64,000 nt of DNA, taken from assembly GCF_018873765.1 (NCBI RefSeq), contig NC_057924.1:868001-932000 (forward strand), read 5' to 3'. A model generated the notes under the pieces. The model saw nothing but the letters and a program-made list of their open reading frames with translations. It made no database searches and had not been told where the DNA came from. The position numbers and the translations under genes are program-made. Source of the DNA: Telopea speciosissima (Eukaryota > Streptophyta > Magnoliopsida > Proteales > Proteaceae). Positions 1 to 64,000 of this stretch are shown here, in pieces (positions within the stretch are counted from its first letter, which is position 1; the number at the start of each line of letters is the position of its first letter).

Positions 1-1682
1 GTGCCAGATTTCAGGTAATTTTGATGCCAGCAGCTTTTATTCCATACCTCGTTTCTATTTAAAATGTACTTTTAATGCAGCTTCTATGATCGTTCTTCAC
101 CAATTTATACACAACCACGATATTTGCCACCTTCCAAGATGCTTGATGCTGATGTTACGGATAGTGTTATTGGCGAAGGTTGTGTTATTAAAGTAAGTTA
201 CCAAAGACAGAGGAACCATCTTTATGTGTTATGTAGTTGGCTTGAACATGCTTGCCTCAATTGAATCGTTATATCCTTTGTGTTTCAACATCAAAAGTTA
301 CATTTCTTCCTAACTTCCTGGTTATGGAAATCAAGGCGTAGATAATGAAATTGTGTTATGATCCTTCACTTTTTCTCATTCTCTCTGTCAGAACTGCAAG
401 ATTCACCATTCTGTTGTTGGGCTCCGTTCATGCATTTCAGAGGGTTCAATAATAGAAGATACACTACTAATGGGAGCGGATTATTATGAGGTAAATTTTC
501 CGTGGGAGACATCAATGATTTATTTCTGTTTTCTTGACTTAATAGTGGTAATCTGGTTTCAATTTTTTGAAGATGTGGGAAGTTTTATACATTAGCTATA
601 TAGAGGATTACTAATTTACTTTTTCTGGTAATGCATGAACCATGAATTATACTGGTTTTTATTTTGCTTTCCACCAGACGGAAGCTGACAGGAGGTTCTT
701 GGCTGCAAAAGGTAGTGTGCCAATTGGTATTGGGAAGAACTCTCACATCAAGAGGGCAATTATTGACAAGAATGCTCGCATTGGAGACAATGTGAAGGTT
801 TGCACTTAATACTTCATCATGATTTGAATTATTCCATATTGATACACCAAACAGGTAGCTGGGAACAGCCCAACTCTGTGTGTAGGGATTGTGGATTCAT
901 TGAGTTGATCTAATATGTAACATTTAGTGACAAAAATAATCTCCCATCCTAAATCATATCCTGAGGTAGCTATAAGTTTTATACCTGCAAACCAGTATAG
1001 AGTGATGGATTTTCTGGTCAAGTTCCCTGGGGAAAAAAATGTCAGACTTGTGTATTGGACATGGGGTCTGGAGTTGCAGTCTGAAAGGGCTCCAAATGTT
1101 TGCCACATCATTGAAAACTCATGGAAATTGTTAACCCAAGAAGCCCTTCATCATGTGACAAAAGTGAGTCTATTGTTTTGTTTTAAATGGAAGATTAAAA
1201 GTTAACTGTTATCATCAGTGGGAAAGAGTCTACATGATGATAGATTCTAAATCTGGCATAGGCATCATCATCATTAATCATAGTTTCATGTATTGGAATA
1301 GGACAGGTGTATCAGCCATATGGATGCACTGGATCAGATTGGTTGATAGTGATCCATCCAATACTTGCCAATTGTTTGATAGATTTATTAGTCTCAGCCA
1401 GTTATATTCCACTGACATTAGTGGGTTTTGGGGATACAAAATTATTTGTTAGTATCAATGATGCTTCATTTTATACTCTGATATACTCACACCAAGTATG
1501 TATACATCTATGAATTTAAGGTTCTTGTAAGTCCTTCATGTTGAACTCTACTGTTTGTCATCCAGATCATTAACAGCAACAATGTGCAAGAAGCTGCAAG
1601 GGAAAAAGATGGTTACTTCATCAAGAGCGGAATCGTGACGGTGATTAAGGATGCTTTGATACCCAGTGGAACCATCATCTGA
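1..1682 (+). CDS. APS1: ADP-glucose pyrophosphorylase small subunit, C-terminal exons (partial)
   Basis: This is the 3' part of the plastid enzyme that makes ADP-glucose from glucose-1-phosphate and ATP, the first committed step of starch synthesis; it works as a heterotetramer with large subunits. Five exon pieces join in frame: 1-14, 81-192, 392-490, 678-797 and 1566-1682, all with GT-AG borders, ending at TGA 1680-1682. They encode about 154 residues of the left-handed beta-helix domain, including PRYLPPSKMLDADVTDS, GADYYETEADRRFLAAKGS, IGIGKNSHIKRAIIDKNAR and the terminal IKDALIPSGTII. The wording matches small subunits (APS1/ADG1 type) rather than large subunits. The gene runs off the left edge, so the transit peptide and catalytic domain are not visible. 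Last intron 798-1565. Confidence 0.95.
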
Positions 1683-3481
1683 AACCACTTCAAATTCTTC
1701 TCACAAAGTTTAATGAGAAAACCCACATCTTTTTTTTTTTTTTTCTAGCTTTGGGCATGAGAATAAGAGTTCTTTCTAGTGTTGCAATAAGAAAACTAAC
1801 GTAGGGCATGAAATCCAATGTAATAAGAGTTCTTTCATTCTTATAATCTCTGCTTTGGGGCCCAAGGGATAGTGTATATGTACTAGGTAGAGTTAGGTAT
1901 TTTAGCAGTGACTGAGTACCTTAGCCTCAATTGTATTGTATATTATTTGACTGTTGCCTTTATGAAAAGAATCTTCAATGGCTGTGATGTCCATGTTTCT
2001 ATTACCTATGGAATACCTAGAACATGTTTCATCAGAATTTACATTAATTATGAAGACTAATTCACTTGTATAGTGTGACAAATATAAGAGAGAGGTTTTC
2101 AGTGACGCCAAGAGTGCAATTTCCCACCAATAGGTGCTGTGGGAAACAGTTCGTGTACAAGGGGGCACTTAATATGAAGAGATCTAGAGTATGGGGTCCA
2201 TCATCCATGACATGGAAGGTGAGAGGGCGTGGGATGGGATCTGCACACTGGCATTGTGAGGATCCTTTTTCCCAAATATATATATACACACGTACACACA
2301 CGCGGAGATATCCAAGCTGGGCGGCTTCTGTAGCCTTGACTGGGCCAGGCTGGGTCTGATCGGAAGATGAGGTCTCTGGGGCCGTGTCCTTCCAAGAAAT
2401 AGCCCGCAACATTCTTGGGGCTATTGGGGGCAAAGACAAACTTTTGGAGTGCACAGGAAGTGCTGGGGCTGAGTACTTGGCCCTTCCTAGTCCATAGTCT
2501 TAAGTATCTGGCTCTAGAAGCTTGTGCTGGCCTCTTGGAGTTGAATTGGACTTCCAATACCCCATAAGAATGTGCATAGAATATGTTTGAAATGAACTAA
2601 AGACAGATGAAAGACGAGGGATGAACATCCAACATTTGATGACTACTATTGGTTCGAGTCTGGAAACAGCCTCTTTGGGAAAGCAGGGTAAGGCTGCGTA
2701 CATTATGACCCTCCCCTAACCCCGCAGTGGCGAGAGCCTCGTGCACTGGGTACATCCTTTTTTTATTGGGGTTTTTTTTAAACTGTTTATATGCATTCTA
2801 TCCTTCCAGGGTGCTTTCACATTTTGCTCTGAGCCCCCTAGTGTTTTAAGTATCTTATGAATAATTGGTGACATGTATAACACATCTACAAAAGAGAGAG
2901 AAAAAAAAGGTTCTTGTGGTCCACAATCCAAATCCAAAATATACGTGCGGGGTCATGTACACGTGCCAGTAATTGTACCACCAGTTCCTTTTATTTTTTG
3001 GTCCGTTGGAAACCTGAGATATATGACTCTAAAAAATATAAAAAGAAAGAGAACAGAAATATAGGAAAAGTAAAAAATGCTAGAGGTATCAACCCATCAA
3101 ATGAACACTAGATAGAGGATTGCCATCCAAAAAACAACCAAAGAGAGAACAACACTAGAGGATGGCGTTCCACTTGAATAAGACCATTTCATTGCCCACC
3201 ACTCCTTGCCAATTAGTAGTACTAATTTCTAAGCCTTCCATGCTTCTAAAACAGGAAGAGAAGATTATCCATCTCTCCTTTGCTTCTTCACTGCCCAACT
3301 ACCTCCACCAAAAATTTTCCGCACTGGTTATTGATCTGCTCAGAGGAAAGAGATTAATTCCATTGATACCCACCTAAAGATTCTGCCCAAGTGTTTCACT
3401 AATCACAGCCAAAGTAAAGTTCTGGTGAAAATCTGCATCTATTGCTGTTTCTGCCGCCACTACTGTTACAGAGACCACAAC
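1683..3481. other. Intergenic stretch between APS1 and the NdhV-like gene
   Basis: No convincing gene is seen. It holds the APS1 3' UTR with T- and A-rich stretches after 1720, a 5'-truncated Au SINE near 2647-2768, and low-complexity AT-rich DNA. Short open frames exist, such as 3162-3377 just before the next gene, but none shows a recognisable protein or splice structure. The last 300 bases are probably the promoter and 5' leader of the next gene. Confidence 0.5.
2647..2768 (+). repeat. Au-type SINE, 5'-truncated copy
   Basis: It contains a tRNA box B-like word (ggttcgagtctgg) followed by the conserved Au SINE body: 'ggaaacagcctcttt', 'ggtaaggctgcgtacatta', 'tgaccctcccc', 'ccccgcagtggcgagagcc', 'tcgtgcactgggtac', and then a T-rich end. 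The tRNA-like head with box A is missing. The same words recur near 4490, 12240, 41060 and 62700, so this is a dispersed family in this genome. Confidence 0.8.
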
Positions 3482-4931
3482 ATGACTTCTCGTTCTATAA
3501 GCATGAATTGCCCTCTAACCAAATCCATCAAACTTGGTGCCTCTCCAGTATTTTCTTCAGTCTTGCCTGCAAGGGACCAGAGATGGGAAGTTGGCAAGTT
3601 AACAGTTTCAAGAAGATATGTCGTGTGCTCTACTGTGCAGGAATCCACTTCCACAGGTTTCTGCCTTTCTGTCCTTTGATTCTACTTCCACTGGATTGTT
3701 ATAATGCTAATATTAGTTTGCAATTTTCTATATCCTCTGATCTTGTTTGAGTTTCTGGGTGGTCATGGTATTGTAATTCTTGAGTGGGAAATTCAAGACT
3801 ATCCACTGTTTAATAATCATTTTTTCCCCTTTTCTTTTTTTCTTTTGGTTCCATATTATCTTTAACTACCACTAGTTGCTGCTGAAACAAAGGAGACAAA
3901 GGCTGTGTCAAAAGAAGCTCCAGCAAAGCCAAAGCCCCCAGCAAAAGCTCCAGCTAAGCCATTGCCTCAACTGATGGAAGAGGATGTGATCCCTGCATTG
4001 AAAATGATTCTTGAAGCTCAAGATGATCTGTCAGAAATTGAGTTATCCTTCACTGATAACGGGGTGAGTCATTTGAGTAATAGTGTTTCTATGTCATTGA
4101 AACTCTGCTTTATTGCCATCTAATGCACTAAAAACATCCCCTACCTGCCATTGTGACTCACAGTTGGAAGGATCCTTTAAAAAGCAGGGAATTCCCCACT
4201 CATTTTGGGCCTTCTTCCCGGATGGAGTCCTCACAGGTACTAGTAGATGACACTACGCCATGTTTTCAAAAATCAGAATCGGCAGTGACTGATCCCGATT
4301 CTAGGGTCTTTGGGATCAGATTGTTCGGTTTAAAATCTGAGGGGCCGATTCCAGCTGATTTGACCCTCAATTCCAAGTTAAAAATCCTTGCACTACACCC
4401 ACCGATAGTTGCATTCACATCAGTATTTTAAGCATCAAGATCCTTACTGGATTTCTAGGGTTAGGTCGATTCCTGACTGATAAGAAAACGTCCCAGTGCA
4501 TGAGACTCCCACTACTGCAGGGTCTGGAAAGGGCAAATGTACGCAGCCTTACCCCCTGCTTCAAGCTTCGCGGGAGAGGCTGTTTCTAAGTTTCGAATCC
4601 TTAACCAACAGGTTGCGATTTCTGAATGAACCAAACCGATTTTGATCTGGCCGGACAGATTTGGATCCCAATTCTGTTCTTTTAAACCCTAATCCACATA
4701 CGTCTCTCTTGATTTTCATTCGTATTAAAACTTTCTTTTTTGCTGTTTCTAAAACGGACAGGACCAAAGGGATTTGCATTGTCCTCGTATGGTTCGGAAG
4801 TGAGCACTGTTGAACCCTTTCTCATTGATGAAAAGAAAATCACAGGAAAACATGTAGTTTTTTGGGTTGAGAAACGTTTGGCGGCTCAGGGAATATTCCT
4901 GTGTGGAAAGAATGATCACCATCGGATTTGA
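3482..4931 (+). CDS. ndhV: NdhV-like DUF2996 protein of the chloroplast NDH complex
   Basis: Four exons join in frame: 3482-3656, 3876-4063, 4164-4236 and 4762-4931, giving 201 residues. The first exon looks like a plastid transit peptide (Ser/Thr-rich, basic, start MTSRSISMNCPLTKS). A Lys/Pro/Ala-rich linker (KEAPAKPKPPAKAPAKP) follows, then a conserved domain with EEDVIPALKMILEAQDDL, LSFTDNG, GSFKKQGIPHSFWAFFPDG, GPKGFALSSYGSEVSTVEP and KHVVFWVEKRLAAQG. From memory this is the DUF2996 family, whose plant and cyanobacterial members are NdhV, a ferredoxin-side subunit of the thylakoid NDH complex in cyclic electron flow. The start is the first ATG in frame with the transit peptide. Odd point: the last codons read GIFLCGKNDHHRI, while one base more would give the expected PVWKE end with TGA at 4913-4915. 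Intron 3 holds a MITE and a SINE. The family call is from recollection, not a search. Confidence 0.7.
4251..4399. mobile_element. Small Mutator-like MITE in NdhV intron 3
   Basis: The unit 4260-4390 begins atgttttcaaaaatcagaa and ends ttaaaaatccttg, which form imperfect inverted ends. It is flanked by cactacgcc (4251-4259) and cactacacc (4391-4399), a 9-bp direct repeat with one mismatch. A 9-bp target duplication fits Mutator-like elements. Related sequence (gattcagaat and ttaaaaatcctt words) occurs at 35552-35710, and weaker echoes lie near 42209 and 61190. Confidence 0.5.
4490..4612 (-). repeat. Au-type SINE, minus orientation
   Basis: Read on the minus strand it gives ggattcgaaact (box B-like), gaaacagcctct, ggtaaggctgcgtacat and gggagtctcatgcactggg, the Au SINE order. 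It sits inside intron 3 of the NdhV-like gene, opposite to the gene. It is diverged from the copies at 2647 and 41060. Confidence 0.7.
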
Positions 4932-5926
4932 AGATTTGGACTTTTCACTAAATGACCTAATACCTACACATTGCACTTATTTTTCTTCCACTAGCATTTC
5001 TGTACTTTATGGAAAAATGCTGTAATATTTGTTCATTAAAGTAAATCAAAATTATCAATTGGAATGTACCCACCACCTTTGATTAACTGTTGATTTATCT
5101 TAGCCTTTTTTAAGAATCTTCAATATCTTCAAGGCTACAAAGACATTAGCTTTTTGCATTCAGTCAAGAGATTAGATCATCCAATCAACCAATTCCACAT
5201 AATATAACTCCATATCTCATCAAGGGAAGTGTATGAGTTGTTCACTGGCTTAATCTGAAAAAGTGACACGTATAGGAATTAGACCCTTCTAACATTAGAA
5301 TTATAAACAATAATGTGGCAAAACATTTATAACCTTACATGGTAATTACTCTTTTTCTCCCCTGTAAACACGACAAAGGCCAAATTATTCGTCTTGATCA
5401 GATCAAGTTGCTCAATTTGCCAGCTAACCACAAATCTTCTGCTGCCTCTCAAGCCCCTTAAAGCTTAGCATGCAAAAAATAATAATAATAAAAAAAAAAA
5501 AGAGCAGAACAGGTCCTCTCCTTCACTTCTTGTGGATCATAAGTTTCAGGCTCTGAGCAAAAAAAAGCTTGTAGATACAGGTATGAACAGATCAAAGACA
5601 TAAGACAAGTTTCATAATACCCCATGTCACCAAAAATACAGGGAGTCACTGAAACTGCCCAACAACCCCACCCCCACCCTCAAAGAGGACAAAAAAAAAA
5701 CTCTCTTTGATGTCAACTGGATTACAAGTTACTTGAGATACCCAGTAACCATATAGCTTCAACTAACCTTTCCCAGCTTGAAGTTGCAACATCTCTATCG
5801 CCAAACCCAAACTTTCTTCCCATTGATTCTTTGGTCACCACAAAGCCAAAATGGTTCAAATTACATGGAACACCCCCATCCCTGGTCCATTTAAAATCTC
5901 CTTCCACTCAAAATAGGAAACTGAAA
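4932..5926. other. Space between convergent genes
   Basis: The NdhV-like gene (+) and the PHD-Myb gene (-) end toward each other here. The stretch holds presumed 3' UTRs, an A-rich run at 5473-5501, and an open minus-strand frame (5722-5907) with no known match that could be 3' UTR or an unrecognised last exon of the PHD-Myb gene. Nothing else is supported. Confidence 0.4.
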
Positions 5927-8900
5927 TTACTTCGGTTTTTCTATGGTACCTTCTTTAACCAATATTTTCCTCCATTTATTCTTGAGGTCAGCTGGGGTGC
6001 GAGTTTCATCAAAGACATGACGACCATGCTCCAATATCTTCCTCCATGGGAGATTTTTTGCTACTGTACCAGAAAACTTCTGCACTCCCTCCTAAAACAA
6101 TATATAATATTCAGTATATACGTAATAATCAAAGGTAACACATGTAAGAGATTGTGGTCAAACGTTTGTAAGCTTTGTCTTTCACTAGGTATTTGCTCCC
6201 TTGTCATCTAGCAAACATGGGTAAGTCCCTGGTAGAGGAACGCAAACCCATCTCTGGTCAAGTTTCGGCCCCAAACAAGTAGTGTCTTAAAGAGAGTCCA
6301 TTAATGATAAAATTAAAAGAATACCACCACTGATTCCATTATTATAAAAATGGATTCTCGTAATTTTATGAAATTCCAAACTCATTTTTTTAATAAATAA
6401 AATTTAAACTCAGTTTCTTTCTTTCTATGTAACAAATATTACTGAAAAACAGGAAGAGGAAAATACGCCTAACGTATGACAAACACCACCATCACCAACC
6501 TAGAAATGTTGGGAACCCTCAACAGAATCTAACCAACAGGGAAAGGATAAAAGTACTAAGCAACTTCAAACTCGGTTTTTAATCACTTCCAATGTATGGT
6601 TCACGCTGAAATATGACCAGTGAGATTGGTTTACACCAGGGGGAGACATGAGTGTTTTTCTATGAAGATAATTAATCTATACTATGAATCAGCATTGCCT
6701 TGTTACTTGAAATGGGACATTAGGCATATACAGGAGGTCCCACAAAATTTTCATTGGTTTTCTGATAAAATATGGCTGTTTTGTTATCTAGGTTCAATCA
6801 CCCATAACAAGGAAAGAAATAATGCCTATAAAATCAAAATGGGGTGGATGAAAGGGAAATTACTTTTAAGTTCTACGGCACTAGCTCCATATTCAAATTC
6901 AAGGGAAAATTAAGAAGACCAGAGGGCTACGGTTTACTGCAGAGTGTTGGGCAAGTAAGAAACAACAAAGTCATAAAATAATGTAGCTGAGATGCAAAAG
7001 GAGAAAAGAACAAGTACAAGACTAAAAAGGACTAAAAAGGACTAAAAAGGACTAAAAAGGACAGAAGTAGAACTGGATGCATTCATTATAACTTAGAAGT
7101 AGCACTAACATGTGGCAAGCTTAGAGGAGGTCAATTGAGATATAGTTATCAAGGCGACGCCTAGGCGTCCAGACTCCTTGGTCGCCTTGGGCGCCATGGA
7201 CGCCTTGGTCCGCCTTGTTAGCATCTCCTTGCTTTTGGACCCTCTCCACCGCCTTGTTGCCTTGCCGCCTTGATAACTATTTGAGATGGTTTTAATTATT
7301 TATAATGAAGACAAATAACTATGTCAGTGAAAAAGAGTGATATGGTCTTGCCAAAAAAAAAAAAAAAAGAGTGATATGGCACAGCTTGAATGCATTAGGG
7401 AGAGGGGAAACTAAGCACTCCTTTCCAAACGGTTGTGGATATTTAGCATGGTTCCCTTTCAATATGTATGTGAAGAGCATTCTTTCCAAATATGATTTAG
7501 GCTAGTTTTGTTTTTTCTTTTTGGCAGAGAGGGGGGGGGATAATTTAGGATATCTAATGGGTTGGGGATTCCAAAAAACATAAAGAAGTTGAACGATGTA
7601 CTTGGGGGTCAGGTTTGGGTCTAAAATGGTAATGAGATGATGAAGTTTGGAAGGATTAATGGATGTTACTGTGGAAGCTAATATAAAAAGGCCCTAAGAG
7701 GGGACTGTATGGAATATTAAACAGAGAAATCAAGCAGTTGATGCCTTCTAGGAAAAGAATACATAATTGAGGTGGATGACTCATTGATGCTGACTCCAAA
7801 ACTTGCTGATTTTGTATTTTATCCAGAAAACTCTAATTTAGAAATTTAAAGATTGTCTAAAAGGACTGTTTTCGGTTAAGTCCAATTTTAGGTTACTTAC
7901 TGAAAGGTTGGGGGTTGGATAGGATGCAAGAAGAATTTGTGAGAAAGACACTTCCAAGAGTAAGTATTATCTTGGATATTATTGACAGAATTTATATTGG
8001 TCATGTTATGTGTTTTATTAGGAGGAAGAACATATAGCATATAGCATGGGGGATTTGGAAGAGAGAAATAGAATGACTTTGATGATTAAAGCAGATCAAT
8101 TACAAGATCATAGACTAATATTTGATCTTTTCTTGTGGATTGGTTGTGTACTCGCCCTGAATTTGAGATACGACAAGAGAAGGCTTTGGAAAAGCTGTAA
8201 GACATCAATCTACTCAGTAGCTTGTATCTTGGTTATGTTACATGTTTCTATGGCCATCCTGTACATGGCTGCATCTATTTTAGATGCACAGTTTGTAAAA
8301 AAAAGAAAGAATATAGCTTTGTTTTGAATTAATTTGATTGTAAATGCATCAAAAACAGTTTCTCTACATAATGGAAGTCTATAGTTCTGCTTTGCCAAAA
8401 ATAAAAGACATTGTCGCAAGTACTGAAAAAAGACAGAATGCTGATGGTTCAATAGATGACATAGCAATAGATAGACCATAATGGTGGAGAAGAATTCAAT
8501 TACCCGACCCCAAGTAACTGTATAAGGCTATGTTTTGCTTTAGTTTAGTTCAGTTGCAAAATTTCCTTAAAATATGCAATCACCAGTATATAGAAGAACT
8601 AATACCTTCAGAATTTCCTCCTCTTCAGCTGTCCAAAAGCGTTTCTTACGCAACACCCTGGAACCTGCTGGGCTTGACCTGAAAGTCAGGAAAGTTTACA
8701 GGTCAATCAACAAGGTCCGAAGCATGTCCACAGGAAATCTTTGCTTTCTTCCTACAAGCTCTTGTAACTAGATTAAAAAAATAAATAAATAAGGGAACAC
8801 TGTAAATAAATGTTCTTAAAGTATCTTAAGTAAGAGGAGCTCACGATTGTTCAGTTGCCCGTTGGGGTTTTATTGACTTTTCAATGGCAACGTACCCTTT

Positions 8901-10867
8901 GTTCTCGTCTGCAGCATTTTCATCTCCTCTGATATTTAGTTCAATATCTGAATTATGTGATGAGTTAACAACCTGTGGTAGAACAGTTGTTTCCTGAGTT
9001 CTTTCTCCTACATGCCTTTGACTGATTAAAACATCGGCATCTCTGCTGGGTGAGTTACTTGTTTCTAACCTATTCATTGTTTCACAGAGTACAATTGCAT
9101 TCTCTTTACAGGGTACTCTTTCTTCATTGCTGACTTGGTGTGTAAGTTCTACAGTGGTTGGGGTTACATTGCTTTCACATCCAATGCCACATTGTGCTTG
9201 CATTTGTTCTTCCCCACTTCTGCATTGGCTCTTGTCAAATGTTTTTGCTGGAACATCTTTTCCTTTGGTTATGGAATTATGAATTGCATGACCATCTAAG
9301 GCTGTTTCTTCTTCTCTACAGGCAATAGATGGGTCTGCTTGCCTCTGACATCCAGATTGTCTTTCTGCCACATCAGTACCCAAAAATACAGATAGAGCAT
9401 TTTTTACAGAATCTAACTTTTTCTTTGCTCCCTGATATTCAGCAATTGCAAGTTGGTATGAGCAAAAGGGGCAATAGAAGTTCCCCATATTGTCAAAGCT
9501 AGCTTCACAGCCCAAGCAACTCTGATGAACAACTAATAGGCAGTTATTACCATTACAACTCAACAGCTGACCACTTCCATCACATTTTATACAAAGTTCT
9601 TCCCCTGGACAATCTTCCAAATCCAAAGAAACCTGACCACCTGTGTTTTGAGAATTCAAGAGACAATGCTCATTCGTAGAAGCAACAAACTTATCTCTTG
9701 AGTCAGGTCTATAACGATATCTATCAATGCGGATCAATGTTTCTGGTGCAATACCATAATTACCGTCATTTTCGGCTTCATCGTTCAAAATACCATGGTG
9801 GGGCCCACCTTTATTTGCTTCTTTAACACTATTCTTGCTTGTTTTGCACCTCTTTGTAGCTATACATCGATCAGGGCTGTCTGCACCTGCATGTGGATTA
9901 TCACCATCAGGCCTGTCTTCATTTCCTTCTTGAACACCATCCTTGCTCCTTTTACACCTTTTAGCAGTTACACATTGATCTAGAGAGTTTGCACCTGCAA
10001 ATGTATCATCTTTATGAGGCCTGTCTGCATATGTTTATTGAACACCATTCTTGTTGGTCTGACACCCATTAGCAGCTGTAAATTGGTCCGAAATTTTTGT
10101 ACCTGTACTAGGATAATCACCATCTCTATTCACATGAACTTCAGTTTGGTCATCTGCACGTTGTCTAGCCAATCCACTCGTCTCCATCAAGGATTCCACA
10201 GTTGGATGGCAATCCTTAGAAGTCTGAATGTGTAAACAAGCAATAGGGATTAAGTCAACACCGTGACCTATGAAGTAAAGACCATTTATAATCTCCGGGG
10301 TAAAACACAAGCAGCGGATTCACCTTCTCTGGTACACAACCGACCAAAGAATCTCTTTTTTGAAGAAATAACTGTTCATTGTTGTGATTTAACTGCTCTT
10401 GTGTTGACATTGTAGAATCAGGTTTTGTCACCTGTAGGTAGACAAATAAAACATATAAGATTGATGACAATCATCGATTTGTGCCCAAATATTTCAAATT
10501 TCTCAAAAAAGAAGCGGCTTTTTTGGTTTTCGAGAGGGGGGGAGGGTTGCTGTAGCTGGAGAAACAGCTTTCCCTATTAATTAATTGAAGGTAGCGCCAT
10601 GGAGTAAAAAGATGCTGAAGCGAGATGAAAAAACTAACTAAACAGAAATTTAAGTTATTAGGAAAAAAAAAATGAAGAAGAAACTGTAAAGTAGTAAATG
10701 AAGATTTATACAGAATTTCCAGTAGGAGATAAAAAGGAAAATAAGAGAAGATAAGGAAACGATCAGGAGAAAACCTCATTGAGAACAAGCGTGGACAATG
10801 AACTCAAAACCTTTAAATGAGGAATTTTGGAGATCACAGCCCTACTTCCACGGTTCTTCGTTTTCAT
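5927..10867 (-). CDS. PHD-finger and Myb/SANT (TRF-like) nuclear protein
   Basis: Six exons join in frame on the minus strand: 10775-10867 (ATG, MKTKNRGSRAVISKIP), 10324-10431, 10103-10223, 8845-10024, 8606-8678 and 5927-6091, about 579 residues. A PHD finger (CIKCDGSGQLLSC, CLLVVHQSC, NFYCPFCSYQLAIAEY) lies in the long exon. A C-terminal Myb domain spans exons 5-6: KKRFWTAEEEEILK, then EGVQKFSGTVAKNLPWRKI and ADLKNKWRKI. This pairing is known from plant homeodomain-like/PHD proteins related to TRF-like Myb factors, so a chromatin or DNA-binding role is inferred. The region before the PHD finger holds three 108-bp (36-residue) tandem repeats, and the first has an in-frame TAA at 10035-10037. 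Removing a GT-AG intron at 10025-10102 (78 nt) skips it and keeps frame. If that intron is not used, the gene is broken or starts later. The 3' end is uncertain: a donor-like GAAG/GTACC lies just before the stop, so more exons are possible. Confidence 0.75.
7020..7062. repeat. 10-bp tandem repeat, about four copies
   Basis: The unit actaaaaagg repeats four times without change inside intron 5 of the PHD-Myb gene. It is a plain minisatellite with no other signal seen. Confidence 0.9.
7142..7280. mobile_element. MITE with 15-bp perfect inverted ends and 7-bp target duplication
   Basis: The element starts atagttatcaaggcg (7142-7156) and ends cgccttgataactat (7266-7280), exact inverted repeats. 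It is flanked by ttgagat at 7135-7141 and 7281-7287. The inside is GC-rich with repeated cgccttgg/ggcg words and an inner palindrome (gacgcctaggcgtc). At 139 bp it has no coding power. It lies in intron 5 (6092-8605) of the PHD-Myb gene. A 7-bp duplication does not settle the superfamily; hAT (8 bp) is closest. Confidence 0.85.
9790..10103 (-). repeat. 108-bp coding tandem repeat in the PHD-Myb gene
   Basis: Three copies follow on the minus strand: 10103-9996, 9995-9888 and 9887 to about 9795 (partial). Shared words are ggtgcagac/ggtgcaaac, a Cys codon pair around (K/R)RCK, aagaatggtgtt/aaggatggtgtt, and gacaggcct(g/c)at. The unit encodes a 36-residue repeat with D-Q-C and R-C-K motifs and a GDN/KDD turn. 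Copy 1 contains the stop codon and the proposed intron. Confidence 0.85.
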
Positions 10868-11169
10868 TTAAAAAACTCGGGAGGCGAAAGAGGTATTCTG
10901 GATTCCAGATTATTCAAGCTTTAATCATGTCGTCGTTTGAGGAATTTTGGAAACCCCAAGCCTTCTACTAAACTGGAGAAGATTCTTCTTAATTTGTCAG
11001 GAGAGGAGAGTTCGCCATTTTATTCGAATCTGATCCAAAACTTGGAAAAAGCCAGCAGCCCGCTTATGTATCCAGGCGGGCCCAACTTTAATCTAATGAA
11101 ACTTATCCCGACCCGAAGTCAGCCCCGCTTCCCTGTGAACAATTAACTCATGGATTTGAGTTCATGTCC

Positions 11170-12029
11170 TTAGTTCGTGATCACTCACATGGAGTGCTTC
11201 GTTGTCGCCGGTTGGGTTTTCGACTTGCGCGAAAAGGAGGAGACGATGATGGTAATGGGGCTGAACCAATCCGGTTGAACTAGTCCCACGTGGCTGTGTT
11301 CATGGTCAGGGATGAGCTGGTCTCGACGGGGGCCATGGCCTCCAAGGGCTCCATCATGCTGGTGTTGATGAGTGGCGCGCATGTTCTGTGGATTACTAGG
11401 GTTTTTTGCCATTGGCCAAAAGGTGTAGTTTTTGTGCCTCAAGGATTTGTTTTAGTATCTAGACTCCTTGTCAAGGGCGGTCTTTCTTTTTTCTTGTTTT
11501 GTGTGTTTATAGGTATTGTCGACCTAGGTGCTTTAGGTATCAAGGTTAACGTCGGCTCTGAAGCTCCAACCATCGGTCTTTTTTCACCAACACTCTCCTG
11601 CTGTTAATTGAAGCTCTACTCGCTAATCCAGCAGACTGTTGCCGATCCGACAAGTTTATTTGAAAGTAAGCGGTGGCAGTGTGTCGGCACACGTGGTCAG
11701 TGTGGCTTTAGCCTGTTTGGCACATTTGAGGTCAGGGGCCCCAGTTTGTTCTATTGGCACGTCTGTGCATGCACTTAAATATAGTAATGGCTACAACCTA
11801 TTATCTAGGGAAATGGTAGTAACCCAACCCCTAGCCTGGATGACCCAGTCAATAGCATGTGCGACAGGGTCAGTTTCCGCTCCTTGGTTTTGGATAGCGA
11901 ATATCCTTACCTTGTGCTTATCATGCTCTCTATCTTTTTTATGTATTTCTGTTTCTTTTGTTTGGCATTGAGCGCACATAAATGAATAGCCTTGTTTTCT
12001 ACCCAAAAAAAAATCATTAGTTTGTGATC
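11170..12029 (+). mobile_element. Poly(A)-tailed retroposon (LINE-like or retrocopy), unrecognised body
   Basis: The body 11183-12016 is GC-richer than its surroundings and ends in an A-run (12005-12013). It is flanked by near-identical 13-bp repeats, ttagttcgtgatc (11170-11182) and ttagtttgtgatc (12017-12029), one mismatch, as expected for target-primed insertion. Two open plus-strand stretches exist inside (11290-11607 and 11639-11971) but neither shows a protein domain I recognise. It may be a non-autonomous LINE, a 5'-truncated LINE end, or a processed copy of an unknown transcript. Confidence 0.55.
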
Positions 12030-12239
12030 TTGGTAGAAATGAATAGCGAAAATTAAGGAACTTAATTTTTAAGTCAAATTTCGTGACCTATCTTGACTAT
12101 ATGAGATGAAGGATCAGGACCTTTTAAATTATGGACCATTGTATTGAATCTATTTCTTAACCATCTAAATATTGACTATGAATATTGACCCATTCTCAAT
12201 ATGGCATCATTTCTTTAAGTTATCAAAAAAAAAAAAAAG

Positions 12240-12345
12240 AGCAACCCAGAGCACAAGGCTCCCGCTACTACGGGTCTGGGAGGGGCAAATGTACACAATC
12301 TTACCCCTGCTATGCAAAAGAGTCTATTTCCAAGTTTTTAAGTTA
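12240..12345 (-). repeat. Au-type SINE, minus orientation, diverged
   Basis: On the minus strand the order is gaaatagactcttttgca, gcaggggtaaga, gtgtacatttg, cctcccagacccgtag and gcgggagccttgtgct, matching the Au SINE body with many changes. The tRNA-like head is not visible. Confidence 0.65.
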
Positions 12346-13224
12346 TCAAATAATAGAGGATAAATGTGGCAATTCCAAACTTTCGATAGATGTCAACTTT
12401 AAAAAAAAAAACATAAAAAAATCATATGGTCTTAGCATGCATTGAATTGTTTCCCTCACCATCTAAAAATGTTCAAGAGTGATGTGGAGACCCATCATGT
12501 GGCAAAAACATCTCCTCTTTTTTAACTTGCTTGTGAATTTAGTACTCATAAACCCTTGTTGCAGACCCATTTTTGCCATTTGCTACAAGCTCAAGGATAA
12601 CAAACCCCTTATCTAGTAACCAGGAGATCCTTACCCAATAGATCAACGCCTGCTTAGATGCATCTGTTACTTAAGAAACCCTGTTCTTGTTCAAATGAAC
12701 ACAAAAGTTCCTTATAGAAGCAATTGATAGAACAAAGTTCACTGGCTCTCTTGAGAATGCAAACTGCTTTACACAACCAGCACCCAAAAAACTCATTAGT
12801 CATGGTCCTTCCGGAAATGCTTTTGTTTAATGTTTCCAAAGAAATTGTAAATTCTTTTCAGAGTCCCTGTCCGACTGTCAATTGAAGACAACAAAATGCT
12901 AACAAATTGGAAATTCACAATCTATCAGATGTACATGAACTTAAGACTAGATGAATATCTGTGACTCTTAATCTCTACTCTCTAACAGTTGACAAATGTA
13001 CAAATAGATGTACACTTCTGCTGAGGTGGTAACAATGGCGGCAAGATGAAAGATATCATGAACTAACACTGCTATTACACGCTTCAGAAGGCGAGCACAG
13101 AAAGAATCAAACTAAGAGGGCTTTTGATTCCAACAAGAACCCAAAAGTAACACATCTGCAAAAAACCATGTCACATTGATGTGGGAAAAGGCCGGAATGT
13201 ACTATAATGGAGCCATTTAGTCAA

Positions 13225-16200
13225 TTATGGATTGATGTTGCATTCTCTCAAAAATACTTGATCATAATCAACGAATTTGATCCAGTAGCTTCGGTATTTA
13301 GGCATGCCAATCTCAAGCCATGGTTTCATGTTTCCATTGTAGTGTATGACAGCCGCTTGCTCAATATCCTTCTGGTCGACATTTGGGTCGTAGCCAAGGC
13401 CAAGAACATGCCATGACCGGTCAAGGGAAAATGTGCGGTTCCAAAATGTAATCAGTCCAGGTGGCAGCGTTCCTAATTTCCACAGCTGTCTGTTCTGATT
13501 CTGCATAAAAGATAAACATGCTTCAGAATTTGAATTTTCACATACTTCAATGAACAAGACGGATTTGAATTTTGATGTGTGATCATTCAAAATAAATTTA
13601 GGCCAGATTGTTAATGATACATTGTAGCATTCTAGCGAACATGAATCAATTACTTGATGCCTGCTCCAGTACTAATGCAAATTATCAAGCATTTTAGAGA
13701 AAGACTTGAGAGAATTACCAATAATCAACATTTCAATGATGATGAGGTCTGATAGCTACAAATTGTTGCTATGAGATGCTGGGGTAGTTAACATCGGTTT
13801 TTTTTTCACTTGATGTTTTACAATTAATAGGGACTCAGTTCCGACGGTGATTGAAGTATTTGAAACCAAAAACCAGGTGCCTAGAAGGTCTATTTGGAAA
13901 AGAATCCACAAAGTAAGACTCACTGGCAAAAATTCATAGATTTCTTACCAGTTTTTGCCACGTGTGGTACACTTCTGTTATGTTCTGCCTTTTCCATTCC
14001 TCCAGATCAAAGATATTCATTCCATATGCCCAGCCACAAGCATGGGGATCAAATTTTTTTGAAATGAGAGGATTTGAGAAGTTGAGATAGTGATCAAACT
14101 GGTGGAAACTTTCTTCACAAGTATCAACCGCACCATTAACCTTTCCTTTCAGATCAAGTGACCACAGGGCAGTGAGGTCCTTCTTCACTACTATGTCATC
14201 ATCTAAGAACAGTACTTTGTTGAGCTTTGGAAAGACCTCTGGCAGATAGAAACGGAGATGGTTTAGGATGGATAGGTATTTTGGATTCCGAAATTTCAAG
14301 TTTGAATCAGATTTTGCACTGTGAGCCCTGAAGTAATAATCGATCATGGATGGAGAACCAAGTTGCTTGAGAACTGGACTGTAGCTTGAATTTAACCATG
14401 TAAATTCTTCAATGTTCTGAACTTGGATAGTAGCTTTGCCTGGTGGATTAGCTAGAAACCACATCCTCATCGCTGCATAATTAAGCCGATCAGTTACAAT
14501 GTGGAAAACATGGTTTTCTGGTTCCTGCCAAAAAAATAACTCATTATTATTAACCATAAAAATGTTTCATTAACTACTACTCCTCACAGATGACTTGCTT
14601 TACCTTGGCATTTGAAATGGTCGAGTTTACAACCACTGCTGCTGCCAATATGTTGTCTGAAAACAAGGCATAGTGGTACAACCTTGGGTCTTCCAGTTTC
14701 TCTTGATCCAGAAATTGCTGTAGGCTAGAATTCAAGGAATAGTACTCAGTTGAAAGGAGAAGTGGAAGACAGTGAAGACCTTTAGGGAGTGTCTTTGCAG
14801 CAAGCTGTGTCAGGAACATGGTCTGCTTCTTGTATGCTTTGAGCTGCTCTTCTGTCGAGTACAGTATAGCACGTAGTTTCTTTATTACTGCAGCAGAGTC
14901 ATCTTGAATTTGCTTCCCTCTAGCTAATGTTTGTTCCATTGCCTTCAACTTGCCATAGGCACTGGATTCATTAAACCAAAGACATAGTTTAGATAGTAAT
15001 GAACAAGAACTTAAACTGGAGACAATAACTAACAGTTCCATCTTTCTTTCTATCTTTCTTTTTTTTTTTTTTTTTTTTGGGGGGGGGGGGGAGGGGAGGG
15101 GAGGTCAGAAACAGTTCCATTTAGTGATTAGATAAGAAATTTAAAAAAAAAAAAGAAATCTAACCAGAAGATATTGTACACAAAACAACACTCCAGCAAT
15201 TTCACACACAAACAAGCACAGATCCATCTAAGTATCCAATTAAGAAGAAGACTTACTTTCTACGTAATTCAGAATCCTTGGATGCAACACCAAGTACTCG
15301 ACGAATTTCTTTCATCCGTAACTGGAGCTCCTTTCTGAAATGGTGGTTGTTTTGGGTGGCACTCAGTTCAAGGTACACCTTCGCCCTAATCAGTTGATCT
15401 TTAAGATGCCGAACTCGAGCATCTAGCATAACTGCCTGGTTACTTTGTCCCACAGTATTGGTCCTTATATTTTCTTCTATATCAACTTTGCTGGAAGCTT
15501 TACCAGAATTCTGCTCAGTTTTATATCCCTGAGAACACCAAAAGAAAAAGGGTTGGGAGGATTCACTTTTGGGTCTCACGTTTAACTGGTCTTTTACTCA
15601 ATTTCAATTTAGAGAGTTAACAAGAGTTTTCTTTTGCTTGTCCTACAAATTAAATGATGTCCGAATTCCAAAATATGGAAGGTAATTGTGCAATATTTTT
15701 CATGAAGTTGGGAATCTGTCCAACAAATCCAATTCTAATCACAAAGAGTTTATGCCACAAGGAAGTTTCACAAAACTGAGGATTTAGTAAACAAAAGCCC
15801 AGACAAGAATCACATCAAATGCTCCTATTACCTTTTGATTACTGTTCATCTGTTGATTTAAAAACTCTACAACACCTTCAGCATAATCAATTTAATCCAA
15901 GGGTATACCCACCTCTTTGCAGACTTAATGAATCATACTCAACCAATATATATAGGGCATGTATACAAAAGATGCAAGGTAGAAAATAAAATAACTGCTA
16001 CCGTCTAATTTAGGAGTCTGTTTATTTTCTTCCATGAATCAAATACCACTGATTAAGTTGTTTTCAAATCCACATCCCAGTACTTGATTTTGAGAAACCG
16101 CAGAAACAATTCTAACCCATTAGAAAGGTCATTTTCATCACAAGCGTTTCAAAAGACTCTGGAGCTTGGATAAATTGAACCAGGCTACCCAGATGGAGGC

Positions 16201-17316
16201 TGGAGTCAAACATCTTTAGGAGAGAAAGACCATGAAAAATGACCATTTCCGGGGAAATAGAAACCCCTATTATATTTTAATAAAATCATCATACCAAGCC
16301 ATGAAATACTTCATCATTAACAATTGACATGTTTCCAGGGGTAAAATTGGGAAAAGTAATCAACTGAAAAGAAAACAACCACCACAAGAAAATTTACCAT
16401 TTTTTCAGAGAAATTATCGGGCATCTGCCGAGATATAGTGAATTTAACCTCAATTTCTTCTCTTCTTTCCTTTCCCCCAGCCATTTCAGGATTCTGCAAG
16501 CTGCCGTTCTCCTTTCCATCTTGAAGTCCAACAGTCACCTGTCTGATGGTCTGATGCTCCCCCGAATGAACCACTTGCGACCCTGTAGCAAACAAAATAG
16601 GGAAAAAGTTTCACCAAAATTAAGAAACGAAGAATATGTACGTAATGTTGAGCTACTTCGTATTTGAGAAACCAAAAGGCCCAGAACCAGTGTTCATTTT
16701 CTGAAAAGATCACCTCTTGAGGATTCTACAGTTGGGTCGGAAGGCTTTGCCCTGGATCCATCAGAATTCGAAACAGAAGTGCTGGCATTAACCGAATAAA
16801 CGATGCCAATCGGTTCTTGCAAGTTAATCGATGATTCCTAGATAATTTAAAGAAAAGGGACATCAATAAAAGTGTTAAGATTAGGGATTTTCATTACTTG
16901 TATCTCTCTAAATTCGATGTCTAGAAACAGAAGATTACCTGCGGAAGCAGATTCAATTTCCTTATCTCGCCACCAAGAGACTGAAAAAGAAAAAACAAGA
17001 AACCAACTTCAATCACTTCCACCAAGGGGAGGGTGGGGGATGCAAAGTCAAAACCCAAATATCCACCAAAAAAAAAAAAAACTCACTAGAGCAGAAACAT
17101 CTTCAGTGAATCCATTTAAAGCTGCGAAAAAACGAGAGAATAGATAGAATTAGCGCGATAATTGAATCTTTCTCTGGCAATGTTTGTGATAATTACGTAA
17201 TAAAGAAAAAACTCACAGGACAGATTCCTGAAGCTTGCAAGTCTATCGGTGTAGAGAACAATAGGAGCAAAAACAGTAACGACCAGCAAGAACAAAACGG
17301 GCTTTCTTAACCTCAT
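13225..17316 (-). CDS. GAUT4: GAUT4-like galacturonosyltransferase (GT8), complete
   Basis: This is a Golgi type II membrane enzyme that adds galacturonic acid from UDP-GalA to homogalacturonan in pectin synthesis. Nine exons join in frame: 17217-17316, 17087-17121, 16939-16980, 16714-16837, 16398-16582, 15257-15528, 14604-14961, 13949-14524 and 13225-13500, giving 655 residues (Arabidopsis GAUT4 is about 616). Residues 1-33 hold a short basic tail and a membrane anchor (RLRKPVLFLLVVTVFAPIV). A stem with the conserved LDARVRHLKDQLIRAKVYL follows, then KLKAMEQTLARGKQIQDD and the GT8 domain. The metal-binding FLDDDIVV is near residue 480. Later come DPHACGWAYGMNIFDLEEW, KLGTLPPGLITFW, VIHYNGNMKPWLEIG and the terminal LRECNINP. 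All GT8 landmarks are present, so it looks functional. The variable stem is longer than in GAUT4, and a GAUT3-like assignment is possible but less likely. Confidence 0.95.
15060..15103. repeat. Poly(T)-poly(G) tract in GAUT4 intron 6
   Basis: A run of T is followed by a long run of G and then gagggg steps. It sits in the intron between exons 15257-15528 and 14604-14961. Such tracts are prone to length error in assembly. Confidence 0.8.
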
Positions 17317-18539
17317 ATTATCTCTTGCCGTAACCGAAAGCAAAACCAGAAAACCACCACTTCAACGATTCTGGTTCCACTAAACAGCAATCTCCCACTA
17401 TTGCTTAAAGAAAATCACCCATTGCTGACAGCCAAGAAACGCAACCAGAGACACGGCAGGTTCCCCAATAAAACCCACGCGTCCGTACAAACTCCATCAG
17501 ATATCTGCAATTGCAAAACCTGCAACCCATTAACTGGGTTTTGTTATGTCGATGGAAACTACACTGATCGAATTCCGCCAACACCTTATACCTAAAGAAA
17601 CAAGCTAAAAAGACAGGGAAACAGAGAACGGAGAACACCTTTCTCGGAAGTCGAAAATGTGATACTCTTTTCTAGGGCAGAACCCGAGAGAAATTGCATT
17701 ACAGAAACCCTCCCCGAAGAGGATTAAAAAAAAATGCGATAACTGCTTTCTATCTTCTTAGAGAGAGAAGAAGAAGAAAGAAAGAAAAGCGGCTCAGGGA
17801 TCCCCTCCGTGCCGGCCTGTAAGTAAAGTAAAAGTTGCTGCTCAGCCAGCTTTACTCCTCCAATTTGTGAACTTAATTACTTAACCAAGAAAGCCTCCGT
17901 CAGTCCGTTTTCTCTGGGTCAACATCACATTCCCGCCTCTAGAGACACACGATACGGATTTCGTAAAGATTTTTTTTTTTTTTTTTTTTTCTCTCTCCCA
18001 CTAAGTACCGTGATGACCTGGACTGCCACGTATGGATCGATGGTGACTGTTAGACGACAGCACCGCAACCACCTCAACCACAGAAAAACCGTTCTCTGTT
18101 TCTCCGAATCTACACAGATTTACAGTTGGATCCTATATGACATCACATCATCCTCTTTTGTCTTCTTGAGTGCGCGTCCCTAATCTGGGTAAAAAGATCA
18201 TTTCGTATGTACAGAAGAGAGAAAGTTTTTCTTCACGGCCGGGTGAAGTAATCTATTGTAATCATATGGTGATCAATGGTTATGAATATCTAGCACCCTA
18301 TTTTAGAATGATAAATGGATTCCTACAAATAGAGACTTTAAGATCTCTAGACAATGTATGTACTCTTGCAATATTCATTTGGTGGCTGATTTAATAGACT
18401 AAGATAACTGAACTTGGGACACTAATTTATTGAACTCTCTATTCTTGTTTTTCTGATGTGGAAAACATTTTGAAGATACAACTTCCACGTACTCTTTTCT
18501 TTATTCAACAATCTTGAATAGAGGGGTTCAAATAATGGA

Positions 18540-19671
18540 ATTTTTTCGATGAAAAGTACATACCATTTGCTTAAATTATATTTAATGGCTAATAGAAACT
18601 TGGTAGCATCTTCATCTTGGTCCTATTCTTGGTCATGTATACTAGGTGATGTATTGAAGAAGATTTGGTACTCAAAAACCTTACCAAAGATTCAATGTTT
18701 TCTACAACAGAACATACAAGTGGATGGTTGTTGTAACTTGTAACAGATGTGGTTGTAAGGAAATAATCTCTCATATTTTATTGGGTTGTTTTTTTGCAAG
18801 AACGGTCTGGCTTGGAAGTAACCTAGGATTGTTTATGCCACTGGGAGAAGATCCTTCACTTTCTCAATGGATCCAAGACTGAGATCATATTGCAGCACAT
18901 GATGAGGTAACTCGTCGGTTGTTAATTAGCCATTGTACTTTCATTTGTTGGATGCTTTGGAAGGCAAGAAATGATGTTGTCATTGGCCAACGTGTTTGGA
19001 CATCGGAGAAGATGATGCAAGTGTCAATTTCAGCCTTTCTAGAATATCAAGATGCACAATCTGCTACTTCCATGGAACATGTTTCTAACATTTTCTCATA
19101 TTCAAATGTCACTAGTTGGACAGCCCCATCTCTTGGTATGGTGAAAATAAATTGTGATGATTTACCAAAAAAATAAGAAAAGAAATTGTGATGCAAGTTT
19201 ACCTTCCAACTCAAATCATGGGGGACTTGGTCTTATTTGTTGGGATTGTAATGACAATCCATTACATGCTATTCTTTTCTTATAAGTTTAATGATGCTAC
19301 AATTGGAGAGGCCTTAGCTATTCGTTCCTCCATGAAAGAAGCAATTTTGGAAGGGAATGAGTGTGTGTTTATTGAGTTGGACAACAGGAGTGTGATTTCC
19401 TATCTACAAAAAGGAATTACGACGTCCCCTCTTCATTTGAGATCTATCCTAGAAGATGTTGTTTGTCTTACTTCTTATTTTGAATGTTGTAATTTTACTT
19501 TAATTCCAATGAAGTACAATAATATGACTGATTCCCTGGCAATGAAGGCCCTATTGGTAACGTGTACGATAGTATGGCTTAGTTTCAATCCATGGCTTCT
19601 TGAGTTATGTAATTCACAACCATGAGCGTTCACGTTTCTTCAATAAATGATTTCCTTTTAAAAAAAAAAAA
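18540..19671 (+). mobile_element. LINE (L1-like) 3' end: zinc-finger and RNase H region with poly(A)
   Basis: Broken coding pieces on the plus strand resemble the C-terminal part of plant L1-type LINEs. A zf-RVT-like part (KIWYSKTLPKIQCF, then ILLGCFFARTVW, then FICWMLWKARNDVV) is followed by an RNase H-like part (MVKINCD, then EALAIRSSMKEAILEG, ECVFIELDNRSVISYLQKG and MTDSLAMKALL). The frame is interrupted at about 18740-18775 and at 19174-19190, and the reverse transcriptase itself is missing, so it is 5'-truncated and dead. It ends with aataaatg and an A-run at 19659-19671. I could not find a clear target duplication. Confidence 0.8.
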
Positions 19672-20343
19672 ATTGAAATTACCCCATCCTCCTCTATGAT
19701 ATCCTCTCAACATCCATCAATCGATCAACCAATATTACCATTGCATCTCTCTCTCTCCACCATCATTGCACAGTTTACAACCCATTCTCTCTCTCTTTGT
19801 CTCTCCAATGGGGTGGATGCAAGTAGACACCTTATTGGAGAGAGAGAGAGAGAGAGATGGATTGAACTGCTCAGATGAAAAGGGTAGGATCCAACAATCA
19901 ATAAGGTGGAGGGGGAATGGAAAAATAGCAAATTCCATCCCATCTCATCGGCTAGAGAACCTTTTCACTAAAAAAATCTAAGCAATCTTATGTTGTGTTA
20001 GGTATTGCATTAGATAAATACTCCTCGAGTATACAAAGGTATCAAAGACATGCACGATTATAACTCTCCAAGTTTTAGTGCACAATATTGATACCTGATC
20101 GATATTGATGACAATACAGTTTGATCATACCAAGCCAAATCGAAACAATTAACCTCACAAAATACCAATATGATTTTTTTTTTACCATTTCACCTTCTCC
20201 TATTATGATACCACAACTACGATATCGGTCAAATATTCATTTCGGCCACGATTGATCGATCCCAATGCTTGAAACCATGATAATTGATAACTCTATAACT
20301 CCCAACATCTCTACAAACATGTAATTAATGAAATTTTTGTAGA

Positions 20344-20377
<34 letters not shown>

Positions 20378-20390
20378 TCCCCCCCCCCTT
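20344..20390. repeat. CT microsatellite followed by a C tract
   Basis: About 15 CT units run directly into ttcctcc and a run of C. It borders the inverted-repeat element that begins at 20395. Confidence 0.9.
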
Positions 20391-20394
20391 ATTT

Positions 20395-20553
20395 GGATCC
20401 TCTACTGTCAAGCTGCCCAGTAGGACCGTGCTATCTAGACACAGCGAGACGTGCAATGACTGCCTTATCCCTGCCCAAGCTCCTTGCTCGAGTGGGAGTA
20501 AGGCGGTCATTGTGCGCCTCACCATGTCTGAGTAGCTCGACAGTAGAGGATCT
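20395..20553. mobile_element. Fold-back element (long imperfect inverted repeat)
   Basis: The left arm starts ggatcctctactgtcaagct and the right arm ends agctcgacagtagaggatc. The arms stay alignable for about 75 bases, including gcaatgactgccttat against its partner ataaggcggtcattgtgc-like stretch. Because of the palindrome both strands show similar short open frames, so these are not genes. It has no coding content and is probably a MITE-like or fold-back element. A small-RNA hairpin is possible. Confidence 0.7.
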
Positions 20554-21106
20554 GAATCCCCCCCACCTCCCACCCCCCTCCCCCACGGAACGATAAAACC
20601 CATCCTACCAAGAGATCTTTGGTTCATGTCTCTTGGTTCACACTTTCCTTCCTCTCTTATAAAATAGTATAGTGTAGGACCTATAAAATAAAATCCATTA
20701 GGATCATCACAATAATGTAAATCATTTCTCCCTTTGAACACTAGCTAGTTCGTCCTTAAAACTTGCCAAGTTAAAAGAAAAAAGTATATAGAACAAACTA
20801 AACAGATATAAGTAGTAGTTAATAAACTAGTAAGTAACAAGTAACAACAGGTCAGGGACTCTGGCATTTCTCTAATCTCTTCTCAGTTTTTCTCTGTCCC
20901 GTATGGGACTGCACAGGAGAGTACATATATCATGTCGCTACAATGGACATGTTATATATACTACTACTACGTACTACTACTCATTCATTCAAACTCGATT
21001 GACCTTTTATTCTTTTCAGGTGGCCTTACATCCACTTTGTGCTGCAAATTCCCACCAGAATCCTTTCCTTTCTTTTCCTTCACTCTCTGTCCCGACTCCG
21101 TCACCT

Positions 21107-21135
21107 CCTCCTCCTCCTCCTCCTCCTCCTCCTCC
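21107..21135. repeat. CTC/TCC trinucleotide repeat
   Basis: About ten CTC units lie just past the oleosin stop codon, on its 3' side. They make proline, serine or leucine runs in all plus-strand frames, which explains the artificial open frames there. Confidence 0.95.
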
Positions 21136-21152
21136 GTCGCCGTCGTCACCTC

Positions 21153-21599
21153 CTACTCTATCATCCTACCATCCACCGTCGGATTTGGATTTTCCGTGGA
21201 CACAATCCCCACGGGACTCCCATCACCGTCGGATGAGGGTACAGATCCAATAGTGGTGCTTTTCGCTCGAATCATAAAACGGAACATCCAGATTCCAGCT
21301 AAACCCAAGGTGGCCGCAGCAGCGAAACCTGCCATGGCAGCTACGAGGACAAAAGCTGCGGAGATCAAGAGAGGACTGAAGATGAAGAGCAGTGGAGAGG
21401 TTATAAGAAGTATCGCAGCCGACGCAGTAAAGCTGAACCCCATCATACACAGAAGCGGACATCCAATCATTATGCCTGCGAGCGTTGCGTAAAGGGCCGT
21501 CGATGTCCCTCTGGTGCCGGTTCGGGTCCCTTTGACATGTTCTGCTGCTTCGTCATAGGGCACTATAAGTGAGGATATCTCCTGATCCTGAACGGACAT
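21153..21599 (-). CDS. Oleosin, short form with a modified proline knot
   Basis: Oleosins coat oil bodies and keep them small; the central hydrophobic hairpin dips into the lipid core. This single-exon gene encodes 148 residues starting MSVQDQEISSLIVPYDEAA. A polar N terminus (1-35) is followed by an uninterrupted hydrophobic stretch of about 72 residues (36-108) with the knot TSPLLFIFSPLLIS near 68-80, and a short polar C terminus. The family motif is PX5SPX3P. Here P69 and S75-P76 fit, but the last proline position is Ser80. The start is the first ATG of the frame; upstream codons lack another ATG. An ABRE/G-box lies about 165-180 bp upstream, fitting seed or ABA control. Its GC-rich coding sequence contrasts with the AT-rich flanks. 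Confidence 0.8.
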   Translation of the reverse strand: MSVQDQEISSLIVPYDEAAEHVKGTRTGTRGTSTALYATLAGIMIGCPLLCMMGFSFTASAAILLITSPLLFIFSPLLISAAFVLVAAMAGFAAAATLGLAGIWMFRFMIRAKSTTIGSVPSSDGDGSPVGIVSTENPNPTVDGRMIE

Positions 21600-21760
21600 T
21601 CTTTTTTGTTCCTTCTTCAATTCCCCTTTCCCCTGTTTCTTTCCTCTCTATAGGTTCGTTCGTTCGTTCGTTCTGTTTCTCACTCTGCGTTCGATTTTAT
21701 TGCAGAAATGGAGCGATCCCTAATGTTTATCTCTGGCACGGGCGCACAGCTGCGTAAGAT

Positions 21761-21780
21761 GACACGTGGATATAACGTGG
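21761..21780. promoter_or_regulatory. ABRE/G-box cluster upstream of oleosin
   Basis: The plus strand reads gacacgtggatataacgtgg: a G-box/ABRE core (acacgtgg, 21762-21769) and a second ACGT core (aacgtgg, 21774-21780). Such pairs bind ABI5-type bZIP factors and are usual in oleosin promoters. They are placed 160-180 bp upstream of the oleosin ATG on the minus strand. Confidence 0.6.
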
Positions 21781-21920
21781 CAATGTTGAGTCCTCGACCC
21801 TCTCAGTGGGTGAAGACGATAACTATGGGAAAATGAATAGGGAAGGTATGTTGATTTTAATTACACTACAGATCCTTACCGTCAGATTGGCATAGATTTT
21901 GGATTCTGAAATCAATCTAG

Positions 21921-22119
21921 AATGCATTCCAAGAAGGATCAGGATCATCTCCAGGGAGCCCAGCACCCAGGGTGCTATCAGGGGGCATCTAGCGGCTGAG
22001 CTGTACCGCACACATCTCGACGCATGCCTAGGGATGTGTGCGGCACAGTCCAACGGCTGGCAGCATCCTGGGCGTGCTGGGCTCCCTGGAGACGAGCTAA
22101 ATTCTTCTAAGAATGCATA
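21921..22119. mobile_element. Fold-back element with about 90-bp arms
   Basis: The left arm (gaatgcattccaagaagg, then ctccagggagcccagcac, then gtaccgcacacatc) is the inverted partner of the right arm (gatgtgtgcggcac, then gtgctgggctccctggag, then cttctaagaatgcat). Divergence between the arms is moderate. There is no coding content. Confidence 0.75.
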
Positions 22120-22315
22120 TCAAACACAGTCTTACTGACATTCAGCATTCCACTTTTGACTTCCATATGCACGCCTAGGGATGTGTGCGGCACAACCCAA
22201 CGGCTGATATCACCTTAGGCGTGCTGGGTTCCCTAGAGACGAGCTAAATTCTTCCAAGAATGCATATCAAACACAGCCTTACTAACATTTAGCATTCCAC
22301 TTTTCACTTTCATAT
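22024..22315. repeat. 147-bp tandem duplication of the fold-back right arm and flank
   Basis: Unit 1 (22024-22170) and unit 2 (22171 to about 22315) share cctagggatgtgtgcggcac, gacgagctaaattctt, gaatgcatatcaaacacag and agcattccactttt. They differ by scattered substitutions. The duplication copied one arm of the hairpin plus outside DNA, so it happened after the element inserted. Confidence 0.85.
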
Positions 22316-23453
22316 AAAAGCATCGTTTCATAAATTGGAATCGGGCAGTGGAATCCATCGTTATGATTCTTCATCCAAATGTTAGAATAGTTGAATTTCA
22401 CATTTGAGGGGCAGATTCTAAGGTTTTTGAAACAAAGAATCGAATCACAATTGTTAGCGACCAATTCAATTCTCGATTATTTGTTTTGAATTCTTAGTAA
22501 ATTTACCCCCCAAAAAAAATTTCGTAGTTAATATTGAACTGAAATAAAAATCAAGTTAAAGTTACATTCGTTCAATTTTGGTTATGAATGTAAAATTTTG
22601 ATTTTGTTCCAATTGTATTGGGAAAGAGAATGCTACTTGGTCATGTGTGCGGTGCACGGCTGCTGTGCCTAGACATAGGATCGTATAAAAAGATTGTCAT
22701 GCCCTAGGGATTTCTACTTTTCCATGGAGGCACGACGGTCATTTCGCGTGGCACTGTTCGATCAAGTAACATTCTTTCTCCCATTGAAAATAGTTGATTT
22801 CAAATCAATTAAAAATGATAAATCGATTTAATCCAACAAAACTAAATAAATTGATAAATTTGATAGCAACCAAATCAAACCTTGGTTAAACCAACCCAAA
22901 ACCATTAGACCTTACAACAGTACCCAAAAAAAAAAAACATTTTGATATTTAGAGGATATTGTTCCTCTTTTTCGTCTATTTGGCTCTTCCTTCTTCAATC
23001 GTGCGTTGAAAGTTTTTAAGATGATCGTGGTGTTTGTAAAATTTTTAGATTTTATGGGTTTTTTTTTTATAGATTTAATTTGTCTAATAGTTTAAGATGC
23101 TTTGAAGTTTATATCTTGTACCAAATTTGGTTATTTGTTTGATCTCCATAAATATATGATATGTTTCTTATGCAATCAACAAACACTCTTGGGATGCATC
23201 CTACATCAAGAACACATTCTAATAAAAATATTTTTAGAGATGTTAGAGAATGCAAACCATTATGGAACACACATCTATTTCATTACACATTCTAGTTGAG
23301 AACAAGAGAAGCCTACTAGTCCTTTTCAAATGGCATTCTCATTCTATGTGAAGAATGTATTTTATAATTTGAGAATGAAAGGTATTCCAAATATACACAC
23401 TAAACACAATCTTAGATTTCTAATGTGTTTATATGATGTTGCATATGTTAATT

Positions 23454-24381
23454 TGTTGCGTCAAGAAATCGTCGAGCGGTCCTGCGAGTGCCGTCACCTG
23501 CAAGTGGACCAAAGGGGTCAACAGAGAGAACCGGTGTGGTTCCGGCCTAGGGTTCTCCGATGCCAAAGTTAGATCTCCTGGCGCAAATAGATGAATAGTG
23601 ATTATTCAGTATGAGTTTTGATGTCCCCTATGGGGTTGTGTACCTTTGCCTTTTATAGTAGCATATGGCGGTGTGGAGAGTCCTCGTTTGATTGACGATT
23701 GTGCCGTTGAGTGGATAGAGGCCCTGGGTAGCGGGGCTCTATCACGATTAGCCATCTCCCGCGGGAGGGAGTGTCTGGTGGCATCGGGATCCTTGGTGGA
23801 TAGATATCCGCGTGTGGTGATAACGTCCTTGGTGCTTGAATCCGTCTGGATGACGTGACCTCTAAGGGTCTAGAGTCCTGGTAGTGACATGAGTCTTAGC
23901 GATACGATCGGGGTCGTAGATGGGTGGCCCCCACCTCGGTGCCCATGATCTTTGCTGGGTGAGGCCGCTCGTGAGGAGGCCGCGCTGGTGAGGCCGCGCC
24001 TGGTGAGGCTGTGAGGAGGCCGCGCCCCTGGTGAGGAGGCCGCGCCTGGGTGAGGCCGCGCCTAGGTGAGGCCGTGAGGAGGCCGAGCCTGGGTGAGGCC
24101 GCGCCTGGGTGAGGCCGCGCCTGGGTGAGGGTGAGGAGGCCGCGCCTGGGTGAGGCCGCGCCCCTGGTGAGGAGGCCGCGCCTGGGTGAGGCCGCGCCTA
24201 GGTGAGGCCGTGAGGAGGCCGCGCCTGGGTGAGGAGGCCGCGCCCCGGATGTGTGGCCGCGCCCGAGTAGTGGCCGCCCCTGAATGGTGCTGGGACTCCG
24301 ATTCATTCCCCTTGGCTATGGGGCGGGTCGTCTATGACACGTGGCGGTCGTTGATTGGCCCTGTGAATATTGGATGTATCA
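23454..24381 (-). repeat. 3' LTR of the Tat element
   Basis: This 928-bp LTR has the same ends as the 5' copy. Its gaggccgcg array spans about 23950-24250 and has a different arrangement from the other LTR, so the array changes length faster than the rest. Confidence 0.93.
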
Positions 24382-24400
24382 TTTGCCCCCCACTCTCTTG
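24382..24400 (-). other. Polypurine tract of the Tat element
   Basis: The minus strand reads caagagagtggggggcaaa directly before the 3' LTR, a purine-rich tract with a G run, as needed for plus-strand DNA priming. It overlaps one arm of a 10-bp inverted repeat (24392-24401 and 24412-24421). Confidence 0.75.
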
Positions 24401-24839
24401 GGATAGGATGTCCAAGAGAGTAGGTGTCTTTGCATAGTGAGGGGTCCGCTGCGAATAAACTTTCCTGTGGGGTTTGCCCGTAAATCCACTAATGAGGTAG
24501 GAGAGGTTGGGGGTTCAAACCTTACCTCCTACACTTTTTATTTTTTGTGGGTATATGTTCCTTCCTCTCCCTTCTTCTTTCACTTCTCATTTCTCTTTCT
24601 TACTTTTTGTCTCCCCTTTTGTTCTCCTTTAATTCCCCCTTTTTGTCTTTTGTCCTCTTTTTGGTGCCCTTGGTGCCTTGGTTTGCTTGGAAAGCTTGAG
24701 TGGTGCTTGGCTTGAGTGCCTTGGCTCTTGTGACCTCTATCCCTTGATTGTGCCTCGTGGTGTGGCTACGTCATCGCCGTGTGCTTGTCCTTCCGTGCGG
24801 TCACTTTTTTTTCTGAGGTAAATCGATCCCCACCCCTTT

Positions 24840-25115
24840 TTTTTTTTTTTTTTTTTTTTTTTGGTAGGGTGTCTCCTCGAGGCCGCGCTTGCGGGGCGTG
24901 GCCGCGGTGAGGCTGCGCCCTGCGGATGTGGCCGCGGTGAGGCCGCGCCTACGGGTGTGGCCGTGGTGAGGCCGCGCCTGCGGGGGTGCCCGCGCCTCGG
25001 TGAGGCCACGCCTGCGGGTGTGGCCGCGCCTTGCGAGGGTGGCCGCCTGGCTGGCCGCGCCTGGGTGGCCATGCCTGGGTGAGGCCCGCGCCTTGCCGGT
25101 GATGCCACGCCTATG
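24840..25115. repeat. GC-rich gaggccgcg array inside the Tat 3' region
   Basis: After a long T tract (about 24838-24862) come many ggtgaggccgcgcctgcgg-like words. They resemble the array inside the LTRs but lie outside them, suggesting that the motif spread within the element. Confidence 0.75.
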
Positions 25116-25203
25116 GTGGCCGCGGCGTGGGTGTGATGGACCCTCGCTCTTCTTCCCTGTTCTTCCTCTTGTATGTGATGGATCTGCTGTTTATATTTTG
25201 TAG

Positions 25204-26158
25204 GTGACATTCCTTTCATTTTTCTTGCCAGCTTCGGGGAGATTGCTTTCTCGAGTAAGTAGTTCGTTCCCCTCTTGTCCTTCATGTCGTTCCCGGGTGA
25301 CCTTGGCCCTGCTTCAGTCGGGGTTGGATCTTCAGAGGAGCGTTCCCCCGGATCGCCTTCTTCTGTGGGTACTCCCCCCTCTATACCCTCCCCTAGTGAT
25401 ACTGATGGACGAGTGGGACCTTCTAGTGTCTCCGGTCCCCGTAGGGATCGTCGACCCTGCGGGCGGCATCCTCATTGCCGGTCCTGGCGATAGGTTAGGC
25501 CCTGTTGCTAGCATCTTGTCACCCTCTCGACTTGGTTTCCCTCCGTGAGGAGTTTCATATTCCCGCCGAGGTCATGTTGCGTGCCCCTGGGCCTAGCGAG
25601 TATGCCTTCTCTCATCGTGCGGGGGAGATCTGCCTCTACCGTTCATTTTTCCTCCAGGGCCTTCGCCTTCCTATCCCTCGCTTTGTCGAGTTGGTGTTAG
25701 AGCATTGGCACCTCACCCCTGGGCAGGTGTTGCCCAACTCTTGGAGGGTGATCTTGGGTTTCTATGTCTTCTTCGCCCACCTGGGGCGTGCTACCACTGT
25801 TCCCCTGTTCTCCCACTTTTATCTGTTGAAGAAGGGGAACCATGGATGTTATCACTTTGCTCGCCGCGTGCTCAAGGGGCCCTATGCCTCTGTGGAGCTT
25901 CTCACGGGGATCACTAGCAACGTGAAGTATTGGAGGGATCGCTTCTTTTTTGCCACGGTCCCCCGATGCCCACTACGGACTGTTAGGGAAGTTATTGACC
26001 TCAAGAGGGTCAATCAGGGGCTTGAGCTGAGTGATTTTGAGGGTGACTCCCTCAAGCTGTGCCTGGGTCGCGATCCGTTCCATGTCCAGGAGTTGGACTC
26101 GGAGGCCTTCTGTCTCTCTGGAAGTGAGTCTGGTAAGAGCATTGTCTTTTGTACTTGA
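25204..26158 (+). mobile_element. Antisense ORF region (gypsy-type transposon domain) in the Tat element
   Basis: This plus-strand region runs opposite to gag-pol, between integrase and the 3' LTR. The stretch 25505-26158 is open for 217 codons and resembles the plant 'putative gypsy type transposon' domain (PF04195), with words like PSEYAFSHRAGEICLYRS, LRLPIPRFVELVLEHWHL and RVILGFYVFFAHLG. Tat elements are known to carry such an antisense ORF, of unknown function. This is part of the fossil element, not a host gene. Confidence 0.7.
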
Positions 26159-27601
26159 TTGGCATGTTGGTATTTGAATGTATGTGTCATCGATTGGTTG
26201 GTCGATCTATACGGTGGATACGCGTCAGGACTTGATTTGCTCGCGGCAATCTGCGGAGGGAAGGCCGCTTCTCAGGGTGGTCCATCTGTTGGAGTGACCG
26301 ATGTTAGTGGTGCTTCTGCGCCTGTGGTTGTTGGAGCGAAGCGGAAGGGTGGACCAGGACATGCCCGCGTGACGAGCTCTGGCGTGCGGGTCCTCCTTCC
26401 CCGTACTTCTCCTGGTGACGATGGCGTTCCCGGCTCTGTGCCTCTGCCTCCCTCTGTTGTTCCTTCGGATCTTACGTGTGCCCCTTTCCAAGGGGAAAGG
26501 TGTGGGTTCCTCGGCGGTGCGCCCTGATCTTCCCCTTGGGTGAGTCCTGGTGATCACCTTGGGCGTCTGGAGGGCTCGACCTTGGCCGAGCCGGCGTGTC
26601 GCGGGAGTGGGTGGATAGGGGCGGGCTCCCTACCGCGAGGATGGCCTTGCAGAGGCTTAGAGATGCTTGTGCAGCTCGGACCCTCTACCATGACATGGCC
26701 GGTGAGTTATTCCTTTCTTGTCTCCTCATGTCCATTGCTCCATTTATTTTTACATTATTTTATCGCTTGCCATGTTGATTGTAGGTCCATCAAGTATTCT
26801 TTGAGGCGGTGCTTGCTGAGGGTCACGCTTCTCGTGAGGTGCGGATCTGCGCACCTGCGTGACGTGGAGAGGGAGCTCCGAGGGTGGTCGATTCCGTGAG
26901 AGGGCCGAGGTGCCGCCGAGAGGGTGTCGGGGAGCTGTTGTGGCGTCGGGAAGCTCCTAGAGGTGTACGAGGAGGCTGCGTGTGACTGGCTTTGGTGCGG
27001 CCGAGAGCTCGGCTAGGGTTACGGCTTTGGAGGAGGAGCTTCATTCATTGAGGGAAGGCATGAGGTGGAGTGGCATCTGCGGTGAGCGGGCGTGGCTGAG
27101 TTCGAGGCATCCTCTGCGTTCTCGGACATGTATCGGCGCAGCTTCAGCCCGCCTATGAGGAGGGGTCGGGACTTAGCCGCTTGTGTCTGGAGGTGACCCA
27201 CGACTATGACTCTCTGTCTTGGGGTTCTACGAGTTTCTTGCGGCGCTTCGGGTGTAGGCTGTGGTGGAGAGCGCTCGGTGTCGAGGTGGAGGCTGCCTAC
27301 TGCTGAGGGGAGTCTGCTGCGTGTCCTCTGAGGCGGACATGATGTCTCCAGCTGGGTCGGAGGTGACCCACCACTCTGTGATCCCTTGACCTTACGGTCG
27401 TCCCGATCCTGTAGACGTCTCAACCTTTTTCCTTTTTTGAACTTGAGTTGTAACTACTATGACTTTTCTATGTGATCGCTTTTGCTTTTCTTTGCTTACC
27501 TTGTCTCTTGGTGATTATTTGCGCGTTGATGCTCTCTGACCCTTGATAGTCCTCGAATTTTGGTAGTGACGTCGTGCCTTGGTGATCCTCTGACCTTGGT
27601 G

Positions 27602-28244
27602 TTGGCATGTCGCCTTAGGCATGAAGCCTCAATGTTGGCATGTTGCCTTAGGCTTGAAGCCTCGGTGTTGGCATGTCGCCTTAGGCACGAAGCCTCGGTG
27701 TTGGCATATCGCCTTAGGCACAAAGCCTCAGTGTTGGCATGTCGCCTTAGGCATGAAGCCTCAATGTTGGCATGTCGCCTTAGGCATAAAGCCTCAATGT
27801 TGGCATATCGCCTTAGGCACGAAGCCTCAGTGTTGGCATATCGCCTTAGGCACGAAGCCTCAATGTTGGCATATCGCCTTAGGCACGAAGCCTCAGTGTT
27901 GGCATATCGCCTTAGGCATGAAGCCTCAATATTGGCATGTCGCCTTAGGCACGAAGCCTCAGTGTTGGCATATCGCCTTAGGCACGAAGCCTCAGTGTTG
28001 GCATCTCGCCTTAGGCATGAAGCCTCGATGTTGGCATATCGCCTTAGGCACGAAGCCTCAGTGTTGGCATATCGCCTTAGGCACGAAGCCTCAATGTTGG
28101 CATATCGCCTTAGGCACGAAGCCTCAGTGTTGGCATATCGCCTTAGGCATGAAGCCTCAATATTGGCATGTCGCCTTAGGCACGAAGCCTCAGTGTTGGC
28201 ATATCGCCTTAGGCACGAAGCCTCGATGTTGGCATGTTGCCTTA
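27602..28244. repeat. 33-bp minisatellite in the Tat element, about 19 copies
   Basis: The unit reads ttggcatatcgccttaggca followed by cgaagcctcagtg, 33 bp. Since 33 is divisible by 3 and the unit lacks stops in several frames, long open frames of 11-residue repeats (such as LAYRLRHEASV) appear on both strands. These are by-products of the repeat. Copies differ at a few fixed positions (atg/gtg, tgt/tat), and some blocks of several units look duplicated together. Confidence 0.95.
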
Positions 28245-31200
28245 ATGTAGTGGCCGTGATTCGATTGAGTGGTAGGAGAAGACAAGTATTCTTGCAACAT
28301 TTTTTTATTTTGATTGAAATTCACATTGTCCTTGATGTCGTCTCTTTGCTACTCCTACGCTACTCATTATCACTACCACTCTTGCTATGCTTCTCTGGTA
28401 GTACTTCTTCGGATGTTACGAGTTCCAGTACGGTCTACCTTCTTGCCCCACAGAGTCTTCAAGCGGTAAGTCCACAGGCGTATTTGCTTGGAGACTATGT
28501 AGGGTCCTTCCCGGTTGGGTGTGACTTCCGCCCATATGCGGGCTGCGATGCACTTGCCCTCCGTAGTACTAAATCTCCCTGGTGGAATAGCCTTTCCTTG
28601 ACCCTGGCGTTATAGTACGGCGATGCGTTGTCTTGGTAGGCGACGTTCCTTAGTAGTGCTCTTTCGCGGACCTCATCTATAAAGTCTAGGTTTGCCCATG
28701 ATCGTCGACATAGGTGCGTTCATTAAAGTGCGGAACCCTATGGGACATAGCGCAAACCTCTACGGCGCCAATGCTTGATGCCATATGCTAGGCGGAATGG
28801 GCTCTCTCCTGTGGGCGTCCGTCTTGTAGTTCGGTATGCCACGGGACGCTTGGTAGTTCTTCTACCCACTTGCCTTTGGCTCCTTCTAGCCTTTTCTTGA
28901 CTCCTTCCGATGGCGTTACGTTGGTGACCTCCACGACCATTGGCCGTGGGTATGCTACCGACACAGGCCGATAGTCGATGTTGTAGCGGTGATGAGAATG
29001 CTTGGAATTTAGGGTTGTTGAATTGTTTTCCATTATCGAGATGAGGATCCGTGGTACCCGAACCTGTAGATGCGTCGTCGCGGACGAACTTCTCCATCTC
29101 TGTCTCTGTTATCTTGGCCAAGGGTTTAGCTTCAACCCACTTGGTGAAGTAGTCGATCGCGACGACCCGGTACTTTCTGTTTTCTGGTGCTGCGGTGAAG
29201 TTGCCTAAGATGTCTAGTCCCCACATGGCAAAAGGTATGGGGTTGAGGATTGATGTCGGCTTGGTGGCGGGTAGATGGGGTCTGGGCGAACAAGCGACAT
29301 TGCTCGCACTTCTTGGCATATTGGATGGCCTCCTCTTGCATTCGTGGCCGAGTATAGTCCACAGCGGAGGATTTTGTAGGCTAGGGCTCGTCCCCCATGT
29401 GGCTTCCACATATCCCCTCGTGGACTTCGGCTAGGGCGTACTCTGCCCCCTTGGGTCCTAGGCACCGGAGTAGTGGTCTTGTTGCCCCCGCTTGTACGAT
29501 CCGTCTAGGACGGTGTACTTTGCAGCTCTCATCCCGATCTTCCTTGCTTCGGCCTTGTCTTACGGTAAGACATCGTTCGGAGGTAGTTGAGTAGAGGGTC
29601 CATCCGCTAGGTCCCTCCGTGATCTCGTTAACTGCTTTTCCTTATACGTTGGCTCATGCGAGATCTCAACATAGTGCGCTAGCCAAATTTCGGAGTTCCT
29701 CATTGGCTAGCACAGACGGGGCATCGGCGGGCGTTCTCCTCCCTGGGAACTCGAACCATCTCAAACTTCTCGAAACCCTCGATCAATGCTTGAGCGCGTG
29801 CTAGGTATGATGCCATCCTCTCATCTTTTGCCTCATACTCCCCATTCACACTGATTCACCACAGTGGGAGTCGCTCCGGGTGGATAGGTGTGTGACTTGG
29901 ATGGCTTTGGCCACGAGTCCACTAGTAATGCCTCGTACTCTGCTTCATTATTGGATGCTTGGAAGGTGAACCGGAGAGCATATTGGATACGAAATCCCTC
30001 GGGGCTGGTTAATATGAGCCAGGCCGCTTCTCGCCGCATTGCTCGACCCGTCCCACGAACATGTCCCACGATCCGTGATCCTTCTCTTCGGGCTCCCTGT
30101 TTGTGACTCGATCTCGGGGTACACTCGCAATGAAATCTGCAAGAGCCTGGCCTTTGATGGCTGTCCTTGGTTGGAACCTGATGTCATGCTCACTTAACTC
30201 CACCGCCCATGCTATCAATCGTCCGGAGACGTCCAGCTTGTGCAATATCTTCTTCAAGGGTAGGTCTGTGAGGACTGTGATGGTATGGGCTTGGAAGTAT
30301 GGTCGTAGCTTCCTGGCTGCCATTACCAATGCATAGGCTACCTTCTCGATCCTAGTGTACCTGGTCTCTGCATCGATCGGGACATGGCTGACGTAGTAGA
30401 TCGGCCTCTGGACTTTGTCTTCTTCCTTTAGCGATGCTGCCTGACCGCGACAGGGTGGCGGCCGAGGTAGAGCTGCAACTCTTCGTTAGGTTCCGGTCGC
30501 CCAAGCAAGGGTGGGCTCTCTAGGTACTCCTTCAATTCTCCGAACGCCTTTTGGCACTCTTCCGTCCATGTGAAGTCCTTAGGGCTTCGGAGGTTCTTCA
30601 ATGTTTTGAAGAATGGTAAGCACTTATCACCTGATCGTGACACGAACCTGGAAAGGGCGGCAACCCTTCCATTCAACCTCTGCACTTCCCTGACCGTTCG
30701 AGGAGGTGCCATCTCTTGGATGGCCTTGATCTTGGATGGGTTGGCTTCTATTCCACGGGCTGAGACCATGAACCCCAGGAATTTTTCCTGACGTTACACC
30801 GAAGGCGCACTTTGCGGGGTTTAGCTTCATCTGGTTCCTCCTCGATCTCGTGAATGCTTCCTCTAGGTCGGTCGGTGTTGGTTGGTGTGGACACTTTTCA
30901 CGAGCATGTCATCCACATATACCTCCATGTTGCGCCCGATCTGCTCCTCGAACATCTTGTTGACCATTCTCTGATAGGTGGCCCCTGCGTTCTTTAACCC
31001 GAACGGCATGACGTTGTAGCAATAGTTCTCTTTGTCCGTCCAGGAATGCGGTGTAAGACTCATCATCCTCATACATGAGGATCGGTTGTATCCGGAGTAG
31101 GCGTCCATGAAACTCGGCATCTCATGGCGGCGGTGGCGTCGATCGTAGGTCGATCCGGGCAGTGGGTACTCATCTTTTGGGCATGCCTTGTTCAGGTCGG

Positions 31201-34189
31201 TGTAGTCGACACACATCCTCCACTTCCCACTTGGCTTTGGTACCATGACCACGTTGGCGAGCCAGGTTGGGAACTTCTTCTTCTACGATGAACCCGATCG
31301 GCTTAACTTCTCGACGTCCTCCTTGATTCTTGCTTATCGATCGAGGGCGAGTTACGCCGCTCGTTGAACAGGCTTCTGGTTGGGTCGACATGTAGTCGGT
31401 GTTTCGCTATGGAGCGTGGTATTCCTGGCATGTCGGAGGTCGACCATGCGAAGACATCTATGTTCGCTTGGAGGAGGTGTCCAAGCTCTTCTTTTCTTCC
31501 TTGCTTAGCGGCGAGCCGACTGAACGACCTTGGAGGGGTCATCTGGCTGAGTGGCCATGGGATGAGGTCTTCCACTGGCCTTCCCCTTCTCTCTGTCAGT
31601 TCATCTCTCTGGTCACCGATCATGCTCTCTAGGCGAGTGCCATTCCACGGGTGTTGCCATTATTCTTTTTCATGAAGGTGGCGTAGCACTCCCTTGCTTT
31701 CTTCGATCTCCTCGGACTTCGCCTACCCCGTTCTCGGTGGGGAACTTCATCTTGGTGAAGTGGTGATATGACTCCTCTAAGGGCGTCGTGATGGTCGCCC
31801 TAGGAGGCCGTTGAAGGACACCACGGACTTGACTACCATGAAATTTACCATGATGGTTACTTGTTGAGGGTGTACCCCGAAGGTGACGGGTAGCTCTATG
31901 GTACCTCGATGGAGGCGGTGGCACACGAGAATCCATGGAGATAAGTGGGCTCTGGTTTGAGCTGGTCATCCCCGAACCCGACGTCGATAGGCGTCCAAGG
32001 AGAGTACGTCAGCAGACGCCCCTGTGTCTATCGGTACCACTGTATGCAGTCGATTGGCTACCTCCACTGTACTACCAAGGCATCTTCATGCGGGAAGTTT
32101 AGTCCTTCCGGTCTTCATCCGAGAAGGAGATCACCGCCTCGGTCTTGGCTATCTTCTTTGGGCTTCTCTGCCACTCCCACGAACCTGGCATGGGTTTTAG
32201 CTTTTACGGTGGACTCTTGCCCTGGTCCTCCAAGTATGGTGAGGATAGGAGGTCCCTTGGTGCCACTAGGTTACGTGGCATCTCTCCGCTCTTACGGGCG
32301 GTCTCTCTCTCGATCTGTTCTTCTTTCTTCTCGTCTCGGCTCCACTCTGTCTCCGTTGCGACCTCTATCTCCTTGGCACGAGCGGTTGTCACGTCTCCCC
32401 TTCACATACTTGTTCAAGCTTCTGCTTTTACCAGTTGTTCTATCTCTCTCTTCAATTGATAGCACTCCTCGTGTCGTGCCCATTCTCTTTGTGGAAGAGA
32501 CAATATTTGTTAGGGTTTCGCTTCTCGGCGCTGCTAGCATGGGTCGTGGCCAATGGAGTAGGTCACGGTCCTGGATCTGCATGAGTATCTGGGACCTGGT
32601 GGTGTTCAGTGGTGTGAACTCAGGGGTGCTTGCCCTCTCGCTTCTCTCTGGGCGGCGGTCTGTCCTCCTAGATGGGCGGTCGCTCTTCTCTTGTCGGCGC
32701 TCTGTCCTCGACCTCTTACTCTCGTTGCGGTCATCGAGTGCGACCTCTTGTTGTCTGTGGCTTGGCCTCGATTATTTTTGTTCTAGCTTGTAGTACCTCG
32801 GCCATATTTGCAAACTCGTTGCACCGCTCCAGGAGCTCTTTCATAGTCCTGGTCTCATGACGTGCCAGGTCCTTGATCAAGTCCAGGTCCCTAATACCTC
32901 CTGCTAGGGCTGCATGCTGTGTCTGGTCATCCAAGTCTCGAACCTCCAGGGACTCCTTGGTGAACCTGGTAACGTATTCCCTGAGAGATTCCCCAGGGTT
33001 ACGTACCACGTTTAGTAGATTGACGGTGGTCTTCTTACGCTTGACGCTTTGGAAACGGGTGACGAAGCTGCTCGCATAGCTCTGCGAACGAGCCTATAGA
33101 TCTCGGTCGTAGCACGGAGAACCATGATGTGGCTGCTCCCTTGAGGGACGCAGGGAATGCCCGACAGGATACCACGTCCGGCCCCCATACAGCGTCATCA
33201 TGCCATTAAAGTAGTTGATGTGGTCATTAGGGTCGGTGGTACCTTTGTAGAGTTCAAAGGTGGGTAGTCGAAACACTGGAAGGTAGTGTGGTGACATGAT
33301 CTCTGCCGAGAAGGGGTGTTGTCCAGGTATGGAATGTGTCTCGCCTTTGGTGCGCTTCTTCAACCCTTCCGACTTCTCATCCCGGTCGCGGAGTCTTTGA
33401 TCGAGCTCCTCGTCCCGTGTACGCCCCCACGCCTAGCCGGACGTTCGCTGCGACCCGTTCACGTTCTCTCTGGATGTCCCCTCCCGCCTTGAGTGTTGGC
33501 GGGATGGTGAATGGTCATGCCGTGATGAACCCTGTCGTGAAGGTGAGGGGCTTTCTTCTCTGTAGGTCCGGCCGTCGTGGTATGTGACTTTCTTCCGATC
33601 GTCAGTCGAACACGGACCTCCGGACCGATCTCTGCGGGCTAGACACCCTCGCCTTGGGTGTTGGCGTCCTCCCACGTTCGGACCGTGGCGAGAGGTCTCT
33701 TGTTCTCTGGGATCTTGGGAAGGCTCCCCCGCTGCGGAGTGGGGGTTGCTGTCGCGCAAGTCTCTCGATCTCGCGCCCCGGGAGATGATCTCCTAGGGTT
33801 TGGCTCTTGTTGAGGTATGGACTCCACCCTTCTGCTGGTGAAGTCCTCCGACGGTGAGATGTCGACGCTGCGTCGGTATTCTCGAAAGAGTCGTTGTTCA
33901 TCGAGGATGCGTCGTTGCAGGTCGTTGATCGACCCACGATGGGCTGGAGCATTGGGGTCGGTGTCACCTCTACCACCACATCGTTGGCCTCGTCATTGTT
34001 GGGCTCGCGATCACGGCCGGTCATTAAGGGGGATCTCCTCCTCCCGGAGGGACATGGTCTGGTCGTTGGCTCTGCGGCGAGCACTCGGGGTGGTGATCCA
34101 TTCCTTGCTCCGTTGTTGGTGGTGGTAGTCTTCCTTCGTGCCATTGAATGAGTATGGAAGCGAGCTAGTAGCTGTAATGGCTAGCGTCG

Positions 34190-34207
34190 TTCCCACAGAC
34201 GGCGCCA
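34190..34207 (-). other. Primer-binding site of the Tat element
   Basis: Three bases inside the 5' LTR the minus strand reads tggcgccgtctgtgggaa. The first eight bases match the 3' end expected of a tRNA-Asp-type primer used by several plant gypsy elements; the later bases fit less well. Confidence 0.6.
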
Positions 34208-34210
34208 ATC

Positions 34211-35152
34211 TGTTGCGTCAAGAAATCGTCGAGCGGTCCTGCGAGTGCCGTCACCTGCAAGTGGACCAAAGGGGTCAACAGAGAGAACCGGTGTGGTCCC
34301 GGCCTAGGGCTCTCCGATGCCAAAGTTAGATCTCCTGGCGCAAATAGATGAATAGTGATTATTCAGTATGAGTTTTGATGTCCCCTATGGGGTTGTGTAC
34401 CTTTGCCTTTTATAGTAGCATATGGCGGTGTGGAGAGTCCCCGTTTGATTGACGATTGTGCCGTTGAGTGGATAGAGGCCCTGGGTAACGGGGCTCTATC
34501 CTGATTGGCCATCTCCCCGCGGGAGGGAGTGTCCTGGTGGCATCAGGATCCTTGGTGGATAGATATCCGCGTGTGGTGATAATGTCCTTGGTGCTTGAAT
34601 CCGTCTGGATGACGTGACCTCTAAGGGTCTAGAGTCCTGGTAGTGACATGAGTCTTAGCGATACGATCGGGGTCGTAGATGGGTGGCCCCCACCTCGGTG
34701 CCCATGATGCTGCGCTGGGTGAGGCCGCGCCACGTGAGGAGGCCGCGCAGGTGAGGCCGCGCTGTGGTGTGAGGAGGCCGCGCTGGTGAGGCCGTGAGGA
34801 GGCCGCTCTGGGTGAGGCCGCGCTGGGTGAGGCTGTGAGGAGGCCGCGCCTGGGTGAGGCCGCGCCTAGGTGAGGCCGTGAGGAGGCCGAGCCTGGGTGA
34901 GGCCGCGCCTGGGTGAGGCTGTGAGGAGGCCGCGCCTGGGTGAGGCTGCGCCCCTGGTGAGGAGGCCGCGCCTGGGTGAGGCCGCGCCTAGGTGAGGCCG
35001 TGAGGAGGCCGCGCCCCGGATGTGTGGCCGCGCCCGAGTAGTGGCCGCCCCCGAATGGTGCTGGGACTCCGGTTCGTTCCCCTTGGCTATGGGGCGGGTC
35101 GTCTATGACACGTGGCGGTCGTTGATTGGCCCTGTGAATATTGGATGTATCA
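34211..35152 (-). repeat. 5' LTR of the Tat element
   Basis: This 942-bp LTR is bounded by tgttgcgtcaag on the plus strand at 34211 and ggatgtatca at 35152, so it has TG..CA ends. It is nearly identical to 23454-24381. The element-5' half is a GC-rich array of gaggccgcg(cc) words (about 34705-35045) whose copy pattern differs from the other LTR. Confidence 0.93.
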
Positions 35153-35157
35153 TAATT

Positions 35158-36140
35158 ATAGTTTAAACCTTCCACTCCCTAATGATTTTGTATATTTCAT
35201 CTTTTTCGATGCTAATACAAAATTTATGGAACAAATCAGATAACCAAATCGAATAAAAATAGAAAAAGTAAAAAAAAAAAAAACAAATAAAATCCAAATA
35301 ACAAAAACCAAATAGCAATCATTGTAGTTTGGAATTTTATAGTTTAGACATATTTCAACATGACAATCGAACCAATAAACACCCTTAAAGTTTGACCTAA
35401 ATGGTTATCTATTTTCGTCATACATTGATTGTGCTTGGACTTCAGGTCAACATAAATGTATAGTCTAGATGTACAACTAACAGGCACCGGCAAAGCTGCA
35501 CATTCTATCATATATAACTCCCTTTCTCAATTGTTAGTCGGAGGTAATAGCATGGTTTCAAAATTTGGAACCAGATTTTGATCGAATCTGTTGATTCAGA
35601 TTCAATCTGTTTCAGAGCAATCGATTTTAGGGTTTTTGGGAACGATCTTGACATATTCCTATCAGATGAGGATTGAATTGGTTTTCAATTCAAAGTTTAA
35701 AAATCCTTAGGCTATGTTTGAATGCAAAGAAAATAAAAGAGAAAGAAAAGAATTTGGAGAGACAGTTAAACACATAAATCAATACATCATAATGATTTTT
35801 GTCTCATTCTGTTTTTTTTTTTCTTGGCATCCAAACATAGCCTCTCTGTATTCACTCTAATGTAGCGTGCATAGTTTAAAAACCGGATATTGAATCAGTG
35901 AATCAGTAGTGGCCAATACTTCCGATTCTGACCGATCGCAACCGATCTTCAAGTCAATGGATACTGACCGATTCTATCCCCGATTCCCTTTTTTTTTAAA
36001 CCCGGGTAGCGAGTGTAAGGAATAGCAGTAAATTCAGAAGAGCTCCTTTTATAGCTCTTGAAAGCAGGAGTGCGACTCCCGCCCGCTCCTTACTGGCTTT
36101 TTTTAAGCCCTAAGTTTCCCTCCCCCGCCCATCGCCAAAG
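35158..36140. other. Space between the Tat element and SmD1
   Basis: It is AT-rich, with dispersed repeat fragments (35552-35710), a MITE candidate with 17-bp inverted ends (35709-35843), another gattc/gaccgatt-rich repeat (about 35870-35995) and the SmD1 promoter and leader (36000-36140). No separate gene is seen. Confidence 0.5.
35709..35843. mobile_element. MITE candidate with 17-bp inverted ends
   Basis: The ends are aggctatgtttgaatgc (35709-35725) and gcatccaaacatagcct (35827-35843), inverted with one mismatch. The inside is AT-rich with no coding content. No clear target duplication was found, so the exact borders are open. The end sequence resembles hAT-type MITEs. Confidence 0.6.
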
Positions 36141-39100
36141 ATGAAGCTCGTCAGGTGAGTTTCTAATCCTTTTCGCTTCAAATTTATTGTTCGTACCCAC
36201 AGTAATCTAACATTATTGTTTCGTTGTTCTCTTTGCTTTGGATCTGGAAATCATAAAAAAAAAGGTTTCTCATGAAGCTGAACAACGAGACTGTCTCGAT
36301 CGAGCTTAAGAACGGAACTGTTGTTCATGGCACCATCACAGGTTCCGTACGGCCTTTCTTTTTTCCTTTTTCATAGCTTGCGATTTATTTTTGATAATTT
36401 CTCCATATTTTTGTAGCTATCATTATGTTTCTTTTGTCGATTTCATATGCTTTACCGTACTGTTAGGGTTTTGCTAAATCTTTGGGTTCTTCTCCTTTTG
36501 TTTGTTTGTTTGTGAACCGAGTATGATTTGGGAACTGCACTGATTACTTGAAATGAAGCTCTTTAAATGGGTTAAAAAGCATGCACGGGTAACAATGATC
36601 GTTGTAGGAAATCAAATTAGTAGTACTTCTCTAATGTCCTCGACTGACCTCATGTCTTTTTGTTTTTTTGGGTTAAAAGAGTGATCTCATGTCATTCTAT
36701 TTCCAGTTATTACTTATTCCTCAATAGCTTATGTTATTTATTCGGGGAATGCATAAATGTCGACCCCCAAGACATTTTTATCTTCTAGATGCCATATCCT
36801 GCCTGCCAAGTCCACTTAACACCCACTGTATTTAGGGCACATAGTAGTTAAATGTTTCACCCGGGCGATGGCATTCAACTCGATTAGCAAAGCCCTGACG
36901 AACTGGATTAAATTAGTTCTGGTTAATGTATACCATGTGTGTGAGTGTGTGTGTATTGATGAAATTTAATAAACAATATTTTGATAAGGTCATCTAGGCA
37001 AAACCATAGTTCTAAAACTCATTTTGTTTCGGTGTTTCGGTCAGACCAAAATTTCTGAGATACCAACATTTTGACGAAATTTCGTTGAAATATGGTATTT
37101 TTTCTGTGGGTGTAAAATGCCAAAAATGACCCAGATTTCCAAAACAAGATGACCAAAATTACCGAGATTTCCAAAATTTCCGAACCAAGATGACCGAAAT
37201 TTCCGAAATATTGCATTATTCAATTCGATGTTGCATTTCGTTTCGACTCGACCGAGATACTCGAAATTCTCGAAATCTCGACTGAGATGAAACGAGTTTT
37301 AGTACTACGGGCAAAACCTTATCCCCTAGTGATTGTTTGCATTGGTAGTCTATGCCTTAGTTACTAGGGCAAAAAGAAAAAGTGAGAAGCCAGGAATGGG
37401 GGTTATCCAAAAATTAGTGGCTTTGAATAAGTGAGAAACGCAAAGAAGCAGCGGCTTCCTCACCATGTTCCAAGCTTCCTTCCAACTATGATGGCAGGCA
37501 CCAGTCAGCACTTTGCTAACTTGACTACCCTGTTACAATTTTGAGTTCTATTGGAACTAAATCCCAAGATTAAATTTTTTTTTTTATTTCAGTCCTTTGG
37601 TTTTGTTCAGAAACATAATGTTTAACAAAATCTTGATAATTAAGTTGCCACAGTGTCATCAAGGACTTTTACTTTGAAAATGGAGCTGGTATCATGTTCA
37701 GTCGTTTTTTTCTGTCGGGTTAGCAGGGTCTGTATGTTTAGATCAGAATATATGTACGCATGTATGTATATATTTATATATTTTATTTCTTGGTATATGC
37801 ACTGAACAGTTCTCTTGCCTTAATAAGTCATTCTGTTATCCTTTTACGCAGCAGTTTTTGTACTCTCATTTTCTCAATTATATGGGCTGTGTATAACCTC
37901 TTTATTGGAACAAAGAGAAAAAATACCAATATAACTCGTAAGCGGAGAATACAATGAGATGGTAGAAAATAGAGATATATTTGTACTCTTATTTACTCCA
38001 AGCCCCGAAAACTATCTTACCCATGGAAAAACATTATCTGGGATGGCATGGTTGGAAGGTGTCTACAGAACCAAAAATTGAAGGGCAGGACCAGGGATTG
38101 GATTGGCCTGAGTTAAGTTTACCTTAGAAAAGGCATTTCCTGATTGCCCGATCCAGATTTCAGGCAAGGATTGGCTGGTCTTTAAACCCTTGTGCAGAAC
38201 CTCTCTTACAAAGATTTCAATTCATGGTTCTGGTTCTTAAATGTTAATAATGGAGACACAGTTAGATGACTTGAAACTTGCAATTTGAATTCACTCCTCA
38301 GGCCATAGTGGAAAATTTCAGAAATCACAGAAGAACTCATTCAAAATGGACTGATAGTTAAATCGTGCAACTCACAACTTAATTTGTTGATTGCATTGTT
38401 CAATGATTTTACTGGCAATGGAGAACTAAGTGAATGAAGGGAATGTCACTAAGCTTTTGAGTTTGAAACTCAAAATTTTTTCCATTTGCTTTCTTTGGTT
38501 TTCTTTGCTTCTGGGTATAAAAAATGTTGGTATATTGATCTTGAGGAATCTTTTAAGGTTTCAGTTGCAATGTGAGATTTGGGCATTTAAGATTCTCTCA
38601 ATGTGATCAAACAACACAGTTGCTTTCACGGGTTCAACAACAACCCAAGTGTTTTGACTCACATTCAAATCTAGTGGTTTTCCTAGGTTTACCATTAACA
38701 ACCCTTTACAACTTCACAATGTTAAGATGAAGGAAATAAGGCTCAAGTAGCCAAAGTATACAAATGAAAGAAGCTCAAAAGAATAACTTCTAGAAAAGTA
38801 GACATGCAAGATAGAAAGCACTAGGTGATTCTCAACTAAGGGTCACTTAATTAAGACACAATAAATGGTATTCAATTGGTGACACCAGTGTTGATGAATT
38901 GTCTTAATGAGGCTTATTTATAATGCTCATTAATGGCCCAAAAGAGTGGTTGAAGAGTAGGTCTAATGGTCATATTTTTCACCAACCGGCGAGCCGGTTT
39001 GATTAGTGTCCATTACTGTTTATAGCAGTTTTATAGATGTTGTACAGTAATCGGCCGCTCATTGGCAAGCCGGTACATTGACCGGTGAACAGCTGGTACT

Positions 39101-41840
39101 GTCTATCAGCCGGATGCACAAGCCGGTTTGTATGAGGACCTCTCTTGAGGTTTGCAGCCAGTTGCTATCGACAAGCCGGTTCAATTAACCAGTTGTCCTC
39201 AGGTGCGTTCAGGTAAGATCGGTCAGTTTCCAACCTGCGAGCCTGTTGTTGATTAAGCCAGATTTTTTTAAGTGATTTTTGACAACTCTTTTACAAATAG
39301 AATTCTAATATGCTATAAGGAAAAAATACTCCAATTTGGTAATGTGGCCACCTGAGACTGGTTTATCAAAAGTCTAAATATAGGTTTCCCATTTGTTCAT
39401 AAGTTGGACTTTTGGTCGAAGGTATCCTGTGTGTAAGAACTCCTAATTGAGAATCACCTTACATGTGCTAGGAATTACATGTATGCAATGTTGCAACCAT
39501 AAATTCCTAACACAAGAAATTATCTACACTTGATGGAGTCCCTTGATGATGCCATTCAAGTTCTTTACTCGCTTTTGACCCAATTGTGCTTGAAGTTGGT
39601 GTTGATGCAATCTTCAAAGACGGTGCTCTTCACATATACCAATTGTAGTGATACTAAACAAGTCAATATTAGATGGACTTAAACAAGGCAAAAGATAATT
39701 ACATAAGGGTGTCACTTGATGCCAATTATGCACTTATAGAAGTGATGAACACTTCAAGCCAAATGGATGGGCTTACACTAGGCTTGTGATAACCAAGATG
39801 GTTGTCACTAGCAGCCACAAATTGGAAGGCCAAGATCACAAAGTGACTTGTCCAACTAAGAACATATTACACAAATAAACTGCACACTTACAAGTAGGTT
39901 TAGAGTATACAAATTTAATCAAGGCTTTTTCCTTTCAAAGACACTATTTGGTTATCACAAAAACAATGGATACAACCTATGGCTCAACAAGCTGGACTGA
40001 GAGTCTGAGAGGAAAGATTTTAGTTTTGACTATTGTAGAGGATCTGAGGAAGGTACTGTCTTAGTCGGAATATTATTTTCTAAAATCCAAGTGCTGACAT
40101 GGTTTCATACTTTACTATTGTTTTGCCTTTTGTTCCCTTGTTTGCATCATGCACTGCATTCTATTCTTTGATTCCAAAACCCTCAAGAACTTCAGCTTTT
40201 ACTTTAGATTCATTCACTGCAGGAAACTGCTGCTTCTTGCATTCAGCATCTGCAACAAAAGTTTGACAAACTGAGTGTTGTTGGCCGTTTCACTATAATA
40301 CTCCTAAGTGCAATGTGTGATGTTTTTGGGTATTCCAGGTAAAGTTTTGGTCTAATTGTTGTGCCAATGGTTTGGTCTAGAATGCTCTTCCTAACAAATT
40401 TCGAATTTGTGCATGCGGGGGATTTCTCTTTGTTGGAAGATAAACCGATTCAGATATTCAGTGGATTCTTGATCTAGTTGACATCCTTATAGACACTTCC
40501 TTTTTGAAACCTAAAGCTGTAATATTTTCTCCCTACATCTATTAAGCTATAGTAGGAGCCATTGCTTAGAGCAATGGTAAAAGGTTTGGCTCCCAGGGCA
40601 AACGCCTGGGTTCGAAAATGTCAAAGGTTAGGACCGACTCCAAACTCACTTCTCCCGGGACTCTGCATAGGCGGGACCAGCATTCGGTAATGACCCTTTT
40701 TTATCTACTGTAAGCTACTGCTGGTTCACAGATCCCTCCAACCACTTGACTTTCTAGGATATTCTCATTTTGAGGAGTAGATGTATGATATTTTCTATCA
40801 ACAGCTGCAATCAGGAGCCTAGATTTGCAGCTGAGCTTGCTAGTATGGTGTGATGGGGTATTCAACGTGTACTGTCTTGTAAAATGTGGCTTAGGATAGG
40901 TTGTCTTGAAGTTATGATTCAAAGCTGTATTGTTGTGGCATTCTGGGTTATTTGGCTCTACTCCTTTATCTTACAAATATATTTATTTAAAAAAAAAAGA
41001 TGTAGACATTTAAAGTTAAGTTCCGTTGGATTCAAAACTAGGAGTTGAGAAGCTTCTTAATGGTTGCTCCATTGTGACCAAGTGATCACGTGTTCGAGTC
41101 TCTGGAAACAGCCTCTTTGCAAAGCAGGGGTAAGGCTGTGTACTTTATGACCCTCCCCAGACCCCGCAGTGGCGGGAGCTTCGTGCACTGGGTACGGGTA
41201 CGCCCTTTCTTTTAGAGTAGATATGGTGCAGCAATACCCAAAAGTCCAAGAACCAGTAATGTGCCCCTGATGTTTTCACAGAATTAAGCCAGCGGACTTG
41301 ATTGAGCATTGTCGTTGAAAAATAGCTGTCAGTGTTAAAAAAGGATCTAATGACTTTATCTCTGCATAGTACGAGTAAATCATCCACTTTTATTTGCTTG
41401 TTTGTTGGAACTGATTTCTGAAAACTGCAGTTTGATGAAATCTTTTATTGTGACTGGTGGTTTTATTGCGCCATTATTGCAGGAGTTGATATTAGCATGA
41501 ATACACATTTGAAGACTGTAAAACTGACACTCAAGGGAAAGAATCCAGTAACACTAGATCATCTAAGCGTGCGAGGTAACAACATCCGATATTATATTCT
41601 TCCTGACAGTCTAAACCTCGAGACTTTACTGGTGGAGGAGACACCTAGGGTCAAGCCCAAAAAGCCAACTGCTGGTATTGTATATTTCACTTCAGTGCTT
41701 TGTTCATTCTACTTTGGTTCGCTTGTCTTTTGGTTTCTAAGCTTCTTCTTTCTTATCATCCCTTGAATTCTTCCTCAGGGAGACCTTTGGGACGTGGCAG
41801 GGGTCGTGGCCGTGGACGTGGACGTGGCAGAGGTCGCTAG
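36141..41840 (+). CDS. SMD1: Small nuclear ribonucleoprotein SmD1
   Basis: This is a core protein of the Sm ring on U1, U2, U4 and U5 snRNAs and acts in pre-mRNA splicing in the nucleus. Four exons join in frame: 36141-36154, 36265-36341, 41483-41674 and 41779-41840, giving 114 residues, the usual length. It begins [19 protein letters not shown]. The Sm1 motif ([14 protein letters not shown], then [14 protein letters not shown]) and Sm2 motif ([15 protein letters not shown]) are intact. The C terminus is an RG tail ([12 protein letters not shown] near 100-113), the site of arginine methylation in this family. Intron 2 is 5.1 kb and has collected a Mutator-like MITE, SINEs and other repeats. 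All junctions are GT-AG. Confidence 0.97.
36997..37318. mobile_element. Mutator-like MITE with 9-bp target duplication, in SmD1 intron 2
   Basis: The direct repeats ggcaaaacc (36997-37005 and 37310-37318) flank a 304-bp unit. Its ends are inverted: tagttctaaaactcatttt on the left and the inverted form of gaaacgagttttagtacta on the right. The inside carries repeated ttccgaaatttc words. A 9-bp duplication is the mark of Mutator-like elements. No transposase is present. Confidence 0.8.
40556..40705 (+). repeat. tRNA-derived SINE, not Au type
   Basis: Box A-like (agcaatggtaaaaggtttgg) and box B-like (gggttcgaaaat) words stand about 30 bases apart, followed by a body with tctcccgggactctgcatag and a T-rich end (ccctttttt). 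The body differs from the Au family. It lies in SmD1 intron 2. Confidence 0.55.
41060..41216 (+). repeat. Au-type SINE, near full length
   Basis: It contains a tRNA-like head (ggttgctccattgtgacc), box B (gtgttcgagtctctgg), and the body gaaacagcctctttgca, gcaggggtaaggctgtgta, atgaccctccccagacccc, gcagtggcgggagcttcgtg and cactgggtacggg with a pyrimidine end. It is the best-kept copy in the window and sits in SmD1 intron 2, same strand. Confidence 0.85.
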
Positions 41841-43654
41841 TAGCATTGCACTCCCAATTTTTGCAACTAGTCTCTCATGTAGCTTTGTTGTTGCTTCCCT
41901 GATTTTGAGCGTGAGTTGTCCGTCGACCAAATGGACTGATTGTAACCGATATCCAAGATGGATGGCTTCTAGTTTGGACTTGCCTCAGAAATACCTTTTT
42001 TTTTTCGGGTTTATATGGTTTGTATATTGACATCCCTTCCTGGTCCGTCTGAAACCAGTGGTAAAATGACTAGCCAGTCTCCAACAGTGCCTATTCTGCA
42101 GTATTTCTGTGATATTCGGTTGGAGATAAGATTGTTAGATATGGATTTGATCTGGATCTTTCGAGCTGAGCTCATTATAGCATGTCAACTCAAAAAACAT
42201 GATTCTCAACCAAGGTTTCAACACACCTGGCATTGAATCGATCCCAAAAAACCTTACAATCGACCTTAAGATCTGAAAACCCTAAAACTATTGGGATTTG
42301 ACTCATGAATCGGCCAGTATTGGGATCTGTCATTGTCGAGTCTGATCTATTTACCCGTTCTTAAAACCTTGCTCCCAACTAATGCAGCTGCCTTTGGGAT
42401 TTTTGGCCCCCTCTTTGTTGCACTTTAGTGCATACTGGAAACGTAATTTGAGATTAGATTAAAACATCTGTTTCACTGTCATAAATGCTACCTTTGTGGA
42501 CACGAGGCCTTCCAAAGACAACCGTTGTATCTATTTTCTGCTACACTATGAAATCAACCGGAAACTGAACACAAACCACCACTACCGGTCTTTTGGGGGA
42601 CATGTAGAATATGGGAAAAATATTAGCCCCTGACCAAGTTTCATCTAGTAATTGTAATGCAATGAGCTAAACTACTGAGTTTTGCATTTATTCACTTTTA
42701 CAACTACAAATTTGTGATCTAATGAACTGAGGTCAGAGGTTTGACAGACTCCAAGGATAGCATTCGCACAGAATTGTTTAAAAGGATCATTAGTTTCAGT
42801 AATGTGAATGCTCAGGCTTGATTTGCAGTGAAAAAAAAAACTGGAACTTTTTTTGCATAACTATGATGGCTACAAATTAATCTGTTATTGTAAACAGATC
42901 ATGATACTCACATAACATGGAAAAGACGGGGAAAAAAGAAAGAACCTTCTTTTCTAATGGATCGTCCTTTTCACACCCTTTGTCCCCCCCCCCCCCTGCA
43001 CCCTGTAATTTTGGCTGGTTTAACTGCCCATTGATAAATCATCCTCACATTAGTTTTTTCAGTAATTGGTGTTGTTGAATTGCCAGAAGTGCTTCTGTTA
43101 AAGTACCTTTCAAAAAATGTTTTTCTTTAAAAACAATTCAGGTCCTGTTACCAAAAGCATTTCATTCCTGCAGGAGTATTCCCTGAGAACATAAATAAGA
43201 AAAAACACTTCTAGCTCATAAACACTTGTGCAGAACAGAAGTGTTACCAAACTGGAACCTTGGATGCCTAATTGAGAGAATAAATAACAGATAAACCCTC
43301 CAAAGTCTTAATCATGATCAGCAGATCTGAAATTCCTTTCATCTTAATAATGACATATGGTCGTAGAAAGCTTTTCTTGTATACAGTGTTACAGAACTAC
43401 AATTCTCTTAACCAAGCAAAATAACAAGTAATAGTGCAGAGAGCTCATTACCCCATTAATCCAACAGAAGATATCGATGAAGCTCGTATTACAACTGCCT
43501 GCTACTCAGACCACATGGAAAAGCAAAGAGTTTGGGGGGGGGGGGGGGAGAGAGAGAGAGAAAGAAAAAGGAAAAAGATCATCCAATGCGAAGATAGAAA
43601 ATAAGTAGACATGCTATAATATAAATACATATTGTTACAACCAAATTATTCTGA
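41841..43654. other. Space between convergent SmD1 and UGE genes
   Basis: It holds the 3' UTRs of both genes and a small repeat (about 42209-42373) with inverted ends (caaggtttcaa and ttaaaaccttg) and many gatc/gaatcgg words. There are also C, G and GA tracts (42987-42998, 43535-43562). No gene is seen. Confidence 0.5.
42209..42373. repeat. Small repeat with inverted ends
   Basis: It starts caaggtttcaacacacctgg and ends cttaaaaccttg, which are inverted for about 11 bases. Its inside (attgggatttgactcatgaa, atcggccagtattgg) resembles the repeats at 4260 and 35552 in style. No target duplication is clear. Confidence 0.4.
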
Positions 43655-49704
<6,050 letters not shown>

Positions 49705-50525
49705 GGCCGAAAGTGATTTTTTTAAGCTTAAAAAGCAGTGAAGGAAGACAGAAAACTAAAGATCTGAGCACCAGAGAGAAGTGAGGTTAGTTGTAAAGGA
49801 ACCAGAGAATTCGAATCGATTCTAGAGCACAAAAGAGAATTGAAAAATCGATTGGATTTTCCACCCTTTTTTATACAAATTTGCACCTTTTGGAGATTCG
49901 TATTACGCACATGGCGACAAAGAGCAGGAGAAGAGCAGGTGAAGTTTAACTGACACGTGTCGCGATACAGTCGCGACGGCGACAAGTCCTTTCTCGGACG
50001 CTGTTCGAAGACGCAATCCCAAAGTCATAGAGATGGGTCTACCGAGGTCAATACGGACGGTGCACCGGATGGGTTCTCACTAAAGTCATAGATGAGACGC
50101 AACCCCAAAGTCATAGATGCCCAACCTAAGCTCGCCACGTCAGCATAAACTTCCTCCATGACTACTTTATGGCTCAATCACGCATCTTGTGGGCTCCACA
50201 TGACTCCGCACGATATTACATGTGATGAGTTGGGTAGTTATTTATCAAAAAGATTTTGATGAGACGTTTGGTTGGTTTGAATGCATATTTTATTGTAAGA
50301 GAGAAAAAGAACTCCATCCGGGAGGGTCACCTACGGTGGCATTTACGAATTTATCTCTCTTTTTTTATATGAAAAGATATTTCTATCCCTTATTTGAAGG
50401 AGGAGAGCGATGTAAACTTTTTTAGAATTCATTAAAAAAATGATATCACTTTTATTGACACCCTTGTCCTCAAGTCCTCAAATGTACAATAATTTATGTG
50501 TATATTTTTTAAGGAAAGCAGTTTT

Positions 50526-50665
50526 CTGTACGGGAATGTGGCCTATGCCAACACTCCTATATGTCTATCTCTCTCTTCCTTAAAATAAAAGGGTAAAAAT
50601 GTCTTTTTACATGGAAAGAAAGAGAGACTCATGGGAGTGTTGGCATAGGCCACACTCCCGGACAG
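50526..50665. mobile_element. Fold-back MITE with about 50-bp arms
   Basis: The left arm ctgtacgggaatgtggccta, then tgccaacactcc, then tctatctctctcttcc is matched by the inverted right arm (ggagtgttggca, then taggccacactcccggacag). The arms are about 85% alike. The core is short and AT-rich. The true ends may reach a few bases further out, and I could not fix a target duplication. Confidence 0.75.
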
Positions 50666-53600
50666 AGATCTTTTTCTCAGTTTTTAAATATAACATACAA
50701 TGTTATATCCTCAATTAGAATAATAATATTATTTGATACTTGTACTAAAGAAAATATTTTTTACAATAACATAATGAAACTCTTCTTGGTGCCAATGCCC
50801 AGCTACCCTTTATATGTATTGTGTGGATAAACTCCAGTAAAGAAGAAATACCCAGTTCCAATGAATGAACCATGCACCCTCAATGGTGTAATTCAAGATG
50901 GTTATATGGGTAATCGAGATGGGTCCTAATTGGTTCCGGTCAGCAATATAAAAATTGGAATTAGATCGATGGAATTGTCTAATTCAGAGTGGAATCAGTC
51001 CGACCAATCCCAATTCCAGCGGCTCTAGAAGTCTAGACCGGCTTATTCTATTGTTTTTATAAAGATGTACCGCTTCAATCCCGTTTACTGAGTTTAAAAT
51101 CTTTGGTTCCGATCTTTTGGGGCAAGAAGTGAAACCACTCCAATTAGCTAAACAGTTCTAAACCTGAGAACTGATACCCATTATTAATGGGCGAGATGAT
51201 TTTGGTTCATCAGTTTTAGGAACGGTTACTGTGTCTAAAACTAAAATTTCAAAAATTCTCACATAAGCATTAAAATAATTAAGAACATAAATAACCGAAT
51301 ATTCATTCCTAATTATGCAAATTACCAAATAACCATCCAATAAGCATATAAATAAAAATATGAACCAAATCAACATCTCAAATATTGTTTATATGGCTTT
51401 TAAACGATCCTGGTGGTTTCAGTTCTCACCGGTCATTCGGTTGTAGAACCATGTAATTACCAGACCAAGACCAACCCGACCTAATAAGCAATTGCTTCCA
51501 AAATCGAAAACCAACCTGTACCCAATAAACTAATGTGTGGAACGGTTCTGGTCCCAAATTTACACCCTTAATTTACTCTCAATTGATTGGTTCCGTTGCT
51601 TAACTTCACTGCTTAGCAACATCTATCACATTAGCACAAGCAAAATATACAAAAGGAAAAAGGTTGGGCACGCCGCCAAGGTGCACAACATGTGTCATTA
51701 TCACTCCTCCCCTTTTGGAAAAGACCCCCTTACCTTCATGTGTCCAGCCTGTGATTGGTAAATGCCGCTAGCTTACCGAAAGCTGGCAGCATGCCCAACC
51801 CTCTCCCTGTATTAAAATTCACAGGAGAATAATAACTCGGAGGGGGGGGGATGAGGAGGATATATATGCTGCCTGTAAGTATTGGCATCTCCCACACCAA
51901 AACCAATGGATGCACAAGAGGGAAGTGCCTCAAAATTCGTATTTAAAGGAACCCACATGGTCAGAGAGGAGAGAGAATGTCAAGGAGTGCCTCATGATTC
52001 ATATATATAGGTGCACCTTTAAAGCTTTAATTTTCCCCTTATGACTAAAACCTAATTGATGACTAGTGAACAATAATCTCCTTAATATGATTATGAGGAG
52101 AAAAAATGAATGCAAGAAATGATCAAGGATTTCGGCTCTCCAACAGCTAAAATTTTACTCTCCAACTAACACATTTGGGCCAACATCCACACCTACACAG
52201 GAAAAGAAAATCACATTTTTATTTTTTTCAACAAGGAAGCAAGTCACATTTTGCTTCCAGGCTTCCCAAATTCAGTGTGTGCATGAAATATCTATAAATT
52301 GTTGCCATCACTAACTGAAATTGACATATTATCAGAGAATTCAGTCTATACTTCAGATGAAGCTTCATTTGTTTAGTACAACCAGACAATCTTGGTAGAA
52401 TGAATCTTAAATATTCATTTAAACAAGAGTATCAAAAAATCAAATAATTGGTTTTTGTATTGCTATAATGGAACTTGAACTAAACCATGAAATCATACTA
52501 CGAGTTTTATGACAAGAAACCCTCCCACTTGCCAACAATAAATTTTAAACAAAAGTATCAAAAAATCAACAAGGAGTTCTAAAAGGTCTTCACATTTGAC
52601 AGTGGTAGCTTGATGTTATAGAGGATTGGATCATCAACACAACTCCATGATCTTAATTATGCAGAATCTTTACCCCCAAAAAAAAAAAATGCAGAATCCA
52701 CTCTGTGACATTAACTTATATGGCAAGCAAGTATTCGTAAATTTTTAAAAGAACTCCTTGTTTCTTCACAATACTACCTCTTTTCTTTCCCCAAACTCTT
52801 TCTTGTTTCAACTAACAGTTTATATGGATCCGTTGGACCCTGCCCCACCTCACCACACCTACAAAGGGATATGGGGTGGAGGAGGGGTGGGGTTGGGCTT
52901 CGGTATTTTGTAACTTAGGTGATGGTTTTGATGTTTATAGGTCAAGGGAGGTTTGGATGATTGGAAATGGATATGGTGGGAGTAGGATTATCCTAAACCT
53001 GCTCTGTTACCAATCCTAACCTATCCAAGGTGTCTTTTTATGCATGTACAAGCACATAAGATTAAAAATCAATGCTGAAAGAAGATGACCTACATACCCG
53101 ATTCAATTGCGGCAATACTACAGTGTTGATAGTAGTTCCAAGAGCAAAAGATGCAATGGCAGCGGCAGAATTGTACTGGGGCAAGTTCAGGTCTGGCATT
53201 CCAGAGGCAGCATCTCCAGCAGCCAGCAAAGCAAGAATGGAAAGAGGATGGAGAAATTATACAAAGAAAAACTTCCACTCCTTGCAGGGGCTCTTACCTA
53301 CTGGAACTGCCGTCCATTTCTGTGGTTGGTAAGACAAATGAGCTCTCCTGGATTGAACTCAGGAGGTTTTAGGCTGAACTGGGAAGGACCAACCTGCTAA
53401 TAAACATATGATGGACCAGCAAGAGAAATGGCTACACTTTCCCCCTGTTGTGCGGGAACTAAACTGTTTCGGTGGCAAACGTGTGTGCGCAAGCAGTCCC
53501 AGTGGGAGTCTGGACCTGAAAGTGAGGAGTAAAGGGTAGATAAACTTAACTTTAATTTGATGCTAGGGTATTTTAGGATGCCCCTTTTCTGCCTAAAAGT

Positions 53601-54250
53601 GTGCAATGCAAGAGTAAAGGGGCTGTTCTCAAATATCAAATTAGTAGATCAAATGCATGATACAAGATAAAAGGTATACCAAGTTCATAAAAGATGCATC
53701 TGAAAAATGATAAGTAAATGAAATGAAATATCACAACAACTACAAGATTTCAGATTGTGGGAAGATTGTCTTTTGCAAAAATAAGAATTAGATAAAGGCA
53801 TCAAACATACTAAATGAAGCAAACGATGCATCAGCAACAAAAACTGCATATTTGATCAAAGAGGACAAACACCACAGGCATTGCATCTGATCGATGAATT
53901 GGGACCTGGGAACCGTTTAATGGGCAACTTACAAGCTCATATTGAAAGGCAAACAGAGAAAAACTTGCTTGAATATCAAAAGAGAAAAACATATAAAATT
54001 GAAGGTTGAAGAGCTATAATAACCTAATTTCTTCCGACTCAATACTAACGATATTTCCAGAAAGAAGTCATACTGATTTCCGTCAAGTGCAACGAAGACT
54101 CAGCAGCACTGGCGCAGTGAGAAATTGACAAGAGTTGAAGCTGATGGCCAGAAAAGGACAACGGAAGGCCAAACTTGGATCGAAGTAGCAAAAAACACAA
54201 AATTCACAACAACAACAACACCAATAGCAACGAAATAGTTAACTTGAATA

Positions 54251-54604
54251 TCAGAATTGACGAATTAAATTGAAATGTTCAAAGGAGAGAAAAAGAAATT
54301 CCCAGAGCGTAACTTCATATCGATTATTAAAAGTAGCCACAGGAGAAGGGAGCGAGGAATACGTTGATATCGAAAGCTCGAACGTATGGCTTAAGAAACA
54401 GACAATGCCGAGCCAGCATTGTTGCGGTCGAGTGCAGCGGCTATAATTGAACAGCAATCGGATGTTCCCACAACGCCTCCATCTCTGTCTGTTAGATTTC
54501 ACTGCGATCATCTCCAAGGCTTCAAATTTCTCAGGATGGATGAAAAGAAGAGTAGGTGAAGGAGTAGCAGAGCGGATACTAGGGAATTTGAGCGGAGTTT
54601 TCAT
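54251..54604 (-). CDS. Hypothetical open frame, 117 residues, unrecognised
   Basis: It opens with an ATG and MKTPLKFPSIRSATPSPTLL and contains a basic, Cys-bearing middle (SNRQRWRRCGNIRLLFN, CTRPQQCWLGIVCF). I recognise no family and see no splice partner or clear promoter. It could be a first exon, part of a noncoding transcript, or chance. It lies 67 bp from the tRNA-Ala gene on the same strand. Confidence 0.15.
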   Translation of the reverse strand: MKTPLKFPSIRSATPSPTLLFIHPEKFEALEMIAVKSNRQRWRRCGNIRLLFNYSRCTRPQQCWLGIVCFLSHTFELSISTYSSLPSPVATFNNRYEVTLWEFLFLSFEHFNLIRQF

Positions 54605-54664
54605 TTTTAATTTTCCAAAATCGATTTCAAAAAAATTCGTTTAACTAAAATTAAACCGACCTAT

Positions 54665-54670
54665 AAAAAA
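54665..54670 (-). terminator. RNA polymerase III terminator of tRNA-Ala
   Basis: Six T residues on the minus strand follow the tRNA 3' end directly. Confidence 0.85.
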
Positions 54671-54743
54671 TGGAGGTGCGGGGAATCGAACCCCGTGCCT
54701 CTCGCATGCGAAGCGAGCGCTCTACCATATGAGCTACACCCCC
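54671..54743 (-). tRNA. tRNA-Ala, anticodon CGC
   Basis: The 73-nt minus-strand sequence folds into a full cloverleaf: acceptor GGGGGTG with CACCTCC (one G-T pair), D arm with box A GTAGCTCATATGGTAGAGCG, anticodon stem CTCGC/GCGAG with loop TTCGCAT (anticodon CGC, reading GCG codons), T arm GGGGTTCGATTCCCC (box B), and discriminator A. There is no intron. The G3-U70 pair is the alanine identity element. Confidence 0.96.
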
Positions 54744-54821
54744 TGACAGTCTCTTACATACGAGATATGTTCCATGATAAAATACTTGTATGAAAAGCCT
54801 TTAATTATAGGAAAATTCTTG

Positions 54822-55200
54822 TTGTAACTAGGGTTGGAAATGGATAATTGAAAATTCGAATTCGATCCGCATCTGTATCCGTTTAGGGGCATCAGTATTC
54901 GATTAGAGATATCCGGACAAAAATCCGAATCCGAATACTTAATTATAAAAATTTAAGTAAATAACGATCTTGAGGGTTTTTGAAGATTCAACAGGTTCTA
55001 GAATATGAGGAAAAGAGAATCATGATATAAAACTATGGATTGAGAGTGAATTGTATCCACTAGGGGGAGGAAGGTTCGGGTTACACAAGGCAGAGGTGTA
55101 AACGAATGATCAAAAATCTGAATTCGATCCACATCCGAATCCGATTACATCCGATCCGTATTTGAGCCGAATCCAATCCGTTTGCAGGCCTAGTTGTAAC
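54822..55200. mobile_element. hAT-like MITE with 8-bp target duplication
   Basis: The direct repeats gttgtaac (54822-54829 and 55193-55200) flank 54830-55192, which starts tagggttggaaatggat and ends atccgtttgcaggccta-like sequence, inverted with a few mismatches. It carries repeated gaattcgatccgcatc words. The 8-bp duplication fits hAT. No transposase is present. Confidence 0.75.
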
Positions 55201-56835
55201 CAACCCGATCCCAACATTTTTTTCCTCTTGCATTATTCTCAATAGTTATTTTAGTTACGAACAAAAAAATAGTTACAAAATAAGTTGGGAAGTGATTTAT
55301 CATTAAGTCATTTAAAAAAAGTTATCATTGTTTATGTGAAATGATAAGATTATCCCTACATTAAATAAATTTTTACGATAAGACAATAGATAAAAAAGTA
55401 AAATCACAATTTTTTAATTCAACTATTTGGTTATAACAAGATGCCCCTTAATTAGATTTCCTTTCCTTTTTTGGAGTATAATTTTCTATTCTCGGGCTTT
55501 TAACAGGGAACCTCATTCCTTGCTCAAGGCTTCTTTAGCTTTGAACTTTCACATTTCTAGTACTGGATTCACTCACCCCCTTTTCTTATGTAACCTTTGC
55601 TTTTCCGGGGTGGATTCGTTCAGATTTCTTTCAATAAACGCTTTTCATTCTTTTTGGAAGGAAAAAAAAAAGTGTTACTGTTCCACCCTATCCTCAATCA
55701 CAGTATACATTTTTCTCTATTAATATTGTACCTACTTGTCAAATTTCAACTGTCTATCATTATTTATACTTAAAACCATGATCGGGTCATTAGTGACAGC
55801 TGAAATCAAATCAAGGGGTTTTCATGTTCTCCAAATTTGGAAAAGAAAAAAAACCAAATAACCCTAATTTTTTTTTTGGGGGGGGGGGGGGGGTGGGGTA
55901 CGTTTTCTATCTGAGAGCACATATGGATGCAAGCTGCACCCAAACACATGGGGAGAGATTTTGGGCATTAGGAGGAATAGGTCGATTATTTCACCCCATC
56001 CCATGTGTCTGGGTGCACCCTCCGCCACCAGTGTAGAAAATGTTATCCTTTTTTCTCCAACTCATCTTCTCCCCCCCCACCCTTTCAGTTTTAACCGACA
56101 AACTATGTATATCTTACTCTGAACCAAATAATAAAAAAGAAAAAAGAAAAAAGCAAAAGAATAACTAAAATATGAAATGAAAACCTACAAAATAATTAAA
56201 ATGGAACCTCTCTCTCTCTCTCTCTTTCAAACAAAAAGAAATGGACAAAGTCGATTAAGGAGTAATATGAAAGAGTCTTGGGGTTGGTTTCGGTGGTGTT
56301 TTAGATATGGGGATGCAAAGGTCATCCGTGAAATTGATTGAGCCAATGTACTTGGAACTATCGCGTTTGAATGGGTGGTTGCAAGAAGGATTGTCAGGAG
56401 TGGGGGACGGAAAGATCGAGGTGATGCCAAAGGTTAAAGGTCCTAACCTAAAATAATAATAATAAATAAATAAAGGAGAAAATAATAAAGCTTTTGTGTT
56501 TTGTTGAGTGATTGTTTGAGTAAGTGTTGAATGAGCCCCTTGAAATGTAGATGCAAATAAACAAATATTAGTTTTAAGTTTCGGATAGAAGGATTGCACC
56601 CGCACAGGCATGCCTTGAATCAATTTAGCTAATATACAGTTTTCGCTCCTAAAGTTAGTTGAGTGCTAACCTTGTTTGATCTCTTTCTCCTCCTTGATAT
56701 CTAGAAAACCTAAATAAAGTTAACGAGTATAATGACCGTATTGCTGATGGAGAGAAGATATGATTAGATTTGTAGGAAATTTTCAAACAAACAATTTCAA
56801 TGAAATCTTTCAATTTCTTATTTTACTGCATTCAA

Positions 56836-56935
56836 CTCTATGTATTCCTTTATCCGTAGAGTATATTGAATGTACATAAATGACTCTCTATGTATTCCTT
56901 TATACGTAAAGTATATTGAATGTACATAAATGACT
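56836..56935. repeat. 50-bp tandem duplication
   Basis: Two copies of ctctatgtattcctttat, then gtatattgaatgtacataaa, then tga stand head to tail (56836-56885 and 56886-56935) with about two differences. Confidence 0.9.
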
Positions 56936-57229
56936 GTAACATATTTCTTGTAATATACTATCTTATCTATCAAAATTTGGTTTTTTTATTAATTCTAAAC
57001 CACAGATTTAGTTCACGGTATCGGTCACCTCCAATACCATTACCGATATATACGCCATGTCAGCCCTAGTTAATGAGGTGTATGGTCAGTTGCTCATATT
57101 ACAAACTCCTCACAATCAATCCATATGTCTAGTTTTGTCGACGCATAAGGATTTGACCTTCTGCATGTAGTCCCATGAGCAGTCCCTTGATCTTCGATCT
57201 GTTTTTTCTTGTGCACTCCATGCATAGTC

Positions 57230-57330
57230 AATCCATATAAGCAACAATAATTTCTTTATTGAAAGAGATAACCGAACCCCAACCAGCTTTGTTTGTCTCT
57301 TTTAACAAACTTCCGTCACAAATAATTAAC
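57230..57330 (-). mobile_element. Possible LINE RNase H fragment
   Basis: The minus strand encodes IICDGSLLKETNKAGWGS, like the start of the RNase H domain in plant LINE-type elements (CDGS then AGWG). The rest is not recognisable, so this is only a scrap. Confidence 0.35.
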
Positions 57331-58319
57331 GAATGATGAAGGTGTGGAAGCTCAAGATAACGCTCCATAGGTGTACCATATATATTTTTTGATAATGATA
57401 GGTGTACCATATCCAGATAGTGCATTAGAGCTATTGTGAGGTAATGGAGATTGAGGGGTGAGGAGTCAACATAGCAGCAAAAAGATTTTGTTTGATACGA
57501 ATACTTAATCCTCCTCATATGTTCGTTGACAACTTAAGTGTTTGACCATGGTTTACCAAAAAAATGTTGACCATATTTCAAAGGAGATTTCCTTGTTCGT
57601 TTGAAACGGCATTCAGGCAGAGTAGAGAACCCTCCTCTCCCTTTATTGGAAAAATATTTTTACAACGTCAGCTCAAAAATGAAATTACACAACCCTTCAC
57701 ATATCACTGTTTATGTCAAGGGTGATATGCTATAAATGCCCTTCCCCCTATTGTTATATTTCAAAGGCTCAATCCAAAAGAACCAAAACTGCACTTGAAC
57801 ATAACAAGATTTGCACAACGCCAGTTAACTACAAAATCTGTTCATGTGAGGAGGTGATATATCATAAATTTCCTTTCCTCTATAGGGGATTTTCTCATTC
57901 GCTCAAAACTGCACTTGGATCTCTCCCATGTTTTATATATGATGATAGTGTATGAAAATCTGTCACTTTCATTTTAATAATTGTTCGGATGAAGGGAAAA
58001 ATGAGAATAATGTTTAGTCATTTAGAAGGTAAAACTTGAAGGGATGGACAACCCTCCTCCATATATGACTGGATATACCCGGAATGCCTTCTAGAAGCAA
58101 ATACCCCACGTGGCCATCTTTACCCATGAGAAAAAAATCTTCGGAAATCCATGTTCTCAGGTTGCCAAAATTGGTCCCGTGCGTGACAATGGAGAGAGCC
58201 CAAACCCTTGAGAGTTCTTAGTATTAGGTGTACTTATGGTCTCCCTCCCATGGAGGAAAAAGAGAGCAGCATGGTTTCTAGAAGGTCTCTCACTTGCGAA
58301 TGTCACAACTATCATAAGG

Positions 58320-59158
58320 GTAAGGGGTGTCAATCCATCGGTTCAGTCCGGTTTTAATTGGTTAAATTGGTTTCAATCTAGTATTAGACCAAACGAAAAC
58401 CAAAACGTTAATATAAAGTTGGACTTGGTTTCATTTCATGCTGATTTTTTTGGTTCGATTATTTATCGGTTTGACTTAACAGGCTCTTAACAGTCCATCA
58501 TTGGGTTATTATCGGTTCAGTTTCATGATAACTAGGGGTGCAAGTTTGGTCCTGTCAACCCAAACCCGCCCTGAGCCTGAACAGAGTTTGGACTGAGATA
58601 TTTGGCCCTGAGGGTGGGTCAGGGCTAGAAATTTCTGACCCTGAGTCAATATTGGATCAGCCTGGCCTGACCCGGCCTGGCCCAACCCTGTTTTAAGTTA
58701 TACTATATAATATATATTGATATAATATATATATTATAAACTTTAAATGTCACCCACATTTTGTTATATAATATATCATATATGAAGATAATAAGTGATA
58801 TAATACATTTATTATATTGTTATTTTACATAAAATTGATAATTTTCTCTTTAGCCTATTCCAGTCCATGCATTTCCTTCCCCCTCCCCACGATCAGGGCC
58901 AATCAGGATCAACTCGGCCCAACCCTGAGGGCGGGTCAGGGCTGGATTTTTTAGGCCCTAAGTCAGGGTCGGGTCGGGCCTGGGTAAGGGGACTCAGGGT
59001 TGAGTTAGGGTTCTATAAAACCCGGCCCAACCCGACCCTATTGCAGACCTAATGATAGCCACATCGAAACCAAATCGATAAGAATTCAATGTGAAATGTT
59101 TTTTCCGGTTGATTTTTTATTAGGCCGACTGATTTGGGCCGGAAATTGACACCTCTAG
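58320..59158. mobile_element. Older repeat with inverted ends, split by a younger MITE
   Basis: The left end aaggggtgtcaatccatcgg and the right end ccggaaattgacacctct are inverted partners. The inside is rich in cggttcag/aaccgaa-type words. It is interrupted by the element at 58533-59051. No clear target duplication of its own was found. Confidence 0.55.
58525..59059. mobile_element. hAT-like MITE nested in another repeat
   Basis: The element 58533-59051 starts taggggtgcaag and ends ttgcagaccta (inverted with mismatches). It is flanked by atgataac (58525-58532) and atgatagc (59052-59059), 7 of 8 bases equal. The inside is rich in cctgacccggcc and gggtcagggc words with an AT-rich core. Confidence 0.65.
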
Positions 59159-60203
59159 ACTACACATGGGAATAAAAAAGGATAAATAAGAGAAGACAAG
59201 AGAAGAATCCCATTCCGGTTAGCTATGCTCGCGGCTGAAGTCACCCCAACTTACCTGAGAAGGTTGGATGGCTCATGTCACATTTGCACGTTCCTGGGGT
59301 CCTGGTTACGTAGACTCATACTACTCTCGTGGTTGATTAGTTAGTTTCTAGAAGCTTTGGCAGTGCCACCATCCACCCACCTAGGCACCACCTACCTTTC
59401 ATTCCTCATGAAACTATGGCTGTCAAACCTCTTTGTTGGTAGTACTGAAATTCTACTGTGATTAGATTGGACCACTTAAACCAATTCTTTTCTTAGGTTA
59501 AAAAACACAAAGAAAATCATGGGTAGTGCATGGAAGAGCTTCTAGAATCTTTATCCATATTTGCAAAATGAAAGTACTGTTGTTTGACCACATAATTTTG
59601 GCCTCAAATGGTATTTAGATCCTTAAACCCTAGCACGGGAGTGTCAATGTCCAAACCGAATCAGTGACAATTGTCCGATAAGAGCTCCATTGGGGTAGGT
59701 AGTTATTTTTTTTACAGGTTTTCATTCTACTTCAATTATTTTCTTAAGTAATCTTTTTCGTGATTCAAACATGAGAATCTCATGTTTCTGATACCAATCA
59801 AGTTTTTTAACTCATCACATATTAGATTAATCTAATCTAACGCCTATATACTAGATTCGAGACCCATTCTGCACATAATATTTTTTTTTGGTATATAGAA
59901 AAAAAAAAAAATGATATTCTGATTTGGAATCAGGCCAATACAAAGCCACGTCAGCAATAGCTTTACTGACTGTACGTCTCAGTTGGCAAAAATGAAAACT
60001 CAGAGACGCGGTTTTGCTTTGCCCAACCAGTGTGCTGAACGAGTAGGCGGGCGCCCATAGGCTACAGCACTCTGCCCACGCTTTTTCTGGGGCGCCCACT
60101 GGTCTGTCTCTCTGTCTCTCTCTAATCTCCGTACTCCATTTCTTCGTAGGAAGAATTAAAAAATATAAAGATTCCCTGAGAAGAGGAGGGCCGTACCTAC
60201 CCT

Positions 60204-60210
60204 TATAAAA
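60204..60210 (+). promoter_or_regulatory. TATA box of the J-protein gene
   Basis: TATAAAA lies 146 bp before the ATG at 60356, in a CT-rich leader context. This is a normal distance for a plant core promoter with a leader of about 115 nt. Confidence 0.65.
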
Positions 60211-60355
60211 TCAAATCAAAGACCCCTCTTTTCTCTCCATCCATCCAGTTCACAATTCTCTTCTCAGTTCTCTACAAAATAGAAAAAAAGAATTCCCCAA
60301 TCGCTACTTCTCAATTGAATTCAAATCAAATCGAATCGATTCCAGGGATAGTTCA

Positions 60356-60880
60356 ATGTTCGCAAGCTCCGCAATCGGAACTGCTACCGCAACTCCATTC
60401 CTGTCTGGAAAACGTTTGTCATCTACAGGAACCACCGGATCTTCTTCGATTGGTAGGATGTCTTTCACCGGCGCTAGCAATCCCAGCCCGTCTTGGATTA
60501 CCATAGAAGCCTTCGCCGAATCCAACACCAGCACCAGATCAAACAGATCAAGAAGAAGAATAGAGGAGATGAAACCACCATCGGCGGCGAACCTTTATGA
60601 GGTCCTGCGTGTCAAGGAAACAGCTTCCCAGGTTGAGATCAAAACCGCTTACCGTAGCCTCGCTAAGCTTTATCATCCAGACGCGGCGTCGTCGGACTCT
60701 GATGCTCGTGATTTCATAGAGATCCACAACGCCTATTCTACTTTGTCTGATCCTACGGCCAGGGCTCGTTACGATCTATCTATCGCCGTCAGAAGGCGGC
60801 GTTTCAGCTCCTCTTCCTCCGCCTCTCCTGGTTTCGTCGTCGATCGGACTAGAAGGTGGGAAACCGATCAGTGCTGGTAA
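60356..60880 (+). CDS. J11: Chloroplast DnaJ11-type J-domain protein
   Basis: A small Hsp70 co-chaperone of the plastid stroma: J proteins stimulate Hsp70 ATP hydrolysis and deliver clients. The single exon encodes 174 residues. Residues 1 to about 60 are Ser/Thr-rich and low in acidic residues, like a transit peptide. The J domain spans about 79-140: NLYEVLRVKETAS, then IKTAYRSLAKLYHPDAAS with the essential HPD at 107-109, then FIEIHNAYSTLSDPTARARYD. The C terminus is a short basic and Ser-rich tail ending RRWETDQCW, seen in AtJ11-like proteins. There is no Gly/Phe or zinc-finger region, so it is type III (DNAJC). The gene is intronless, with a TATA box upstream. Starts after 60356 would lose the transit peptide. 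Confidence 0.92.
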   Translation: MFASSAIGTATATPFLSGKRLSSTGTTGSSSIGRMSFTGASNPSPSWITIEAFAESNTSTRSNRSRRRIEEMKPPSAANLYEVLRVKETASQVEIKTAYRSLAKLYHPDAASSDSDARDFIEIHNAYSTLSDPTARARYDLSIAVRRRRFSSSSSASPGFVVDRTRRWETDQCW

Positions 60881-61256
60881 TGGTTGGTGATCCATGACCT
60901 GAAACCGACCAGGGGAATCTACGGCTGACGATGCCTTCCTGCCACTTGTACAAATATCGGATGACGTGGCACACGATCATCTCTACGGACTCTACCCTTC
61001 CATTTTTCATTCTCTAGCCCTGGGCCTGGGGATGTAATATTGAATTTGTTTTTCTATATTCACCTGTCGCTTCATCTGGTTTTTCAGTTTTCATTTTCTT
61101 TGTGGAGCTTTTAACACTTTCATTTATCCCAAAAATTGAAACACCGTTCTCTCTATCGCTGTCTCTTTTCCCTTCCCTGTAGATCCACTGTTTCAAAATT
61201 TGGAATTGGATAGATTGAAAGACCGTGATTGATCCTATTTCCAGCCATTCCAGAGC

Positions 61257-61917
61257 AGTAGGATTAGGGGTGTCTATGGGTCGGTTCGGTCGGTTCGGTC
61301 TGGTTTTGGTTCGGGTTTTTCGATTTTGATGTGGTTTTTAGAGAAACCGAGACCAATCCAATAAGAACTTTTTGGTTTCGGCTCGGTTTCGGTTTCGGTG
61401 CGATTTGGTTTCATGTCGGTTTCGATTTATGATAACGGGTTGATATCGATTTGGATTCGGTTCGATCCCGGGTTTTTTTAAATAAGTTGGATTCGATTTG
61501 TGCCTATTATCTTCTCTTTCTCTTTTCAACTATATAAAATATTTCATTAGTCCCACACTTAAGAAGGAGGTCAATGGAACAAGCATTGTTACAAATCAAT
61601 TTCCCTATTTTCATAACCTCATACTCATTAATTTGTAATAATTTATCTTACAACCATAAATTTGCTCACTAATATTGAAATCAATTCAATGATTCATAAC
61701 CTTATACTAATTATATTCTTATTGATTTAATTTGGTTCGGTTTTCGGTTTGTTGTCGGTCGGTCGGGTGCAGTCTGGTTTTCAATCGGCCCCATCATACC
61801 CCAGTCCAAAACCAATCGAATAAGGATCGGTTCAGTTCGGTTCGATCTCGGGTATTTTCGATCGATTTTGGTCGGTCTTAACAGTTCAGGCTAGATTTTG
61901 ACACCCTTAAGTAGGAC
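61257..61917. mobile_element. hAT-like MITE with 8-bp target duplication
   Basis: The element 61265-61909 starts taggggtgtctatggg and ends ttttgacaccctta, inverted over the last ten bases. It is flanked by agtaggat (61257-61264) and agtaggac (61910-61917), 7 of 8 equal. The subterminal regions repeat cggttcggt words in both orientations, which may be transposase-binding repeats. No coding content. Confidence 0.75.
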
Positions 61918-62699
61918 TGAATCCAGGTTTAAAATCCTTGGGTAGGCTAATTATCACCTACAATCGCGGGCACCTCCAATTCCTCTAATAGGGGGGAGTG
62001 GATTCCACCTTGGGCAATGTTTTCGGGCAGGGGGTAGGGTGGTCATTTTTGCCCCCCCCCCCCCACCATGTGACGAATTAGAGAAATTGGAGGGGGCAAC
62101 GAATTGGAGGGGATAACGATTCCCTCAAGGTCTCTTATCATTTGTCTAAGTTTAAGTCCCAATTTTGATCGAAAGAAAAAATTTTAATCGCAATGTACTT
62201 GTGTAAAGTGGCAAAACGAAATAGGATTGAGTTTCCCTCCACACAAGAGAAACAGGAAAGGATATTAGAAGGGTATTTTGGAACATAAAAAAACCTTAGG
62301 AGGGGCAAAAACCCTAGGAGGGGTTTGTGAAACCTCCGATGGTGGGTGAACTATCTTTTAGTCTAACAAATATTGAAAAACCTATATCCAACCAAAAGGA
62401 GCGCACACCCGTGTCTAAGTGTAGGGACATGCCACAATGTGGAACCGGGTGGTGTTCCTTTTACCAGGTTAAGTGAAGATGGAATAGGGTTTGTGATTAC
62501 TTATAAATGTCTCAAGTTAAGAATTGGGAATTTAGGAAAAGAGAGGTTTGCATTCCAAATTAATGTCGTGAAGTTGGGTTGTTGTTTATAACTTTTAAGA
62601 AGGGGTTACATTCTTGAAATTGAGACTCACGAAAGAGCCTGCACTCTTCTGCCAAGGCATCAACCAACTAAAAAAACAGTTGCCTGGACAAGCGAAAGA

Positions 62700-62840
62700 C
62701 TTTGTTTACTCTCTTCAGCACAGCCAATGTGGCTCTGTACACAGTTTTACCCCTGGCTTTTGTAGAGAGGTTGTTTTCAGACTTGAACCCAAGACCTCTT
62801 GATCACAATAGAACAACCTTAACCATTGCACAAGGCCTGT
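62700..62840 (-). repeat. Au-type SINE, minus orientation
   Basis: On the minus strand: gtgcaatggttaaggttg (box A), gggttcaagtctgaaaac (box B), then aacctctctacaaaagcca, ggggtaaaactgtgtac. The distal half is diverged. Confidence 0.65.
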
Positions 62841-64000
62841 ACTCATTGTTATGAATATGGGAAAAGCATTGAAATAGTGAAAACCTCCAAATCTGATAAT
62901 TGTTAAAAAAAAATTAAAAAAATAGTGAAAGTTCATATCCTTGATACATAAATGATCCAGACAAATTTTGAGCAATTGGCTTCGCACTCCTTTTTGCTTT
63001 TCTTTGAAAGAGAAAGGGGTGGGTGTGGGGAGTAGGACAAAAGGATTTGTGACTACTTGTTAGACCAACTCTCATCCCCTCTTCAAAATTAATAAAGAAG
63101 TAACAAATTAAAATTAAATAATAAAAGATATGGTTGCATTGCCCATCGATGAGCCTGATACTCAAGAATTTTTTATAAAAAAAAATTAATTTTAAGAAGA
63201 ATATGAATAAAAATAATGAGATGTGGGCATGTCGCATACCATTGGCAATGAGCTATTAAGGTAGTCCAACAGAAATTAACAGCAATACAAAAGGCCCACA
63301 TTTTTTTTTTCAAAAAACGAAAAGGAAAAAGTTTTCTGAGCCATTGGGGGAGGATACGTTAGTACTCTCTCTCTCTCTCTCTAATGAAATAATCTTGTTG
63401 TTCTATTTTCGAAACCATGTCGTCCTACCTTACTGGTGTGCTCCTCTATGCCATTTGCCTAGAGAACCGCAAGGTCATATGTTGTTCCTTTTAGTATACT
63501 TCTAGAGAGTCTAATGTACTAACTAACTCTTTAGCCCTGAAGATCCTATATATACAGTGTACGATAGTCTGGTCGAATTCCACTCCGTGATTAGTGGATC
63601 TTTGTAATCCATTAGTTGTGCGTCAGTAGCTTTTAAATCAATAGATTCTCATTTACCGGGAAAAAAAAAAATCTTGATCCTTCTTTCGATCCGTTCCATT
63701 TTTCGCAAATCCAAAGATCTCATGTATCTTGGAATTACGACTTACCTGATTGATGATAAATTGGATGAGGTTGAAATTTTGTAAACAAACAAATCCTAAG
63801 ATCCTTTGCTCACACGGGAATTTTTAGCTCAAGCAGAATCAATCAAATGGGCAATAGATAACGTTTTAGATATCTAGTGAGAAAATGAAATTTATTAAAA
63901 AAATATAAATATGCGAAGATACTATAAGGAAGTAGGTATTCATGAAAACAGATAAGATTATATTTCAATATTAAATTTGCAATGTGATCTATCCAAATCA

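Follow-up and report, generated by a model that had tools for sequence, protein, structure and literature searches.

The window, i.e., the whole 64,000-nucleotide stretch of Telopea speciosissima DNA analysed here, is part of contig C9 in a genome of 823 Mb and 1,287 contigs. On its minus strand, to which all coordinates of the gene refer, open frames, splice scores and a Myb domain outline a gene that appears to encode this domain together with a PHD-like finger. Exon A (10431-10324), recognized by its open frame and its acceptor and donor scores, is in phase 0 at both ends and terminates with ...LQKRDSLVGCVPEK; by eye, it resembles ...LHKRESLPRCALRQ of a paralogue at locus L013. It contains the first ATG within the window that is used by the gene models. 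Earlier coding exons are possible, and a search with paralogue peptides beyond 10431 yielded no convincing one. Intron 1 (10323-10224) has 100 nt, GT-AG borders with scored sites and 38% U. The long exon extends, by its open frame, from 10223 to 8896. Its first part, exon B up to the candidate donor discussed below (10223-10103), has an open frame continuous with that of exon A; its last part (9801-8896), likewise an open frame, follows a repeat array and contains the PHD-like C4HC3 finger at about 9593-9462. In the gene model, an intron (8895-8679) then leads to the first Myb exon (8678-8606, RKKRFWTAEEEEILK), which has an open frame and a Pfam match, and a large intron (8605-6092) to the last exon (6091-5927), which contributes the second half of the Myb domain and the stop TAA at 5929-5927. 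As donor ending the PHD-like exon, 8844 was dropped for 8895, the scores being −2.08 and 3.44, respectively.

In the conceptual protein, the Myb_DNA-binding match (E 2.2e-7) lies above the Pfam cut-off and the PHD_2 match (E 0.0023) below it. The label “PHD” therefore rests on the C4HC3 spacing, which was assigned by eye on the sequence, and on the 46-47% identity of the finger part to two paralogue matches, both on contig C9. In the paralogues L013 and L014, a single open frame of 455 codons covers the stretch equivalent to the long exon, with which they share little sequence except in the finger. These two loci (C9:46.67 Mb and C9:44.51 Mb) are about 2.2 Mb apart and 94% identical over about 5.5 kb; either a segmental duplication took place recently or the assembly holds the region twice. 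A dispersed repeat rich in AAGGCG lies in the large intron of the window gene (7280-7140) and has short matches in L012, L013 and L014, too. Further upstream, at 13590-13225 of the minus strand, an open frame with ...GNMKPWLEIGMPKYRSYW... is presumably the last exon of a galacturonosyltransferase-type gene. A scan for bacterial promoters and terminators produced nothing useful for a plant gene, and a literature search made other than by gene name gave no entry on the gene among the matches listed.

The initial annotation had described three in-frame 108-bp repeats in this gene, and three ungapped 108-nt copies are indeed found at 10125-10018 (copy 1), 10017-9910 (copy 2) and 9909-9802 (copy 3). 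Aligned in register without gaps, copy 2 is 71% and copy 1 67% identical to copy 3. The in-frame TAA that had been reported for copy 1 is at 10037-10035 and shares its frame both with exon B before it and with the long frame after it; copies 2 and 3 were correctly said to lack a stop and have GAA at the equivalent codon. Equally, the frame said to stay intact for hundreds of codons past the TAA is open for 458. The differences between copies 2 and 3 fall on codon positions 1, 2 and 3 in numbers of 15, 8 and 9. Lacking a third-position excess, the array itself is weakly constrained at the protein level.

Two relatives of the gene lie elsewhere in the genome. A partial copy on contig C5 (C5:2472999-2473618) matches 10369-9834 of the window, a stretch that begins inside exon A and ends inside copy 3, and continues with unrelated sequence past the breakpoint at 9834. 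It shares the TAA exactly, while differing from C9 at 34 of 388 aligned sites. Being common to C9 and a diverged copy, the TAA cannot be put down to an assembly error, nor is it entirely new. A second relative, C2:51388531-51389383, is a duplicate whose surroundings are conserved as well: around it, window stretches 14000-12736, 5267-4716 and 4241-4121 align in the same order. Everything upstream of about 10003, including copy 1, has been lost from it, and over 10003-9118 it shows five in-register stops and nine gaps, seven of them frame-breaking. This syntenic duplicate, to judge from these lesions, is decayed and dead.

Across the three loci, the codon at the TAA position is GAA in five of seven readable copies, and the remaining two, copy 1 of C9 and copy 1 of C5, have TAA; an eighth, copy 3 of C5, ends before this codon and was left out of the count. 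AGGT stands at the unit boundary, in the same register, in all eight readable copies, as counted by eye. In a FastTree phylogeny, copies in the same position at different loci cluster together: the copy-1 pair has a support of 0.992, the copy-3 trio one of 0.934 and the split holding the copy-2 trio one of 0.962. This implies that the array is older than the split of the loci.

The order in which the loci branched is not settled by the polarised sites: five shared-derived states unite C9 with C5, two C5 with C2 and one C9 with C2. A derivation of C5 from the C2 duplicate, with the TAA predating the duplication, was considered and dropped since these sites conflict. The TAA might also be younger than assumed, if gene conversion between C9 and C5 took place. 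Such conversion is possible in view of an identical run of 62 sites around the TAA (10060-9998), which contrasts with the divergence on either side, though only at p 0.069, and of a low-divergence stretch with two mismatches in 100 sites (p 0.054).

The C5 partial copy has some peculiarities of its own. Within L005:2059-2664, indels near the repeats partly cancel, e.g., −1 and +7. This stretch has just two in-frame stops, both in the equivalent of window segment 10102-10025. On the same locus the copy (L005:2000-2619) is followed at 2646-2900 by an unrelated open frame of 84 codons, which we take to resemble a plant SUVH-type protein; it has no Pfam match at E 0.01. The arrangement would fit a joint capture of gene pieces by a mobile element.

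What does a TAA in the middle of an otherwise open frame mean? One answer, already offered as an alternative in the initial annotation, is a disabled gene, with a protein truncated by the TAA and a locus decaying like the C2 duplicate. The uninterrupted reading does stop at the TAA, 91 codons past the first in-window ATG, and the C2 duplicate is dead. Nor can slow evolution of C9 be invoked against decay. Over the 169 sites common to C9, C5 and C2, counted without those past the C5 breakpoint at 9834, unique states number 3, 8 and 17, respectively. The difference between C9 and C5 (3 vs. 8 of 169) is not significant (p 0.23), and this argument was dropped. Against decay stand the TAA shared with a diverged C5 copy, although 458 codons downstream of it are open, and the intact Myb domain. 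In simulations of neutral evolution, the 458-codon frame survived with a frequency of 0.028-0.14 at t=0.02, 0-0.005 at t=0.05 and 0-0.0005 at t=0.08, the ranges reflecting different indel rates. A t of about 0.04 would correspond to half of the C9-C5 difference. Neutral survival would thus amount to 3-14% if the C9 branch measured only t=0.02. On balance, the disabled gene is weakened as an explanation, and we consider it unlikely.

Alternatively, a downstream promoter or start could bypass the TAA and yield an N-terminally short protein, in which no more than the C-terminal Myb domain would have to be preserved. The first Met past the TAA (in FDNMGNFYC), however, is inside the PHD-like finger and splits it, which means that the frame cannot simply restart. 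The resemblance of exon A to that of the paralogues, as judged by eye, moreover makes the N-terminal part look coding. A bypass of this kind is highly improbable.

Another way out is to splice the TAA away. The initial annotation had proposed to do so with an intron from a GT in acag/gtacaa, starting at 10102, to an AG in tatgcag/acagg, ending at 10025. Both sites are where they were said to be and enclose 78 nt. The mere presence of GT and AG, however, is worthless as evidence for an intron and was rejected as such: in-frame GT-AG pairs of 60-150 nt span all 929 of 929 control codon positions. Scores are more discriminating. Pairs of this length scoring at least as high as the 78-nt pair span 8 of the 929 control codons; none of these codons is spanned by a pair that equals a 108-nt pair from the same donor. 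The control positions come from three exons, two of which (L013 and L014) supply 712 of the 929, and, these loci being about 94% alike, they are not independent. All splice scores were obtained with a dicot matrix that was not trained on introns of this genome.

With this matrix, 94 in-frame GT-AG pairs of 60-300 nt were ranked. The first (score 8.49) is the 108-nt pair, a candidate intron at 10102-9995 reading CAG|GTACAA ... TTTGCAG|GTG, which has the exact length of one repeat unit and AG|GT at either end. Its donor has the best score among the 12 GTs of exon B before the TAA, although it is off consensus after +3 (GTACAA). Its acceptor, which is in frame and was missed by the initial annotation, has the best score among the 25 AGs from 10034 to about 9800. 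The 78-nt candidate 10102-10025, with the acceptor ATATGCAG|A, ranks fourth (score 5.68). In favour of the latter as the main intron are its GT-AG borders, its frame, its ATGCAG acceptor, its rank of 4 in 94 and, by eye, a branch-like CTAAT at 10072-10068. Yet its donor finds a better acceptor 30 nt further on (5.44 vs. 2.63), which results in the unit-length anatomy, and 78 nt is short for a plant intron. As the main intron it is therefore doubtful. Ranks 2 and 3 are taken by 10120-9995 (126 nt) and 10102-9887 (216 nt, two units). These, or another in-frame splice, would equally remove the TAA, but their scores of 7.43 and 5.89 stay below the 8.49 of 10102-9995, and we regard such solutions as very unlikely. 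Skipping of exon B, with the donor of exon A joined past the TAA, was discarded; the best in-frame acceptor from 10034 to about 9800 scores −4.98 there.

The candidate segment is exon-like in composition, with 24% U against 34-38% in the three other introns of the gene model. Its divergence does not betray an intron either. C9-C5 mismatches number 16/121 in exon B, 6/78 in the 78-nt segment, and 1/30 plus 11/161 downstream, i.e., there is no intron-specific acceleration. C9-derived changes affect 6 of 107 sites in copy 1 and 2 of 183 in copies 2 and 3 together (Fisher p 0.055, borderline). Two of the six in copy 1 precede the donor, and the excess is thus not intron-specific.

In our opinion, this is most likely an active gene whose pre-mRNA undergoes splicing from the AG|GT at 10103/10102 into the repeat array, whereby the TAA would be removed. 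We would put the probability at about 0.68. The figure covers any splicing from 10102 into the array; the 78-nt intron and part of the other in-frame splices are sub-cases of it, and the probabilities of the readings hence do not sum to one. That copy 1 had turned into an intron, as first surmised, remains the best-supported reading, considering the shared TAA, the kept frame, the finger split by the next Met and the good in-frame sites. The boundaries first proposed, 10102-10025, did not hold up as well: 10102-9995 is likelier by its rank (1 vs. 4 of 94) and unit length. The acceptor, to judge from the scores, is most likely the AG|GT of copy 2, and the intron would comprise one whole 108-nt unit. 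The acceptor at 10025, 30 nt before 9995, is a possible alternative; both introns take out the TAA in frame.

How could this state have arisen? We infer that an exon segment bearing AGGT was tandemly repeated first. Latent splicing between the AGGT sites may then have dropped copy 1 from some transcripts, and the change from GAA to TAA in copy 1 would have been tolerated afterwards. Once there, the TAA would have made the unspliced form a dead end, with a stop 91 codons past the first in-window ATG and likely nonsense-mediated decay. A more general version is conceivable, although we consider it rather unlikely: the array could be a splicing module, whose AG|GT boundaries of the same phase allow 0, 1 or 2 units to be dropped, and in which the TAA locks the removal of copy 1. 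If true, it would provide a plant case with latent splice sites demonstrably older than the stop that fixed the intron.

Recent intron gains with an identifiable source sequence are few, according to the introduction of PMC4974935. The present gene still shows the source next to its sister copies, together with GAA as the codon that was likely ancestral; a minimum age for the stop follows from the C5 partial copy. If spliced, the gene would support the view that new introns can arise by tandem duplication and a premature stop acquired afterwards.

The route as such is already known. Intron gain by tandem duplication of exon sequence bearing AGGT or a proto-splice site, the Rogers model, is reviewed in PMC3443670 and treated in PMC2891723 and PMC4974935. 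As described there, an intron of this kind and its flank are tandem duplicates of an exon segment, and so are the candidate intron and its flank here. In such introns, the AGGT of one copy serves as donor and that of the next as acceptor; here, all eight readable copies carry AGGT, for which this use is putative. Common to both are the tandem coding repeat, AG|GT at the unit boundary, a (candidate) intron of one unit and a stop inside it. A premature termination codon was found in 18 of 18 tandem-duplication intron sequences of the Drosophila set, according to PMC2891723. In contrast to a fresh duplication, however, the three copies here are old (67-71% alike), and the splicing is a candidate one. 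A further difference is the kind of gene, here a plant one that combines Myb and PHD-like parts. In the potato RdRp case of PMC4974935, the duplication crosses an existing intron-exon boundary, whereas the present array crosses none.

Exitrons share with our candidate the in-frame splice inside a coding exon and the exon-like composition. By the definition quoted from PMC4484396, however, the spliced segment of an exitron has no stop codon, and the TAA within the candidate segment excludes this class by definition.

A premature stop between latent splice sites is the intronization route of Catania and Lynch, discussed in PMC3443670 and PMC9612004. The latter describes the premature stop as the final step of intronization and mentions that Paramecium introns with a length that is a multiple of three are richer in stops (2022). 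The former, a review of 2012, cites in the passage concerned indirect evidence solely for the other route of intronization, the one that forges splice sites. The present gene resembles the Catania and Lynch scheme in that the length is a multiple of three, latent sites are present in every readable copy, and the stop is confined to the putatively removed copy, near the 5′ end of the known coding sequence. The latent sites are also older than the stop, AGGT being common to all eight copies and TAA restricted to copy 1 of C9 and C5. Unlike in that scheme, the latent sites derive from the repeat unit. With an anatomy equal to that of the published AGGT duplications, the gene would, if its splicing is borne out, be a further case of this known route.
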